In this document: in pieces, positions 1-64,000 of the stretch
Numbering within the stretch: the first letter of the stretch is position 1
Layout of the letters: each line of letters starts with the position of its first letter
DNA from: Candidatus Kuenenia stuttgartensis
Lineage (GTDB): Bacteria; Planctomycetota; Planctomycetia; Isosphaerales; Isosphaeraceae
Length of the DNA stretch: 64,000 nt
Assembly (NCBI GenBank): GCA_945865635.1
Contig: CAMBEP010000009.1
Span: forward strand, 62,001-126,000
Reading direction: 5' to 3'
Notes under the pieces: model-generated
The model's input: the letters and a program-made list of their open reading frames with translations, nothing else
Databases searched by the model: none
What the model was told of the DNA's origin: nothing
Translations under genes and position numbers: made by a program

Positions 1-125
1 GCACCAACAACAGGCATGATGCGCTCGGAGAGACCCTCAATCACAGGCCTGGTGGTAGGCTTGCGTTCTAACGATCTATCTAATAGTAGCTTAGGAGACT
101 TTGCCCTTTGAAACCATCTCATCAT
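1..125 (-). CDS. N-terminus of a truncated secreted/surface protein (partial)
   Basis: An open frame starts at ATG 123-125 (or the adjacent ATG 120-122) and reads leftwards with no stop to the window edge, giving about 41 residues. It has a basic start (MMRWFQRAKS) and then a stretch reading IEGLSERIMPVVG. That stretch resembles the L-E-x-L-x-x-R-x-x-x motif at the start of many planctomycete surface proteins, and other genes in this window carry related forms (for example LEGRTVP in the gene at 48569-50704). Only the start is visible, so no function can be given. There is no strong ribosome-binding site, and the call rests on the open frame and the motif. Confidence 0.5.
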   Translation of the reverse strand, partial: MMRWFQRAKSPKLLLDRSLERKPTTRPVIEGLSERIMPVVG

Positions 126-261
126 TTGGCTCAAATCATCTATGATCATTCGATGGCTTCACTGACAGCATTCCCCCCGGAAACCATCACGTGTGCCAAC
201 GTCATCTTTATCATCGGTATATAATTTGGGAAGACTTTAATGATTGTAACGAATATCTTGC

Positions 262-312
262 TAAAAGCAGGGTCGATTTCGTGCAGCTTGGTTTTGGCCT
301 GCACGAAATCGA
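262..312 (-). terminator. Hairpin terminator of the ars operon
   Basis: Two perfect 14-base arms (273-286 and 299-312) flank a 12-base loop, 18 bases past the arsM stop codon. Read on the minus strand, the stem is followed after a few bases by a TTTT run. This fits a Rho-independent terminator for the arsR-arsC-like-arsM operon. A forward open frame (240-503) crosses it and is judged spurious. Confidence 0.7.
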
Positions 313-329
313 AAAGGCTGGATCGTCAC

Positions 330-1250
330 TCAGGGTTGTTTGATGGCATAAACCTTGACACTGGCTGCGAAATCGTTGAGGTCATATTTCCTAACCAGTT
401 CGAGAAACTGTTCGTGCATGACGGTGGGAGCAGAACTGGTGTTACAACAGCCACCCGCGATAGGTTCTTCAAAAATCGTGAGACCGAGCTGATGATCCGT
501 TGAGCTGATAGGCGGAGCACAACAGCCGACTTGGTCGGGCATCATGGCATATGCGTTGAGGTCGGCTTGGGAATCAACAATCGTAATATTTTTGAACCCG
601 GCCTTTATTAATCCGCTTTGATAATCGGCAATTGCAATGGCCCCTGAAATACAGGCAGCCCAAGCAAGGGTATCGGCGGCAAGATCGGCAGGCAGTTCTT
701 TTTTTAAAGCCAGATCACTGGCAGCAAGCCGACCGCCGGGCTTGAGGATTCGGGCAATTTCCTCGAAAACGGCGTTTTTGTTAGTAGCCAGATTAATCAC
801 GCAATTGGAAATGACACAGTCTACGGACTGATCGGGAAGCGGTATTTGGTCGATCTTGCCCAAATGAAATTCGACATTTGTTAGAATATTGCCGGACTGA
901 TCCTTGGCAGACAGGGCGTTTTTTTTGGCCAGAGCAACCATTTCAGGAGTCATGTCGATGCCAATAGCCTTGCCGCTCGGGCCGACACATCGGGCCGCGA
1001 GGAAAACGTCAAGCCCGCCGCCAGAGCCCAGATCGACTACGGTTTCGCCCGTCTTCAGGCTCGCAAAAGCCGTCGGATTACCACACGAAAGTCCCAGATT
1101 CGATTCCAGCGGTATTGCTGAAAGTTCCTCAAGGCTGTATCCAAAAGCCTGCGCAATTGCGGAAGTGGTCGATTTATCGGCAGAGAAAGCAGATTTTGCG
1201 ACATCGCCATAAGTCTTTTGGACAGCGTCTGTAATATCCAAATCGCTCAT
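330..1250 (-). CDS. arsM: Arsenite S-adenosylmethionine methyltransferase ArsM
   Basis: This enzyme methylates arsenite, using SAM, to methylated and volatile arsenicals in the cytoplasm. The 306-residue protein has the class I SAM-binding loop VDLGSGGG (residues 72-79), the [10 protein letters not shown] segment, SNCVINL and WAACISGA. Three cysteines, C56, C150 and C200, match the conserved As(III)-binding set; the 50-residue spacing of the last two equals that of the characterised algal ArsM. Further CC pairs lie near the C-terminus (243-244, 268-269), as in many bacterial homologues. ATG 1248-1250 overlaps the upstream stop codon as ATGA and has AGGAG just before it, so translation is probably coupled. 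It is the last gene of a three-gene operon that ArsR probably represses. Confidence 0.93.
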
Positions 1251-2029
1251 CTCTGGTCTCCTGTTTTCAAGTGGTCGGTATCAACGGATTTTTCTGACGA
1301 TTCCAAGATCGCTTTTGCATGCTGCAAGGCAAGCATCATGAATCGAGCGATATCATCACGTCGTTCGTCATATCTTGATGCTTCTTCAGGCGTATCATCA
1401 AATCTTTTTGGATCCTCAAATGGCGCAGGAATCCGTGTCAATGCTCCCATAACAGTCGGACAGGCACCGTCAGCCTCTGTACAAACCAGAACAGCAGCAA
1501 AACCGCTCTGAGGATTGGCAGGATCGCGATAGTGTTTCGAGAACTCTACCACTTGTAGCTGGCTTGTAGGATTTGTTGCTCCCCATCGAACTGTATATTT
1601 TGGATTGTCACCACCAGCAGGCCCCTTTGGAGCATTTTCGCCTGTCGGTTCAATCACCACCCCAACACGTCTCAGGCTAGCAATTGTTCGCTTATTGAAC
1701 GCCGATGGAGTCGTTCCGCCCGAGTGGAACCGAACCAGAGGCATGCCCAGATAAGCGGCCGAAGCATTGCCCATCACACTGCCCAACATGCTGCGACGAC
1801 TGTTGCCCGTGCAAATAATGGTGACATGTAGTGGTTTATCGGCGCTGGAGTTGCGGGCGATCCAATCACCAAGTTTATTGGAAGCCGCTTGATGATCAGG
1901 TGTCAAAAGACTGGTTTCAGAAGCAATCCGTTGCATATGCTCAGCCAGTTGAGGCGTTAATTCCGACGATTCAACACCTGTCATGAGTGTGATTCCCAAA
2001 ACTACGAGTGTAAGTCCGATCCGTGTCAT
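1247..2029 (-). CDS. Exported arsenate reductase-like low-molecular-weight phosphatase family protein
   Basis: The fold is that of LMW tyrosine phosphatases and thioredoxin-type arsenate reductases. The phosphate-binding loop C-T-G-N-S-R-R-S (C73 to R79, numbered from ATG 2027-2029) fits the CX5R catalytic signature. A later segment, CTEADGACP followed by PFEDP, matches the redox-cysteine and Asp-Pro region of the family. Unlike cytoplasmic ArsC, it opens with a hydrophobic signal-like segment (residues 4-19), which suggests export or membrane anchoring. The ATG start is preferred to the upstream TTG because GGGGGAG lies about 10 bases before it. Its place between arsR and arsM argues for a role in arsenic handling, but an exported phosphatase acting on another substrate is possible. 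Confidence 0.8.
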   Translation of the reverse strand: MTRIGLTLVVLGITLMTGVESSELTPQLAEHMQRIASETSLLTPDHQAASNKLGDWIARNSSADKPLHVTIICTGNSRRSMLGSVMGNASAAYLGMPLVRFHSGGTTPSAFNKRTIASLRRVGVVIEPTGENAPKGPAGGDNPKYTVRWGATNPTSQLQVVEFSKHYRDPANPQSGFAAVLVCTEADGACPTVMGALTRIPAPFEDPKRFDDTPEEASRYDERRDDIARFMMLALQHAKAILESSEKSVDTDHLKTGDQR

Positions 2030-2071
2030 CAAGCTGCTCTCCCCCAAACCTGAAAACCACCTTGCTTGGCA

Positions 2072-2094
2072 ATATATCCGCTAAAACGAATATA
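2072..2094. promoter_or_regulatory. Possible ArsR-type operator between arsR and the arsC-like gene
   Basis: ATATCCG and CGAATAT form an imperfect inverted repeat around a six-base AT-rich centre in the 85-bp gap between the two genes. ArsR/SmtB repressors bind AT-rich imperfect inverted repeats of this kind. Assignment is by pattern and position only. Confidence 0.3.
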
Positions 2095-2114
2095 ACAGCC
2101 TCGTATATATTCTG

Positions 2115-2558
2115 TCAAGCGAATACTTCGTCGGTAGGGATCAGACATTGACTGGATTTTAAGCAGGCCAGACGTGAGATGTCGTCCGCGAGAGTGGTTT
2201 CGTGTGCCAGCCCCATGGCCAGGCTTGTAAAAATTGCCCCGGCGAGTGGTTCCTGTAGGAGGTCGGCACGATAGTGGATCCAGTGGCCGTCTTTACGGAT
2301 CGCCACCAGTCGATCTCGACGCAGACGAGACAGGTGACGCGAGACGGTTGGCTGAGGCAGCTCCAGGGAAAGGTGAAGATGGCAGACGCAGACTTCCCCG
2401 GATCTCCACAATAAGTGCAGAATACGCAAGCGAACAGGGTCGGAAAGTGTGGCCAGAATTTGAGTGGCTTTGGTCAGAGCCGGTGACAGTTTCATCGTGG
2501 CGTCAACGAGTCTTTTTCTCAGAGATTGGAGTCGAATCTTTGAATACCGCGGAATCAT
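2115..2558 (-). CDS. arsR: ArsR-family metalloid-responsive repressor
   Basis: This winged-helix repressor shows the typical L-S-D-P-V-R-L-R-I-L-H-L-L helix, then E-V-C-V-C-H-L, which carries the CVC As(III)-sensing pair of the alpha-3 helix. The recognition helix (QPTVSRHLSRLR) and the wing (DGHWIHYRA) follow. It heads the minus-strand operon with the arsC-like gene and arsM and probably represses it until arsenite binds. The start is uncertain. ATG 2556-2558 gives 147 residues; the internal ATG 2493-2495 gives 126, nearer the family norm, and would leave the palindrome at 2563-2576 in the promoter. Neither start has a good ribosome-binding site. Confidence 0.9.
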   Translation of the reverse strand: MIPRYSKIRLQSLRKRLVDATMKLSPALTKATQILATLSDPVRLRILHLLWRSGEVCVCHLHLSLELPQPTVSRHLSRLRRDRLVAIRKDGHWIHYRADLLQEPLAGAIFTSLAMGLAHETTLADDISRLACLKSSQCLIPTDEVFA

Positions 2559-2562
2559 CTCA

Positions 2563-2576
2563 TGATAATATTATCA
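2563..2576. promoter_or_regulatory. Perfect 14-bp palindrome in front of arsR
   Basis: TGATAATATTATCA is a perfect palindrome five bases upstream of the outer arsR start and about 68 bases upstream of the inner one. Size, AT-richness and position suit an autoregulatory operator for the ArsR dimer or the promoter core. No binding data are visible. Confidence 0.4.
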
Positions 2577-2599
2577 CAGCATGACGAAAATGTATCGAA

Positions 2600-2633
2600 A
2601 AAAAAGAAAAAAGGGCGACTTTGAAATCGCCCT
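2600..2633 (-). terminator. Rho-independent terminator of the chitinase gene
   Basis: On the minus strand, AGGGCGA and TCGCCCT (arms 2627-2633 and 2612-2618) form a GC-rich 7-bp stem with an 8-base loop, followed by a long T-rich run. It lies 40 bases past the stop of the large chitinase gene. Confidence 0.8.
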
Positions 2634-2652
2634 CTTCGCCTCTTCAAGATCT

Positions 2653-2676
2653 CTGACTTCAGCCCACGGAAGTCAG
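2653..2676 (-). terminator. Second hairpin overlapping the chitinase stop codon
   Basis: CTGACTTC (2653-2660) and GAAGTCAG (2669-2676) pair perfectly around an 8-base loop, and the stop codon 2673-2675 lies in the stem. It sits directly before the T-tailed terminator and may assist it. Confidence 0.4.
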
Positions 2677-5600
2677 GCTTTTCGGATGGTTGATCCAATG
2701 ATGCCCGGTGTGGTTGATCCACCAGTCATGGTTCCATTAAAGCCAAACTTTAATGTGCCACCATTAGCTAGCGAACCATTCCACGAAAGGCTCTTGACGG
2801 TGTATCGTGTGCCAATGTGGCTCACGATATCCGCATTCCAAATCGATGTGATATCAAAGTTTGAGTCAAATTCGAGCACCCAGCCACTGCTGATGTTCGA
2901 TCCCGTAGTGTTTTTGACTGTGATTTCACCGCCAAAGCCTGGGAACCAGGTACCAGTCACAGCCAGAACGGCGGCTCCCGAAGACGCTGGAGGAGCGGCT
3001 GGAGAATCATCATTCTTGATAGTAATTGTGGAAACCGACTTCAGTAAGTTAGCGTTTGTCGCATTACTGAGATTTAACTGAAAAGTCTCATCGGCTTCAT
3101 TGACGGTGTCGCCATTAATGGTGACATTTACGGTTTTCATGGTCTCGCCAGGTGCGAAAGTCACCAAGCCTGTTGCGGATTTATAGTCATTCCCAACAAT
3201 TGTGGCCGTTCCATTGAGAGTGGCATAAGTCACGGAAATGGACTTGTCAGACATCTTAGATAAAGTCAGGGTCACGGTGGCCAGACTTGTCCCCGAATTG
3301 CCCTCATTTAATGAGACATCCGTGGCAGAAATTGAAGGCAATGTTGGCTGATTGGATTTCAACTGGGATGCCGCATAGCCGACCAGACTATCTGGGCTAT
3401 TGCTATTGTGCACGTCTCCGTCGAGCTCCCAGAACATCATGCCGCCGTAGTCGTTGGCGATAATGGAATCGATCTTTTTACCGAGACTGGTTTTATCCTC
3501 AAACGTAGAGAACCAGCCCCCTCCAACACCGGGAGCATATACATACGGAACTTGAGAAACATTATCACGATAGAGTTTGTAAGTCGCAGGTTGTGTTTGC
3601 AACTTGTTCAACAGGTCGTTGTAATCAATCATGCCAGGTTCCCATGTGCCCGCCCCTGCACCGGTCGAATTCTGGAACAGTCCATCGCCATTTGGGCCCG
3701 CTGCAACACCTTGCCACGTTCGGCCATACAAGGGGGCACCCATGATCAATTTTTCCTTTGGTACACCAGCCGCAGCATAGGCCTGCATGGTGTAATCAAT
3801 ATTATACTTGGTATCAATTGCATTCTGACTGGCTGGATTGACATATAAAGGCGCATTATGACCAGTCTGGGTTTCCCAGGCTCCGTGATAGTCATAACTC
3901 ATGACATTAAACCAGTCAAGCGATTTGGCCATATCAGCAAGCTCGAAATTGGCCATTTTGTCATAACCTGCCGGAGAAGCCACTGTAAGCAAATAATGCT
4001 TTCCACTAATGGCTTCCTGAGCATTGAATGCAGATCGGACAGCTTGAAGAAGCAAAGTATAATTATGCTTATCCTCAGGGCGGTTCTTATTGGTGTCCAA
4101 ACCACCAGAAACTGGATATTCCCAATCTAGATCCGCTCCGTCAAAACCATATTGATTGACAAATCGGACAAGTGAATCCGCAAACTTCTTGCGGGACGAA
4201 TCTGTCAGGGCTGCATCTGAGAAGGCACTTGAAAGAGTCCATCCGCCAACAGAGATTTCCACTTTCAAATTTGGGTTTGCGGCTTTGAGCTTGGTAATCT
4301 GATTGAAATTCCCCTTGACGGGTTGATCCCAAGTATCACCTGGGTAAATTTTCTCAACGGCGGCGTAGGAATCGAACAGGCCAACCTCGCCAGTGGAATT
4401 GATCTGTGCAAAGGCATAGTTCAGGACTGTCAATTTGTCGACAGGTACGTCGGAAATATTATATTGACGACCATAAATGCCCCATTCGGCAAAATAACCG
4501 ACCACCTGCTTGATGGAATTTCCGGTTGCAGGAGGAATTGGGTTTGCGTCATCGTTGATGATTGTACCTGTGCCAGTGGAACTTGCAATAATCGCCCCGA
4601 CAGCCCCAGAAATGGTTAATTTGAAAGTCTCATCAGGTTCATAGGTGGTGTCTCCATAGATATTCACCGAGATCGTTTTGATCAATTCACCTGGGTTGAA
4701 ATTGATTACACCGCTTGTTCCAATATAATCAGTACCATTCGTGGCAGTGCCATCACTTGTAGAATAGTTCACAGTGATTCCATTGACAGAGGCCGCCGAA
4801 AGTGTGACAGTGTAAACCAACGGCACAGTTCCGCTGTTGCCTTCATTTACAGATACCGAGTTGACCACAAGCGTTGGTAACGGTGGGGCTGGTGCGGTAT
4901 CGTCGTTGATGATCAAACCTGTCACGGACGGTGTGGAAATTGTCGCATTGATTGCATTTGTGAGGGTAAGGCCGAACGACTCATCATTTTCATAATCTGT
5001 ATCGCCATTGATGATCACAGAAATCGTTTTAGATTTCTCACCAGGTGCGAATGTCAAAGTGCCGTTGCTGGCCAAATAATCGCTGCCGGCTTTGGCAGAG
5101 ATGTCATTGGTGGCATATTGCATCGTGATTGTGCTTGATGATGCGGACGAAAGGCTTACCGTAAAGTTTAAAGACTTCGTGCCTGACTGGCCCTCAGCAA
5201 TGCTTGTAGACGATGTTGAAAAGGCTGGCAGAATGACCACCGGCGGTGCATTGGTGGAACTTAATAAAATCGGGTTTTTGAGATAGGCTTCGGCCTTGGT
5301 GATCCACCAGTAGCCATCGGTTGGAGGTGTTCCAACAGATGTCGTGCTGTCGCCTACACCAGCCCCGAATAGTAGTGTGGTAATGCCACTGGAAAGGGCT
5401 TCGTTGATATGTTCATTCCAACTCACAGTGGTACCGCTAACAGAAACATCAGGATCGCCTGCCATATTTGTTCCAAAATAACTGGCTCGGCTGGCGGTGG
5501 TGGTGAATGTATCTCCAAAGAAATAACTTGGAGCAGAATCTTCATAATGCTGGGTTGTATTATTCAGATCCGTAAACTTGCCGGAAACGTCGTATGGATT

Positions 5601-8015
5601 TGTCGTTGTCGTACCATTGATGTGACCGACTGGCAATTGCCAAAGGGTGATCGGCAGGTTTGTATTTGTATGTAGGGTTTTGGCGAAGAGCAGATAATTG
5701 CTCCAGTGATCGGCATTCCAGAACCATGTGGAATTGGCTGGATTGGCTGCTGCACCGTTTTGTGCGCCAGCATCAAGGCCATATTTGTCGATTGAAACAA
5801 AGTTTGCACCTGAATCAAGAATTCCTGCCGACTTGTAGTAATCGGCGATAGAATTTGCTGTGTCTGCAATCTTCTGTCGTCCAGCAGCCCAGCCCATTGT
5901 GTCGGTTGCTTTGATAATGCCATTACCGGGAGTGTTGGGGGATGCCCACAAATTCACCTGCCAGCCGAACCGAATGGCTGGCGTGATTTTATGAATCGAG
6001 AAATTGATTGCTTTTACCAGTCCACTGACATTATTGGCAAAGGCTGGATCCGTATTTGCATTTAAAAGGCCAGAATCATAAACTGCCGATGTCACGGCAG
6101 AAATCTGGTCGGGAGTCTTCCCGGAATTCTGCATCATATAACCGAGAAAATCCGGTTCGAGCAGTAAACCAACCGGCCAGTCTGAGGACTGCGACTTAAT
6201 GGTCTCCAGGGTGAATTTCAAATCTGTGAAATATGCCTTCATATAGGCAGGATCTTGAATATGTTGCAGGTCGGTGGTGTAGCTTTCTCCACCGTCTGGA
6301 ATATTGTACCAGACGAAATAAGGGATCACACCAAGTTTCTGGCTTTCCCGGATATAGGTGGTCAGTCTTTCCCCATCGACAGAAGACCAGGTTCGCCAGC
6401 CATTGACAGGCCCACCATTTAAATAAATATACCGAATATCCATCTGCTTGTTCTGAACAGGACTTTCGTAAGACCTCCAGAAAGCCAGGTTCGACGGAGT
6501 ATCTTCACTGACACTGCCCAATGCAACTGTAGAAGGCCAACCAGGCAGGGTTCCGTCAGCATTTCTGACAGTCACACCAAACCATCGGGCTTCTCCAGTG
6601 ACGGAGTCTTTAATCATTACCGATGCGCGGCCAGCCTTTAATCCGTCCAGGTGTAATTTACCGTCAATGCTGATGCTGACCTTGACCACATCGGGCGTGT
6701 TGGTATAAGCCTGAAATGTTGTTGATGAAGGCGCATTGAGATTGCTAAATGCAATAACGGTTGCTCCTTGCGATATGATTGTTGATGCAGCTTGTGAGTC
6801 AGTTGGATCAAGGCTGGCGATTCGAATTGGGCTTGCTCCGCCAAAAACTCTAACCAGAGCATCGCTACGTGTCGTTCCGCTTCCGTTATCCACGACGACT
6901 TCATACTTGCTTGCACCATAGGCCCGTGATATTTGTGTCGTGGCAGTCTGCGATCCTGTGGTATTCGTTGATATATTGGCAGAATAAATTAAGTTTCCGT
7001 TTTCATAAAGTGACCATTTTGTCGCTTGTGTTCCTGACCAGATTGCAAATGACGCTTCGTATGTATTCGGGGCACCACCGATAACGGCGTCTACACGAAT
7101 AGTTGGCTTGTTAGGTGCAGTTGTCACGGGTGGAGCGACAACCCCGCCTCCACCAGATGTCCCGCCATTGTTGGTAACATTGACAGGTGATCCATTGAAA
7201 AAATAATTCGATGGATAAACATTCGACGGACCGTTGGCAGAGAGGCCGATCGTGGCGGATGCACCAGGTGTCAGCGTACCATTCCAGCCAGCATCTTTAA
7301 TGGTTACAGAGCCTGTGGATGGACCTGTCAGCGTGGAATTCCAGACAGAACTGATGGTATTTGTGGTGTCCATCTTTAATTGCCATCCGGTAATGGTAGA
7401 GGTACTGGAATTGGTTATCTTGATTTCTGCATTGTAGCCTCCGGTCCACGTGGATGTCACGTTATAAGCCACAATTACAGAAGTAGTTGCACTCGGGGGT
7501 GTTACTGATCCACCACCTGTTGATCCGGTTTTAGAATCAAGATTCCACTTTAATAAAGGGTTGGTCACTTTGGCTGCAAGTGGACCAGTTGATCCGGTGG
7601 CCACGAAACCAAATTTCGCTGTTGCGCTTGATTCCAGCTTGGTCGCATAGCTTTCGGGAGCGACAGTGTATCTTGTTCCGACATGTCTAACAATGTGTCC
7701 GCCCCAAATCGATGTGATATTATCGGCCAGGTCGAATTGAAACTGATAATCGTCGATCCAGGTTGTCTGTCGGTTGGTTACGGAGATTTCAGCCTGATAA
7801 CCGCCACCCCAATTGTTTTGAGTGGTCCATGCAGTAGGTGGATTGGGGTCAGTGCCGCTCAATAACTGGCGTACTTCAAGCGTGGAATTATCTAGTCTGA
7901 AAGTGTTAAATTCGAAAAGCCTTCGGCTTGGCCGTCCTTTGGGCTTCTGATTTATGAGCCCGGTACTATGGAATGTACGAAGAAACCGGGTTAATTCGTT
8001 ATGATTTCTAGACAT
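2673..8015 (-). CDS. Giant secreted modular chitinase (CBM2, GH18, Calx-beta) with an extra unassigned domain
   Basis: This 1780-residue extracellular polysaccharidase hydrolyses chitin-type beta-1,4 linkages. In order: LEPR-XLL-like motif LEVRQLLSG (46-54); two CBM2-type binding modules (about 61-157 and 178-282); a chitinase-N-terminal/Fn3-like domain (300-392); a bacterial Ig-like domain (395-485); an unassigned region of about 430 residues (488-915) with TIM-barrel-like segments such as LLLEPDFLGYMM; two Calx-beta domains (925-1158); a GH18 domain (1168-1555) with SVGGW and DGADLDWE, catalytic acid E1299, plus MSYDYHG; a third Calx-beta (1558-1672); and a C-terminal CBM2 (1681-1770). ATG 8013-8015 is the start. 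CBM2 modules suggest binding to cellulose or chitin. The LEPR-type N-terminus replaces a classical signal peptide. Confidence 0.9.
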   Translation of the reverse strand: MSRNHNELTRFLRTFHSTGLINQKPKGRPSRRLFEFNTFRLDNSTLEVRQLLSGTDPNPPTAWTTQNNWGGGYQAEISVTNRQTTWIDDYQFQFDLADNITSIWGGHIVRHVGTRYTVAPESYATKLESSATAKFGFVATGSTGPLAAKVTNPLLKWNLDSKTGSTGGGSVTPPSATTSVIVAYNVTSTWTGGYNAEIKITNSSTSTITGWQLKMDTTNTISSVWNSTLTGPSTGSVTIKDAGWNGTLTPGASATIGLSANGPSNVYPSNYFFNGSPVNVTNNGGTSGGGGVVAPPVTTAPNKPTIRVDAVIGGAPNTYEASFAIWSGTQATKWSLYENGNLIYSANISTNTTGSQTATTQISRAYGASKYEVVVDNGSGTTRSDALVRVFGGASPIRIASLDPTDSQAASTIISQGATVIAFSNLNAPSSTTFQAYTNTPDVVKVSISIDGKLHLDGLKAGRASVMIKDSVTGEARWFGVTVRNADGTLPGWPSTVALGSVSEDTPSNLAFWRSYESPVQNKQMDIRYIYLNGGPVNGWRTWSSVDGERLTTYIRESQKLGVIPYFVWYNIPDGGESYTTDLQHIQDPAYMKAYFTDLKFTLETIKSQSSDWPVGLLLEPDFLGYMMQNSGKTPDQISAVTSAVYDSGLLNANTDPAFANNVSGLVKAINFSIHKITPAIRFGWQVNLWASPNTPGNGIIKATDTMGWAAGRQKIADTANSIADYYKSAGILDSGANFVSIDKYGLDAGAQNGAAANPANSTWFWNADHWSNYLLFAKTLHTNTNLPITLWQLPVGHINGTTTTNPYDVSGKFTDLNNTTQHYEDSAPSYFFGDTFTTTASRASYFGTNMAGDPDVSVSGTTVSWNEHINEALSSGITTLLFGAGVGDSTTSVGTPPTDGYWWITKAEAYLKNPILLSSTNAPPVVILPAFSTSSTSIAEGQSGTKSLNFTVSLSSASSSTITMQYATNDISAKAGSDYLASNGTLTFAPGEKSKTISVIINGDTDYENDESFGLTLTNAINATISTPSVTGLIINDDTAPAPPLPTLVVNSVSVNEGNSGTVPLVYTVTLSAASVNGITVNYSTSDGTATNGTDYIGTSGVINFNPGELIKTISVNIYGDTTYEPDETFKLTISGAVGAIIASSTGTGTIINDDANPIPPATGNSIKQVVGYFAEWGIYGRQYNISDVPVDKLTVLNYAFAQINSTGEVGLFDSYAAVEKIYPGDTWDQPVKGNFNQITKLKAANPNLKVEISVGGWTLSSAFSDAALTDSSRKKFADSLVRFVNQYGFDGADLDWEYPVSGGLDTNKNRPEDKHNYTLLLQAVRSAFNAQEAISGKHYLLTVASPAGYDKMANFELADMAKSLDWFNVMSYDYHGAWETQTGHNAPLYVNPASQNAIDTKYNIDYTMQAYAAAGVPKEKLIMGAPLYGRTWQGVAAGPNGDGLFQNSTGAGAGTWEPGMIDYNDLLNKLQTQPATYKLYRDNVSQVPYVYAPGVGGGWFSTFEDKTSLGKKIDSIIANDYGGMMFWELDGDVHNSNSPDSLVGYAASQLKSNQPTLPSISATDVSLNEGNSGTSLATVTLTLSKMSDKSISVTYATLNGTATIVGNDYKSATGLVTFAPGETMKTVNVTINGDTVNEADETFQLNLSNATNANLLKSVSTITIKNDDSPAAPPASSGAAVLAVTGTWFPGFGGEITVKNTTGSNISSGWVLEFDSNFDITSIWNADIVSHIGTRYTVKSLSWNGSLANGGTLKFGFNGTMTGGSTTPGIIGSTIRKA

Positions 8016-8451
8016 GATGACATAGACCCCTTTGAGAATCTTGATGCGATGATCAGTTATTCGAAACTGCTACAGATAAAAGCGATGTATTTCCCATGCA
8101 TAATTCAGCGTTTTTACGCTTTATGATGTTGGTTGCATGCGTGGTGAACGGCATGTTATACATGTCATTGATTTAATGAGCCTATGGATATCAAATCTTG
8201 ACTTGAGACGATCAAGCCAGGATCTGTTTTATGGATTTTTGCCTTGTTCCACTCAATAGGCCCTCCATAAATATATACGAATCTGGATTGACGATGTGAC
8301 AGTCAGGATGGTTTGGAGTGTGCGAAATATCAGATTTTGAGATTTGCAACCAAAGTATTGGATGGGTGGTCCGGTTTTGCTAGAATGGAAGGCCGATAGG
8401 TCATCCGAATCTGATTCACTCTTGGAAAATACAGGAAGTTTAATCGGCACA
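8016..8451. other. Divergent intergenic region
   Basis: This gap separates the chitinase gene (leftward) from the PHP-like gene (rightward). It is AT-rich and should hold both promoters. A TTG-started extension of the right-hand frame (from 8344) enters it but lacks support. No other gene, strong hairpin or clear -35/-10 pair is evident. Confidence 0.5.
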
Positions 8452-9855
8452 ATGTATCAAAACAGCAATGGCTGGAATCGTAAACTCTCTGGCAAGAAAC
8501 TGTTGGCACTTCTTTTCTGTGCATTTGCCGGCTCATCAGACGGAGCCGATGCTCCAAAATCTGATGTCAAGAGAACTGCGATTGATCGTTTTAAGCAGGA
8601 GCATTTGCAGGCGACACATTCGGATGCAGAAATGGTTCGTAAGGGCATTCTAAAGCGAACATTGCCAGCAGGCTGGCGGGATATTCGATCGATTTTCCAT
8701 GCGCATGCCGAGGATTCGGAGCATACGGGGGGGACTCGTCCGGAGATGATTGCCGAGGCAAACAAATCAGGTGTATCGGCCTTGTTCTTAAGTGATCATT
8801 ATCGGCCGCCCCGGGATTTTGTGACACCAGAGCGATCGGGTCTGGTGGATGGGGTTTTGCTGGTTCCGGGATCGGAATGGGGCGGGTTCTTGCTCCTTCC
8901 CACCAAATCCGTGATTTCGAAAATGAAGGCTCCCGCTAATGCGTTGCTGGATCAGGTTAGGGAGAACAATGGGCTGGCATTTCTCTCGCACGTCGAGGAA
9001 CGACAAAATCACAGTATGGAGCAGCTTGATGGACAAGAGATTTATAATCGTCATTATGATGCCATTGTCGATTCCAAAGGATTGATGTCGCTTGTGCTGG
9101 CAATGACTTCCAGGAAAACGATTGACGATTTTCAACAAAAAATTGATAAATATCCTGACGAAACCTTTGCATTTCAGGTGGAATATCCGAAGTTATATCT
9201 GGAAAAGTTTGATCGGGAGCTGATCAAAAAACGGCTTGTTGGTGTTGCTGCCAACGACTGTCATCACAACATGGTTCTGATAGTCAAGAAAGTGGATGAG
9301 ACAGCGGTTCTAGTTGGTACCAATGTGGATAAAGATCAACAGATGAAACGCATACCCGTTTCATTAGCGCCCGGTATCAAGGAACTCGTCGCAAATAAAA
9401 AGCCGGGTGATGTGATTGCCAAAATCGATTTGGATCCCTATCACCGATCGTTTGCCGGGAGTAGCACCCACATCTTTGCCAAGTCCTTAACTGACAATGA
9501 TCTGAGGTTGGCAGTGAAGGCCGGGCGGGTTTATGTTTCGCATGATTGGATTTGTAATCCAGAAGGTTTTTGGGTAGAAGTTCAAGACAATAAGAACCAG
9601 GTGCAGGGAATGATCGGCGATGAATTGAAGTTCAATGCGGATCAGGGGCAACGAATTAAAGTGGAAATGCCAGCTTCGGCGTCATTGGTCAGGCTGATTT
9701 GCGATGGCCAGGTAGTTGGCGAGTCGACGAATACGGCCAAAGCAGATTTTAAAATTGAGAAACCAGGAGTCTACCGGGTCGAAGTCTTCCAAAAGCTCGA
9801 TGGTGAATACAGGGGTTGGATTTATGCGAATCCCATCTATATTCGAGCGTTATAA
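8452..9855 (+). CDS. Exported PHP-domain metal-dependent hydrolase-like protein
   Basis: Numbered from ATG 8452, the 467-residue protein begins with a signal-like segment (KKLLALLFCAFAGSSDGADA). It then shows PHP-fold metal motifs: FHAHAED (H83, H85), LSDHYRP (D115, H116), a downstream FLSHVEE and NDCHHN. PHP proteins hydrolyse phosphoester or related bonds with two or three metal ions, but the substrate here is unknown. The C-terminal 130 residues look like a beta-sandwich. A TTG start at 8344 is possible but would put a non-hydrophobic leader before the signal peptide, so ATG is preferred. It converges with the next gene across 67 bases and has no obvious operon partner. Confidence 0.75.
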   Translation: MYQNSNGWNRKLSGKKLLALLFCAFAGSSDGADAPKSDVKRTAIDRFKQEHLQATHSDAEMVRKGILKRTLPAGWRDIRSIFHAHAEDSEHTGGTRPEMIAEANKSGVSALFLSDHYRPPRDFVTPERSGLVDGVLLVPGSEWGGFLLLPTKSVISKMKAPANALLDQVRENNGLAFLSHVEERQNHSMEQLDGQEIYNRHYDAIVDSKGLMSLVLAMTSRKTIDDFQQKIDKYPDETFAFQVEYPKLYLEKFDRELIKKRLVGVAANDCHHNMVLIVKKVDETAVLVGTNVDKDQQMKRIPVSLAPGIKELVANKKPGDVIAKIDLDPYHRSFAGSSTHIFAKSLTDNDLRLAVKAGRVYVSHDWICNPEGFWVEVQDNKNQVQGMIGDELKFNADQGQRIKVEMPASASLVRLICDGQVVGESTNTAKADFKIEKPGVYRVEVFQKLDGEYRGWIYANPIYIRAL

Positions 9856-9922
9856 AAATGATAAATCTCTCGAAGCAATCAAGATTGGCTTCCGATAAAA
9901 TAAGATCTGATACAGCATGATT

Positions 9923-10948
9923 TCAGTTTGGCAGGTCTGGAGGAGGCGACAAAGGCTGGTTTGATGGGCTGATCGGCGGGGAATTTAAATCCGGAGTCGC
10001 TGTAGGTTCAAATTGTGGAATTGTGCTGTTTGCAGATTCTGAGACGGTTGGGCTTGCGGATCTCTGGGCGGAATTTTGTGCGGCCCGCCGTGCGGCATTG
10101 AACAAAACCAATCGCTTCAATGCAACCTGGGCCGCTGCCTGAGGGGTGTCGCCTTCGCCTTCAAAGGTTTGTTGTTTTGAGCCACTTTGGCCAGCCATTT
10201 CACACTGAAACTTTAATCGACCCCCGGCGGTACCTGTCAATTGGATGTTTCTGACACCAAGCGATTGCATTTTACGCATCAATTCTGCCCAGGTGACATC
10301 CAGAGACGTGGGACGGCTCGCTGTAGACCCTGAAATACCTGCTGTAGCAACGGCGTTATCATGCTTGGGAATATCAGTAGGCTTGACATTAGTGGCGATG
10401 CTTGGTGGGAGTACAGTTGGAGTCGTGGAAGGGGTGGTATCGATGGGCAAGTTGGTGGGTAGGCTGTTTGGAACTGAAGCCGTCGGAAGAGTTGTGGAGG
10501 TCGTCGATTCTGAGTTTGGATTGGCTTTGTACGTGGAAGTGGTTTGATCAGGCCAATGAATCGATAGAGGCGGCGGCGGATTCGAAGGAACAGGAATCAC
10601 AGAAACTGGTGCTGTTGCAAATTGAGTCGGGGCGGCAGGAGGTGGAGCGCTGGTTGGAACGGTTTGTTTATTCTCATGTATGGCAGATGGTTGCGCTTGT
10701 AGATTGGGCGATGAGTTTTGCGGAGGATTGTTTGGTGAGTGTTGCGGGATGGCACCGGGGACGTTGGGCAAATGAGCTGGCAAGGCGGCAGGCGGAGTAT
10801 TGGTGATTGATCCGAGCGAAATCACGGTTCCGACCTGTTGCTTGTGATAAAGATAGTTCACAGCCGTGGTCAAGTTATGCTCATTGAGCATCCCCCCCCC
10901 TGCGAAGGCGGCAGCGGCCAACACCATCAGGCTCATCAGTTTCTTCAT
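9923..10948 (-). CDS. Exported proline-rich protein of unknown function
   Basis: ATG 10946-10948 (MKKLMSLMVLAAAAFAGGG) gives a clear Sec-type signal peptide; a TTG start 21 codons upstream is less likely. About 190 residues rich in Pro, Thr, Ser and Asn follow, likely a disordered linker. Then comes a compact domain near LDVTWAELMRKMQSLGV with an F-x-G-E-G-D-T-P-Q-A-A-A-Q-V-A-L segment, and a second Pro/Ser-rich tail. The compact part loosely resembles the double-stranded-RNA-binding alpha-beta-alpha pattern, but an exported RNA binder would be odd, so no function is assigned. The opposite strand carries long open frames only because of the biased composition. Confidence 0.65.
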   Translation of the reverse strand: MKKLMSLMVLAAAAFAGGGMLNEHNLTTAVNYLYHKQQVGTVISLGSITNTPPAALPAHLPNVPGAIPQHSPNNPPQNSSPNLQAQPSAIHENKQTVPTSAPPPAAPTQFATAPVSVIPVPSNPPPPLSIHWPDQTTSTYKANPNSESTTSTTLPTASVPNSLPTNLPIDTTPSTTPTVLPPSIATNVKPTDIPKHDNAVATAGISGSTASRPTSLDVTWAELMRKMQSLGVRNIQLTGTAGGRLKFQCEMAGQSGSKQQTFEGEGDTPQAAAQVALKRLVLFNAARRAAQNSAQRSASPTVSESANSTIPQFEPTATPDLNSPPISPSNQPLSPPPDLPN

Positions 10949-11683
10949 GGTTTTGGCTTCTGGGAAGAGAGCAATCGCTTCTCTATTTGAGATTTTCGAC
11001 GATTCGTGCAAGTTCCATCAGCACATCGGACTAAGAAGCGTTTAAGACGCCAGGCGCGTGTATTGAACACGATTTCCTGAAATTGGACAAGCCCGACTCA
11101 GCGATTCCTGGGCTCCACAGGTTGGGGGCTTTGAGGGCGTTAGTATTGGAGTGGCGGCTGGATTTTGGAAGGAATTGTTCTTAGAGTCAAGCCTGCTCGA
11201 AATTTTAGGTGTCAGGAATGTTGCGAATGGTGATGGAATCAAATATACTGTCGTTCACACAAGAAAATCTAAACTTCAAGATCGGTGGATTCGCAAGCCG
11301 ATGAGAGGTTTGGTTTGTTGTGGTGATTTGTGAGAGGCATGTTGCAGCGTATCACTAGCGAATCGAATCCGATTTGTTGATACGGTGCTTTTAAATTCTG
11401 ACAGGGTTTCGTCAGGATTAGTGCAATGGTTTTGCGGGTGCAACGACAAATGATTGACAAAGGAAATTGAACCAAGTATCGTTGGACACCATCAAGAAAG
11501 GTTTGAGGCAATGATGATCGGCATCGGGTGAGTCACGGAGAATAGATTTTGACAGATTGTTAGAGTCTTGATTTGTGGCTGGCGGATCGCTTTGGCCGCC
11601 TTTGTTTCAAAGCATTCCGGTTTGCATAGGTGAGAAACCTGACCCGATTTAGTAAAAATGAGATGAGAATAGGACGGTGACCT
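10949..11683. other. 735-bp region without a convincing gene
   Basis: It lies upstream of both the proline-rich protein gene (leftward) and the HTH gene (rightward). Short open frames on both strands (for example around 11042-11333) have no recognisable motif, ribosome-binding site or coding bias. Probably promoter DNA for the two divergent genes, possibly with decayed sequence. Confidence 0.45.
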
Positions 11684-12277
11684 GTGAGAGAAGAATCCCT
11701 TAATCATGCGATTCAGAACGAGAACGAATCGCCAATGCCTTGCTGGACATTTTTAAGCAATCATGCGCTTGTCATGATGTGCTTGGTGGATGACCCGACA
11801 GTGCGGATGCGTGACGTGGCGATTCGTGTTGGAATCACTGAGCGAGCCGTGCAGCGGATCTTGACAGAACTTGAAGATGCCAAATATCTTAAGCGACATC
11901 GTGAAGGACGGCGCAATTTTTATGTGGTGGATTTGAACCAGCCGATGAGGCATCCGATGACGCGTAACAGTCGTGTTTCAGACCTTCTCAGACTGCGCTT
12001 GAGGAGCAATGATCATGAAGCTTCTGGTCAGGAAAATCATGAGGACCCACGACAAGTTCGAATGAGTCATGCGGCCAACGGCACGAGTTATGGCCGACGT
12101 CGGGGACCGGTTCCACGCCAGATTCAGCCAACAGAAATTCCGACAGAGTCGAGGCAGGCGCTCCCCCAGACGAATGGTGAAGCCAAACTTGTAGAAAAAA
12201 AAGTGAAAGTGGCGATTAAAACGAAGAGGAAGAATTTGGCACTCGACCAGCAGAACAAAGCAACCTTAAACCCTTAA
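11684..12277 (+). CDS. Winged-helix (MarR/IclR-like) DNA-binding protein
   Basis: Residues 20-85 form a winged helix-turn-helix: NHALVMMCLVDDPTVRMRDVA, then GITERAVQRILTELEDAKYL as the recognition region, then HREGRRNFYVV as wing. The remaining 110 residues are polar and basic, ending in a Lys-rich stretch (VEKKVKVAIKTKRKN), and may be disordered or bind nucleic acid. The start is a GTG at 11684; an ATG 17 codons later is an alternative. It precedes the Ycf46-like ATPase by 219 bases on the same strand and could regulate it. The effector is unknown. Confidence 0.75.
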   Translation: MREESLNHAIQNENESPMPCWTFLSNHALVMMCLVDDPTVRMRDVAIRVGITERAVQRILTELEDAKYLKRHREGRRNFYVVDLNQPMRHPMTRNSRVSDLLRLRLRSNDHEASGQENHEDPRQVRMSHAANGTSYGRRRGPVPRQIQPTEIPTESRQALPQTNGEAKLVEKKVKVAIKTKRKNLALDQQNKATLNP

Positions 12278-12427
12278 TTCCGCTTAAGAATGCCAGATGC
12301 TCTGGACGCTTCATCCCATTCACGTCACAATCAATTCCAAGGCGGATCATAACCTCACTTCTTTTTGATCATTCTGAGAGAAGAGACTCTGAGGGTTTTG
12401 ATGAGCCGATGGTTTTGATCAGGCCAG

Positions 12428-12445
12428 GCGGATTTTTCAATCCGC
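12428..12445. other. Small hairpin between the HTH gene and the ATPase gene
   Basis: GCGGATT and AATCCGC pair around a TTTC loop, 51 bases before the ATPase start codon. There is no T-run, so it may be an attenuating structure in the leader or a weak terminator. The rest of the 219-bp gap shows nothing else. Confidence 0.35.
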
Positions 12446-12496
12446 TTGGTCCCGTGACGGTCGTTTCGAAGCGATGATCCGGAAAAGTGTACTCAC

Positions 12497-14020
12497 ATGG
12501 GCGAACTCCTGACACGAAAAATGAGCCTGCTCCTAAGAGCCGGCCATAGAATCATCGGTTTGGAGACGGACGACGAACCCACAGCCTTGGCTGAAGTCAG
12601 GGCTTTGGCGGACCAACTTCAGCAGCCTCTTTGGGAGTGGTCTTGTACGGAAGGGCTGGTTCGAACCCGTCCTGTGACTCGGTCGGGTCAGGCCCCTCCG
12701 GCGATTCCGGCACTCTCTGCAAGCAAGGCGCTGGGGCATGTTTATCAGGCACAAGAGCCTGTTTTGTATGTATTTAAAGATATTGGCCCACATGTTAACG
12801 ATCCGCTGGTGATCCGACAGTTAAGAGACTTGGCTGATCCAGGAGTCAGCCGCAACGCAGGCATTGTTCTGGTCGATTCACAGCCACTTTCCGATGAAGT
12901 TCGTAAACTTCTTGTCAATCTGGACTTGCCAAGGCCTGGTCCGGAAGAGCTTGAACGGATTGTGAAGGCCGCTTTTCAGCGTGTGAAGACCGAAATCGAA
13001 GCCCAACCCGGCACTTTGAAGGTCGAAGCCAAGCTTACTCGTCGGGAGATGGATCAAGTCGTCAGCACCCTTCGAGGTCTGAATGCCACCGATGTTTCAA
13101 GAATCATCGCCACCATAGTTCTGGACGATGGACGCCTCTCGGCCGACGATTTGCCACGTATTGTCGAGGCCAAGCGAGCCCTGCTTGGCTCAAGTGGATG
13201 CCTGGAAACCATCGAAACCGAATTGAATGATGTGGAATTGGCTGGTCTGGGACGATTGCGCGGATGGCTGGAGGCTCGACGAATGGCCTATTCGCCCAAA
13301 GCGCGCGAATTTGGCTTGGAATACCCGCGCGGAATGCTGCTCTTGGGAATTCAGGGATGTGGTAAAAGCCTGTGTGCCAAATTGGTCGCCCGCCAGTGGG
13401 GTATGCCACTTCTAAGACTTGACCCAAGCGCACTTTATCAGAAATATGTCGGTGCCACGGAAGGTCGGCTTCGGCAAGCATTGCTACAGGCCCAGGCCAT
13501 GGCGCCCGTGGTCCTCTGGATCGATGAAATCGAAAAAGCATTTGCCTCAGCGGCCGCCACGTCCGCTGATGGAGGCCTTTCCCAGCGCATGTTTGGAACA
13601 CTTCTCGCCTGGATGCAGGAACATCGACACCCAATCTTTCTTGTGGCCACGTCCAATGATATCTCAGTCTTACCACCCGAGTTGATGCGCAAAGGCCGGT
13701 TCGATGAAATCTTTTTTGTCGATCTTCCAGGCGAAAAATCCCGCCATGCAATTCTTTCTGCACATTTGACCAAGCGCAATCGAAACCCGTCTCTGTTTGA
13801 CCTAAATGCCCTCACCTCAGCCACAGAAGGATTTTCAGGTGCTGAGATCGAACAAGCCGTAATTGCAGGGCTTTACGACGCATTTGCAGGCTCTGTGGAA
13901 TTGCAGACCTCGCATATTCTCCAGTCTGTACAGTGTACTCAGCCCCTTTCAGTCGTAATGAGTGAAAAAATCGCCAGCCTTAGAGCCTGGGCGGCCAATC
14001 GCTGTGTGCCTGCTGAGTAA
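12497..14020 (+). CDS. Ycf46-like AAA+ ATPase
   Basis: This 507-residue protein has an N-terminal domain of about 230 residues (ATP-independent part of the Ycf46 type, beginning RAGHRIIGLETDDE) followed by one AAA+ module. Walker A is GIQGCGKS (284-291) and Walker B is LWIDEIEKAF (about 340-349). Sensor-1 (VATSNDI) and arginine-finger segments (MRKGRFDEIFFVDLP) also match. Family members occur in cyanobacteria, algal plastids and many bacteria; in cyanobacteria Ycf46 has been linked to carbon/CO2 regulation, but the role in planctomycetes is unknown. The start at ATG 12497 is plausible, and the gene stands alone between two strand-matched neighbours. Confidence 0.85.
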   Translation: MGELLTRKMSLLLRAGHRIIGLETDDEPTALAEVRALADQLQQPLWEWSCTEGLVRTRPVTRSGQAPPAIPALSASKALGHVYQAQEPVLYVFKDIGPHVNDPLVIRQLRDLADPGVSRNAGIVLVDSQPLSDEVRKLLVNLDLPRPGPEELERIVKAAFQRVKTEIEAQPGTLKVEAKLTRREMDQVVSTLRGLNATDVSRIIATIVLDDGRLSADDLPRIVEAKRALLGSSGCLETIETELNDVELAGLGRLRGWLEARRMAYSPKAREFGLEYPRGMLLLGIQGCGKSLCAKLVARQWGMPLLRLDPSALYQKYVGATEGRLRQALLQAQAMAPVVLWIDEIEKAFASAAATSADGGLSQRMFGTLLAWMQEHRHPIFLVATSNDISVLPPELMRKGRFDEIFFVDLPGEKSRHAILSAHLTKRNRNPSLFDLNALTSATEGFSGAEIEQAVIAGLYDAFAGSVELQTSHILQSVQCTQPLSVVMSEKIASLRAWAANRCVPAE

Positions 14021-14151
14021 TAAAAAATGCCAAATCTTTTGGGTTGAGGGGTTGAATTCAAACACTGGATATGTCAATGATAATAGGACCCGGAGATATA
14101 AAAAGCAAAGATATCTCTTACATCCGCTTCGGATTATAAAAAGTCAATCCC

Positions 14152-17100
14152 ATGTCCAGAAATTGCAATCGATCCATGAAACCGCTCGCATCATTAAGCA
14201 ATACATTTGTATTTCTCATGGTTTTTTGGCTGGCTGCGTTGATGGTTTGGCATCCACAATCCGCTTGCGCACAAGTCTATCCAGCAGAGATTTCGCTACA
14301 GAAAATGCATATGGCCAAGGGCCTTAAGGCATCAATTGTCGCTTCCGAACCCTTGGTAAGGCAACCGGTAGCCATCGATTTCGACGATAAAGGCCGACTC
14401 TGGGTCATTCAATACTTACAATATCCAAACCCTGCCGGATTAAATCGAACGAAGGTCGATCGTTACAGCCGTACCCAATACGACCGTGTCCCAGAGCCAC
14501 CACCTCGAGGCCCGAAAGGGGCCGACAGACTTACAATTCTGGAAGATAAAGACGGCGACGGTCGTGCCGATTCTTCGCACGACTTTGTCTCGGGATTGAA
14601 TCTTTCCACCGGTTTTGCGTTTGGCGATCATGGGGTTTATGTCATTCAGGCGCCTTATTTGTTGCATTACAAGGACTCCAATCAAGATGACATTCCCGAT
14701 GGTGACCCGCGCGTCCTTCTTTCCGGCTTTGGAATGGACGATGCTCATAGTCTTGCAAATTCTCTAACTTGGGGCAATGACGGATGGCTCTACGGGCTTC
14801 AGGGTTCGACAGTCACCGCTAAAATTCGTGGAATTGAATTTCAGCAGGGTATTTGGCGATACCATCCGTCTACCGACCGATTTGAGCTATACGCCGAAGG
14901 TGGCGGCAATATGTGGGGCCTTGATTTTGATCCATACGGAAATCTTTTCGCAAGTACAAACTTTGGTCCTCATATTGCATTGCACGTGCTTCAGGATGCC
15001 TATTACTGGAAACAGTTCGGGAAACATGGCCCTTTGCATAATCGTTTTGCATTCGGTCATTTTGATCATATGGTCAACGACAATCCCCAGGGTGGACACG
15101 TCACAGCAGGTGGCATTTTTTATCAGGCAGATCAATGGCCATTGCAATATCGTGGTAAATATATAGGGGCCAATGTACTATCGCATTGGGTTGCTGCATT
15201 TGATTTCATTCCTGTTGGAACCACATTCAAATCGAAGCAGAGCGATATCGTTCTGGATAGTCAGCATTCGTGGTTTGCGCCCAATGATCTTACACTTGGT
15301 TTTGATGGCAGTGTTTATGTGGCAGACTGGCACGATGCCCGTATGGCGCATCCGGATCCTGATGCAGACTGGGATCGCACCAACGGACGGATTTACAGAA
15401 TCAGTTCCGAATTAGAAAAAAGTCCTGGGTTAGGTGTGATTCCTGATATGAGTAAACTCAGTTCAGCGGAATTGGTCAAAGGTCTTTCAAACTCAAATTC
15501 AACAATCGTTCGTAGATCAAGACGAATTTTAAAGGAACGCAGGGATAAATCAACAAATTCTATTTTGAACTCGATTTGGATCGACCCAGAAAAGAAAAGT
15601 CCAGAATTGCTTCGAAGGCAGGCATTTTGGACATTGATCTCACAAGAGTCCGGAATGGGCGAACCAAATAATCTGACAGATAATCAAATGAAGATGGCTC
15701 TGGCAGACCATGATCCTGCGATTCGGAGATCCGCAATTCAGGCTATTGGAGATCGGGTTGGCACGATTTCAGACGATCTTGAAATTGCCCTTGTCAATGC
15801 AAGTGATCTGGAATCTGACACATCCGTATTGGGACAGATTGCCGCGACATCAGGGAGGATTGGATCTGTAAAACTTTGGGAATCGGCAGTCAGAAAATCA
15901 TCAATGTCTGACGCAGATTCCATAGCTTTTCGACTCTGGTGGGCTGCCGAGAAAATATCACAATCAAATCTGGTTGAGATTGCCAATTCTTTATTAAGAT
16001 TTGAGAATAAAAATATCCAGTCTATAAATAAGATCATCCTTCCCAGATTCATTCAGAAATTAGCATATATTGGCGGCGATGAGCCCGGCAACAGATTGGT
16101 GTCATTCGTTGAATCCTCCAAAGCACAAAGAATAAATCGGCTTGCACTCGTTCTGGAAGCACTCCGGGGCGGATCGCCCAAGCCTTCAGGTAAATTCTCA
16201 GGGCAATATTTGAGTGATCTTTATCAGTCAGACCCATATCATCCAACCTATTGGGAAATTGCTGCCAGAATAGGCTTGAAACAGGCTCGCGATGATGCTT
16301 ATCAGAATTGGTCGCTGATGCAGTCTCGTAAATCAGAAAATCTCATGGCGATTTATATACGAACAGCAGGCGATCTGAAGTGGTCAGAATGGTCTGCCAG
16401 ATGTTTTTCCGCATTAAAATCGTCTCTGCCTGAATTGAGGTCTGCTGCCTGGCAATCGATAAGTCAATTGATGAGTGACAAGGAAATATTAGAATTGATT
16501 GCGAGTTATCCAATTGCAAGTGAACCCGAAAAAATGAAGATTCGCGAACTCACATTGACTCGCATAGATTCATGTAGAAAAATACTGATGGCTGTTGAAT
16601 CGGGTATAATTGCAAAATCTGATTTTGATTTAAATCAGGTGGGCAGGATTGATATTTTGGGATCACCGGAATTGACTGAAAAAGCGATCAAAATCTGGGG
16701 ACTCGTGCGGGCAGCAACTCCTGAAGAAAAACTCGCTGAAGTCAGGCGACTTAATAACGATCTGCGAGCGTTTGAAGGCAATTCGATTAAAGGGAAATCG
16801 TTGTTTATCAAGAATTGTTCAGGGTGTCACAGGCTGAATGGTGACGGAAATGTCATCGGTCCAGATCTGACAGGTTCCAACAGGGCTGATCGTCAATGGC
16901 TTTTGACCAGTCTGGTCGATCCTTCCGGGGTTGTACGCAAGGAATATCAATCGCAAATTCTTGAAATGAAAGATGGACGAGTATATGATGGCCTGATACT
17001 TGGTCAGTCCGGTGGTTTTCTCAGAGTTGTTGATACCAGAGGAAAAGAGTTCCAGGTCATTGCTGGAGAAGTTGCGGATCGTCGTGATTCACCCACATCG

Positions 17101-17190
17101 CTTATGCCAGAGGGCCTCTACAAGCTTTTCAAGCCTGAAGAATTGCGTGACTTATTCGCTTATCTACAGAAATATGCGAATTCGAACTGA
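14152..17190 (+). CDS. Secreted beta-propeller 'membrane-bound dehydrogenase'-type protein with C-terminal cytochrome c site
   Basis: The 1012-residue protein starts with a signal peptide ending near QSACAQ. Residues about 50-420 form the beta-propeller of the planctomycete/verrucomicrobial 'putative membrane-bound dehydrogenase' family (AIDFDDKGRLWVIQYLQYP, DKDGDGRADS, GGNMWGLDFDPYGN). A HEAT-like helical middle follows. A haem c motif, CSGCH (C889, C892, H893), lies in the conserved C-terminal domain, which ends LMPEGLYKLFKPEELRDLFAYLQ. Such proteins probably oxidise sugars or related substrates in the periplasm and pass electrons to the haem, but no substrate has been shown. It is 29 bases before the next gene and likely heads an operon with the exported hydrolase and deacetylase. 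Confidence 0.88.
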   Translation: MSRNCNRSMKPLASLSNTFVFLMVFWLAALMVWHPQSACAQVYPAEISLQKMHMAKGLKASIVASEPLVRQPVAIDFDDKGRLWVIQYLQYPNPAGLNRTKVDRYSRTQYDRVPEPPPRGPKGADRLTILEDKDGDGRADSSHDFVSGLNLSTGFAFGDHGVYVIQAPYLLHYKDSNQDDIPDGDPRVLLSGFGMDDAHSLANSLTWGNDGWLYGLQGSTVTAKIRGIEFQQGIWRYHPSTDRFELYAEGGGNMWGLDFDPYGNLFASTNFGPHIALHVLQDAYYWKQFGKHGPLHNRFAFGHFDHMVNDNPQGGHVTAGGIFYQADQWPLQYRGKYIGANVLSHWVAAFDFIPVGTTFKSKQSDIVLDSQHSWFAPNDLTLGFDGSVYVADWHDARMAHPDPDADWDRTNGRIYRISSELEKSPGLGVIPDMSKLSSAELVKGLSNSNSTIVRRSRRILKERRDKSTNSILNSIWIDPEKKSPELLRRQAFWTLISQESGMGEPNNLTDNQMKMALADHDPAIRRSAIQAIGDRVGTISDDLEIALVNASDLESDTSVLGQIAATSGRIGSVKLWESAVRKSSMSDADSIAFRLWWAAEKISQSNLVEIANSLLRFENKNIQSINKIILPRFIQKLAYIGGDEPGNRLVSFVESSKAQRINRLALVLEALRGGSPKPSGKFSGQYLSDLYQSDPYHPTYWEIAARIGLKQARDDAYQNWSLMQSRKSENLMAIYIRTAGDLKWSEWSARCFSALKSSLPELRSAAWQSISQLMSDKEILELIASYPIASEPEKMKIRELTLTRIDSCRKILMAVESGIIAKSDFDLNQVGRIDILGSPELTEKAIKIWGLVRAATPEEKLAEVRRLNNDLRAFEGNSIKGKSLFIKNCSGCHRLNGDGNVIGPDLTGSNRADRQWLLTSLVDPSGVVRKEYQSQILEMKDGRVYDGLILGQSGGFLRVVDTRGKEFQVIAGEVADRRDSPTSLMPEGLYKLFKPEELRDLFAYLQKYANSN

Positions 17191-17219
17191 TCATTCCAAT
17201 ACATTCCCGGGAGACTCAC

Positions 17220-18296
17220 ATGAATATGACAATTCCATTCAACCGACGTGCTTTATTGCGATTTGCTGCCACATCAACGATTTGCTCACATGTAAACTCT
17301 TCACAGGCTGTTGAGAAATCGACTTATACAAATAATCTGAAACCTGTACGAGTCGCTCGACCAATTCTGAGTGACTTTCCGCATTATGTCGAGCCGATAC
17401 GATGCGAAACACGATTTGAATCACCTCCATTGATTCAGGATCCGGATGGCGATTTGCATGTTAGGGCCTGGCGATGGAGTTATAATGCGCGTGGAATTAT
17501 TGAAATCCCAAACCAGTTACTGGCCAATCGTACGGCTGTGATTGTCGTACATCCATGGGGAATTGACGATGGACAGGGTTGGCGAACACCAGAACCAGCG
17601 GGAGTTGCATTCCAGTGTACGCCGCAGAAAAACCGACTCGTATTGCAACATGCTCGTGATGTGATAAACCCTTTATTGAAGCGTCTCCGTGGCAAAGCAC
17701 GGTTGATCGCTTACAGCCTTCCCGGTCTGGAAGATTCTACACGCGATAAAATATACAGATCGTGGAATTCCCAGCCCACGGTGGCCACCCGGGCTGAAGG
17801 CATGAAAGAGCTGCGAAACAAGCTTAACTCATTTCCATATCAAGGTGATTCCATACCCAAATCTTTTCAGATCGATCCTGAACGTCCGGTCGAGTCGTAT
17901 TTCAAGTCGTTTCCTGGACTTGATGCTTCAGCAAAATACGATCATGCCGGTTTCTGGGAATTGCCTGTACCAGTCATGTCCTCGATTGATGTTGCAATTA
18001 GCGACCTTGCGATTTATGATGGTGATGGATATTCCATTCTGCGCGATCACTTAAAACAGATGGGAATCCGTCACATTCTGCTTGCCGGATACAACACAGA
18101 TATGTGTGTTTGTAAGACGACAGCCGGCTATGAAAATCTTCAGAAAGACTTTAATGTCTTTCTCGTTGGTGATGCAACGATTGCAACATTTCCTGGCCAG
18201 GATTCGCCGCGGCACGCCACCAACGCTTCGGTGAGTTTTGCGGCTCTAAATTTATTGATCACACAATGCTCATGGATTGAATCGAAAACAAGATGA
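17220..18296 (+). CDS. Exported isochorismatase-fold cysteine hydrolase
   Basis: The 358-residue protein begins with a basic and hydrophobic leader (NRRALLRFAATSTI) that looks like a Tat-type signal with weak consensus. The core matches the cysteine hydrolase (isochorismatase-like) fold: VVHPWGIDDGQGW carries the acidic residue, and TDMCVCKTTAGYE carries the nucleophile cysteine. A GDATIATFPGQDSP loop follows. Family members hydrolyse amides or vinyl ethers; the substrate cannot be inferred. ATG 17220 follows GGGAG. Its stop overlaps the next start (ATGA at 18293-18296), so it is translationally coupled with the deacetylase. Neighbours suggest work on extracellular carbohydrate derivatives. 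Confidence 0.8.
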   Translation: MNMTIPFNRRALLRFAATSTICSHVNSSQAVEKSTYTNNLKPVRVARPILSDFPHYVEPIRCETRFESPPLIQDPDGDLHVRAWRWSYNARGIIEIPNQLLANRTAVIVVHPWGIDDGQGWRTPEPAGVAFQCTPQKNRLVLQHARDVINPLLKRLRGKARLIAYSLPGLEDSTRDKIYRSWNSQPTVATRAEGMKELRNKLNSFPYQGDSIPKSFQIDPERPVESYFKSFPGLDASAKYDHAGFWELPVPVMSSIDVAISDLAIYDGDGYSILRDHLKQMGIRHILLAGYNTDMCVCKTTAGYENLQKDFNVFLVGDATIATFPGQDSPRHATNASVSFAALNLLITQCSWIESKTR

Positions 18297-19294
18297 ACAG
18301 ATTCCCTCGAAGAAACTTCCTTCAATCCATTGCTGGCATAACGACAGCTTCCTGTTTCAATTCATCAACCATTGCGTCAGGCCTACCTCGAAAAGCGCAG
18401 ATAGCGATCACTTTGGACCTGGAGATGAGCCGCGAATTTCCAACTCGGGATCAGTTGCACTGGGATTACGAAAAAGGCAACCTTGACGAACCCACGAAGC
18501 GATACGCCCTTGAAGCCGCCCGGCTCGTGCAAAATGGTGGTGGTATGGTTCATTTCTTCGCTCTTGGTCAGACCATGGAGCAAGCCGATGTCTCCTGGCT
18601 GAAATCGATCCTAGCCGATGGCCATGCCGTTGGAAATCACACTTACGACCATGTTTATTTACTTGCAAAATCGGTTGATGATTTACAGTTTCGATTCAAG
18701 CGTGCACCTTGGCTTCTTGAGGGGCGGACTGTTGATCAAGAGATTCATCGTAATATCAAGCTGGCAGAATTGGCATTTAAAACACGTCTGAATTTAGCCA
18801 GGCCGGATGGTTTCCGAACACCTGGTGGTTTCCAGACAGGGCTTCATGGGCGTGAAGACTTGCAGAAGATGCTGCTTTCCATGGGTTATGATTATGTCAG
18901 TAGTCTATATCCAGCGCATGCCAACATCCCGCCAGGAACCAGGCCTAACGAAACAATCTTTAAATCGATTCTTGAATCGCAGTCAAAAGCGCAGCCGTTT
19001 AAATATCCAACAGGATTGATCGAGATTCCGATGAGCCCCATCAGCGATATTGGAGCGTTTCGAAATGGACGATGGAAGCTTGAAGACTTTATGAAATCTG
19101 TCAGGCAAAGCATTGAGTGGGCGATTGAAACTGGGGGTGTATTTGACTTTCTGGCACATCCATCATGTCTGTTGGTGAGTGATCCGGAGATGAAAACTCT
19201 GAAGATGATTTTAGACATGGCTAAGAAACATCAGGAGATGGTAGAAATTGTAACGCTCGGGAAAATAGCGAATCGGATAAAACAAGAATCATAA
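18293..19294 (+). CDS. Exported polysaccharide deacetylase (NodB homology)
   Basis: This carbohydrate esterase 4-type enzyme has 333 residues and a signal sequence opening MNRFPRRNFLQSIAGI, with a twin-arginine pattern. NodB motifs: ITLDLEMSRE as motif 1, GNHTYDHVYL (the HxxxH metal pair of motif 2), GFRTPGGFQ as motif 3, and a late FLAHPS. It probably removes N- or O-acetyl groups from a polysaccharide outside the cytoplasm. It is coupled to the preceding hydrolase gene by an ATGA overlap. The acid in motif 1 is a Glu/Asp variant of the usual TFDD, so catalytic detail is uncertain. Confidence 0.85.
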   Translation: MNRFPRRNFLQSIAGITTASCFNSSTIASGLPRKAQIAITLDLEMSREFPTRDQLHWDYEKGNLDEPTKRYALEAARLVQNGGGMVHFFALGQTMEQADVSWLKSILADGHAVGNHTYDHVYLLAKSVDDLQFRFKRAPWLLEGRTVDQEIHRNIKLAELAFKTRLNLARPDGFRTPGGFQTGLHGREDLQKMLLSMGYDYVSSLYPAHANIPPGTRPNETIFKSILESQSKAQPFKYPTGLIEIPMSPISDIGAFRNGRWKLEDFMKSVRQSIEWAIETGGVFDFLAHPSCLLVSDPEMKTLKMILDMAKKHQEMVEIVTLGKIANRIKQES

Positions 19295-19385
19295 CTTACC
19301 AAATGCTGCGATTAATGGTATTATAGAATGAGGATCATCGATGATTGTGGATCACCGAGAAGTTTCATGCAGCGAGCCAGTTTGA

Positions 19386-21272
19386 ATGAATGACGAAAAA
19401 AGAAATCGGCTGAAATCTGATCGAATGCGTCTCCTGACACGTGGAGTATTGGCAGGACTGATCACGTTGGGCAGCATGTTGTTTATAGCAATGGAGGGTT
19501 TCTTTTACAGGTTGCCGATCCATCCCTCAAAACAATCGAATGTGATCTTGCTGATATTTTGTGGACCTGTGACAGTCGCTGTGTTAAGAAGGCTTGAACA
19601 GATACGAAAATATGATTCCGGGTTGGCGGACTTTGCAAAATGGGTCTTAAAATGGACCGATCGATTCAAGCTCTTTGTGATTTCGCAATTCACAGGAATC
19701 GCATGGGTTGTATTATTGGCATTAATTGGGTTTTGTGTGATCTGGGTCCCTGAGTATCTGGTTCAGCCTTTATGGACAGACCACGAGCATGTATTGGTCA
19801 TGGCCAGATTATGGGATCTTGGGAAATTCCCATGGACAGCAATGCATACGTATCAATTTCCAGGCGAGATGGAGATTGCATGGTTGTCAGCAAAACTATT
19901 TGGATGGGGAAATCCTAAAGGCTATTTTCTTATGGATTTAATCATTCAGTTTGTTTTCTGTGTGATCATGATGATATGGGCACAGAGACAGTTGGGTCAC
20001 TGGCGATATGGTGTGTTTGCCATAGCGGGCTTTATACTTTATGAGGCAACACTACCATTCACCGGTATTGCGCAGCGTGATTCCCATGCAACATTATTTG
20101 CGATAATGGCGTTCTGCTTACCGGGTCTCTTCCAACATAAAAAACTGGGAGATATTCTTGCAGGTCTGGTGATTGCAATAAGTGTGGCGATCAGGCCTCA
20201 TTCCATTCTGTTTATGCCATTGATCCTCTGTGGAATCTGGTGGTCTGAGCAAACTCAATCTTCAAAGCAATCTCAAGAAAAATCACCAGAATTAAAAGCG
20301 ATTGGCAAGCGATTTCTTGTTGTCGTAAGCATATTAGCGATAGTGGGACTGATACTTTTCATGCCAATCATTGGTCTTGTTCGTACGAAAGAATTCCTAA
20401 ACGCATTAAGATTTCCCCTGGTGCAGGACAGTAATTATAATCGGGGAATTTTTGCCGAATGGACAAATGCTGGACGCGATTATTATCGTGTAGCCCGGCA
20501 TTTCTGGTTCATAACATTCAGTGTTTTGATGATCGTCAGTTCAAAAAGTCAGATATGGCGATATCGTGGATATGTAATGCTGATTGTGGCTATTTCAGGA
20601 GGTCTCTACAGAATGGTACATCCGGTTGATCATGCCTATTTAAAACAGCCTTTGATTATTCTTGAATGTATTGGACTGGCGGTCTATCCCGGCTGGTTGG
20701 TGATGGAGAAGTCGCACTTACCAGGCCTGACGTGGTTTTCGATGATGGGCTTGATGATCTATGTTGGCCAGATTGATAATCAGTTCTATGTCGAAATGAA
20801 ATACGCTCCAATAGCATATGAAAGCCTGATCACAGGTAATGACTTGCCCTATTCACCACCGGGAGCCAGGAATGCATATCCAAATCGAGATGTGATTTAT
20901 CACTATGATTGGATCGACTGGATCCAAGCCAGTAATTGGCTGCGAATTGAGTCAACGAAGCAAACCAAGGTTTTGAATCTTCTGACGTTTCAACCATTTC
21001 CTCCATTTCTCGCAACACTTGATCGATTGCCAATTGGGCGGTTGGAATCCATCGTATTAATGAACTGGTTCACGAAATATGATTTTGATTCGGAAGTGGT
21101 AAAAGACCTTGAGCAGGCGCCTGCAGGGAGTCTAGTTGCTTGGGATGGAAATCGTACTAACGTTATGAATTATGGTAATCTTTTGAAAACTCGAAATACG
21201 ATTCACCAACTCTATTCAAAACGGGCAGATTTTGGCGAAATAGAATTTTGGGAGAAAAACGCGGCATATTGA
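19386..21272 (+). CDS. Multi-pass membrane protein, probable GT-C-type glycosyltransferase
   Basis: The 628-residue protein has about ten hydrophobic segments and a loop with WTDHEHV and HTYQFPGEMEI after the early membrane spans. GT-C fold glycosyltransferases using lipid-linked sugars (PMT/ArnT-like) place acidic residues in this first outer loop, but the exact family is not recognised. The C-terminal 150 residues look soluble. The start is ATG 19386. It follows the deacetylase by 91 bases on the same strand and could share its transcript. A role in envelope glycan or lipid glycosylation is inference only. Confidence 0.6.
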   Translation: MNDEKRNRLKSDRMRLLTRGVLAGLITLGSMLFIAMEGFFYRLPIHPSKQSNVILLIFCGPVTVAVLRRLEQIRKYDSGLADFAKWVLKWTDRFKLFVISQFTGIAWVVLLALIGFCVIWVPEYLVQPLWTDHEHVLVMARLWDLGKFPWTAMHTYQFPGEMEIAWLSAKLFGWGNPKGYFLMDLIIQFVFCVIMMIWAQRQLGHWRYGVFAIAGFILYEATLPFTGIAQRDSHATLFAIMAFCLPGLFQHKKLGDILAGLVIAISVAIRPHSILFMPLILCGIWWSEQTQSSKQSQEKSPELKAIGKRFLVVVSILAIVGLILFMPIIGLVRTKEFLNALRFPLVQDSNYNRGIFAEWTNAGRDYYRVARHFWFITFSVLMIVSSKSQIWRYRGYVMLIVAISGGLYRMVHPVDHAYLKQPLIILECIGLAVYPGWLVMEKSHLPGLTWFSMMGLMIYVGQIDNQFYVEMKYAPIAYESLITGNDLPYSPPGARNAYPNRDVIYHYDWIDWIQASNWLRIESTKQTKVLNLLTFQPFPPFLATLDRLPIGRLESIVLMNWFTKYDFDSEVVKDLEQAPAGSLVAWDGNRTNVMNYGNLLKTRNTIHQLYSKRADFGEIEFWEKNAAY

Positions 21273-21313
21273 AAAAATCTGACACCAGTGAATGAGGTGA
21301 ATGGATTGAACTT

Positions 21314-22483
21314 TTATTTCTGGAACTTCAGAAGCTTTTGATCTGCTTGCCAATTGCGCCATGCGTTGGCAAGTCTTGTAAGCTCAATACGTTGGAGTAG
21401 TGATATCAAACGTTCAGGCTCAGGCGATCGACCTTTGGGAATAGCTGATTTCAATAGTTCCGCAAGCCGATTGGGTTCAAGCGACTCGCGAATTAGGGTC
21501 ATGCTCCTAGCTTCATTTCGCGACTCCTCAATTCGTCCTGCTGCTGCGAGAGCGCGGGCTAGTCTGTATCGAGTCTTCCAGTCGTGAGGATTGAACTTTA
21601 ATGCGGCCTGAAATTCCAGAACGGCTTCTGTGTGTTTTCCGTCAGCATCTTGTAATCTTCGTCCCTGAAGCCGATGCCAAGCAGATTCAGCACGCATTTC
21701 TACTGGCCAACTTTCTAAAACCTGAATTGCTTCCTCATAAAAACCGCCATTAAAAAGAGTCTCAATTAGAGATGTCATTGCTGGTATGGATTTTGGATGC
21801 TGAGTTGCAACCGATCTGGCAAGATTGATTCGGACATCGCGAGAAGGATCTTCAGGCAATGGATTTTCTGCATATCTTAATAATAAAGAGGAAAGTGCGA
21901 GCGGTGAATTGGGCTCTTTCTCAGTCCACCGTTTCAATCTTGATCTGACATCTTGCTGGTCCAGGTCGGTTAATAATCCGAGTGTTGCACCCACCAAGAC
22001 TGCTGTGTTCCGATTTACAGACTCAATTTTCAATAGAGAACTCACATCGGCCATCATCAAATCGGAATTGCCCAATATTCGAGTGAGGTCCAGAATCAAG
22101 AGCCATCCATCAGGTTTGTCAGGATTATCTCTTTTCCAGTCCTGTAAAACAGACAATGCGGCACCGGGATGATCGGCTCTGAGAGCAGATGTGGCCCAAT
22201 CAATCTGATCCTGTGGCCGAATGCAATCTGGTATGATTTCAGACATCTTTTGCCACGAAGCTTCTGCTTTTGCAAACTGGCTGGTTTTTGCATAAGTATC
22301 AATCTGTTCCCTCAGTCTGGATTCCGGATCTGGTTTAAAAGCCCAAAAATAAATGCACGCAACTATGGTTAACAACAGACCAGCTACGCAAAAAGTGTAA
22401 AGCCGATTCGACCTGGTCTGCAAAATGACATTATTTGCAGGATGAATAGATGACTTAAATGATTTGTGACGACGCTTGCTCAC
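21314..22483 (-). CDS. Membrane-anchored TPR-repeat protein
   Basis: The 389-residue protein has a basic cytoplasmic start (SKRRHKSFKSS), one transmembrane helix (about 26-46) and then a helical domain of tetratricopeptide-like repeats, for example LVGATLGLLTDLDQQDVRSR and WHRLQGRRLQDADGKHTEAV. TPR domains mediate protein-protein contacts, and no partner is suggested. The start is GTG at 22481-22483 with AGGA about 13 bases upstream. It lies 27 bases downstream of the cysteine desulfurase gene on the same strand and may be co-transcribed with it. Confidence 0.7.
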   Translation of the reverse strand: MSKRRHKSFKSSIHPANNVILQTRSNRLYTFCVAGLLLTIVACIYFWAFKPDPESRLREQIDTYAKTSQFAKAEASWQKMSEIIPDCIRPQDQIDWATSALRADHPGAALSVLQDWKRDNPDKPDGWLLILDLTRILGNSDLMMADVSSLLKIESVNRNTAVLVGATLGLLTDLDQQDVRSRLKRWTEKEPNSPLALSSLLLRYAENPLPEDPSRDVRINLARSVATQHPKSIPAMTSLIETLFNGGFYEEAIQVLESWPVEMRAESAWHRLQGRRLQDADGKHTEAVLEFQAALKFNPHDWKTRYRLARALAAAGRIEESRNEARSMTLIRESLEPNRLAELLKSAIPKGRSPEPERLISLLQRIELTRLANAWRNWQADQKLLKFQK

Positions 22484-22510
22484 GTTTTTCTGTAATTCCT
22501 GGTCGGTTTC

Positions 22511-23788
22511 TTATGGACTGTTGTCTGATTGATCTTGGTTTTGTGAGTGTGGCTGCGATGAAAATCTTCGACGGGCTTTTCCGATCAAAATTTCCATATC
22601 ACTGGATTCATGGCTGTTGATGAGGTTAAGGGCTGTTTTTGCAAGAATCTTAGCAGATTCGAAGACATCCTGTTCAGATGTCATGGCAGAAAAGCTGATT
22701 CGAATGGATGATTTGGCGCGTGTATCATGAAACCCCATCGCTTTTAAAATTGGTGAGGGTTGGTTGGAACCCGAAGCGCAGGCAGAGCCGAGACTGACTG
22801 CCAGGCCAGCCAGATCGAGCTGGATTAATGCAACCTCGCCTACAAACAATGGGTGATCAAACCATAAGTTCAGAGTCTGGGGCAGGCAAAGATCAGGTGT
22901 TTCAGGGCTGTTCATGTGGAAATTGATTGAGGTATTGGCCAGTTCGGCTAACAAATGATTTAAGAATTGAGATTTTAACCGAGACCATTGCAAGATTCGA
23001 TCAGTCTTTTCCTGGTCCCACAATTCCAAAGCCTTTGAGAGACCGACGGCCAGGGCAACTGGGGGTGTGCCTGGTCGGAGTTTGCGCTGTTGTCCACCAC
23101 CATGCATGACGGGTTCGATTCGGGTGCCACTTTTGATCAATAAAATGCCAATACCGGGTGGCCCGTGCATTTTATGGGAGCCAGCAGCGAGACTGGTCAC
23201 GCCTAGATTGTGAAAATTGACATCGATACGACCAACGGCTTGAACGGCATCGGTGTGGAATGCAATTCCAAGATCTGCGGCAGCGGATGCAATTTCATCA
23301 ATGGGCTGAATTGCGCCGGTTTCATTATTTGCGAGCATGCAAGTTGCCAGAATCGGTTTTCGGTCTTTTTTAAGTTGTTCTAGCCAGCAAGAGAGACTGG
23401 TAATTCCGTTGTTTTGAACAGGCAAATGGATCGTTTTCAATTTGCCAATCTTATGGAGATGGGCGAGTGGTTCGGCGATGGCTGGGTGTTCGATGGTTGA
23501 GAGTAATACGGTATTTGGTTCAGAGTCTGTAGGATGTTGAAGTCGGTTGATCAGTCCGAATATGGCTGTATTATTGGCTTCGGTGCCGCCCGAGGTAAAA
23601 GTTAGTTCATCAGGATGAGCTCCCAGGATTGAAGCCGAAATTTCGCGGGCATCGTTCCAGGCCTTGCGGGCGAGTCTGCCAAGTGAGTGTCGACTTTCAG
23701 GATTACCGCCTGCCAGAAAGTGAGGCTTCATGGCATCAAGGACGCGGGGATCCAAAGGGGTTGTGGCGTTGGCGTCGAGGTCGATCAA
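22511..23788 (-). CDS. Cysteine desulfurase (NifS/IscS family)
   Basis: This PLP enzyme takes sulfur from cysteine as a persulfide for Fe-S clusters or thio-nucleosides. It shows the family opening DANATTPLDPRV, PLP contact TSGGTEANN (66-73), the STIEHPA histidine (H101), HTDAVQ (178-183), the PLP lysine in AAGSHKMHGPPG (K206) and the catalytic cysteine in LGSACASGSNQPS (C337). Length 425 is slightly long because of a polar C-terminal tail (SSQPHSQNQDQS). The start is TTG (23786-23788): the upstream frame has a stop and no ATG or GTG, and homologues begin MIYLDNNATTP. No iscU or thiI neighbour is present, so its sulfur acceptor is unclear. Confidence 0.92.
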   Translation of the reverse strand: MIDLDANATTPLDPRVLDAMKPHFLAGGNPESRHSLGRLARKAWNDAREISASILGAHPDELTFTSGGTEANNTAIFGLINRLQHPTDSEPNTVLLSTIEHPAIAEPLAHLHKIGKLKTIHLPVQNNGITSLSCWLEQLKKDRKPILATCMLANNETGAIQPIDEIASAAADLGIAFHTDAVQAVGRIDVNFHNLGVTSLAAGSHKMHGPPGIGILLIKSGTRIEPVMHGGGQQRKLRPGTPPVALAVGLSKALELWDQEKTDRILQWSRLKSQFLNHLLAELANTSINFHMNSPETPDLCLPQTLNLWFDHPLFVGEVALIQLDLAGLAVSLGSACASGSNQPSPILKAMGFHDTRAKSSIRISFSAMTSEQDVFESAKILAKTALNLINSHESSDMEILIGKARRRFSSQPHSQNQDQSDNSP

Positions 23789-24143
23789 TGGGGTATCAGT
23801 CTGGAAAACAGGATTTCTATCTTGTCCAGATCAATAATACCTTGATTTACTGGTTTGTACTATTGGAAGGATTTTAGATGAGTGGACGATCCCGGTTTTT
23901 CAAAAGCGGTGATTTCCAGTGGTGATCATGATGCGTAACATCTTTACATCAATAGGAATAAGGTTGATAAAGTGTGAGTAGAAGGTCAGGCAAAGGTTGG
24001 GTTCTCAGGCGCTTTCTAAAAACTTGATGTGGCAAACTCTTGACAACGTGGTCAGTGATGCCGGAATCTATACGTTAATCGCTTGGATAAACTGCATACC
24101 CCATTTTTCGAGTTCTGCTCGAACCTTATTGGAGCCATGACTC
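23789..24143. other. 355-bp divergent intergenic region
   Basis: It separates the leftward cysteine desulfurase from the rightward glycine-rich-tail protein. Nothing coding is seen. It should carry both promoters; no clear consensus pair or operator was picked out by eye. Confidence 0.45.
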
Positions 24144-26024
24144 ATGAGCCGATTTGTCTGCTTTAAGAGCCTTTTGAATCGTCGAATCCTGTTGGCCGGA
24201 CTGGCTTTCACGATCGTCTTGCTGATTGGTTCTGACGCCATGGCCCAAACCAAAAAGCGTGGTCTTTCCAAAGGAGGCGATGCTACATCTGGCGAAGCGT
24301 CTGCGGGAGTGGCACCGGGTGGTCCGGGCTCGTCTGGTGGGGGCCAGAGTCAGGGTGCAGTAGCGATTCCGAGTTTCAAGCTTGAGCCAAGGCAGTTAAA
24401 AGGGGCTGTGATCGAAGCCCCGGCGGAGTTGGTCAAAGGGGCCCCTTTCAACACCAAAGACTACTTTACCATGCCAGATGCAAAAACCAATGCCGGGCCA
24501 TTGGTTCTGGATGCATTGACAGAGCTTTCCGAAGTCTATGCGGCGGTGATGGGTGGGATCGAGCCGAAAGAGAGCTTTGAGACGGGATTGAAAGAGCGAC
24601 GCGACCGATCCACTGCGGCATTGGAATGGATCCAGGCGAATCCGAATCCACGTCAGTGGGATGCCAATGCGATTGAAAAGACATTTGGCCCATATCGGCT
24701 TCTGTTTGCCAAGCTTCATGAAGCACACAAACTGCCGGAATGTGTGATTCCAACAGGATTCGGGATTGATACATTGCTGCCGCATGTTCAAGCTGCCAAA
24801 TATGTTGCGGCCTTGAGTGCTCCGTTGGTTTATGCCGATCTGGCCCGAGGCGACAAAAAAGGTGCCATTGCGAAATTTGGCGATGCGCTTCGGCTTGGCC
24901 AGGACATTCAGGCACGGGCTTATAACATTACGGGATTGGTTGTGATTGGGATTCACAAAAATCTTTTGCAAAGCACTCTGCCGATCTTGTTGAATTCACG
25001 TCTGAACGAGAAAGATTGCGACGAAATTCTTGCCCATTTAAAGAGTTATCGCGATTCCAGTACCAATTTGCTGCTGGAGACGCTCAAGTCGGAATATCTG
25101 AGCCAGATTTCAACGTTTCAAAACCTTTCCAAGCCAGGCTATTTCAAGCAATTCATGAGCATGTTCCCTGAGGAGAGCAGAATACTCAAGGGAGGCGACC
25201 TGGACAAGGCCGATGCTCTGGTTTCGTCAATGCTGACACCTGAAAACGTCGAAAAGGCCAGAGCAGTCGCGGCCAAGGGTCTGAAGGAGAAGCTTGAGGC
25301 CATCGGGAATGTGGGTTCAGCCGACGATCTGGCCAAACTTGGGCAAGCCATCAACGAGTCTTATCGCAAAGCAGCCGCTGAACTATCAAGCGCCATGGCT
25401 GATCAAAAAGATAACGCCCCATCGGGTGGCACAGCGAAAGCAAAAGATGGAGCGGGTGGTTTGGACGCTGCAAGTCTGATGAAAATTCTGGAATCGCAGT
25501 TCTTGTCAACCAATCAGGACTTTACGAATATTGTGGATCAGGTCGTCCAATTCCAGACCACACAAAGCCTTATGGAGTCACTGACGGCGACCAGGCGATG
25601 GTATCTGACCAAGAAAACCACGACCAAGGGTAAGAGCCTTGAGGAAGTGGCCAAAGAGGCCAAGCTGGAAGGTGCCCCGCTGGATGGTTTCAGTGGCAAG
25701 CCCCTGAAGCTGATTTGGATCGGCAGTGGTCCAGCCGTTTATTCGATCGGTTCGGACCGAAAAGATGACAACGCCAAGGCGATTCCAGGGGCCGTGGGAG
25801 AAGATATGAAGCCAAGCACCACCGGCGATTGGATCGTGCCTCTGGCTTTTGTTGCCGCCCCCTTGGCCCCTGCCCAGCAGGGTGGAGCCGCAGCGGGCGC
25901 TGAGGGCGGCCCTGGTGGCTTTCCTGGAGGACAAGGCGGTGGCCCCGGTTTTCCAGGCGGGCCTGGTGCCCCTGGCGGCCGTCGGGGTGGTTCAGGTGGC
26001 CCGGCGCCCGGCCGGCCGGACTAA
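24144..26024 (+). CDS. Exported lineage-specific protein with Gly-rich tail
   Basis: The 626-residue protein has a signal peptide (basic start, hydrophobic 16-28, AMAQ cleavage site). A Gly/Ser-rich linker (about 42-75), a long helical domain (about 100-480) and a glycine-proline repeat tail (GGFPGGQGGGPGFPGG and similar) follow. No known enzyme motif is recognised. The family seems limited to planctomycetes, from the composition and neighbours rather than any search. ATG 24144 follows GGAG at a good distance. A function in the envelope or periplasm is inferred from export alone. The next small exported gene follows by 138 bases. Confidence 0.72.
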   Translation: MSRFVCFKSLLNRRILLAGLAFTIVLLIGSDAMAQTKKRGLSKGGDATSGEASAGVAPGGPGSSGGGQSQGAVAIPSFKLEPRQLKGAVIEAPAELVKGAPFNTKDYFTMPDAKTNAGPLVLDALTELSEVYAAVMGGIEPKESFETGLKERRDRSTAALEWIQANPNPRQWDANAIEKTFGPYRLLFAKLHEAHKLPECVIPTGFGIDTLLPHVQAAKYVAALSAPLVYADLARGDKKGAIAKFGDALRLGQDIQARAYNITGLVVIGIHKNLLQSTLPILLNSRLNEKDCDEILAHLKSYRDSSTNLLLETLKSEYLSQISTFQNLSKPGYFKQFMSMFPEESRILKGGDLDKADALVSSMLTPENVEKARAVAAKGLKEKLEAIGNVGSADDLAKLGQAINESYRKAAAELSSAMADQKDNAPSGGTAKAKDGAGGLDAASLMKILESQFLSTNQDFTNIVDQVVQFQTTQSLMESLTATRRWYLTKKTTTKGKSLEEVAKEAKLEGAPLDGFSGKPLKLIWIGSGPAVYSIGSDRKDDNAKAIPGAVGEDMKPSTTGDWIVPLAFVAAPLAPAQQGGAAAGAEGGPGGFPGGQGGGPGFPGGPGAPGGRRGGSGGPAPGRPD

Positions 26025-26162
26025 GTCGGCAGGTGTCGCTTGCCAGCCATCGGAAGGTTTGGAAGTAAGGGAGGAGGTGGGAAATGAATCCCGCCTCCCA
26101 TGATTCATCAGGATCTGGCGTGGTCATATTTCGGCAGTATGCGATTTTAAGGGAATGCAAGG

Positions 26163-26669
26163 ATGAAACCTCAAAAAGTACGATTTCTGGTCTGGTTGAT
26201 TGCAACTTTGACAGTATTTGGGGTGTCTGGCAAGTGCCTGGCACAATCCCAAAAGCAGGCTCAAGAAACTATTGGTCAAGATAGAACGGTTGTTTTAGCA
26301 AATAAAGTGACTCAGGAATATATCGACAGGCTTGCAAATGTGGTGAAGGCCAATTGTGCTGCCAACCAGAAAGAGGATGTTGCGGCTGCAATCAGTACGA
26401 TTCATCCGAAATCTGCTGCCTATGCCAGTACGGAACAGATTTCAAAACAGCTATTTGCAGCACTCGATTTAAATTACACCATGACCGGGTTCCATTTCAT
26501 TGGCCGGGACGACACCTATGCCGTGGCCCGCGTCAAGATACGTACCAGCAAGCGAGCTGGCAACATTGAATTTCAGGACAATACGGCCGATTTCATGATC
26601 ACCTTCCGTCAGGATGGGAACGACTGGAAAGTCTGGTCGCAGAACATTCTCGAAATACTCCCGGACTGA
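26163..26669 (+). CDS. Small exported NTF2/SnoaL-like protein
   Basis: The 168-residue protein starts at ATG 26163 with a signal peptide (RFLVWLIATLTVFGVSGKCLAQ). The mature part has an alpha+beta layout suggesting a cone-shaped NTF2-like fold: an N-terminal helix region (VTQEYIDRLANVVKAN), then strands such as YAVARVKIRTSKRAG and TADFMITFRQDGNDWKVWSQNI. Such folds are common in DUF4440/SnoaL-like proteins, but no catalytic residues are evident. It sits on the same strand as the Gly-rich protein and converges with DUF1501 across 38 bases. Confidence 0.65.
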   Translation: MKPQKVRFLVWLIATLTVFGVSGKCLAQSQKQAQETIGQDRTVVLANKVTQEYIDRLANVVKANCAANQKEDVAAAISTIHPKSAAYASTEQISKQLFAALDLNYTMTGFHFIGRDDTYAVARVKIRTSKRAGNIEFQDNTADFMITFRQDGNDWKVWSQNILEILPD

Positions 26670-26707
26670 TCGGTTCAAGTCTCTTTATAGATAACCGGTT
26701 CCATTCA

Positions 26708-28198
26708 TTACGCAAGCAGTTCCTTGACGATTCGGGCGGTTGGGGCAGCCGAGGTCAGGCGTTCTTCACGGCCATTGTGCTGATAGATCAGCTTGGTGTG
26801 GTCCATGCCCATCAGGTGTAGCAGGGTGGCTTGAAAATCGTTTGGTGTGACCACATTTTCCACGGCCCTGTGGCCGAATTCGTCGGTTGATCCATAGGCC
26901 ATTCCACCTTTGATTCCACCGCCAGCCATCCAAAGTGTAAAGCCTTGTCCATTGTGGTCGCGGCCAGCCTCGGGGCCGGTACCCTCCGTCACAGGCAGGC
27001 GGCCGATTTCACCGCCCCAGTGCACCAGGGTGCTATCAAGCAGGCCGCGTGCCTTGAGGTCGGTGACCAAGGCGGCGGCGGGTTGGTCCGTTCGTTTGCA
27101 GATGGCAGCCAGGCCATTTTTAATGTTTGTGTGATTATCCCAAGGCTGGCCGCCCAGAAACATCTGGACAAACCTTACGCCGCGTTCGACGAGACGTCTG
27201 GCGATCAGGCAGCGGGTGCCATAATCGCGAGTGATGGGGTCGTCAATGCCATAAAGTTTTTTGGTCGCGTCGGATTCATTTGCAATATCAAGGGCTTCGG
27301 TGGCTGCGGTTTGCATCCGGGCGGCCAGTTCGTAGCTTGCAATTCGGGCTTCCAGGTCTCCTTCCCCAGGGTGAGCTGCGGAATGGTTGGAATTCAATTG
27401 TTTGAGGAATTGTAAATTTCTGGCTTGAACAGCCCCTTTGAGGTGATCAGGTGGATTTAAATTGAAAATCCGGGGTTGTGTTGGTCGTAAAACCGTTCCT
27501 TGAAACATGGGCGGCATGAAGCCGTTGGACCAGTTGGTGACTCCATCGACAGGCAATCCGGCGGGGTCGGTCAGTACCATATAGGCGGGCAGATCCTGAT
27601 TTTCAGAGCCAAGCCCATAGACCACCCACGACCCAAGCGTGGGCCTGCCGAGCACACCGGCAACGCCGCCATGGAAATAACGGATGGAAACTTCGTGCCC
27701 GTTGTGGCCTGTGTGCATGGATCTTACGATGCAGAGATCGTCGATCACCCGCGCCGTATGAGGCATGAGTTCCGACACCGGAAGGCCCGACTGACCATGA
27801 TTGGTGAACTTCCAGGGGCTACCCAGGAGCTTCTTGGAGGCCCTGTTGACGAAGCTGTAGACGACCTCGCCGGGATAATCCTGGCCGCTTCTTTTCTGGA
27901 GCTCCGGCTTGGGGTCAAAGAGGTCCACATGGCTTGGTCCACCATGCATGAACATGGAGATCACAGCCTTTGCCTTGGGCTCAAGCATTGGCTGTTTGGG
28001 CTTAAGGTCATAAAACGCCGGTTTTGTCAGAGGCTTGACGACTGTCTGGGCCAGCAGTCCTTCTTCGCCCAGCAATTGCATTAAGGCCAGGGCACCAAGG
28101 CCCATCCCCGACCTGGTCAGAAACGACCTGCGGGACTGGTCATGAAATTGCGGAAGAAGCATATTCTTTAAGTTGTCGTCCATTGGATCGGGCCCCAT
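26708..28198 (-). CDS. DUF1501 (sulfatase-fold) Tat-exported protein
   Basis: The 496-residue protein has the twin-arginine signal RRSFLTRSGMGLGALALMQLL (residues 23-43), then the DUF1501 domain related to the alkaline phosphatase/sulfatase superfamily, with SMFMHGGPSHVDLFDPKP near the N-terminus and DHNGQGFTLWMAGGG late. The enzymatic activity of DUF1501 proteins is unproved. The start is ATG 28196-28198, with another ATG five codons later. It lies 19 bases downstream of the DUF1549/DUF1553 gene; this pair is among the most frequent operons in planctomycetes and likely acts on an exported substrate. Confidence 0.92.
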   Translation of the reverse strand: MGPDPMDDNLKNMLLPQFHDQSRRSFLTRSGMGLGALALMQLLGEEGLLAQTVVKPLTKPAFYDLKPKQPMLEPKAKAVISMFMHGGPSHVDLFDPKPELQKRSGQDYPGEVVYSFVNRASKKLLGSPWKFTNHGQSGLPVSELMPHTARVIDDLCIVRSMHTGHNGHEVSIRYFHGGVAGVLGRPTLGSWVVYGLGSENQDLPAYMVLTDPAGLPVDGVTNWSNGFMPPMFQGTVLRPTQPRIFNLNPPDHLKGAVQARNLQFLKQLNSNHSAAHPGEGDLEARIASYELAARMQTAATEALDIANESDATKKLYGIDDPITRDYGTRCLIARRLVERGVRFVQMFLGGQPWDNHTNIKNGLAAICKRTDQPAAALVTDLKARGLLDSTLVHWGGEIGRLPVTEGTGPEAGRDHNGQGFTLWMAGGGIKGGMAYGSTDEFGHRAVENVVTPNDFQATLLHLMGMDHTKLIYQHNGREERLTSAAPTARIVKELLA

Positions 28199-28217
28199 TT
28201 CATGGAATTCAGGCGAT

Positions 28218-30905
28218 TTAATCCTGATAGAGGAATTCGTTGGAAGCCATGAGCGATTGACCCAGATGCCCCAAGGCTGTCAGCACACGGTGTGCAGGCT
28301 GGTCGGCCTTCAGGCCGGGGGCTGGAGGGGCATTTGATTTCAGGTGTTCGCGGACAAAGGCAACCGCGCCAGCAAGCTCCTGGTCAGTAGCCGCCCTGGA
28401 ATAAGCCCGCTCCCAGATGGTTGCTACAATGGACCCAAGATTTGCGGGCTCCGCTGGAATCGAAGGCGATTGTTTGGTCGCTTCTGAAATGCAATGTGTG
28501 GAAGTTAAAACCGGTTTGGCCGTTTGATCGCTTGCCAGTTTGGCCAGCCTCGCGGCCTGATCCAGTATGAAGGCTCCATTCATGAGCATCAACGATTGGG
28601 TGGCGACAGTGGCTGAGGTTCTTCGCTCGCAGTGAGTCTCCATCACAGGGGCGTCAAAAGCTGCCATCAGGCTGACTGGCTGGCTCCGCTTCTGCATAAC
28701 GTAGATGGATCGACGGCCAGATTGGCCACTGACCACGACCTGGCCGGAATCATCTGAATCCACACCCACGGAGGGCCCAAACATGGTGGTTTCAAGATGC
28801 CCCGACGAAGCCAGTGCTCGATCACGCACAGATTCTGCTTCCAGCCGATGGACTGGATAGCGGCTCAGCAGGCGGCCATCTTGGTCAGGATCGTTCGAGA
28901 TTTGCATTTCATTGCGTTTCGAACTTTGGCGATAGGCTGTTGACATGACAATCCGCTTGTGCAGCGGCTTTAATCGCCAGCCATTGGTTTTTAATTCGGT
29001 GGCCAGATAATCGAGAAGTTCCGGATGCGTAGGCTGTTCGCCCAATCGCCCAAACTCGCCGGCTGTGGCCACCAGACCACGGCCAAAATGGTGCATCCAG
29101 ATTCGGTTGGCAAGGACCCGTGCCGTGATTGGATTTTCAGCCGATGTCAGCCAGCGTGCAAATGCAAGTCGGCGGCCTGTGGAGTGGCCAGCAGGTATCT
29201 CGGGCTTTAGATCCAATACGCTACCTTCAGGCTTCAAGACTTCAGGAATGCCGGGTGCAACGGCCTCTAGCGGCTGCCGGTAGTCGCCGCGATGCAGTCG
29301 GTGAGTCGCTGGCACAGGCTTGCCCTGAGGCTCATCGTAAATTGACAGGAAATTCTCGACGGGTTTTTTGGCCCTCAAGGCAGCAATGACGGCATCCTGT
29401 TTTTTCAATTCTTCACTGGCCTTTGGCAGATACTGATAAAGCACGCCGGGGCTGATTTTGACACTCGGGTTGGAGTCCAGCAGTTTATTCATCTCGGCCG
29501 ATCGCTTGTTTGGAGCAGTTTCAGCGGCGGCTTTCAATTGGTCTCGCAGCGGCTGGGGGTATTTCTCCAGCTCTTTTGCGAGCGCCAATTTCATTTGTTC
29601 TGCTTCATAAGTCTGGCGTTTTACTGCGAGTGGCTTGAGATCATTTTCAATCTTTGCAGATTGATCTCGATCTTTTTGAGTGTATAGAGAGACCAATCGA
29701 GCGCCTGGCTGACGAAATCCCTGCCAGTGTAATCCAGGCTCAAAAATGGCTCTGAGTCGGAAATAATCGATATGCGAAATGGGGTCATACCGGTGGTCGT
29801 GGCACTGTGCGCAAGCAACAGAAAGCCCAAGTGTGGTGGATGTGACCACCTTGACCGTATCGGCCATGACCTGGTTGCGGGCGATTTCTGAATAATCGGC
29901 GGCGGTTGGGTCGGCGGGCATGCGTAAGAAGCCAGTGGCCGTGAGCAGTTCGGCCTGAGCCGGTGTCAAATTGTTCCAGGGGCGTGGCAGAAGCTCATCG
30001 CCAGCAAGCTGTTCGACCAGAAACTGATCGACGGGCTTGTCGTCATTAAAGGCACGTATGAGCCAGTCGCGATATCGCCAGGCATGAGGCCGATCGGTGT
30101 CGGCTGCCGAACCACCATCGCTGTCGGCATAGCCGGCGGTGTCCATCCAGTGGCGGGCCCAGCGTTCGCCATATCGGGGTGAGGAGAGGAGAGCGTTGAC
30201 CAATCGCTCATAGGCGTCTGGTCGGGTGTCGGAGAGGAATTTTGAGACGTCTTCCGGAGTAGGTGGCATGCCAGTCAGGTCGAGTGTCACACGCCTTATT
30301 AGAGTGTTTTTGTCCGTGTCAGGCTGGAAGTGCAAGCCAATGGGCTTTAATTTGGCCAGTAAAAAGGCATCGATGGCATTTTGGGACCGATCGGCCGGGG
30401 CGGTTTGGGGTACGGCCCGATTCTGGATCGGCTGAAATGCCCAATATGAACGATCTTCGGCGGTCAGGCCCAGAGTTTTGCCAAGCGATTCGGGAGCAGG
30501 TTCGGGGCGGGCTGTTTTGGCACCCGCAGAGATCCACGCCTTGATTTTTACGAGTTCCGAGGGTGTGACACCAGCACCCTTGGGCGGCATTTCGCCGTCC
30601 TCGATCCGGGCTACGAGAAGGCTTTCGTCGGCATGTCCACGATTGATGGCAGGCCCCTGCTTACCGCCAGAAGTCATAGTTCGGACAAGTCTTAGGTCGA
30701 GATTGCCTTTTTTCCCTTCGACACCGCCATGGCAGTCCAGACAGTGGGCTCTGAGGATTGGCTTGATATCTTTTTCGAAGGACAACTCGGTGGGTTTGGT
30801 CAAAACGGCAGCCGTTTTGTCGCGATCCGCAGCCCAAGCGGTCGACCAACCATTGGCCACAATCGACACGAACGCCAATAAAAACAGCGATTTGTGGTTG
30901 GTCAT
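28218..30905 (-). CDS. PSCyt1-DUF1549-DUF1553 exported protein with haem-type N-terminus
   Basis: Numbered from ATG 30903-30905, a signal peptide (HKSLFLLAFVSIVANGWSTAWA) precedes a planctomycete cytochrome-like domain PSCyt1 with AHCLDCHGG (CxxCH), GHADESLLVARI and EMPPKG. DUF1549 (ANRDFVDAFLLAKL-type start, LTGMPPTPEDV, RYGERWARHWMDTAGYADSDG) and DUF1553 (YRQPLEAVAPG, WLTSAENPITARVLANRIWMHHFG) follow. It is about 895 residues, usual for the family. A GTG start (31008-31010) would add 35 proline-rich residues before the signal peptide and is rejected. It is an operon with DUF1501. Role: probable periplasmic electron-transfer/hydrolysis system; substrate unknown. Confidence 0.92.
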   Translation of the reverse strand: MTNHKSLFLLAFVSIVANGWSTAWAADRDKTAAVLTKPTELSFEKDIKPILRAHCLDCHGGVEGKKGNLDLRLVRTMTSGGKQGPAINRGHADESLLVARIEDGEMPPKGAGVTPSELVKIKAWISAGAKTARPEPAPESLGKTLGLTAEDRSYWAFQPIQNRAVPQTAPADRSQNAIDAFLLAKLKPIGLHFQPDTDKNTLIRRVTLDLTGMPPTPEDVSKFLSDTRPDAYERLVNALLSSPRYGERWARHWMDTAGYADSDGGSAADTDRPHAWRYRDWLIRAFNDDKPVDQFLVEQLAGDELLPRPWNNLTPAQAELLTATGFLRMPADPTAADYSEIARNQVMADTVKVVTSTTLGLSVACAQCHDHRYDPISHIDYFRLRAIFEPGLHWQGFRQPGARLVSLYTQKDRDQSAKIENDLKPLAVKRQTYEAEQMKLALAKELEKYPQPLRDQLKAAAETAPNKRSAEMNKLLDSNPSVKISPGVLYQYLPKASEELKKQDAVIAALRAKKPVENFLSIYDEPQGKPVPATHRLHRGDYRQPLEAVAPGIPEVLKPEGSVLDLKPEIPAGHSTGRRLAFARWLTSAENPITARVLANRIWMHHFGRGLVATAGEFGRLGEQPTHPELLDYLATELKTNGWRLKPLHKRIVMSTAYRQSSKRNEMQISNDPDQDGRLLSRYPVHRLEAESVRDRALASSGHLETTMFGPSVGVDSDDSGQVVVSGQSGRRSIYVMQKRSQPVSLMAAFDAPVMETHCERRTSATVATQSLMLMNGAFILDQAARLAKLASDQTAKPVLTSTHCISEATKQSPSIPAEPANLGSIVATIWERAYSRAATDQELAGAVAFVREHLKSNAPPAPGLKADQPAHRVLTALGHLGQSLMASNEFLYQD

Positions 30906-31096
30906 GGCATCACGGATCCGAATCTTTTTTTGGAGGAAGTCACCGTGGGGATGTGACTTGGTGGCGGGCAAGCCGGTAGACCAGAACGTCGGAGGGGGGG
31001 GATCAGGCACTGGTGCTCTAACTGAATATATCTGATAAAGGGCATTTGGGCAATGGCTCCCGGGAATCGCTGGTAGTGGGTCGTCATGGTCGCAAT

Positions 31097-31353
31097 CCGA
31101 TTGGGTTTGGGGTTTTCTGTTAGAGAGTCATTGTCCAAATGGAACTGTTTCGATCGCCTATTGTTCGATCAGGCTGCTGAGATTGTCTCGGAGCCATTCA
31201 GGATCCTTGTTTTGTATTCTTGACAGAAACTATTGTTATAATGGCACTTGTGTCGAACTGAAGAGGCCGTTTCTTGCGATGGTTTTGAGCGGTTTCGGAT
31301 CTTTTTTTGAAGCTTCCCCAAAAAGCGTTGTCCAAGGACTATTTTGAGAAGCA
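31097..31353. repeat. Diverged non-coding duplication, copy A
   Basis: This segment pairs with 31543-31757. By eye about four in five bases match over the best 150 bp (31201-31353 against 31604-31757), including the blocks TATTCTTGACA, GCACTTGTGTC, TTTTGAGC and CCAAGGACTATTTT. It lies upstream of the DUF1549 gene on the left and the DnaA-like gene on the right. Confidence 0.65.
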
Positions 31354-32023
31354 GCTGATCGACCCACGTGAATTTGTCACGTTTAAAAGAAACCTACAGG
31401 GGCAACAAGGCATGACCAAAAATGGGTAATCTACAGGAACTGAGTCTAAAATTCCAAAACCATCTTTGAAGAACCAAGGATGCATGGCTTCTGGAAGGGT
31501 CGTAAGATCACGCCCCTGAAATCGCAGGCAAGCCAGTGAGTAAGCGATTTGGTTTGGGTTTTTCGTTGGAGGATCTTTTTGGGAACTGGCACGGGGCGAC
31601 TCTGGATTCTCGTTTTATATTCTTGACATAAACTATTTTTATATATGCACTTGTGTCATTCTTAGGATAGCGTTTTTTTGGCGATGATTTTGAGCATTTT
31701 CGGGTTCTTTTTGAAGCGTTCCAAAAAGCGTTCTCCAAGGACTATTTTTGAGAAGCACCGGAGCGACTCCTGCGGATGGAACTATTATCGTGCCCTGGGC
31801 CGCAAAAAGCGTTGCCTTGGTCAAAGATGATTTGAGTTTCTCTGGGGTTGACCATCAAGGGCGTTCTGGTATCGCTGTGGCGATTGGAATACTTACGGAA
31901 ATAAGGGTTGCAAGGGTTGTGTGGAAGAGGGTGTTGCAAGGAGTCAGAAGATTGCGGAAATTTTGAATCAGGATTTCCCCTAACTCCTGTTTGCATGCTA
32001 GGATTGAATATTAAGCATCCGAT
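31354..32023. other. Gene-free region before the DnaA-like gene (excluding copy B)
   Basis: No convincing gene is seen. The span includes copy B of the duplicated element and the promoter region of the DnaA-like gene. I looked for TTATCCACA-type DnaA boxes on both strands and found no good match. Confidence 0.5.
31543..31757. repeat. Diverged non-coding duplication, copy B
   Basis: Second copy of the element starting at 31097, about 403 bp away in the same orientation. Neither copy keeps a reading frame: a minus-strand frame crosses copy B but is not conserved in copy A. The AT-rich core with TTGACA could be a promoter, but the nearest TATAAT-like hexamer is only 11 bases away, too close for a standard sigma-70 site. 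Confidence 0.65.
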
Positions 32024-33193
32024 TTGACTTGCACCCATGATGCGGATCATTATCAAGTGAGCCATACAACCTTACAGACCGATAAAAGCGCGGAACTCCT
32101 GGCCAAAACGGCCATGGCAGTTCGTGCGGATGTTTGGTCGGGTTTTATTATGCATCCGGGTAATGAGTTGGCAACAGGCGTGGTGCGGATGCTGGCTGAG
32201 GGTCAGACAGAAGGATTCAGCCCGCTTTTGATGGTGGGCGAAACCGGTTCGGGCAAGACACGTTTGTTGGAACTGCTTGTGACAGAGACATTGAGGCAGC
32301 GGCCGGGAGCTTCGGTGACGAACCTTGATGGAGCCACATTAAGGCAATGGGTTGCGGATTTGAGCAAGCTTTCGGCCGAGGGATCCGGTGCAGGCAATTC
32401 GCATTTGAGGGTTGACCCTGATACGGAATTTGCGGAATGGTCTCAGTTGCGCGAGCGTCTTCGAGATGTGGATCTGCTGATTTTGGACTCTCTGGAAGAC
32501 TTGTCGGGCCGATTTTCTGCAATTGAAGAGCTTGAACATGCGATTGATGTTTTGGGTTATCGCGGATCAGCCGTAGTGATGACTGTAAAGTCGATGCCTC
32601 GGGCGGGCCCGAAGAGCAAGTGGCCTTCGCGATTTCTGGGGCTTTTGGGTGGCGGTTTGGTGGTGCGGTTGGGGATGCCGGACGAATCCGCGCGGCGGCG
32701 ATTTATATTGAAGTGGTGCGCCACCAATACGGTCACAATACCGCCAGCGATGGTTGATCAGATCGCACGTGAGCCACTGGACTTTGGTGGTCTCAAGGGC
32801 CGTCTTGAAACGATCCGGCTTCATGCGAAGGTGCATCGAAAGCCAATCTCGCCCGAAATTCTGGATGCACTTGAAGAGCTTCAGAAAGTGGATCGTGGGA
32901 GAGTTCAGAAGCCAACCATTCGCGAGATCACGAAGCTGGTTGCGAAAACTTACCAATTGAAAATGAGCGATTTGACGGGCCCATGTCGCCAGCCTGGGAT
33001 GGTCAGGCCGAGGCATGTGGCGATTTGGCTGGCTCGTCATGTTGCCGAATTGTCGTTTGACAAAATTGCCGATTATTTTGGTGGACGAGACCCGGCCACA
33101 ATTCGCCATGCGATTCGTCAGGTAGACTTGCGTCGATTTTCCGAACCAGTTCTGGATGAGCAGCTTGCAACATTGAAGCTGAAGCTGGTCTGA
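32024..33193 (+). CDS. DnaA-like AAA+ protein with a C-terminal DnaA domain IV
   Basis: This DNA-binding ATPase is related to the chromosomal initiator DnaA. The AAA+ part has Walker A GETGSGKT (72-79) and a Walker B-like LLILDSLEDL (D155). The C-terminal about 95 residues match domain IV: EITKLVAKTYQLKMSDLTG, RPRHVAIWLARHV, then GGRDPATIRHAI (353-364), the counterpart of DnaA GGRDHTTVLHA. N-terminal domains I/II are absent or very short, unlike a standard DnaA of about 450 residues. The start is uncertain: TTG 32024, GTG 32057 or ATG 32114. No dnaN or gyrase neighbour is present. It could be the lineage's divergent DnaA, or a paralogue acting as a regulator. The H of GGRDHT is replaced by P. 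Confidence 0.82.
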   Translation: MTCTHDADHYQVSHTTLQTDKSAELLAKTAMAVRADVWSGFIMHPGNELATGVVRMLAEGQTEGFSPLLMVGETGSGKTRLLELLVTETLRQRPGASVTNLDGATLRQWVADLSKLSAEGSGAGNSHLRVDPDTEFAEWSQLRERLRDVDLLILDSLEDLSGRFSAIEELEHAIDVLGYRGSAVVMTVKSMPRAGPKSKWPSRFLGLLGGGLVVRLGMPDESARRRFILKWCATNTVTIPPAMVDQIAREPLDFGGLKGRLETIRLHAKVHRKPISPEILDALEELQKVDRGRVQKPTIREITKLVAKTYQLKMSDLTGPCRQPGMVRPRHVAIWLARHVAELSFDKIADYFGGRDPATIRHAIRQVDLRRFSEPVLDEQLATLKLKLV

Positions 33194-33214
33194 TCCAGAA
33201 AACTTCGGAATGGA

Positions 33215-34438
33215 TTATTGCTTGAGCAATTCGGCAGGCACTGCGAAGAACCAGAAACGGATCGGTTTTTCGGCGACAAAGTCGTTGTCGGTGGCAACGA
33301 CCATCAAGCGTCTGCCATCGGCGAGATTTGGTCCGAAAGTAAGGCCTTCGATCTTTTCAGGAAAATCTTTGCCGTTTAGATGAAACCGAGGGTCGAGCAA
33401 GTCGACGAAAACGCGTTTTTTGACGGGCTGAATCGAGTCAGGAAGTGGTCCTGAGGGGAGATTCTCAATGGAGGAGACATCGGTGGCATCGGCGATATCA
33501 AAAAGCATGATTTTTTTGGTTTTGGCTTCGAGTCCAGGCTTGCTGTCGCGTTCGATGGAGAGGAAGAGCGAGCCGCCGACATGGCAGATTTCGCTGATTC
33601 CCGTGGTCGGGTCATCAAGGACATAGACCAGTTCGCGGGGCTTGCAGTTTGGCCCACAGGTTTGAAGGATTCGCAGGTTTCGACCGATCCGCTTGCCGTC
33701 GTTGGAAAGTGCTCCGTCTTGAAGCAGAGCCCGCTGAGCGATAGCCAGAAGACCACCCTGGCCATCAGTGCAGAGCCCTTCGAAGCCGGAATTCGACTGC
33801 CGGCCCGACTTGTTGGCTTTCAGTTCCTGAGCTTCTTCACCCCTGGGGTTTGCGACTTGAAAGCGGGCAGGTACTGGCCAATTCAAGAGCGTTTTGCCAT
33901 CGGTATCAAAACTTCGGATGGAGGGCCCATATTCGTCGGAGACAAGGATTTTGCCCTGCCAGAGTGCAATGCCTTCAGGGTCGAATCGCGTTGATTTTTC
34001 AGGTGATTTCAGATCAAAAGCGGTGGATTTTCCAGTAAGTGGCAGCCCATTTTCCTGCTTCAAGGTGATCGTTTTACGGATAACAGGCGCAGAGCCCTCG
34101 GCCAGGGCGGCTGTCATGTCCACTTCATGAAATCGTGGCTGGTGATCGGTGATTCCATCTTTTGGGCCACGATCTGAAAGCCAGAAATAGAGCTGGCCGA
34201 TACCAGTCCATGAAAAACCGGAAGGCCCACCCGTACGGTCTGCCGGAGTCCCATCCGAAAGAAGCCCCTTGAGGCCCGAGAGGTCTTGGGTAGCACCTGC
34301 AACGGTGACACTGCGGAGGATTTCCACCTGCTGTGCCGCTGCAGTTGTGGTGCAGAGAGCCCAAAAAAGAGATACGCCGAATCGGTGTGCAATTTGCATT
34401 GTTGTGACGGGTTTTCGCTTGTGAACGGAATTGTGCAT
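33215..34438 (-). CDS. Exported phytase-like esterase domain protein
   Basis: The protein has a leader (HRFGVSLFWALCTTTAAAQ) followed by a beta-propeller-like domain of the 'esterase-like activity of phytase' type. Recognisable pieces are GLSDGTPADRTGG, LYFWLSDRGPKDG, DPEGIALWQGKILVSDEYGPSI, NSGFEGLCTDGQGG and a late KIEGLTFGPNLADGRRLMVVATDND. Members are linked to phosphoester substrates; the exact reaction is not known. The frame starts far upstream (34483), but ATG 34436-34438 or ATG 34397-34399 fits the leader better. It converges with the DnaA-like gene across 21 bases. Confidence 0.78.
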   Translation of the reverse strand: MHNSVHKRKPVTTMQIAHRFGVSLFWALCTTTAAAQQVEILRSVTVAGATQDLSGLKGLLSDGTPADRTGGPSGFSWTGIGQLYFWLSDRGPKDGITDHQPRFHEVDMTAALAEGSAPVIRKTITLKQENGLPLTGKSTAFDLKSPEKSTRFDPEGIALWQGKILVSDEYGPSIRSFDTDGKTLLNWPVPARFQVANPRGEEAQELKANKSGRQSNSGFEGLCTDGQGGLLAIAQRALLQDGALSNDGKRIGRNLRILQTCGPNCKPRELVYVLDDPTTGISEICHVGGSLFLSIERDSKPGLEAKTKKIMLFDIADATDVSSIENLPSGPLPDSIQPVKKRVFVDLLDPRFHLNGKDFPEKIEGLTFGPNLADGRRLMVVATDNDFVAEKPIRFWFFAVPAELLKQ

Positions 34439-34876
34439 TATGGAGGATAATAGATCCTCTCTTAGATCATCGATTCCTGTCAAATGAAGAATCCATGAAG
34501 AAAATGGTTTGTGTTCTTATACGATCAATGTGTTGAAATTGGGTCGACAATCAGTTGCATGAAAATTACATGAAATGGCAAAGTCAGTCATGGAAAAATA
34601 AATTTATGAAAACCATACATCGCATAAGAACGACACAAAATATCTCAGAGCAATCCATTAGGATAAATGATATGGAAAGAGTTTATTTTAGATTGAGCTA
34701 TGATATCTGATGTCGATTAAATGAGTGGATTGATTCGGTTGCCATGGGTTAAAGTTTAAGCGAGAAATCCGGGTTGACCGATTCGCGGATTTGAGTCACG
34801 ATGAAATCAACGGAGCGAATTGTTGGCCGAGCGGGATCGGCCTTCAATCCATGAATGTGGAAATGAGAGGCTACAA
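34439..34876. other. 438-bp AT-rich intergenic region
   Basis: It lies between the leftward phytase-like gene and the rightward small membrane protein gene and is notably AT-rich (34500-34740). No open frame with support is present; it probably holds divergent promoters. A short inverted repeat (GGATAATAGATCC near 34445) sits by the start of the phytase-like gene. Confidence 0.4.
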
Positions 34877-35080
34877 ATGATTGGCTTGACATGGTTTGTG
34901 ATGACCCTGCCATTCCGCTTGGTCTTTGGCGTGATTGGGGCGGTTGGCCGGATGATTGGCATGGCACTGGGTATTTTGGTTCTGGCAACAGGTGGGGCAA
35001 TGTGGGCCGCAGAGCTGCCACACTTTGCCGTTCCAGTGCTGCTTATAGGCGGGATTTTGACGCTCAAGAGCCTGTTTTGA
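34877..35080 (+). CDS. Small two-helix membrane protein (67 residues)
   Basis: ATG 34877 is preceded by AGAGG at 6 bases' spacing and gives a 67-residue protein with two long hydrophobic stretches (LTWFVMTLPFRLVFGVIGAV and MGALGILVLATGGAMW-like) and little soluble part. An upstream TTG in the same frame gives 86 residues but lacks a ribosome-binding site. Function is unknown. Its last 17 bases overlap the end of the convergent DoxX-like gene, so the two transcripts are antisense there. Confidence 0.65.
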   Translation: MIGLTWFVMTLPFRLVFGVIGAVGRMIGMALGILVLATGGAMWAAELPHFAVPVLLIGGILTLKSLF

Positions 35081-35420
35081 AGCCATAAAGATCAGGCTGA
35101 CGCAGACCGGCAGTGAACCAGATCAGCACCAGGAAGATGGCAGGCGCGGAGAAATCTTGGCCATGGCTCATATGGGCCATGATTGCGCCGCCGAGGTATC
35201 CTGAAAGGACCATGGTGCCGAAATTTTTTGTTTGAGGCAGAAAAAAAAGAGCTGTCGCGGACAGTTCGCCCAAAGCGATGATGATTCGCCAATCGGCCAG
35301 GCCCATTTTGGCAAATCCTTCCATAACTTCTGACGAGCCAACCAGTTTCATGATGGCGCTCAGGATGAGTGAAGCAGAGAATAGGCATGTCAGGCCGAAG
35401 GCGATGCGTTGTCGGGTCAT
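35064..35420 (-). CDS. DoxX-like membrane protein
   Basis: The 118-residue protein has four hydrophobic helices, as in DoxX/DUF4267-type proteins: LTCLFSASLILSAIMKLVG, WRIIIALGELSATALFFLPQ, TMVLSGYLGGAIMAHMSHG and PAIFLVLIWFTAGLRQP. The GYLGGAIMAHM segment is typical of DoxX-like proteins. The function of this group is not established. The start is ATG 35418-35420. It overlaps the convergent small membrane protein gene by 17 bases at the stop end. Confidence 0.8.
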   Translation of the reverse strand: MTRQRIAFGLTCLFSASLILSAIMKLVGSSEVMEGFAKMGLADWRIIIALGELSATALFFLPQTKNFGTMVLSGYLGGAIMAHMSHGQDFSAPAIFLVLIWFTAGLRQPDLYGFKTGS

Positions 35421-35645
35421 GGTACAGGTCCGTTGATCAAAGGTTCAGAAAACTTGCTGAGCAGTTGCTTGAGGGTGCATCTAACATAACCGTTTGGGTG
35501 ATGCTTGATCAAGCATGGATAGGGCCGGAAGTTAGCAATGTTGGTTTGGATTTTGGCTCACCAGAGTGTAGTATGGGAAGACTTCTGAGAGTCAATACGG
35601 GATTGTGGCCAACCAGTCGAATCATCAAACTGAGGATGGACTATC

Positions 35646-36569
35646 TTGGGCGGATTAAAAGAGGGTGTTCATCTGGGTGATTGCTTGGCAGGACTCAAGG
35701 GATTGCCCGAAGCGAGCTTGGATCTTGCTTTTGCAGATCCTCCATTTAATATTGGATACGATTATGACACCTATGATGACAGGCGAGATGACACAGCCTA
35801 TTTAAATTGGTGCAAGGAATGGATAGGGCAGATTTATCGTGTACTGAAACCCAACGGCAGCTTTTGGCTTGCGATTGGTGATGAATATGCGGCCGAATTG
35901 AAAGTGATGGCACATCGGGAGATTGGATTCATACCGCGCAACTGGGTAATCTGGTATTACACGTTTGGCGTGCATTGCAAGAATAAATTCACGCGCAGCC
36001 ATGTACATTTATTATATTTTGTGAAAGATAAAATGGATTTTACATTTCATAAAGAGGGTTTGCATGTGCCGTCGGCCCGGCAGTTGATTTACAACGACAA
36101 GCGAGCGAATCCGCTGGGTCGGATGCCAGATGACACTTGGATATTAAGGCCCCAGGATGTGCCGGAAGGTTTTTCTGGAGATAGCGATACATGGAATATT
36201 TCCCGGGTGTGCGGCACTTTCAAAGAGCGGGCGGGATGGCATGGTTGCCAGATGCCGGAGCGCGTACTGAGTCGGATCATTGAAGCCAGTTCGTCGCCCG
36301 GCGACTGGGTGATTGACCCTTTTGTGGGGAGTGGAACAACTTTGGCGGTGGCTCGCAAGCTGGGCCGTCAAACACTTGGCTTTGAAATGTCAGAGGAATA
36401 TGCTGCCCGAGCCCGCGAGCGTCTGGCAATGACGAAGCCAGGCGATAGTTTGGAAGGCGGTCAGGAGACTCCGTGGGCTCAGCCGAAGCCCAAGAAGGCA
36501 AGTGCCGGGTCGCCTCAGGGACCGAAGCGAACGGCTAAATCCAAGTTGGATCAACCGGAATCTGTGTAA
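35646..36569 (+). CDS. Solitary beta-class DNA methyltransferase (N6-adenine/N4-cytosine)
   Basis: This transferase places methyl groups from SAM on adenine N6 or cytosine N4. Catalytic motif DPPF is at residues 31-34, and the SAM-binding DPFVGSGTT at 224-232 comes last, which is the beta order. Between them lies the likely target-recognition part ([42 protein letters not shown]). The C-terminal 40 residues are Lys/Pro/Ser-rich. The start is TTG at 35646 with GAGGA 9 bases upstream; no in-frame ATG exists before DPPF. No restriction enzyme gene is adjacent, so it is probably a regulatory methylase. It precedes the glycerol-3-phosphate dehydrogenase by 54 bases. Confidence 0.9.
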
Positions 36570-36623
36570 CGAGTTTGACCAGCGCCCAATCGTCCATTGT
36601 ATTTCCCAAGGAGTCAAAAAAAA

Positions 36624-38189
36624 ATGTCTGCAACGATGAATCGGAAAGAACAATGGGACAGGCTTGAAGGGACAGTGGGCCAGGTGGATTTATTGATTAT
36701 CGGTGGCGGTGCAACAGGGTTGGGGGCGGCGGTGGATGCGGCCAAGCGTGGCCTGAGTGTGGTTTTGGTGGAACGAGATGATTTTGCGGCAGGCACATCC
36801 AGTCGATCCACGAAACTGGTTCATGGGGGCGTGCGTTATTTAAGGCAAGGGCAGGTTTCACTGGTGCGTGACAGCCTTCGGGAGCGGGGCCGATTGCTGA
36901 ACAATGCGCCTGGATTGGTGCATAAACTGCGTTTTGTGATACCGTGCAAGAAATATTGGGAAAAACCATTTTATGGGATGGGAATGGCAACTTATGATTT
37001 GCTGGCGGGCCAGTTCGGCTGGGAGCATTCGACATTATTGAGTCGAGACGAGACGTTAAGGCATTTGCCGGGTGTCAGTGGAGACCACATGCTGGGCGGG
37101 GTGGAATATCTGGACGGCCAGTTTAATGATGCCCGACTAGCCTTGGCGTTGGCCCGAACAGCGATTTGCGAGGGAGCCATCGTAATCAATCATGCCGAGG
37201 TCATGGAACTGAAAAAAGTGAATGGGAAGGTGATTGGAGCAGTGGTTCGCGACCGTTTGATTCATGGGGATGGAACGACTGGCGAACGAACATTGGAGAT
37301 ATCGGCAAGAGTGGTCATTTCCGCGGCGGGGGTTTTTAGTGATTCAGTTGCGAAACTTGCAAACCCAGGCGCAGAGGCTATGGTTACGGTGGCTCAGGGG
37401 ACGCATATTGTGCTTGATCGGTCGTTTTTTCCGGGCGATTGTGCCCTGATGGTGCCCAAGACGGACGACGGGCGGGTTTTATTCATGATTCCCTGGCTGG
37501 GTCATGTGCTTGTGGGAACAACAGATACGGCGGTTTCAAAAGTGGCTGCCGAGCCAGTTGCGCTTGAGGAAGAGATTGCCTATTTATTGGATTATTCTGG
37601 GCGATATCTCATGAAAAAGCCAACCAAGGCAGATATCAAGAGCCGGTTTGCGGGATTGAGGCCGCTTGTGAAGCCTTTAGGCAAGGTGAAATCGACATCG
37701 TCGGTTTCACGCGATCACCAGATATTTGTTGATGACACTGGATTAATTACGATTGTCGGAGGAAAATGGACAACCTATAGACAAATGTCTGAAGATGTAA
37801 TTAACAGGGCGGAGATTGTTGGCGATTTTGTAAAAAAAGCGTGTCAGACAAAAGACATGAGGATTGAAGAGGGTGCGGACGCACAAGGATACGATCGTCA
37901 GGCCGAGTTGCAATCCGGGCAGATTGTTGCTGAGTTGCCATTGACCGAATTGATGGTGAGGCGAATGGCACGAGAGGAGATGGCCGAGACGGTGGCAGAT
38001 GTTCTGGCAAGGCGGGAACGGGCTTTGTTTGTGGATGCAGACGCGGCCGTTGCGGCATCAGGCCGGGTATCGCAGATTATGGCTGAGGAAAAAGGCTGGT
38101 CCGCACCAGTGATGGAGCGACAGAAGTCGGATTTTCAGCGACTGGCATTGGGTTATCGTGCGGAGGCTGGGCAATTGAGCATCTATTAG
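36624..38189 (+). CDS. glpD: Aerobic glycerol-3-phosphate dehydrogenase (FAD)
   Basis: This flavoprotein oxidises sn-glycerol-3-phosphate to dihydroxyacetone phosphate and gives electrons to quinone at the inner membrane. The 521-residue protein starts at ATG 36624 after AAGGAG. The FAD-binding IIGGGATGLGAAVDAAKRGLS and VLVERDDFAAGTSSRSTKLVHGGVRYL segments are typical, as are FMIPWLGHVLVGTTDT and IVGGKWTTYRQMSEDV. No glpK or glpF is nearby. It is 54 bases downstream of the methyltransferase; coupling is possible but there is no functional link. A terminator-like hairpin follows at 38323-38348. Confidence 0.95.
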   Translation: MSATMNRKEQWDRLEGTVGQVDLLIIGGGATGLGAAVDAAKRGLSVVLVERDDFAAGTSSRSTKLVHGGVRYLRQGQVSLVRDSLRERGRLLNNAPGLVHKLRFVIPCKKYWEKPFYGMGMATYDLLAGQFGWEHSTLLSRDETLRHLPGVSGDHMLGGVEYLDGQFNDARLALALARTAICEGAIVINHAEVMELKKVNGKVIGAVVRDRLIHGDGTTGERTLEISARVVISAAGVFSDSVAKLANPGAEAMVTVAQGTHIVLDRSFFPGDCALMVPKTDDGRVLFMIPWLGHVLVGTTDTAVSKVAAEPVALEEEIAYLLDYSGRYLMKKPTKADIKSRFAGLRPLVKPLGKVKSTSSVSRDHQIFVDDTGLITIVGGKWTTYRQMSEDVINRAEIVGDFVKKACQTKDMRIEEGADAQGYDRQAELQSGQIVAELPLTELMVRRMAREEMAETVADVLARRERALFVDADAAVAASGRVSQIMAEEKGWSAPVMERQKSDFQRLALGYRAEAGQLSIY

Positions 38190-38304
38190 GATTTGGTGAG
38201 TCCAAGACAGGACTGCGGCGAAAGCAGATAGAAAAAACAGCATCTCTTCTGTAAAACCTTTACGGCACCGTGTCGTTCCCGCATGCGATTGAATGCCATT
38301 GAGT

Positions 38305-38353
38305 AGGGACTTTGAAGCCATTCGGAGACGTTCTCTGACAAGTCTCCGTCCCT
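38305..38353. terminator. Inverted repeat between convergent genes
   Basis: CGGAGAC (38323-38329) and GTCTCCG (38342-38348) pair around a 12-base loop, with outer AGGGAC and GTCCCT adding partial pairing. It lies in the 237-bp gap between glpD and the Hsp70-like gene and could stop transcription from both sides. No T-run is obvious. Confidence 0.4.
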
Positions 38354-38426
38354 ATCCGGCCAATATGGAGAAATGATCTGATGCTATTATAAATGGTCTG
38401 GTAGATTGGGTTTCTGTCGCCTTGAT

Positions 38427-40802
38427 TCAATTCAAAAGGGAATTTCTGATATTGAGATTCTCGTTGTCGCGTGTCAGGAGGTAATTATGATACTTTGATT
38501 CGGACCACTGATTAAGTCGCTCAAAGACAACTTTTGGCTGTGATTGTTGCGAGTTGCAAAGGGCTGTAAACTGATCCCACGTCCAGGTCTCGTCTTTCAA
38601 CAGTTCCAAAAGAATAAGTTTCATGGAATAGTTTAAGCCGACAAGTCGCGGATCATTCATACGTAACGTGACACCGAGATTGATGGCCATGGAGTCGTCT
38701 GGTTCCAGACTTTCTATGGAATTGCTGGCAACACCAGAAGGGGCTTGTGCAATATGAGAACCGCCGAGGGCATCAAGAACGATGGAATCGTCATCAAAAA
38801 AGGTCTGTAAGGGGCGATTTGTCAGAATATCGGAATCGTCTTCCAAAGGCAGGTCTAATTCCAGTTCCTGATCAGGATCGTTATTTGATGGATTTGAATC
38901 ACGGACAGGAACTGGAGGTGGCTTCAGGCGTTCTGGTGCTGGAGATGGTATTTCAGGTTGTGATTCGACATCGACCAGATCATCGACCAGATTGGCTTTT
39001 TGTGAAGTTGTTTTCGAAGCGAGTTTCAAATCGGCCCTGAGTTGGAGGATTTGTCGTCGCATGCGCTTGACTTCATCGTCTGGTGTCGATGTGGCAGGTG
39101 GTTTGGGGGTTGGCGAATTGGCAATCTGTTCTTCGATGGAATCGGAATTGACGGGTTCTGGCTCGATGGTTTTAGAAATCTTTTTAGAGGTTCTGCGATC
39201 CAGGAGAGTCACACGAACCCGCCCCGTCATGTCATAGGCAAGGGTAACTTTAAGTTCATCATCGCGGTTTGGATCCTGATCCCGGTTGACTTCCGACTGA
39301 AATTTCAACTCAAGATGGTCATCCAACCCTTTTTCGGTTTCCACCAGAAATTCACCAACGATTTTGGAATCCAGCAAGTTCTGGGTTGGTGACTCGACGA
39401 CCCTCAACCGGATTCTGGGCTGATTGAATTTCACTTTGCCGAAGGAAACGGTTTTTTCGGCTGGCAGTTGGGAATTTGATTTGATGACGACGCGCATGGC
39501 GTAATCAGACTTGGCGTGGTCCCATGCAACAATCCCAAGGTTGAGATTTGACTTTCGTTGCAACTGAAATATTTTAGGATTTTGGTCACTTGGTCCAAGT
39601 GTATTCTCGCCAGGGTTCTGAAGGGTCAGCCAAGCGGTGGCGGCGGCGCCCAGAGCCACCCAGAACGAGCCGTTTTCAGGCATTTCGCGGCTACCGACCC
39701 GTTTTGAATCGAGTGTTTCGATCATTTCCCTGACACCGCGTGCGCGACAGCCGGCCCCGACGATCAAGAGGCGTTTTACGGGCTCAAAAAGCTGTTTCTC
39801 TGCGGATAAAGCGGCTTGATAAATTGCCATTTGGGCTCGTGTCAAAAGTGGTTCGACCGAGCGATTGTAATGATCGGCTGTCAATTCAAGCTTTAGGTTT
39901 CGATCTTTCCAGTGGCGACGACTAGTTTCGGCAGTTGCCATTTCCAGCTTCATGGATTCTGCGGACTGATAAACTTTATCTCTGGCATTTAAATGAAAGA
40001 CTGGGTCGAAGCCAGTTCTGCCTCGGATTTCGGCCGCAATCCAGTCGGCAATTGCTTGAGTAAAATCGGCTCCGCCGAGAAATTCGCCACCCGCCCACGA
40101 TTCCATGACCTGAACTTTCATGCCATCAGCATGTAACAAACTGATGTCAAGCGTACCACCGCCCAGGTCAAAGACCAGCATATTTGCTTTGCCAGCTCGG
40201 ATATCGCCATATTTCACACCCAGTGGCGGGTGAGTCGCCCCGGGCTTGGCTGTGCGTTCGACCATCCAATCGTAAACGGCTGCTGCCACGGGTTCTTCAA
40301 CGAGGTCAATCACATCCAGTTCCGCCCATTTTGCGGCTTGAAGTATAGAGTGCCGTTGACGACTGCCAAACGATGGGGGCACAGTCAGGACCAATTGACG
40401 GACAGGCACTTTAAGATGAAGCTCAGTTCGAACCTTAAGTCGTTTAAGTATTTGCGCACAGATTTCCGATGCGCTGAATCGGGGTTTGTTTTCCGGATAT
40501 CTTGGTCGTGGATCGGCCAGGAATCGCTTTGGCAGTCGGATTGGTATATCATCGGGGTCGAATATGGGAGGGAGTTCATCGCCCACGATCAATTTATCAG
40601 ACCTGAGAATGGCAACGGAAGGCATTTGAAAGAGATCGCTGCCCCGGCTTTGCGAGTGACCCAACGGGACCAGGCGTGGCTGATGGTCTGTGTCAATAAA
40701 AGCGGCTTTGGAGAATGTCGTACCGAGGTCGAATCCAACGACAGGCTGGCCATTTACCAAGAGTGGACGAAAGGTTTTGGGACGTTCCACAGGATTGGCC
40801 AT
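38427..40802 (-). CDS. Hsp70/DnaK-family protein with long acidic C-terminal tail
   Basis: The first about 400 residues form an actin-like ATPase of Hsp70 type: VVGFDLGTTFSKAAF (phosphate 1), RQLVLTVPPSFGSRQR, VIDLVEEPVAAAVYDW, NMLVFDLGGGTLDISLL (phosphate 2) and LLIVGAGCRARGVREMIE (adenosine motif). A substrate-binding-like beta region follows, then a divergent tail of about 250 residues with an acidic, Pro-rich linker (SPAPERLKPPPVP, ELELDLPLEDDSD) and a conserved-looking helical end. The length of 791 residues exceeds DnaK. ATG 40800-40802 follows AAGG. No grpE or dnaJ is adjacent, so it is probably a specialised chaperone rather than the housekeeping DnaK. Confidence 0.85.
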   Translation of the reverse strand: MANPVERPKTFRPLLVNGQPVVGFDLGTTFSKAAFIDTDHQPRLVPLGHSQSRGSDLFQMPSVAILRSDKLIVGDELPPIFDPDDIPIRLPKRFLADPRPRYPENKPRFSASEICAQILKRLKVRTELHLKVPVRQLVLTVPPSFGSRQRHSILQAAKWAELDVIDLVEEPVAAAVYDWMVERTAKPGATHPPLGVKYGDIRAGKANMLVFDLGGGTLDISLLHADGMKVQVMESWAGGEFLGGADFTQAIADWIAAEIRGRTGFDPVFHLNARDKVYQSAESMKLEMATAETSRRHWKDRNLKLELTADHYNRSVEPLLTRAQMAIYQAALSAEKQLFEPVKRLLIVGAGCRARGVREMIETLDSKRVGSREMPENGSFWVALGAAATAWLTLQNPGENTLGPSDQNPKIFQLQRKSNLNLGIVAWDHAKSDYAMRVVIKSNSQLPAEKTVSFGKVKFNQPRIRLRVVESPTQNLLDSKIVGEFLVETEKGLDDHLELKFQSEVNRDQDPNRDDELKVTLAYDMTGRVRVTLLDRRTSKKISKTIEPEPVNSDSIEEQIANSPTPKPPATSTPDDEVKRMRRQILQLRADLKLASKTTSQKANLVDDLVDVESQPEIPSPAPERLKPPPVPVRDSNPSNNDPDQELELDLPLEDDSDILTNRPLQTFFDDDSIVLDALGGSHIAQAPSGVASNSIESLEPDDSMAINLGVTLRMNDPRLVGLNYSMKLILLELLKDETWTWDQFTALCNSQQSQPKVVFERLNQWSESKYHNYLLTRDNENLNIRNSLLN

Positions 40803-41098
40803 ATTCGAGCCTTGATTCAAGTATGTCGCGATGACTGAGAGTGAGCTTGATTGAGTCTATTACAGCGTGAAACTGGTAGATTCGGCAAGATGCTTAGGAG
40901 GGGATCTGTTTCTTTTTTAGACGGATTGACCGGATCATACCGATGTGTCATGATTTAGAAACAGATTCCAGTTTATCGCCGACAGAGTTTATGATCAGGA
41001 TGGAAATCATGAAACCTGCTTTGGTTTTGATGCGAATTCGCCTTGGAATCTGTCAGATCATCCGAAGAATTTTGTGCGGTTGAAACGGAGATTGATCG
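40803..41098. other. 296-bp divergent promoter region
   Basis: It separates the leftward Hsp70-like gene and the rightward aspartic-protease-like gene. It is AT-rich and no gene is seen. GGAG (about 41088-41091) precedes the right-hand start. No clear promoter hexamers were identified. Confidence 0.4.
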
Positions 41099-44000
41099 AT
41101 GAGCCCACAGCAGCCAGCGATGACCAGCCGAATTTTCAGGGCAATTTCAAGCAAGCCTGCGCGACAGACGCTTTCAAGCGGCCGTCGGCTTCGGCAACTG
41201 AGTCTTTGTGTTGAGTTGATGGAATCGAGACAATTACTGACTTTACCGGCAGTTCTAACGATTCCACTGATTCCCGATCTGGATCAGTTTGGCGATCAGG
41301 TTCTGGTGGTTCAGGCATTTGGGGTACCCGAGCGCGCGGCACTGGGCATATTTGATTCTGGCGCATCGGCGGTCACCTTTGCTGCGCAAGATCAAGATTT
41401 CTTTGCAATGGTCGATGTCGGCCCGATACCGATTAAGGTTGTAGGGGGTGCATTGGCAGAAGGCATTGGCGGTGTGATTATTGGAGATGTTTCCGAATCC
41501 GGTACGATTTATTCGGATGGGATGCACTCATTCGACTTGACATTTGACGATATGGGCTTTCCCCAATTCAATATTGCGCTGAGCGATACCGCAATTGCGA
41601 CTCCGAACATTCAGGCGTTTGTCGGCACGGACAACTCGCCCTTGCTGCCAACGATCACCGGCACACCGGCTTTGAATCCATCACCCAAATACCCGGATGG
41701 AGCGGCCGCACATGTCAAGATGCAAGGTGCCATGCTGGATTTTTCAGATATCTTTCCGGGTCTGGTGATACCCTTCCCGGATCTGACATTTGCAAACCCA
41801 GGTGACACGATTGTTTATGACTCATCCAATATCGATATTTATGAAACGGTCTATTTGCCATTGATCCCATTCGGAGCCGACAATTCCAGTGACCCAGGAG
41901 ACTTGATTACGGAATCACTCCTCTGGTTGATCCCAAATATCACAAGCACCTATGGCGACATGACCTCTGGCAAGGGCAATTTTCTTTTTGATACGGGTGC
42001 CCAGCTCTCGGTGATTTCGACCGACATGGCGTTATCTCTTGGTTTGGATCTAGGCAATCCAACGACTTCCATCGACGTGCAAGGTGTGGCTGGAGCCGAA
42101 ACGGTATCGGGATTTACACTGAAAACCCTGGAGATTCAGCGCTCCGATGGAGGGATTCTGGAATTTACTGATGTGCCGGTTTATGTGCTTGACGTTGCTC
42201 CTGGCATTGATGGCATTTTTGGGATGAATCTCTTGAATGTGGCCAACGAGTTCGTTTTTGATCCAAAATCACCGACAGGCCCGCAGCTATCGATCGCGTA
42301 TTTTGCAAATCCAGACCGGGGAGCACCTGCTGACGACAGTGGAATGGGCGATTTGGCGGCACTCTTCAAACTGGTTGGTTTAAATGCACTTGGTGGAGCT
42401 TTGGGCGGAACACGTTCTGTTCCACGATTTGATTTGCCAAAGATTGGAACCACAACGAGTTTAAATGTCACGAATACGTCAGTGGAATTTGGTGGGAACT
42501 GGTCTCTCAATGCAGCCGTTGGTTTCCCTGCGGGGAGTACTGTTCCAACGGGTACCATGAATTTTCAGAAGAACGGGGTCGCATTTGCCAGCCCTGGTCT
42601 TGATGCTCAAGGGAAAGCGAGCTGGAGCTCATCGGGAACACCATGGGAGCCAGGCACTTATCAAATTGCATCCTCCTATTCGGGCGATCAGAAATATGGC
42701 TCGTCGGTTTCGACCTCCACCACCATTGAGATCCACAAAACTGCGAGTAGCCTGACCCTAGCAGGTAAAGGCGTGGATTATGGTCAAGCCATAAGCCTAA
42801 CGGGTAAAATGACGACGGGGAGCGGTGTTTCGGTTTTGAATTCTTCGATTGAGCTGAAAATAGACGGTGTTGTTTTTGGTCATACAACGGCCGCTGCGGA
42901 CGGATCGTATGGATTTAGTGTTTCTGGCCTTGGTGCGGGCTCTCACAGTTTTATAGCGACATTTGCGGAATCAAGTCACGTGAAGGGCTCAAGTTCATCG
43001 ACGTCGACCATAGAGGTCTCAAAATTGTCGAGTAGCCTGACCCTAGCAGGTACAGGCGTGGATTATGGTCAAGCCATAAGCCTGACGGGTAAAATGACGA
43101 CGGGGAGCGGTGTTTCGGTTTTGAATTCTTCGATTGAGCTGAAAGTAGACGGTGTTGTTTTTGGTAATACAACGGCCGCTGCGGACGGATCGTATGGATT
43201 TAGTGTTTCTGGCCTTGGTGCGGGCTCTCACAGTTTTATAGCGACATTTTCTGGATCAAACAACTTCAAGGCGGCAAGTTCAGCGGTTGTTAACGCCCAA
43301 GTGGCGAAAGCATCAACCTCATTGATATTGATGGCAAGTGGAACACAAATCAAAACTGGCCAATCGCTTGTATTGAGCGGACAGCTTTCGTCCAATACAA
43401 ACGCTAAGTTTGTGGATTCGTCGGTTCAGATGAAGTTGGACGGAGCCCTGAGCCCAATTGCAACTAGAGCTGCTGCGGATGGTAGTTATACGATGAGCCT
43501 TACGAATCTTGGAGTCGGTTTACACACAATTCAGATGGTATTTGCTGAGGCAAGCAATTTCAAAGGTTCAAGCTCTGCAATGGTTTCGGTCGTTGTTTCG
43601 AAAGCGGCTGGGGTTCTCGTAGTTGTGGCGCCAACGGCAGCGGTATTTGGCCAGAAAGTCGCCTTGGTAGCCCAGGTGGGCCAAGATCAGGCAGTGGCTT
43701 ACGAAAATGCGACAGTCACATTTTATGACGACAAGACAATTCTTGGAACGTCAAAGATGCAATCCGGCAAGGCAACCTGGAATTACACTGTCAGTAAAGC
43801 GGGCCTGACGCTTCACCTCCTAGCGAAACTGGCAGAAACCACAATGGGAATCGCTGTTTCAAGCCCGATGGCGATGGTCAGCACATCGAAGGCCAGCACC
43901 AATCTGGCTTGGACGATCGTTAAAAAACCTGGTAATGTACAGGAATGGACGATTACGGTTTCACCAGCCTCGCCAGGCACAGGCAAACCAAGCGGAACTT

Positions 44001-44155
44001 TGAAGTTGACGATCGGAGGCGCCAAGCCGACGACAAAAACCCTCAAGCTTGCCGCTGGTAAGACTGTTTACAAATTCAGTACAACGGCGACCAAGCCCAA
44101 ATCGATAACATTTACAGGCGACACCAATTTTCTGGGATCATCCAGAGCCGTCTAA
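41099..44155 (+). CDS. LEPR-XLL surface protein with two aspartic-protease motifs and Ig-like repeats
   Basis: The 1018-residue protein has the LEPR-XLL-like motif MESRQLLTL (41-49). Residues about 70-410 contain two retropepsin/pepsin-type catalytic segments: GIFDSGASAVTF (D86) and FLFDTGAQLSVIS (D298), each followed by a hydrophobic-Gly stretch (GGVIIG, GIFGMNLLN), as in the flap/second psi loop of the family. This could be a bilobal aspartic protease. The rest (about 450-1018) is a series of Ig-like repeats of about 90-95 residues, two nearly identical. The start is ATG 41099 with GGAG upstream. A secreted or surface location is inferred. Protease activity is not proved; the first lobe has DSG rather than DTG. 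Confidence 0.75.
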   Translation: MSPQQPAMTSRIFRAISSKPARQTLSSGRRLRQLSLCVELMESRQLLTLPAVLTIPLIPDLDQFGDQVLVVQAFGVPERAALGIFDSGASAVTFAAQDQDFFAMVDVGPIPIKVVGGALAEGIGGVIIGDVSESGTIYSDGMHSFDLTFDDMGFPQFNIALSDTAIATPNIQAFVGTDNSPLLPTITGTPALNPSPKYPDGAAAHVKMQGAMLDFSDIFPGLVIPFPDLTFANPGDTIVYDSSNIDIYETVYLPLIPFGADNSSDPGDLITESLLWLIPNITSTYGDMTSGKGNFLFDTGAQLSVISTDMALSLGLDLGNPTTSIDVQGVAGAETVSGFTLKTLEIQRSDGGILEFTDVPVYVLDVAPGIDGIFGMNLLNVANEFVFDPKSPTGPQLSIAYFANPDRGAPADDSGMGDLAALFKLVGLNALGGALGGTRSVPRFDLPKIGTTTSLNVTNTSVEFGGNWSLNAAVGFPAGSTVPTGTMNFQKNGVAFASPGLDAQGKASWSSSGTPWEPGTYQIASSYSGDQKYGSSVSTSTTIEIHKTASSLTLAGKGVDYGQAISLTGKMTTGSGVSVLNSSIELKIDGVVFGHTTAAADGSYGFSVSGLGAGSHSFIATFAESSHVKGSSSSTSTIEVSKLSSSLTLAGTGVDYGQAISLTGKMTTGSGVSVLNSSIELKVDGVVFGNTTAAADGSYGFSVSGLGAGSHSFIATFSGSNNFKAASSAVVNAQVAKASTSLILMASGTQIKTGQSLVLSGQLSSNTNAKFVDSSVQMKLDGALSPIATRAAADGSYTMSLTNLGVGLHTIQMVFAEASNFKGSSSAMVSVVVSKAAGVLVVVAPTAAVFGQKVALVAQVGQDQAVAYENATVTFYDDKTILGTSKMQSGKATWNYTVSKAGLTLHLLAKLAETTMGIAVSSPMAMVSTSKASTNLAWTIVKKPGNVQEWTITVSPASPGTGKPSGTLKLTIGGAKPTTKTLKLAAGKTVYKFSTTATKPKSITFTGDTNFLGSSRAV
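42744..43250 (+). repeat. Tandem 285-bp DNA repeat inside the Ig-like region
   Basis: The unit beginning at 42744 (CGAGTAGCCTGACCC) recurs at 43029, a 285-bp (95-codon) period. The first about 222 bp of each copy differ at only a handful of bases; after that the copies diverge. In-frame duplication of one Ig-like domain, recent relative to the other repeats in the gene. Confidence 0.9.
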
Positions 44156-44197
44156 GTTGCTTGATAAAAGCTCGATTGGGCTTGAATCCTTAAATCG

Positions 44198-44234
44198 GCC
44201 CGTACATTGATCGTCAATGTTCGGGCTAATTTTT
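44198..44234 (+). terminator. Rho-independent terminator
   Basis: GCCCGTACATTGA and TCAATGTTCGGGC pair over 13 positions with one mismatch and a TCG loop, followed by TAATTTTT. It is placed 43 bases past the protease-like gene. Confidence 0.85.
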
Positions 44235-44402
44235 CTAATCTCCAGACTTTGACAGAAGCCATTCCACTTCAAGCCATCGACACCGCTTGAAATCGGAATG
44301 TGCTGCAATTATCTAGGCAATTAAGGTCGATTACGTTAATATCCTTAGTGTCCAATATTGGGTCTGAGTGATGGATTGGCTCTCTTAAAAGGAATGAAGA
44401 CT

Positions 44403-44888
44403 ATGGCCTGCGAGCCGTTTGTGGATGGACCTATTGACGGAGTGCTTGTTCGCCAACTTAAAAATTATACAGACAATCGCGGCTGGCTGGTGGAGCTTTT
44501 TCGACACGATGAGCTGGATCAAGAGCTATGGCCGGTCATGGCTTATGTCTCCAGCACATTGCCAGGCGTTTCGAGAGGGCCGCATGAACATGCGGATCAG
44601 TCGGATGGATTCGCTTTTATAGGGCCTGGCGATTTATGTGTGTATTGTTGGGACAACCGGCCGGAGAGCCCTACGTATCGACGAAGGATGAAGTTTGTGG
44701 CTGGTCTGTCGAATCCCACAGCCGTCTACATTCCTCCCGGTGTGGCGCATGCCTATCGATGTATTTCTGAAGAGCCTGGAATGGTCTTCAATGCTCCCAA
44801 TCGGCTTTATGCAGGCTGGAACAAGAAGGACGTGGTGGATGAAATCCGCCATGAACGAGACAACCCCGATCTCTTCCCACTGGATTGA
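44403..44888 (+). CDS. RmlC-like cupin, dTDP-sugar epimerase family
   Basis: The 161-residue protein resembles dTDP-4-dehydrorhamnose 3,5-epimerase (RmlC), a jelly-roll enzyme in dTDP-rhamnose synthesis: GVLVRQLKNYTDNRGWLVELFR, GVSRGPHEHADQSDGFAFIGPG, NPTAVYIPPGVAHAYRC. Histidine and aspartate residues in the cupin barrel are present, but the sequence is short and diverged, so the substrate may differ. ATG 44403 is used because AGGA lies 9 bases upstream; earlier ATG and TTG codons lack this spacing. No other rml genes are next to it. A strong terminator follows 10 bases after the stop. Confidence 0.75.
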   Translation: MACEPFVDGPIDGVLVRQLKNYTDNRGWLVELFRHDELDQELWPVMAYVSSTLPGVSRGPHEHADQSDGFAFIGPGDLCVYCWDNRPESPTYRRRMKFVAGLSNPTAVYIPPGVAHAYRCISEEPGMVFNAPNRLYAGWNKKDVVDEIRHERDNPDLFPLD

Positions 44889-44898
44889 CCCAAACGCC

Positions 44899-44935
44899 AA
44901 AGGCCGGACATTGTCGTCAAGGCCTTTTTTTATTT
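44899..44935 (+). terminator. Rho-independent terminator
   Basis: AAAGGCC and GGCCTTT (arms 44899-44905, 44921-44927) form a stem with a 15-base loop followed by a run of T, directly after the RmlC-like gene. Confidence 0.85.
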
Positions 44936-45244
44936 TTCTTGACATGCCATGTCACAACCCAGATCTCTCTACGTTCTTATAGCGTGATGAGAAGCTTGAA
45001 GCAACGAGATCAAAACAGACAACCGGCTTGAAAGTTCTTCCGGTTCTGATTGATCCGCCGCTTCAAAAAAACAAGCGAAAACCTGGCCATTCTGCATTTC
45101 ATAAGGTCCATTAAAAAACCATTGGAAATGCATGCCAGGGGCGTTGATCTAATCCTTCGGACCGCCGTGTTGGCGGTCATTTAGATCTGTACACATCGAC
45201 AGAAGATCCACCCAATCGATTCCTGAAAGGAATATGGTGCCCCC
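44936..45244. other. 309-bp intergenic region before the next LEPR-XLL gene
   Basis: No gene is seen. It contains the likely promoter of the gene at 45245 and a candidate ribosome-binding site AAAGGAA just before it. Confidence 0.4.
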
Positions 45245-46492
45245 ATGCTCACGTTCATCAAACAGGTCCTCGGCAATTCGTCGCAATCGCAAACCCGCAG
45301 CCGCAAAAACCGCGCCGTCCGGTTGGGTGCTGAAGTCATGGAAGACCGCAAGCTCTTCGCCATCGGTGCCGAACTCGTCGTTCCATTGAACACGGCCAAC
45401 CATGAATATGAATCAGCCAACGCCTCAAGCTGGAACGGCACACACGCCGTGGTCTGGACCGTCAGAAACGCTACCACCGGCGAACGAGATATCATGGGCC
45501 GCGTCTTCAATACCGGAGGCGCACCGTTGACGCCCGACTTTGTCGTCAATAATCAGGTCGGGCAGGATGACTCCAACCCCACCGTGGCCATGGATAGCAA
45601 TGGTAGAATGTGGGTCGCCTGGGATCGAACCACGGCTGGCTCACGCGATGTGCTTGCAACCAGGATCAGCAACGCCGGAGTCAACCTTCTCGGTGCCCCA
45701 AACACATTTATTCCAATTGCGTCTTCTCTGAGAGAGGAATACGACCCCTCAATCGGTTGTAACAGGGCCGGCGATTTCACCGTCAGCTACACCGTGGACA
45801 TGGGTGCCGGTAATACCGACATCTACCAGGCCCGATTCACCGCAGCAGGGGCTCCGCTGGGAACTGTTGCAGTCGCCAACACAGCCCAGCCTGAACGTGC
45901 CTCGTCCCTCTCCCGCAACCTTATCGGCGACTATGTCATTGCCTGGCAAACCGATGGCAGGCTTACCACAGGGGCTCCGAACAGCGATATCCTCGCCCTG
46001 AAATTCAATAATGCCGGTGCTGTTGTCACCCCCGTCAGACCAGTCGCTACAACGGCCGCTTTGATGGAAACCATGCCCAGCGCATCGATCGACCAAAACG
46101 GCAATAGCATCTTCGCCTGGGAATCCGGGCCGTCCACAGTCAGCCGCGATGTTCTTGCCCGCCGAATGAACCCCGCCGGTGCGCTTCAGCCCACGTTTGT
46201 CATCTCGAATGTGGCCGCCGCCGAAGAAACCCGGCCCTCAGTTGCCCTGGCACCCACAAGTGGCCAGTTTGCTGTTGTTTATGAATCCACAGCGGGTGGT
46301 GTGACTTCGTCATACGTCAAAGAATTCAACGCGGCCAACGCCAATGTCCTGACTCTCAATATGGGTGCCAATCGCAACACACCCGTCGTCTCCGTTGGCC
46401 CTAACAAGCAATACATCGTCACCTACACCAACCTGATCGGTTCGGCCTCCGACCTCGGCCTGGGTGTCCGCCGCCGCCACGGCCAGCTTTGA
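45245..46492 (+). CDS. LEPR-XLL surface protein with beta-propeller-like repeats
   Basis: The 415-residue protein starts with a basic leader ([13 protein letters not shown]) and the motif [10 protein letters not shown] (about 32-41), a variant of the LEPR-XLL pattern. The body is a series of 45-50-residue repeats with [12 protein letters not shown] and similar turns (for example [32 protein letters not shown]). These resemble beta-propeller or calcium-binding blades. No enzyme motif is recognised. It is bounded by strong terminators on both sides, so it is a single-gene unit, probably secreted. Confidence 0.8.
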
Positions 46493-46527
46493 TCCTTCAA
46501 ACTACAAACCCAAACAGCGCTTTTTTC

Positions 46528-46563
46528 AAAGGCCTGAAACCGTAATGGTTTCGGGCCTTTTTC
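46528..46563 (+). terminator. Rho-independent terminator
   Basis: AAAGGCCTGAAACC and GGTTTCGGGCCTTT pair as a long GC-rich stem around GTAAT, with a short T-run. It separates the LEPR-XLL gene from the dismutase gene. Confidence 0.85.
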
Positions 46564-46709
46564 GGTTTTCCGGCCTCAAACCAGCCCGGCCCCGCCCTTT
46601 CCATCAGGATTTACCCCCAGCCTATTGCCTTTACCTTCCCGTTCGTTTAAATAAAAGGTTATGCATGAACTTGCTCACTGCATCCATCACCTCTAGGGAG
46701 CCTCAAAAC

Positions 46710-47414
46710 ATGAAGACAACCGACCGTCGCCAGTTTCTTGCCACCTCGCTCGGCCTCGCCGGCGCCGCTGCCACAGGCTTTGCCAAGTCTGCCCTGGCTG
46801 CCGACTACACCCTGCCTGCCCTGCCTTATGACTTCAAGGCCCTTGAGCCGCACATCGATGCCCGCACGATGGAAATTCACCACGACCGGCACCACGCCAC
46901 TTATATCAAAAATCTCAACGACGCCCTGAAGCCACACACCGCCCTCCAGGGCAAGCCTGTGGAAGTACTTCTGAAGAACCTCAAAGACCTCCCCACTGCC
47001 ATTCAGATGGTGGTTCGCAACAATGGTGGCGGCCACTATAACCACAGCCTTTTCTGGACCATCATGGGCCCCGATGCCGGCGGCAAGCCAACTGGCAAAC
47101 TGGCTGAAGCCATCAGCTCCACCTTCAATGGCTTCGACGCCTTCAAAACCCAACTCTCCGACGCCGCCGTCAAGCGTTTCGGCTCAGGCTGGGGCTGGCT
47201 CTCCGTCGGCAAAGGGGGCAAGCTGGCCATCACCTCAAGCCCGAATCAGGACAGCCCCCTGATGGACGGCGCCACACCCATCCTGGGTGTTGACGTATGG
47301 GAACACGCCTACTATCTGAAATATCAAAACAAGCGAGTCGATTACGTCGCCGCCTGGTGGAACACCGTCAACTGGGCTGAAGTCGCCAAGCGTTACGACG
47401 CAGCCCGCGGTTGA
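46710..47414 (+). CDS. Tat-exported manganese-type superoxide dismutase
   Basis: This enzyme converts superoxide to hydrogen peroxide and oxygen outside the cytoplasm. The 234-residue protein starts at ATG 46710, with GGGAG 9 bases upstream, and has the twin-arginine signal [21 protein letters not shown]. Metal ligands: H57 in MEIHHDRHH, the second His of [11 protein letters not shown], and Asp and His in [30 protein letters not shown] and GGHxNHSLFW point to the Mn group rather than Fe. Earlier in-frame starts add a non-signal leader and are rejected. A perfect 15-bp hairpin follows. Confidence 0.93.
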
Positions 47415-47457
47415 TTTCACTGGAAGTTCGCCCAGACCTTTCATTAAAAACCCAAAA

Positions 47458-47494
47458 GCCGGCGGATGACTCTTTTTGCGAGTCATCCGCCGGC
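47458..47494. terminator. Perfect 15-bp hairpin, probable terminator
   Basis: GCCGGCGGATGACTC (47458-47472) and its exact complement (47480-47494) form a 7-base-loop hairpin 43 bases past the dismutase gene. There is no long T-run on the plus side, but the stem is very strong. Confidence 0.75.
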
Positions 47495-48045
47495 CGTTTG
47501 GAAATATCTTCTTATCTCTATTATACTTAGGAACAGGCCAAGAATAACTTCCTGATTTGAAGAACCAATGGTTTTCTGGCTCATGGCCAAAGATCCTACT
47601 TTCATTGCTTGCAAAGAGGCCTTTGGTGTAGGCCAAGGTCCCCTGACCTCGTTGTATATCTTAGATTTCTATACGAGGTTTTGGAGTTCGAGTCTAACAA
47701 TTTGTAAACAATGGATTTAAGCATCAAAGGTGCGGCCTGAGAAAGCCCTGGGCAACGCCCAGGGTCTGTGAGCCGTCAAGATGCGCCCCCTACCTGATTT
47801 TTTGATGGTAAGAGTTTATATATTATAGACTTACGCTGACCCATGGCTTTGCCCTGGGCTATCTTAGGCCAGGCCTTTGGCCTTTAAATCAAAATCCGCT
47901 CAAATATCGAAGATTTATGGTTTTACAAGATGTGCGTAACAACGAGTCTCATAACCGGAAGGTGTCGCTTCGCTCAACCACCGGCTACTTGCTTTGATGC
48001 CTCCGGCATCATTCCGATACGATGTATCATGTGTGGCCGCGACAA
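47495..48045. repeat. Gene-free region with palindromic repeats
   Basis: No gene is seen. CCCTGGGC and GCCCAGGG (47746-47753, 47757-47764) form an 8-bp hairpin, and CCCTGGGC recurs near 47853. GATGCC-TCC-GGCATC (47996-48010) forms another hairpin beside CCGGAAGGTGTCGCTTCGCT. The pattern looks like REP-type interspersed elements of planctomycetes, but I have no genome to prove repetition. Confidence 0.45.
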
Positions 48046-48516
48046 CTATAGTTCTTTTCTAAATTCTACCAGCCTGACTTCGCCTTCAAACGGAATGGAT
48101 TGAAGCGCGTCGGTCATCCATTGCCTGACTTGTTCATGGCGGCTGCCACCGGAGCCTGCGCCGATGAGTGGGAAGGCGACGGATGAGAATTGATTGTGGA
48201 TAACGAGCTTCATTGCATTTTGAACAGAGTCTTTTACGGATCTTTCGGACGATCGCCACATCATATTGATGCCTGCCACATGAATGATGGCTTGAAAGGG
48301 TAGGCGGCCTGGACCGGTTTTGACAGCCTGGCCCAAAGGAATGGGGCCTAAGCGAGCCAGTTCACGAAATGGTTGGATGCCAGCCTTGCGCTTGATGGCC
48401 CCTGAGACGCCCTGAGGCAATAAAAGCCACCATGGAATGATGTTACGATTCCATGCATTGACGATGACTTGCACAGGCTGACTGAGCAAATCGCCCTGAA
48501 CGATGATGAAATTCAT
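48046..48516 (-). CDS. Macro-domain protein
   Basis: The 156-residue protein is one macro domain, a fold that binds or hydrolyses ADP-ribose derivatives. Typical segments: IIVQGDLLSQPVQVIVNAWN at the start, GVSGAIKRKAG, GRLPFQAIIHVAG and FPLIGAGSGG near the end. It is a cytoplasmic protein with no signal. The start is ATG 48514-48516. Its target is unknown, and no toxin, ART or PARP-like partner lies nearby, so the context gives no role. Confidence 0.85.
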   Translation of the reverse strand: MNFIIVQGDLLSQPVQVIVNAWNRNIIPWWLLLPQGVSGAIKRKAGIQPFRELARLGPIPLGQAVKTGPGRLPFQAIIHVAGINMMWRSSERSVKDSVQNAMKLVIHNQFSSVAFPLIGAGSGGSRHEQVRQWMTDALQSIPFEGEVRLVEFRKEL

Positions 48517-48568
48517 GGCTGTTCGTCGTTTTTCTTTGATTCCGTGAAGGGATTTCTTATCGACTGGC

Positions 48569-50704
48569 TTACTGAACCAGACGATTCCTCAGCCAGGTCA
48601 AAAAGTCGATGTTCGACAGAAGCCCGATATGGGTCACTGGCCCGTTGGTGGTTGTAAATGTGATGCCAGGAGGGGGGGTTATGCTTGGTGAGCCCCAAAC
48701 CTGAAGTGTAATTTTCAAGTCGTTCGGGAAGACACTTAAAAGCGAGTCCAAAGGCACGACCCCATCCCCGACATCGGTTGTTGTTGTCGACTGGTACCAG
48801 ACCTGATTGTCAACTGTCGGAATTGGGGCGGCCTGTCCGATTGGCCAGACGGTACCCCCAAGCCCGGTTTGCTGAGTCAACTGGGTGATTGTTGTTGTGG
48901 TCACTCCAAACGAAGCCGACGCTTGTGGAATTCGGGCCAGCCATGGACTATTTCCAGCCGTGTTGGCCGCATTCAGGTCCAGCAGCAAGTCAGGTGAAGT
49001 GCCGGGCACCAGATTGACATTCGTCAGGAGGCCGTTGATGGAAAGAAAGTTGGTGTCGGCAATCGTCTGCCGGAAGGACGGGAAATAGAGATGAGCGAAA
49101 ATCAACGGGCTTGGCAACGATGTTGAAGGATCAATAATGGCAGACTGATTGATTGTCACATCCGTGCCCGGAACTGTGGAAGTGCCCGCGGCCACTCCGG
49201 AATAGAGCGGATTCAAGGCCGCCATGACACTGCCTGTGGTGGATCCGAAAGCATCGTTGAAGTCGTTGTTCCAAGGGTTCAGAAATTGCGGAACCCCTTC
49301 ATTTGGAGCACTGACCATGACCAGGCTGTCAACCTGGGGCAATTTCAGAGTGCTGACTCCCACCTCGAAAGTGCTTCCGTAAGCGGGGCTTTGCAGATAG
49401 GCCCTGGCCAGCAGTGATCCGCCACCTACGCCGACGATGTCAACCGAGGTGATGGTCGGGTCATTGGCCACCATCGACGCCAAGACCTGACCAAAATAGC
49501 TGACTTCATAGGCTGGTATCGATTGGGTCATCACTGAAGTCGTGAGATTCGCAAGCGTGCCATCGGCGGCTCCATCTGTCGGTGCCTGAGCCAGTCGCCA
49601 GTCGTAAGGGACTGCAAAAAGGTCGCGGCCTGGTTGATATCCAGTCGCAGAAAGCGATGCAAACAGGGGTGTGTAATCGTTGGTCAGCATCAATTGGCTG
49701 GCTGGTGTTCCGCGATTGCCATAAAACGCACTTAAACCCGCCGGAGTCTGATTCCTGGGCACCGTTCCGCCGAGGTCAGGCAACACCACAACCGCCACTG
49801 GCAGTCGATTCACGCTGATAAACGTTTCAAGCGACTGACCGAATGAGTCGCGAGCAGAGACACTGATGGAATTTGAACCAAGCGCGACTGGAAGTGCAAT
49901 TTGAGACAAACCATTGACACCTACCACCCCTCCTGTTTCCGTGCTTGTCGGCAAGCTCAGGTTTGTCGCCAGAAATCCGGCGCCAGGTGAACCCGACAAA
50001 ACCAATGCAATATTGGACGATCGCACATAACCATGAAATACCGGAGTGACCGAAGGATCAATCGCAGAGGCAAACGCCAAAGGCCGAATGTTGGAAACCA
50101 CTCCCAGATTCTGACGCGCCAGAATGATGTCACGGTTGGCTACCTTACCCGACCCATCATAATCGGCCGACTGATAAACATTGAGCGGAACGGACGCAGG
50201 GTTGGAGATCATCTGTCGAATCAATTTAATGTCGGTATTGTCAACCTTCATGTCGCCATTGGCATCGCCCACAATCTGAATGGAAAGGTGATAGGAACCG
50301 ACCCGATTTGACCATCCACCAGAAACTGGAAACGAATACTGGCCAGGATGGAAGTTTACGATTTGGGCATTACGACCAGCAGGAAATTGAAAAACTGTGG
50401 GCAAGGGAATCGGGCGATTGCTGGGCAGAGGATTTACAAACCGGTCCTTCACGGCAGGCCCCATCAAAAGGTCTCCTCCGTCGGATGCCGTCCCAACAAT
50501 TTTCACGGCAATTCCGCCATTACCTGCGTATCGGAAATAAGTTCGATCAAAATTCAGACGCGGCGATGTGGCCTGATTGGGTAGGGCCAGCCGCCCATCG
50601 ACCACGGCAAAAGTGCCGACAGGATCGCCCAGAGCCGTTGGTACGGTTCGACCTTCAAGCTCAACAACAGTCGGGCACATCCGGTGCTTCAAAGACTTGG
50701 CCAT
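48569..50704 (-). CDS. Secreted dockerin plus LCAT-like hydrolase-fold protein, nucleophile Ser missing
   Basis: The 711-residue protein carries an N-terminal motif LEGRTVPTAL (16-25) of the LEPR type. Residues 146-201 look like a type I dockerin with two EF-hand repeats (GDANGDMKVDNTDIKLIRQM and ADYDGSGKVANRDIILARQN). Residues about 310-700 match an LCAT-like alpha/beta hydrolase: VVVLPDLGGT, NDYTPLFASLS, FAVPYDWRLA, DGVVPLDSLLS and THIGLLSN. The usual G-x-S-x-G elbow reads G425-V-G427-G-G429, so the Ser is replaced by Gly (S430 is one beyond). The Asp and His are kept. It may have lost catalysis or use another residue. The start is ATG 50702-50704. Confidence 0.78.
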   Translation of the reverse strand: MAKSLKHRMCPTVVELEGRTVPTALGDPVGTFAVVDGRLALPNQATSPRLNFDRTYFRYAGNGGIAVKIVGTASDGGDLLMGPAVKDRFVNPLPSNRPIPLPTVFQFPAGRNAQIVNFHPGQYSFPVSGGWSNRVGSYHLSIQIVGDANGDMKVDNTDIKLIRQMISNPASVPLNVYQSADYDGSGKVANRDIILARQNLGVVSNIRPLAFASAIDPSVTPVFHGYVRSSNIALVLSGSPGAGFLATNLSLPTSTETGGVVGVNGLSQIALPVALGSNSISVSARDSFGQSLETFISVNRLPVAVVVLPDLGGTVPRNQTPAGLSAFYGNRGTPASQLMLTNDYTPLFASLSATGYQPGRDLFAVPYDWRLAQAPTDGAADGTLANLTTSVMTQSIPAYEVSYFGQVLASMVANDPTITSVDIVGVGGGSLLARAYLQSPAYGSTFEVGVSTLKLPQVDSLVMVSAPNEGVPQFLNPWNNDFNDAFGSTTGSVMAALNPLYSGVAAGTSTVPGTDVTINQSAIIDPSTSLPSPLIFAHLYFPSFRQTIADTNFLSINGLLTNVNLVPGTSPDLLLDLNAANTAGNSPWLARIPQASASFGVTTTTITQLTQQTGLGGTVWPIGQAAPIPTVDNQVWYQSTTTTDVGDGVVPLDSLLSVFPNDLKITLQVWGSPSITPPPGITFTTTNGPVTHIGLLSNIDFLTWLRNRLVQ

Positions 50705-50895
50705 GACGGAATCCTTGATGCTAGTGCGAAAGAATTGGTTCCGATAATCGCACGGAGAGAAATTTCGAAAACCGGAAGATGGGCAATCTGGACACTCTGG
50801 TATAGACTAAACGAAATCCATGAAACCGGTCAAGATGCGAGGATCATGGGATTCACTTTTTTCAGGATCAAAGCAGGTTGAAAATCAACGAAAGT

Positions 50896-51711
50896 TCACT
50901 CAGAGACTTCTGTTTTGCCGGTAAGCTGTGACATTTTCAAAAGCTCTGAACCATCAAATACGATTTTATTCCCTGCATTTGATTCAATCGTCTGAATGAG
51001 TCGCAGCAGACCCAGGCCAGGATTGGACTGCACGGTTCGGGCCGCATTAGCCAGACTGCGCAGTGCGGCGGACTCGCCACGGGCACGCTCCAAGGCCGCC
51101 AGCCCTTCTTGCCTGGCTTCAGCCACTTTTGAGAAGAGTTGTTTCAATGGGGCGGGCAACATGCAATCGCGCACTGAAACAGCCAGAATCGAGATTCCAT
51201 AACGATTTGTCTGCTCTTTCACGATCATCGCAATCTGGCCGCCAATGATGCTGCGACTAGCCAGAATCTGCTCGGCGGTCATGAGTTCCATCACAGTGCG
51301 GGTTGCGGATTGAATGTCAGCATAAAGCGTTTGGTAATATTCGTCTACTACTGTGAATGCTTTGACTGGATCCGTGAATTGCCATCGGCACTGAAGGCTG
51401 ATTTTAAAGCTTAATGCATCTGAGCTGAGCACTTCCTGACCCGCAACGATCAGATTTTGTTCACGCATTTCAAAGATATTGATTGTTGTGGTTGATGACC
51501 GGTATCGGAACTGCGAAGGCTCGACAATTCCTGTAAGTTTGCCTCGATCATAACGAACCGCTTTTTGATATTCATAAATCGTGATTTGAGGGAAATGCAA
51601 CTCAAGCCAGTGATAGATCTTTTTCCAAATGAAAGCGATCAGCAATCCCGCGATAAAAATTGCTACGCCAATCCAGATAGCGAATTCTCGATTCAAATTA
51701 GCGAATGGCAT
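50896..51711 (-). CDS. SPFH (band 7) membrane protein
   Basis: The 271-residue protein has one N-terminal membrane helix (AIWIGVAIFIAGLLIAFIW) and a band-7 domain: GIVEPSQFRYRSST, SSDALSFKISLQCRWQFTDP, AVSVRDCMLPAPLKQLFSKVAEARQEGLAALERAR, with a coiled-coil-like end. Prohibitin/stomatin/HflK-type scaffolds organise membrane microdomains and protease complexes. No partner NfeD or protease gene lies next to it. The start is ATG 51709-51711. A promoter candidate 300 bases upstream gives it a long structured leader. Confidence 0.85.
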   Translation of the reverse strand: MPFANLNREFAIWIGVAIFIAGLLIAFIWKKIYHWLELHFPQITIYEYQKAVRYDRGKLTGIVEPSQFRYRSSTTTINIFEMREQNLIVAGQEVLSSDALSFKISLQCRWQFTDPVKAFTVVDEYYQTLYADIQSATRTVMELMTAEQILASRSIIGGQIAMIVKEQTNRYGISILAVSVRDCMLPAPLKQLFSKVAEARQEGLAALERARGESAALRSLANAARTVQSNPGLGLLRLIQTIESNAGNKIVFDGSELLKMSQLTGKTEVSE

Positions 51712-52016
51712 GGTTCAATCAATCTCTTGAGAATGAGGAGTTTCGCGCCAGAAGGCCCATGTTGATTCAGCGGGGGCCATTCATCCTGGATGAATGATGA
51801 CCCTCAGGGCCGGTCAATCATTGCCACTGATTCTGAACATGTCGGAAGTCATGGCAGGGCCTGCTGGAACGAGACTGGAGTTGAGGATTCGAACCTCATG
51901 GTTTCCATGAGTGCAAAATTTACAAATACGCGAATCTGATCGGCTGATTGCCCATACTGTTCGCTTTGCGAAATCCTGCATCGTTAAATGTATGGGAGCC
52001 GGAATCGGCTGTCAAG
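51712..52016 (-). promoter_or_regulatory. Promoter and structured 5' leader of the SPFH gene
   Basis: On the minus strand, TTGACA (52016-52011) and TACATT (51993-51988) are spaced 17 bases apart, a good sigma-70 pair. The resulting leader would be about 270 nt before the SPFH ATG. It includes a hairpin with a tRNA T-arm-like loop (51882-51898), one with arms of 9 bp (CATTCATCC-T-GGATGAATG, 51778-51796), and CTCATGG-AAA-CCATGAG. It could be a regulatory leader or a small RNA. Confidence 0.4.
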
Positions 52017-52050
52017 CGATCAGAAATCGGATGTGATGCGTTTTTACATT

Positions 52051-53265
52051 TCAAATCGAAACGTCTTCGTCCAGAACTTCCGGTTCAGCACCTTCTTGGC
52101 CAAGTTTCATTTCCTGAATCTTTTTATGAAGTGTGTTGCGATTGATGCCGAGTCGGGCAGCGGCTTTGATCTGCACATTATCACATAAATGCATGACATG
52201 CCGGATCAGCTCATTTTCTACCTGGCCGACCACAAGCTCGTGAAGGTTGGAAGAGCCTGAAGGCGCCTGCGAGACACCCATTCGAACCAATTCACCTGCC
52301 ATGGTTTCCATGGCCCGGCTCGAAGCATCGCCAGCCACACTGACAACATTTTGCAGAGGGCGTACGGAAACCTGAGTGACAACACTTGCAGGTGAACTGT
52401 TGGGCCTGCCCAGCGCCGTCCAGCGCGGAAGCCAAGCCACGGGCGATTCCCCTCGCAATTCTGGTGGCAGATCCGCTGCTGTCAGCTCATTGCCAACGCC
52501 TAAAATCACGGCACGCTCGGCGTAATTCTGCAATTCTCGAACATTGCCTGGCCAGTCATAATCGACCAGCATTTGCATGGCTTCAGTCGTTACCATCGGC
52601 GATTCACGCATATTCTGGGCTGCGAAACGCTTGAGAAAATACTCGACCAGAATGGGGATATCTTCACGCCGCTCACGCAGGGGAGGAAGCACAATCGGCA
52701 CAACATTAAGGCGATAATACAAATCTTCGCGGAAACGGTCGGCTGCAACTTCCTCACGCAGATCGCGATTGGTGGCGGCGATCACTCGCGTGTCGACCTT
52801 CACCGAACGAATGTCGCCGACTCGCTCAAACTCACCTTCCTGAAGCACTCTCAAAAGCTTCACCTGAAGCTTCGGCGAGGTGCTGTTGATCTCATCCAGA
52901 AACAGGCTCCCCGTGTGGGCCGCTTCAAATCGACCGGTCCGATTGTCGCTTGCTCCTGTGAATGAACCCTTGACGTGCCCAAAAAGTTCGCTTTCCAGAA
53001 GGCTTTCCGTCAAGGCCCCACAGTTCACACGGATATAAGGCCCGCTTCGTCTCTGACCCAGATCATGAAGCGCCCGTGCAATCAATTCCTTGCCCGTCCC
53101 GGTCTCGCCTAAAAGCAATACGCAGGCACGACTTGGGGCCACCTGACGAGTAATTCTGGCCACCTCGCGCATGGCTGGACTCGAGCCTATCACACTCGGA
53201 AGTGTGCCCGATGTGCTCTCGGAAGCGGCAAATCGATGATTTGAAGGCAGGGAGGTTGTGACCAT
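52051..53265 (-). CDS. Sigma-54-dependent activator without receiver domain (NtrC family)
   Basis: This enhancer-binding protein activates sigma-54 promoters by ATP hydrolysis. From ATG 53263-53265 (404 residues) the central AAA+ domain has Walker A GETGTGKE (53-60), the sigma-contacting loop GSFTGA (about 100-105, usually GAFTGA), a FLDEI Walker B and WPGNVREL. The C-terminal Fis-type helix-turn-helix is [19 protein letters not shown]. An N-terminal receiver or GAF domain is missing, so activity may be controlled by level or by another protein. The TTG start at 53406 adds a non-conserved leader and is rejected. Confidence 0.9.
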
Positions 53266-53669
53266 ATCCCTAAAATCATGACAGAAAACATCACCAGAAA
53301 CAACCCTTGGATGAGAAAAAAAGGCCCAGGCTTGTCGAAAAAATCGACAGCCTGCCTGATTCCTGTGCAGCAGGATCCATATCGCGGATCTTTCACCAAA
53401 GCTCAAACTTCGGATAACAATTTGGGAACCGGGCCATGTTCGGTTGAGGGTTCCTACTAGAAAACGGATCGCCCAAAGTTCCAGTTGCCAGCCAGGCCTG
53501 GAAACAGACTTGGTCGTTCACTCGGCGCCTTATTGAGTTTTCCGTTACCATAATTTTCATTTCAGCAGTTTCTAATGATGATGCACTTCGACCGATTCTC
53601 AATTCCGTTGGATTCATGTAGGATGTTGTATATCTGCCGCTGCCGAACTGAGATGAAAGTGAGAAGGTG
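53266..53669. other. 404-bp divergent promoter region
   Basis: It sits between the leftward NtrC-type gene and the rightward DUF1223 gene. Short open frames here lack motif or ribosome-binding support. A GAGAAGG directly precedes the DUF1223 start. No consensus promoter pair was picked out. Confidence 0.4.
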
Positions 53670-54515
53670 ATGACAATCCATTTAAACCGTCGTTCAGTGA
53701 TTCAAGCTGGATTGGGATCGATTCTCACACCTGCAATGGTCTTGGGCGAGCCCCAGGAGAATCCGAATCGCAAGCTGGTTCTGGTCGAGCTTTTCACTTC
53801 ACAGGGTTGTGATTTGTGCCCTGATGCAGAGCGATTGATTGGCCGCCTGTTGGAGGAAGAGCGAAAATCGAGTGACCGCATAGCGGTTCTGGCATGGCAT
53901 GTGGATTATTTCAATCGTCCCTGGCGCGACCCGTTTTCAGAAGCCCGCTACAGCGGCCGACAAATGGCATATCACGAAGTTTTTACCAAAACTCGGCCGA
54001 CTTTCATGAAAACAGCCGAGAACGGTTTGTATTTCACTCCCATGCTGATGATCGATGGCATCACTCCCATGCTGGCCAATACCAAGCCCGAAACCATTCA
54101 GAAGGTGAAGAATGCGATCACGGCGACCAGGAGAAAATCGGTGGAAATTCATCTGGGCTTTGAATTTCACGGTCCGAGCGGAGAATTACGGGTTGATCTC
54201 AATCAAATGTTACGCAAAAGCCGCTCAACCAAATCCTCCAAGGATCTCCTGGTGACGGCCGCATGTGTTCAAAAAACGGCTTCGACAAAGGTCGAGAGTG
54301 GCGAGAATGCCGGCAAAGTTCTTACCGAACAATCGATCGTGCGCGACTGTGATTTTAAGGCGTGGAATGCGAATGCGGATCGCAAGACAACAATTCGATT
54401 CAACCTCAAACCGCCGGCAGGCCTGAAACAATCCGAAATGAGCTGGATTGCATTTATCCAGGATACATCCACAGGGGCGATTCTGCAATCATTCCAAGGA
54501 GCGTGGAACGCTTGA
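53670..54515 (+). CDS. DUF1223 thioredoxin-fold exported protein
   Basis: The 281-residue protein starts at ATG 53670 (GTG 53667 also possible) with a signal-like segment RRSVIQAGLGSILTPAMVLG containing twin arginines. DUF1223 proteins have a thioredoxin-like fold; here the redox-type segment is FTSQGCDLCPDAERLI, with two cysteines three residues apart, followed by VDYFNRPWRDPF. The function of DUF1223 is unknown. It converges with the two-domain redoxin gene across 33 bases, where a hairpin overlaps the stop. Confidence 0.88.
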   Translation: MTIHLNRRSVIQAGLGSILTPAMVLGEPQENPNRKLVLVELFTSQGCDLCPDAERLIGRLLEEERKSSDRIAVLAWHVDYFNRPWRDPFSEARYSGRQMAYHEVFTKTRPTFMKTAENGLYFTPMLMIDGITPMLANTKPETIQKVKNAITATRRKSVEIHLGFEFHGPSGELRVDLNQMLRKSRSTKSSKDLLVTAACVQKTASTKVESGENAGKVLTEQSIVRDCDFKAWNANADRKTTIRFNLKPPAGLKQSEMSWIAFIQDTSTGAILQSFQGAWNA

Positions 54516-54527
54516 AAGCGTTCCACG
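54502..54527. terminator. 12-bp hairpin overlapping a stop codon
   Basis: CGTGGAACGCTT (54502-54513) and AAGCGTTCCACG (54516-54527) pair perfectly around a two-base loop. The TGA stop of the DUF1223 gene (54513-54515) is in the loop edge. It can act for both convergent genes. Confidence 0.75.
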
Positions 54528-54548
54528 TTTGGCAGAAGAACAATATTC

Positions 54549-55691
54549 TCAATGAGTACGGCCGAGGGTGTCTGCCAGAACCCGCCGCAGGGCCAGAGCG
54601 TCGATTTCACCCGTCTTGCGATAGATAATCTTGCCGCCGGGGGCAATCAAAACCGTATGTGGAACTGGGCCTGGCCAAGCTTTATCGAGCGCTTCTGCCA
54701 GTGCATCCTGATCCTCGTTGGTGAAAAGGAAATTCAGGTTTGAAGCATGGTGCTTTTTCAAGGCTTCCAAAGCCTTGGACCGATCCTCGGGTTTATCAAC
54801 AGAGATGGTGATCATTTCAAAGTCGCGATTGCGGTACATCCGGTTTATCAGCACAAATTCGGGCATTTCCGCCACACATGGGCCGCACCAGGTCGCCCAA
54901 AGGTTGATCAGCCGATATTTTTTCGTCTCATTTTTCGCGAGATTCTTGATGATCGTTAAATCGGCTTTTTCAAGACCGACAGGCTCAGCGTCGCATTTTG
55001 CCAAATGTTCAACTGCGGAAGCTCGCTTGTCAGACCACTTTGTCGAACACCCGCGCACCCGCGTAATGGCCACGGGAACGCTTTTGCCTGCCAATAATGC
55101 CTCTATGGCATGGATCGTGTCAGGCGTTTTGACAGGGCCGGTTTCCGTGTCATCAAATCGGCCGTGGTATTGCAACTGACGATTCTTATCAAATACAAAA
55201 ACATGAGGGGTTGCCAGTGCGCCATAGGCAAACGAAACCTTCTGGTTTTCGCCATCATAAAGATAAGGAAAATTGAACTTCTGATCGGCTGCACGAATTT
55301 TCATGTCGGCCATGGAGTCGCTGACATCCGTATATCCGAGTTCGTCCAGGCGTAGAGCTTTATCGTCGTTTGGAGAGATGCAGACCACAGCCACCCCTTT
55401 GGCCTTGTAATGGGCTGTCAGATCGATAATCCGCTTTTCATAAGCCTGGGCCGTCGGGCAGTGATTGCACGTAAAAATCACGGCAAGAACCTGGGCCTCT
55501 TTAAAATCGGAAATCTGGTAATTCTTGCCGTCCACCCCGGGAAGAGAGAAGTCAGGCGCCTTGGCACCAATTTCAAGCGGTTTTAATCCGGCGGGATCCG
55601 CCTTGGCAAAGTTCGGAGCGATCGCCACAGCACCAAGGCCTGCGATACCTGAATGGAGTAGTTGACGTCGATTCAACTGGCTGTTGGACAT
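54549..55691 (-). CDS. Two-domain exported redoxin (AhpC/TSA-like plus TlpA-like)
   Basis: The 380-residue protein has a Tat-like leader (LNRRQLLHSGIAGLGAVAIA), then a redoxin domain: IGAKAPDFSLPGVDGKNY, VIFTCNHCPTAQAYEKRI with a CxxC pair, and a FVFDKNRQLQYHGRFDDTE end. A second thioredoxin domain has LINLWATWCGPCVAEMPEFV, the classical WCGPC motif of TlpA/ResA proteins. It probably reduces or forms disulfides in the periplasm, perhaps for cytochrome maturation. The start is ATG 55689-55691. The fusion of two thioredoxin-like domains in tandem is a common planctomycete pattern. Confidence 0.9.
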   Translation of the reverse strand: MSNSQLNRRQLLHSGIAGLGAVAIAPNFAKADPAGLKPLEIGAKAPDFSLPGVDGKNYQISDFKEAQVLAVIFTCNHCPTAQAYEKRIIDLTAHYKAKGVAVVCISPNDDKALRLDELGYTDVSDSMADMKIRAADQKFNFPYLYDGENQKVSFAYGALATPHVFVFDKNRQLQYHGRFDDTETGPVKTPDTIHAIEALLAGKSVPVAITRVRGCSTKWSDKRASAVEHLAKCDAEPVGLEKADLTIIKNLAKNETKKYRLINLWATWCGPCVAEMPEFVLINRMYRNRDFEMITISVDKPEDRSKALEALKKHHASNLNFLFTNEDQDALAEALDKAWPGPVPHTVLIAPGGKIIYRKTGEIDALALRRVLADTLGRTH

Positions 55692-55895
55692 GGACTTAAC
55701 CTCGATCTTTGGGATGAGTGTATTCGTGAGTGATCTGACAGACGTGATCCTGCGGATACATTCATCCTACACCGATAGAGGATCGGGGCCAAGGGAATTG
55801 GCACGCCTCAAATTTCTGAAAAGCGAATAATCTGCCGGCTGTGCCAGAATCAGGAGCCAATGACTCCCCATGATCCGCCTGTGGAATCGCTTCTT

Positions 55896-56903
55896 TCAAG
55901 GTGAGTTGCGCCATGTCCTGCCCACATCGTGCGATACCAGAACCTCGCCCTGATTTCCGACTGTCCAGATATTGGTCGCATCCGTCACACCGATTCCGTA
56001 AAGAAACGAATTGGCGTTTGTCTCTTGTCTGACCCAGGTTTCACCGCCATCACGGGTGTGGATCACGACGCCATCACTGCCGCAAGCCCAGGCTGTATTA
56101 TTGTCTAAGGCTTTGATAGAGAGCAGAAGCCGAAGCTTGGGCGAATTTTGATGGCTCCATGTGGCACCTCCATCTGACGATTTCAGGATAACCCCTTGAC
56201 CACCCACAGCCCAGACGGTTTGACTGCCTGACGTCGCCACTCCGTGAAGATTGATTTGAGGATCGCGGAAGACCTTGGACCAGGTCTTTCCGGAGTCGGT
56301 GGTTCTCACAATCGTGCCTTGAGCTCCGACCGCCCAGGCGGTGTTGGAATCAGACATCGCCACATCAAATAAAAAACTCTTGGTCGAACTGGCTTCCACA
56401 GACCAGCTCAGACCGCCATTGGTCGTATGAACAATCGTTCCGTCAATCCCGACGGCATATCCATTCTCTTTGTTAAAAAAACTCACACTGGAAAGATCGG
56501 GAAAGGTGGCGACTGTCTGGTCATCCCAAGTTTGGCCACCATCGCTGGTCTTCAGGATCAGGCCCTGACTGCCAACCACCCAGGCTGTATTGGGGTCGGT
56601 AGAGGCAACATCACGAAACCAACGGTCAGTGCCCTTGTAATCAGGTTCGATGTCGAGCCATCTGGCTCCACCATCGACTGTTTTCATGATCCCGCCATTG
56701 CGACTGACTACAAACGCATTGCGGTGGTCATTCAAGGCAATCGAGACCAGCCAGTTGTCTAAATATGGAGATGTTGATGACACGGATTTCAAATTTGCCA
56801 ACCGACTTGTAGATTTTGGATGTTCCGCCACCCGCGCCACTCCTGCCGTAGCCATCAGTGCCACGGCGCCTAATTTTAAAGCAACACGGATCAGTCCAAT
56901 CAT
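55896..56903 (-). CDS. Exported Ycf48/Hcf136-like beta-propeller protein
   Basis: The 335-residue protein starts at ATG 56901-56903, with AAGGAG 8 bases upstream and a signal segment IGLIRVALKLGAVALMATAGVA. The rest is a seven-blade-like propeller with repeated W-S-D-G-G-x-T-W patterns (ILKTSDGGQTWDD, IVHTTNGGLSWSV, TIVRTTDSGKTWSKV, ILKSSDGGATWSHQ, VIHTRDGGETWVR). In oxygenic phototrophs Ycf48/Hcf136 assists photosystem II assembly; this bacterium is not phototrophic by any sign, so it is a BNR/propeller relative of unknown role. Confidence 0.85.
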   Translation of the reverse strand: MIGLIRVALKLGAVALMATAGVARVAEHPKSTSRLANLKSVSSTSPYLDNWLVSIALNDHRNAFVVSRNGGIMKTVDGGARWLDIEPDYKGTDRWFRDVASTDPNTAWVVGSQGLILKTSDGGQTWDDQTVATFPDLSSVSFFNKENGYAVGIDGTIVHTTNGGLSWSVEASSTKSFLFDVAMSDSNTAWAVGAQGTIVRTTDSGKTWSKVFRDPQINLHGVATSGSQTVWAVGGQGVILKSSDGGATWSHQNSPKLRLLLSIKALDNNTAWACGSDGVVIHTRDGGETWVRQETNANSFLYGIGVTDATNIWTVGNQGEVLVSHDVGRTWRNSP

Positions 56904-57255
56904 CGCAAGTACTCCTTTTTTATAAAAGGGTCGGCTACAAACACGAAAACCTGTTTCGATAGATGTGAAGATTGTATGAAGAATTTGCAAAAGATCAATG
57001 TTGATTCTGGAGGATTGAAGATTAAGACGTGATTATGTGGTAGGGCCCCAACGGTTGTTCATGGAATCAACGGAGCAGGGTCAAATCAAAATTGGGTGGT
57101 TTGCGAAGTTTCAGGGTTTATCTGTCTATTGATCTTGATTATCTTGCCCAGTCTAATTATTTTGACACTTTGACTTCACAAATCTGTGGGGCGGATTGAC
57201 CTTCCAAACGTCATCCATTCTCATACTGCGACTCATAGGAAATTGTAAGGATTCC
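56904..57255. other. 352-bp gap upstream of the propeller gene
   Basis: It is AT-rich and holds the promoter of the leftward propeller gene. No gene or hairpin was identified. TTTTGACACTTTGACTTCAC (about 57160) contains a -35-like TTGACA, but no matching -10 was found. Confidence 0.35.
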
Positions 57256-57272
57256 ATGGCAATTTATGACTG

Positions 57273-57764
57273 TTGGTCGCTCAAAGGCAGTCGTCGCTTG
57301 GTCGGTTCCTATGCACCGGCACTGGTCTGGCTGGTGCCTGTTCACGTTCAACAGCGCCCTGCTGGAATCTCATACGATTCTGGGTCAGCCGGATCTCATC
57401 CTACTATGCTGCCATTACTTTTGGATTCGCCCGCATTGTGACGGCTCCGGCGAAGGCATCGCAGGAGGCTACCGTCTGGCAGATTTCAGACATGAGCGGT
57501 CACATGATGAACATGGGCGACATGGCGAGTCAGATGTCGGCCACGAAATTGACGACCATTCGGGCCTTTCCGGGCCGGAGCTTTCGTTCAGGGCTTTCTC
57601 TGGGATCCGTCAGCACGCCGACCGGCAGCCTTCTGGCCATCACCCCGAGAGGGTGTAAAGCGGGTCTGGTACGATTTTTCAACGCTCCCAAGGGAGTTCA
57701 GCCCGTAGCTTCCGGCGAGATTGTTGCTAAACTCAACGGATCTGTAGGTTTGAGCGAAAGTTGA
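57273..57764 (+). CDS. Possible small protein or decayed gene
   Basis: This frame, starting TTG, gives 163 residues; only the second half (from about residue 58: IVTAPAKASQEATVWQIS, GSLLAITPRGCKAGLVRFF, ASGEIVAKLNGS) looks like ordinary protein. Another start, ATG 57256 with AAGG 5 bases upstream, opens a different frame that ends at 57441, so the two could be one gene broken by a frameshift. No family is recognised. It may equally be non-coding. Confidence 0.3.
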   Translation: MVAQRQSSLGRFLCTGTGLAGACSRSTAPCWNLIRFWVSRISSYYAAITFGFARIVTAPAKASQEATVWQISDMSGHMMNMGDMASQMSATKLTTIRAFPGRSFRSGLSLGSVSTPTGSLLAITPRGCKAGLVRFFNAPKGVQPVASGEIVAKLNGSVGLSES

Positions 57765-57783
57765 TTGGAGAAGAATTTGGATT

Positions 57784-57895
57784 CAAGGGCCAACGGGTTA
57801 GCGCCCACTCAAGCCTGGTGCTTTACTAGGCGGTCTTGGAGCTAGCCCCGGTTCCGCATATCAAACCCAAAGCCCGCCACGTCAGCGGACATGGG
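57784..57895. repeat. Candidate interspersed palindromic element
   Basis: Between the weak gene at 57273 and the alginate lyase gene lie CAACGGGTTAGCGCCC and AGCCCGCCACGTCAGCGGACATGGGCT. The second folds with CCGC/GCGG inside AGCCC/GGGCT. This resembles the short palindromic repeats scattered through planctomycete genomes and may act as a terminator for the lyase gene. Repetition cannot be shown from one window. Confidence 0.4.
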
Positions 57896-57911
57896 CTACA
57901 GCACATGATGT

Positions 57912-59159
57912 CTATCTTAAAGGATTATGAATCGCCATTGGGCTGCCGTCCTGATTATGTGTTAAGGTCTCGTAAAAAATGTTCCAGTCGGATTGCCCCT
58001 TGATTCTAATCTTTTCGTCGATTAGAAGCTTCGTATGCGGTAAATTCATCTGCTTTCTGTTATGAAAATGGTGATAACCCACTTCCCAGGTCGCGTAGAG
58101 ATCGGTGGTCGACGTATTGTTGGTGCACGTTCCCTGCATTTTCCCTGAGTGCAATTGAGCCGCCATCAGCTCCATTGCTGTGGTGTATCGTTCACGGTTT
58201 TCTCCATAAACATCAACACCCTGATTCCATGCGACTTCGGCTGCATGAAATGCCGATGCCATTCCATATTGAGCATGATGGCCATTGTCACGGCATGTCT
58301 CCTGGGTCAAACCGTTCACCAGTTTTGTCGGATTGAACCAGAATGTGAGGTCCGAAATTGGGCCGTCTGAAATCAGGTAGAAATATTTGCGGCTTCGGGA
58401 TTTAAGTCTTTGGATTCCGAGCTGGAACTCGTTTTCATCGTCGCAGAAAACGGCAATGTTCATCATCGCATCGATCTGAGTCAGATCAACGTTCCCGTTC
58501 CAGGTGCTCATTTTGTTCAAGACCGGATAAAACGCGCTCTTAAACATGGCTTGAACGCGTGCCATATCCGATCGATCCCAGCCAGAATATCCTCTCATGA
58601 TTTCGGCAGACGGGCCCAGGAGGGCTCCAATCCACCCGCCTTGCAGCAGGTTCTGCCCATCCACTGGAGTATAGCCTTTGAATGTGGTGCCCCAGATATT
58701 GAGAATTCCAATTGCGTTCTTCGCATAGGTTTCATTACCTGTGTAATACCACGCGAGAGCGTTTGCGCAAGCCGTTGTTCCATCTTTTTTTTGAGCATTT
58801 TCCGTATGCGGGGCAGTGGTGTGATTACCTGGTACGGCCAACTTTCGCATTTCCTCGAATTTGCTGGTCCAGGGCTCCGCTCCAGCAGCGATTCTTGCCT
58901 TCACGAGATCAAGTTCAGCCTTGCCATGAACTGCCCCTGGATGCACAAAGACTCTTTGTGCAAGAACCGGAGAATATCCAGCACTGAGATAAACCATCAA
59001 AAATGGAATTAGAATCGCCAAAGCCGATCTGCAATTTGCGGCAATTGGTTTCGTAGTCTCCACTGCAATCAACACGCGATTGACACCCGATGGTGCAGCG
59101 ATAACGCTGGAGAGCAACTGTATCATAAAACGCGCTGATCCCAGCAGGCGAACTCGCAT
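57912..59159 (-). CDS. Secreted alginate lyase (PL5/PL-like alginate lyase superfamily)
   Basis: The 415-residue protein matches the alginate lyase family that cleaves 1,4-linked uronic acid polymers by beta-elimination. Visible pieces: WTSKFEEMRKLA, TTACANALAWYYTGNETYAKNAIGI, LTQETCRDNGHHAQYGMASAFHAAEVAWNQG and WEVGYHHFHN, holding the conserved helical-barrel residues, including catalytic-type Asn, His and Tyr. The leader is odd: about 40 residues precede the hydrophobic AILIPFLMVYLSAG segment, so the true start may be a later GTG or TTG. ATG 59157-59159 is preceded by AAAGGGAAG and is used here. The N-terminal methionine-rich frame gives no other domain. Confidence 0.85.
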   Translation of the reverse strand: MRVRLLGSARFMIQLLSSVIAAPSGVNRVLIAVETTKPIAANCRSALAILIPFLMVYLSAGYSPVLAQRVFVHPGAVHGKAELDLVKARIAAGAEPWTSKFEEMRKLAVPGNHTTAPHTENAQKKDGTTACANALAWYYTGNETYAKNAIGILNIWGTTFKGYTPVDGQNLLQGGWIGALLGPSAEIMRGYSGWDRSDMARVQAMFKSAFYPVLNKMSTWNGNVDLTQIDAMMNIAVFCDDENEFQLGIQRLKSRSRKYFYLISDGPISDLTFWFNPTKLVNGLTQETCRDNGHHAQYGMASAFHAAEVAWNQGVDVYGENRERYTTAMELMAAQLHSGKMQGTCTNNTSTTDLYATWEVGYHHFHNRKQMNLPHTKLLIDEKIRIKGQSDWNIFYETLTHNQDGSPMAIHNPLR

Positions 59160-59816
59160 TCGATCTTCCCTTTCTCACCACCGTCAAAACAATTCGGAAC
59201 AGCTTCATGCACAAACCTGCGAGCTTGAGACCTGATTGAACACGAACCAGATCAGCTTCAAGCGAGTCGTCCGGCATTATGCGCGAACCTAGTACCTCTA
59301 TCATCATTTGCAAGTCCTTAAATAGCAAGGATTAATTTTCCAAACGGATGTAAACTGCCAACGGCAGAGGATGAGACTTTTGATCAGGGCTCATCAGCCA
59401 AACTAACGCGCCACCTCAGCAAGGGCGAACGTCCCAGAAGCCCTGCTGTTGGGTGCAACACCCGGAATTGTAGGTGGTTATGCTGGAGTGGTTAATCACT
59501 CATCCGGCCCTTGCTCGCGCTGCGGGTTAGCATGCGGCCCTTGCTCGCGCTTCGGGTTAGTTTGTTTGGTAATCCCCTCTTTATCTTATATCTCTCTGAA
59601 AACCTTCTGAACAATCGTTCAAAGCTGCTCATTTCCATGAAATAACGGCTGAGAACCATCAATTTGTCGGTTCCAGGCAATTTCAGTCTTGCCGAGACTC
59701 GCTTCAGGCACTAGCCTTTAAAGAATCACCAGCGAACCGATTTCGCTCACCAGGCTGGCTATGCCTGCTGATCCAATCATCCGTCAAAATCTAGTCAACC
59801 GAAACTGAGCCGAACG
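59160..59816. other. 657-bp divergent intergenic region
   Basis: It lies between the leftward alginate lyase and the rightward rhamnulokinase. Apart from a 30-bp duplicated element (59505-59560) no gene or strong hairpin was seen. Promoters for both genes should lie here. Confidence 0.4.
59505..59560. repeat. Two tandem copies of a 30-bp element
   Basis: CGGCCCTTGCTCGCGCT(G/T)CGGGTTAG occurs at 59505-59530 and 59535-59560, a 30-bp period with one base change. On the reverse strand it would read L-T-R-S-A-S-K-G-R, a peptide seen as a spurious translation near many planctomycete gene ends. It is probably a short interspersed repeat rather than protein-coding. Confidence 0.7.
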
Positions 59817-61313
59817 ATGTCTGATACTTTTCTTGCGCTGGACTTGGGGGCCGAAAGCGGCCGTGGCATTCTAGGCAGTCTGGCAGGTGATCAACTGCTG
59901 CTTGAAGAGGTGCACCGATTTCCAAACGGGCCGGTTCGGATGTTGAACACCCTGCACTGGGACATGCCTCGCTTGTGGGCCGAGCTCAAGACCGCGATTG
60001 GGAAGGCTTCAGAAAAGGCGGATCTGGCTGGCTGTGGGGTCGACACCTGGGGAGTAGACTTTGCTTTGGTGGGTCGGGGCGATACACTTCTGGGCAATCC
60101 CGTACATTATCGCGACTCACGCACGGATGGGATGATGGAAAAAGCCTTTGAGCTGATCCCGCGTGAGCGCATGTATGAGATTACTGGTCTTCAGTTTATG
60201 CCGTTCAACTCGGTTTTTCAATTGTTTGCCATGAAGCTGGCCAAGAGCCCGATTTTGGAGATGGCCGAAACCTTTCTGATGATCCCCGATGTGATCACCT
60301 GGCTCATGACGGGTCGTCGCGCGTGTGAGAGCAGTGACTCTTCGACCACACAACTCATGGACCCGCGCACTGGGACATGGTCCGACGAAATCTGCGTCCG
60401 ACTGAACCTTCCGCGTCAGATTTTGCCTGAATTTGTACAACCGGGCGATCAGATCGGCACGATCCTGAAGTCCGTTTCAGACGAACTCGGGCTCGGCTCG
60501 AAGTCGATACCCGTCTATGCTCCTGGCAGTCATGACACTGCAAGTGCTGTGGTGGGTGTTCCTTATACAGGAAACCCCAAGCCTGGAGCACCACCCGACT
60601 GGTGTTATATCTCGTGCGGGACCTGGAGCCTGATGGGTGTGGAGACCCCCAAGCCAGTCATCACCCCTGAAACCTTTGCAGCCAATTTCACAAACGAAGG
60701 AGGCGTTTTCGGCACCACACGACTTTTGAAGAACATCATGGGCCTTTGGCTGGTGCAGGAGTGTCGAAGGACATGGCAAAGAGGTGGTGTGAACTATGAT
60801 TACGCAGAATTGACACGGCTGGCGGCGGCCGCGAAGACTTTGCGCACAGTGATTGACCCTGACGATCTGACACTCATGCCGCCCGGCGACATGCCCTCGC
60901 GCATTGCGGTACTGGCGGCCAAAGCTGGCGAGCCAATTCCGGGCGAACCCGGCGAGTTCATCCGTACGTCTCTGGACAGCCTCGTGCTGAAATATCGCTG
61001 GACGATTCAACGGCTGGAGTCGATTCTGAACACGTCGATCTCTACGGTCCATTTGGTCGGTGGAGGCATCCAAAACGAGCTTTTGTGTCAACTTACCGCA
61101 GACGCAACAGGCAGAGCCGTGGTGGCAGGCCCGGTTGAGGCCACAGCGGCTGGTAATATCATGATGCAGGCGATTGCCAGCGGGCGGGTATCAGGGCTTA
61201 AGGAGGCCCGCTCAATTTTGGCGGAAAGCTTTGCTGTGAAACGATATGAGCCACGCCCAGGGCGGGCGGCCATGTGGGGCGATGCGTATCAGCGGCTGTT
61301 AAAGCAGCTTTGA
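59817..61313 (+). CDS. rhaB: Rhamnulokinase
   Basis: This FGGY-family kinase phosphorylates L-rhamnulose for L-rhamnose catabolism. The 498-residue protein shows LALDLGAESGRGILG at the start, GVDTWGVDFALV, the RhaB-type NPVHYRDSRTDGM, GLQFMPFNSVFQL, the catalytic-Asp region APGSHDTASAVVGVP, then CYISCGTWSLMGVE and HLVGGGIQNELLCQLTADATGRAVVAGPVEATAAGN. These all fit RhaB. The start is ATG 59817. Other rha genes (rhaA, rhaD) are not in the window, so the pathway may continue elsewhere. It fits the polysaccharide-degrading lifestyle suggested by chitinase and alginate lyase. Confidence 0.95.
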   Translation: MSDTFLALDLGAESGRGILGSLAGDQLLLEEVHRFPNGPVRMLNTLHWDMPRLWAELKTAIGKASEKADLAGCGVDTWGVDFALVGRGDTLLGNPVHYRDSRTDGMMEKAFELIPRERMYEITGLQFMPFNSVFQLFAMKLAKSPILEMAETFLMIPDVITWLMTGRRACESSDSSTTQLMDPRTGTWSDEICVRLNLPRQILPEFVQPGDQIGTILKSVSDELGLGSKSIPVYAPGSHDTASAVVGVPYTGNPKPGAPPDWCYISCGTWSLMGVETPKPVITPETFAANFTNEGGVFGTTRLLKNIMGLWLVQECRRTWQRGGVNYDYAELTRLAAAAKTLRTVIDPDDLTLMPPGDMPSRIAVLAAKAGEPIPGEPGEFIRTSLDSLVLKYRWTIQRLESILNTSISTVHLVGGGIQNELLCQLTADATGRAVVAGPVEATAAGNIMMQAIASGRVSGLKEARSILAESFAVKRYEPRPGRAAMWGDAYQRLLKQL

Positions 61314-61328
61314 GCCTGAACCAGGCTC
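61312..61328 (+). terminator. Weak hairpin after rhaB
   Basis: GAGCCTG and CAGGCTC pair around an AAC loop, overlapping the rhaB stop codon. There is no T-run, so its terminator role is uncertain. Confidence 0.4.
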
Positions 61329-61748
61329 GATATGGCTCCCATTTTGACGTTTATCTAAGCAGTCCGGAAACGGTTTTCACGGGTTGATGGCGCCTGATAC
61401 AACCCCTGGTGATGCTTTTTTTCAACATCCTACAGGTTGACTTTCATGAGGGTTGTGTCGATTCTTCTTTATAAGAAGTCGGCACAATCTCCTTGGAGGG
61501 AAGCGGTTGAACTTTTCACAACATGATTAATCGCCATATTCCTTACAAGCTGCTTTTGATGTCGTATTTTAACAACAAACCGGGTGCTTTATCAGGCCAA
61601 ATTTGGTAGATTCATAGTATTGCGGAGTATATACATGTGACGAAGTCTGTGCAAGATGGGGTAATCGCGTGATACGGGTTGCTTTGTGGCACTGCACATT
61701 CCACGAATTATATGTGACGTTCAACAACGAACACAAGGAATCACGACA
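61329..61748. other. 420-bp intergenic region
   Basis: No gene is seen. It should hold the promoter of the RTX-like LEPR-XLL gene, which has AAGGAA nine bases before its ATG. Confidence 0.4.
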
Positions 61749-64000
61749 ATGACGTTAGGCACGAATCTCACACGGTTATTCACTTGGGCATCGTCGCTTC
61801 GCAAGCCATTCCGCAAGGTCATGAAGGGGCGAGCGTTGTTTGCCCCCATGGCAGACGATCTGGAAGCTCGCCGACTGATGACATTGAACGTTTTTATTGA
61901 TGCCAATAATCAGATGAATGTAAGTGCTGACGATAATCTTGGGCAATACCTGGATATCCAATACGATTCGCCGACATCAACCTATACTGTCACTTCTCAA
62001 AACACTCTGGAAAATTTCGCTTTTGTTGTGAACACGCCTTATGGGCTTACCGTTACCAAAGTGGATTACGACTCAGTCACAGGTAACCCAGCGCAATTGA
62101 CGATTCAGGAAAACTTGGATGTTCTGAATTCGATTTCGATTTATTCGGGTGAAGGGCGCGACTTTTATTCGATTGGCTACACGAAGGCGACAGTAAATAT
62201 CGGTTCAGGTGGTGGGTCCGACCAATTTTACAGGGAGGACGAATTCGGACCGCTCACCCGCCCAGATCATGGAGCTGTTTATATTGATGGTGGAACAGGC
62301 GACGACACGCTTTCGATTACCACGAGAGATTCAGGACTTTCAACGGTCCAGATCAATCAAAATGTCTATGGAGTGGCTAATGATTTATCCGTTTATGTGA
62401 ATACAAGCATTGGCGACGGTAATCCTCTTCACACTCAGACAATGGTCACGTCGTTACTTAACGTCGAAAATGTGAACAGCGATTTCTCAACGCTAACGAA
62501 TCCTAATGACACGATTGGGCTCGTGCTCAACGGGTCCAATTTCGGTAGTCTATCGTTCCCGAAAGACAGCCTGGCACAGACAGGACTGAAGCAGGTCAAC
62601 GTAAGAGTTCCGGATACGAACCAAGTTACGACTAGTGTTTATGGATATAGTTCCGACGATTCCATGTCGGTCACCCGCACCAACGTTGGCTTTAAGCCGT
62701 TCCCACAATTTGTGGGAATTCAGTCGGCTGGTTTGCCAGCGACAAATCTTTATGGTTTCACCAATACCAGTTCGGTTTTACGAATGTTTGGATTGGGCGG
62801 AAACGATTCCATCAAGGTGGCTTCTGGTGTTGAGGATTTGACCCAGATTCAGGTGGATGGAGGCGATGGCAACGACTATCTCAGCGCCGATGCGACGATT
62901 ATCGGTGGGGCTGGCAATGACACCCTGGTGGGTGGCGTGGGCAACGATTCGCTTGATGGTGGCGAAGGGAACAATACATTCCTGCTTTCAGGTGGTGATG
63001 ACACACTCGTAGGTGGCACTGGGTTCGACAACCTGGCCCTCTCGGGAACGGTCGGTGCAAGCAATATATTCAGCATCAATCAGGATAACGGGGTTCCTGC
63101 GACGATTCTGGTCAATGGCATTTTCTCGACCCTGACGATGACTGAGATCGACCAGATATCCGTGCTGGGATCCATTGGCAATGATGATTTATTTGTCAAC
63201 AATAATGCAGCAACCCCAGTACCGGTCGTAGCATTCATGGGGGCCGGAGAAGATTCAACTTATGTTACAGATCTGGCAAACGCTCAAACTGTAACGGCCT
63301 ATGGTGAATCAGGGTTTGATCACTTCATGGCGACTGGTGGTCATAACAAATTCTTTGGCGGTGACGATGCCGACGTTTTTTACGATTATGAAAGTGCAAA
63401 CAGTTTCAACCAGTTCGATGGCGGTTCCGGCCAGAATTTGCTCCTTGTCGTGGGCAGTCAGGTAAGTGTCAAGGACGATGGCATTTTACTGACGATATTT
63501 AACGGACTTTCCGATCAAACTTTGGCGATTAATGTCACTTCTATTCAAATTTCCAACACCGTTCCAGGTTCGGGTAATTACACGCTTTCAGCAGACCAGG
63601 GCGACAATACGATTCTGGTTGCGGATTCGAACACGAATCCGTCTTTAAATCCAGGCGATGTCCAAGTCAGTGGCCTGAGAACCTCTGTCTTGCTGAGTGG
63701 AATCACTGCCGGAGATCTCTTGAACATCTCGGGCAATGCCGGCAACGACAGCTTCAAGGCTTTGGGGAGTAGCGATGCCACCGTGAACTTTATTGGTGGA
63801 GCCGGCGACGACAGCTTTAATGTGACTCAGGAGAGCAGCCCGGCCAGCTTCAGTGGTGGAACCGGCGCGGACAGGGTCAATGTCTATGGCACACCAAATG
63901 CAGATTTACTCGACTTCGAAGCTTCTGGCCTTGATGAAGCGATTAATTACAATGGTGTGTTGTTGGGAACAATTGTCGACGCCGACATTCTCAACGTGGC
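61749..64000 (+). CDS. LEPR-XLL surface protein with RTX-like calcium-binding repeats (partial, runs past the window)
   Basis: ATG 61749, preceded by AAGGAA, opens a frame that stays open to the last base, so the 3' end is missing. I followed it codon by codon over most of its length and saw no stop. The motif LEARRLMTL (about 38-46) marks the planctomycete surface class. Around residues 385-430 there are glycine-rich calcium-binding repeats of RTX type (GGAGNDTLVGG, GNDSLDGGEGNN, GGDDTLVGG), with more further on (GGDDADVF, GGAGDDSFNV, GGTGADRVNV). It is a large secreted or cell-surface protein, probably for adhesion or structure; no enzyme domain is seen in the visible part. Confidence 0.88.
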   Translation, partial: MTLGTNLTRLFTWASSLRKPFRKVMKGRALFAPMADDLEARRLMTLNVFIDANNQMNVSADDNLGQYLDIQYDSPTSTYTVTSQNTLENFAFVVNTPYGLTVTKVDYDSVTGNPAQLTIQENLDVLNSISIYSGEGRDFYSIGYTKATVNIGSGGGSDQFYREDEFGPLTRPDHGAVYIDGGTGDDTLSITTRDSGLSTVQINQNVYGVANDLSVYVNTSIGDGNPLHTQTMVTSLLNVENVNSDFSTLTNPNDTIGLVLNGSNFGSLSFPKDSLAQTGLKQVNVRVPDTNQVTTSVYGYSSDDSMSVTRTNVGFKPFPQFVGIQSAGLPATNLYGFTNTSSVLRMFGLGGNDSIKVASGVEDLTQIQVDGGDGNDYLSADATIIGGAGNDTLVGGVGNDSLDGGEGNNTFLLSGGDDTLVGGTGFDNLALSGTVGASNIFSINQDNGVPATILVNGIFSTLTMTEIDQISVLGSIGNDDLFVNNNAATPVPVVAFMGAGEDSTYVTDLANAQTVTAYGESGFDHFMATGGHNKFFGGDDADVFYDYESANSFNQFDGGSGQNLLLVVGSQVSVKDDGILLTIFNGLSDQTLAINVTSIQISNTVPGSGNYTLSADQGDNTILVADSNTNPSLNPGDVQVSGLRTSVLLSGITAGDLLNISGNAGNDSFKALGSSDATVNFIGGAGDDSFNVTQESSPASFSGGTGADRVNVYGTPNADLLDFEASGLDEAINYNGVLLGTIVDADILNV

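Follow-up and report, generated by a model that had tools for sequence, protein, structure and literature searches.

A predicted single-chain pair of retropepsin lobes on an Ig-like stalk, a probably exported aspartic protease of a planctomycete family

The window analysed here, meaning the whole stretch of DNA at its full length of 64,000 nucleotides, contains a gene whose product is probably an exported and surface-attached aspartic endopeptidase, built as a single-chain retropepsin pseudo-dimer on an Ig stalk. The open reading frame starts with ATG (41099–44155, + strand), encodes 1018 amino acids and lies in an assembly of 5.37 Mb, whose closest relatives mark it as planctomycete. Two retropepsin-type lobes joined in one chain (residues 48–410) would fold as a pseudo-dimer, with D86 and D298 as the catalytic pair beneath two flaps, and no second chain would be needed because these two aspartates would pair within the single chain. 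The six Ig-like repeats that follow (446–1018) may act as a stalk anchoring the enzyme to the cell envelope or matrix. Export would proceed via an LExRxLL-type N-terminus, and the enzyme would then cut or trim extracellular proteins at the surface. Sequence comparison and structural modelling support the kinship of the two lobes, the conservation of both aspartates, the predicted bilobed fold and the Ig tail. The features of the gene are as follows.

41099–44155 (+): whole gene, 1018 aa (open reading frame and translation)
41219–41239 (+): N-terminal MESRQLL motif, residues 41–47, proposed export signature (comparison with three window proteins)
41240–41788 (+): lobe 1 of the protease domain, residues 48–230, boundary approximate (profile match to lobe 2; AF2 model)
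41351–41365 (+): catalytic motif 1, FDSGA, residues 85–89, with Asp86 (D and G invariant in 75/75 rows, for D partly by construction, see below)
41432–41494 (+): flap hairpin 1, residues 112–132 (two AF2 strands; G122 in 70/75)
41654–41662 (+): lobe 1 hydrophobic-Gly motif, ITG, residues 186–188, consensus [AI][IV]G (G188 invariant)
41789–42328 (+): lobe 2 of the protease domain, residues 231–410, boundary approximate (PF13650 and PF13975 at 293–380)
41987–42001 (+): catalytic motif 2, FDTGA, residues 297–301, with Asp298 (D, G and A invariant in 75/75 rows, for D partly by construction)
42065–42139 (+): flap hairpin 2, GVAG, residues 323–347 (two AF2 strands; G332 in 74/75)
42215–42229 (+): lobe 2 hydrophobic-Gly motif, IFGMN, residues 373–377 (G375 invariant; N/D at 377 in 75/75)
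42434–44152 (+): six Big_3_5 Ig-like repeats, residues 446–1018 (Pfam, E 2.5e-50)
42736–43282 (+): recent tandem duplication with a 285 bp unit equal to one Ig repeat, 93% matches (Tandem Repeats Finder)

An earlier note on this DNA had placed the two aspartates at D86 (in FDSGAS) and D298 (in FDTGAQ), each followed by a hydrophobic-Gly segment, and had described a fusion to Ig-like repeats. Translation of the open reading frame reproduced both positions and the spacing of 212 residues, the segments correspond to ITG (186–188) and IFG (373–375), and the six Big_3_5 stretches behind the protease domain passed the Pfam cut-off for PF16640 by a wide margin (169.4 bits against 35.5). The recent 285 bp duplication, together with a repeat region that is longer in the relative L021 than in this gene, indicates that the length of the stalk varies.

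Pfam recognises lobe 2 as PF13650 (Asp_protease_2; E 1.8e-13, 51.4 bits against a cut-off of 24.3) and as PF13975 (gag-asp_proteas; E 1.7e-10, 41.8 bits against 28.2), and gave no match to lobe 1 of this protein alone. When the family alignment was split into halves, however, the lobe 1 and lobe 2 profiles matched each other with a probability of 96.3% (E 1.9e-9, approximately 13% identity), in an alignment that pairs D86 with D298, flap with flap and hydrophobic-Gly motif with hydrophobic-Gly motif. Indeed, in one relative (L038) Pfam itself recognises two PF13650 stretches. Judged by their profiles, the two lobes are of one kind.

Relatives came from an alignment-based scan, which found 151 and from which 80 loci were kept; an earlier, direct scan of genome contigs with the single protein gave no match. 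The family alignment comprises 75 rows, namely 74 of the 80 loci and the window protein. Both aspartates are retained in 78/78 complete relatives (L060 and L099 are cut by contig ends), the lobe 1 count being the less biased one because the search patterns favoured lobe 2, and the invariance of the Asp columns across the 75 rows is partly by construction since rows were picked for both motifs. The psi-loop glycines G188 and G375, neither of which served as a selection criterion, are likewise invariant (75/75). Both aspartates also persist in members with divergent motifs, such as L043 (LDAGA as second motif) and L083 (LDSGG as first), in L031, despite a long insert within lobe 1, and in L036, where masked bases separate the two motifs and each falls in a different reading frame. 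In the relatives L031 (at 3611–6862) and L036, long inserts in lobe 1 show the repeat pattern FxGDAxLSDxDGAYxGFxxxFxSG between the flap and the hydrophobic-Gly motif. Taken together, the match between lobe profiles, the retention of both aspartates and the invariant glycines argue, at the level of sequence, that the two-motif pattern is not chance. Against the close relative L020, dN is 0.10 and 0.15 in the two lobes and 0.36 in the linker and Ig repeats, values that are quoted alone rather than as dN/dS because synonymous sites are near saturation. By these comparisons the catalytic core is conserved and the Ig stalk is diverging.

This pattern bears on whether the domain is still an enzyme. 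Fusion to adhesin-type Ig-like repeats, and a serine at residue 87 of lobe 1 where most aligned rows have threonine, would fit a retropepsin-pair fold that no longer cuts and instead serves a surface adhesin as a module for binding or structure. We regard such a module as improbable, as all complete members, down to approximately 22–25% identity, keep both aspartates and the psi-loop glycines, a retention that would be unexpected for a dead enzyme. Serine in place of threonine is known in active aspartic proteases. An active protease is the reading we carry forward.

The earlier note had read the protein as a two-lobed aspartic protease carrying an Asp in each half and had proposed structure prediction as the check. 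AlphaFold2, run on residues 48–410 with the 75-row alignment, returned a single, confident bilobed fold (pLDDT 95.6, pTM 0.92), which together with the homology supports a single chain folded in this way. In Foldseek searches of the PDB, the model aligned over approximately 400 columns with plasmepsins, renin and cathepsin D, at TM-scores by query of up to 0.52. Matches to single-chain, tethered dimers of HIV-1 protease reached a TM-score by target of 0.68. The rmsd to these templates is large, about 6–12 Å. As a single lobe spans only half of such a dimer, a TM-score of 0.68 suggests that both lobes stand in roughly the same relative position as in the template, and the predicted lobe arrangement accordingly resembles tethered HIV-1 protease within the limits of that rmsd. 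For L061, from the most distant clade, the prediction was similar (pLDDT 86.1, pTM 0.84), and Foldseek ranked the tethered HIV-1 protease dimers first. RloA and its like among the single-lobed bacterial retropepsins form dimers (PMC12239564), which raises the question of whether the lobes here pair between molecules, like homodimeric retropepsins, instead of within one chain. This appears very unlikely, given that AlphaFold2 packs both lobes of one chain together with the high pTM noted above, in an arrangement resembling tethered HIV-1 protease and pepsins, and that both lobes occur in all complete members at mostly similar spacing. Pairing within the chain is therefore retained in what follows.

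The description of the protein as pepsin-like held for its overall shape, and did not hold for its sequence, which is of retropepsin type (PF13650, PF13975, RVP). All 75 aligned sequences match PF13650 and PF13975 (E ≤ 0.01) and 16 of them match the retroviral protease model RVP, whereas pepsin family A1 (PF00026) is matched by none of the 75. A profile search of PDB sequences retrieved Ddi1 and retroviral proteases with weak E-values, and a search with the window protein as a single sequence gave marginal matches only. According to column counts and the model, a DTGA-type motif (D-[ST]-G-A), a GVxG flap motif and a hydrophobic-Gly motif are present in both lobes, and lobe 2 has the consensus I-[IF]-G-M-[ND] at the site where HIV-1 protease has IGRN (PMC11313796). 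For the clan AA model TIGR02281 (DTGA protease), the score stayed below the NCBIfam cut-off (26.3 bits against 57.95).

A true family A1 pepsin, whether derived from eukaryotes or ancient in bacteria, would share the bilobed fold and would explain why the best Foldseek matches include plasmepsins and renin. We consider this origin highly improbable in view of the missing pepsin Pfam match in the 75 sequences, the PDB sequence matches to Ddi1 and retroviral proteases, and the flap motif in each lobe with the IGMN-type motif in lobe 2. With pepsin A1 the protein shares a single bilobed chain in which each lobe supplies one Asp, a likeness limited to shape. Conversely, members of MEROPS retropepsin family A2 have one lobe per chain and are active as dimers, and this protein has two lobes per chain; as predicted, it works like a retropepsin dimer, yet is no classical A2 member. 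The Pfam matches, PDB profile matches, motifs and bilobed model together identify the predicted protein as a fused retropepsin pair, with the shape of pepsin and the parts of a retropepsin. An acid pH optimum is not a given for such an enzyme: alanine following DTG has been associated with a neutral optimum (PMC2761423), yet shewasin D works at acid pH (PMC4814920).

The protein is probably exported, as far as its N-terminus indicates. The MESRQLL motif has no Pfam match, hence the case for export is one of comparison: three other window proteins have LExRxLL-like N-termini (TLEVRQLL, MEDRKLF and LEGRTVP), which we take to be a shared planctomycete export signature. Window reading frames with such a motif are 2673–8015 (−), 41099–44155 (+), 45245–46492 (+) and 48569–50704 (−). 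One of these proteins is a GH18 with CBM2 and Calx-beta domains and is very probably extracellular. The window protein has no PEP-CTERM. Tails differ among its relatives, which carry PEP-CTERM, dockerin-like, FN3/PKD or Ig repeats. Regular expressions found a PEP-CTERM-like C-terminal signal in 12 members and a dockerin-like tail in 33, with PEP-CTERM confirmed by Pfam in L023 and a weak dockerin match in L038. These tails favour export and placement at the surface.

The gene order of HSP70-like, protease, dTDP-sugar epimerase and superoxide dismutase genes is kept in L020, and in L021 as far as its short contig extends. This conserved neighbourhood in the window, L020 and L021 points to no function, substrate or partner. 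The reading frame 45245–46492 (+) has no Pfam match. In L020 the epimerase and dismutase genes are only approximately 120 bp apart with no counterpart between them, hence this frame looks inserted in the window or lost in L020.

The family is large, nearly confined to planctomycetes and apparently uncharacterised. A search with the single protein gave matches in 17 of 392 planctomycete genomes and an alignment-based search in 68 of 392, many of the latter being lobe 2 only and some being other retropepsin-like proteins. The spread is patchy, as most listed genomes of the same class have no family member. The rarity attributed to bacterial pepsin-like proteins in the earlier note stands for true A1 pepsins, but the genome searches show that the window family is not rare in planctomycetes. 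The family spans Planctomycetia and Phycisphaerae, and its tree has one group with the window protein, Pirellulales and Gemmataceae, a second with Phycisphaerae and Sedimentisphaerales, and a third that includes L061, a member with FN3 repeats. The names of two rows point to other phyla, L044 to Victivallales and L047 to Acidimicrobiales; each comes from a metagenome bin and may be misbinned. Six contigs titled Candidatus Kuenenia stuttgartiensis (L020, L021, L035, L061, L078 and L086) are scattered across the tree, and such widely separate places make these titles probably unreliable. In one genome (G000, contig C72) two adjacent PF13650 matches occur (L101 and L102), and the one open reading frame present in both loci encodes 313 aa, comprising one VDTGA lobe and a PDZ-like terminal part.

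A more specific role can be proposed, namely that of a protease dedicated to maturation at the planctomycete surface, trimming exoproteins with the same export signals via an asymmetric active site. Targets would be exoproteins marked by the LExRxLL N-terminus or by PEP-CTERM or dockerin-like tails, and the asymmetry would go back to a fusion of two retropepsin lobes that occurred in nature, separately from eukaryotic pepsins. We hold this role to be unlikely, although conceivable; if it were true, the family would offer a living parallel to the duplication and fusion from which pepsin is proposed to have originated.

The fold and the half-domain of the window family were already recognised, and what is added here is an uncharacterised family and an evolutionary angle. 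No paper on it was found in the searched, incomplete collection of literature; the exoprotein ZepA, which came up in that search, is unrelated. It thus appears that an exported planctomycete family of fused retropepsin lobes with exchangeable surface tails had so far not been described. The predictions suggest that planctomycetes display an aspartic protease on their surface, and the family provides many natural single-chain retropepsin pairs for expression, comparison and structure solution.

The fused retropepsin pair is not new as such, given PDZ-type bilobed proteins in the same phylum and a structural match of L061 to a Bacteroides protein. The PDZ-type proteins (L108, L109 and L019) likewise have two PF13650 lobes per chain, with D-[ST]-G-A motifs 218–219 residues apart in L108 and L109, compared with 212 here. 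They differ in a terminal PDZ domain, where the window family has Ig, PEP-CTERM or dockerin-like tails, and in that Pfam plainly recognises both of their lobes. The putative endopeptidase of Bacteroides fragilis (PDB 9iy9), a chain of 420 residues, gave a marginal sequence match to lobe 2 of the window protein and a structural match to L061 over 337 columns, at merely 10% identity by structure. Engineered tethered HIV-1 protease dimers (PDB 1hvc, 2o40) have two retropepsin lobes per chain in a catalytic arrangement that the predicted fold resembles; these are man-made with near-identical lobes, whereas the window protein would be a natural fusion of diverged lobes. RloA and APRc also possess a bacterial retropepsin-type lobe with a DTG motif, but are single-lobed (PMC12239564, PMC4140852). 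Shewasins, the bacterial A1 pepsins, are bilobed single-chain aspartic proteases as is the window protein, but of family A1 sequence (PMC2761423, PMC4814920). Shewasin D is acid-active and accumulates in the cytoplasm (PMC4814920), whereas the window family looks exported. Pepsin itself is thought to have arisen when a retropepsin-like half was duplicated and fused, a step that is hard to study because its lobes have kept almost no sequence likeness (PMC2761423); in the window family, profile comparison still aligns the two lobes within a chain, and both catalytic aspartates persist.
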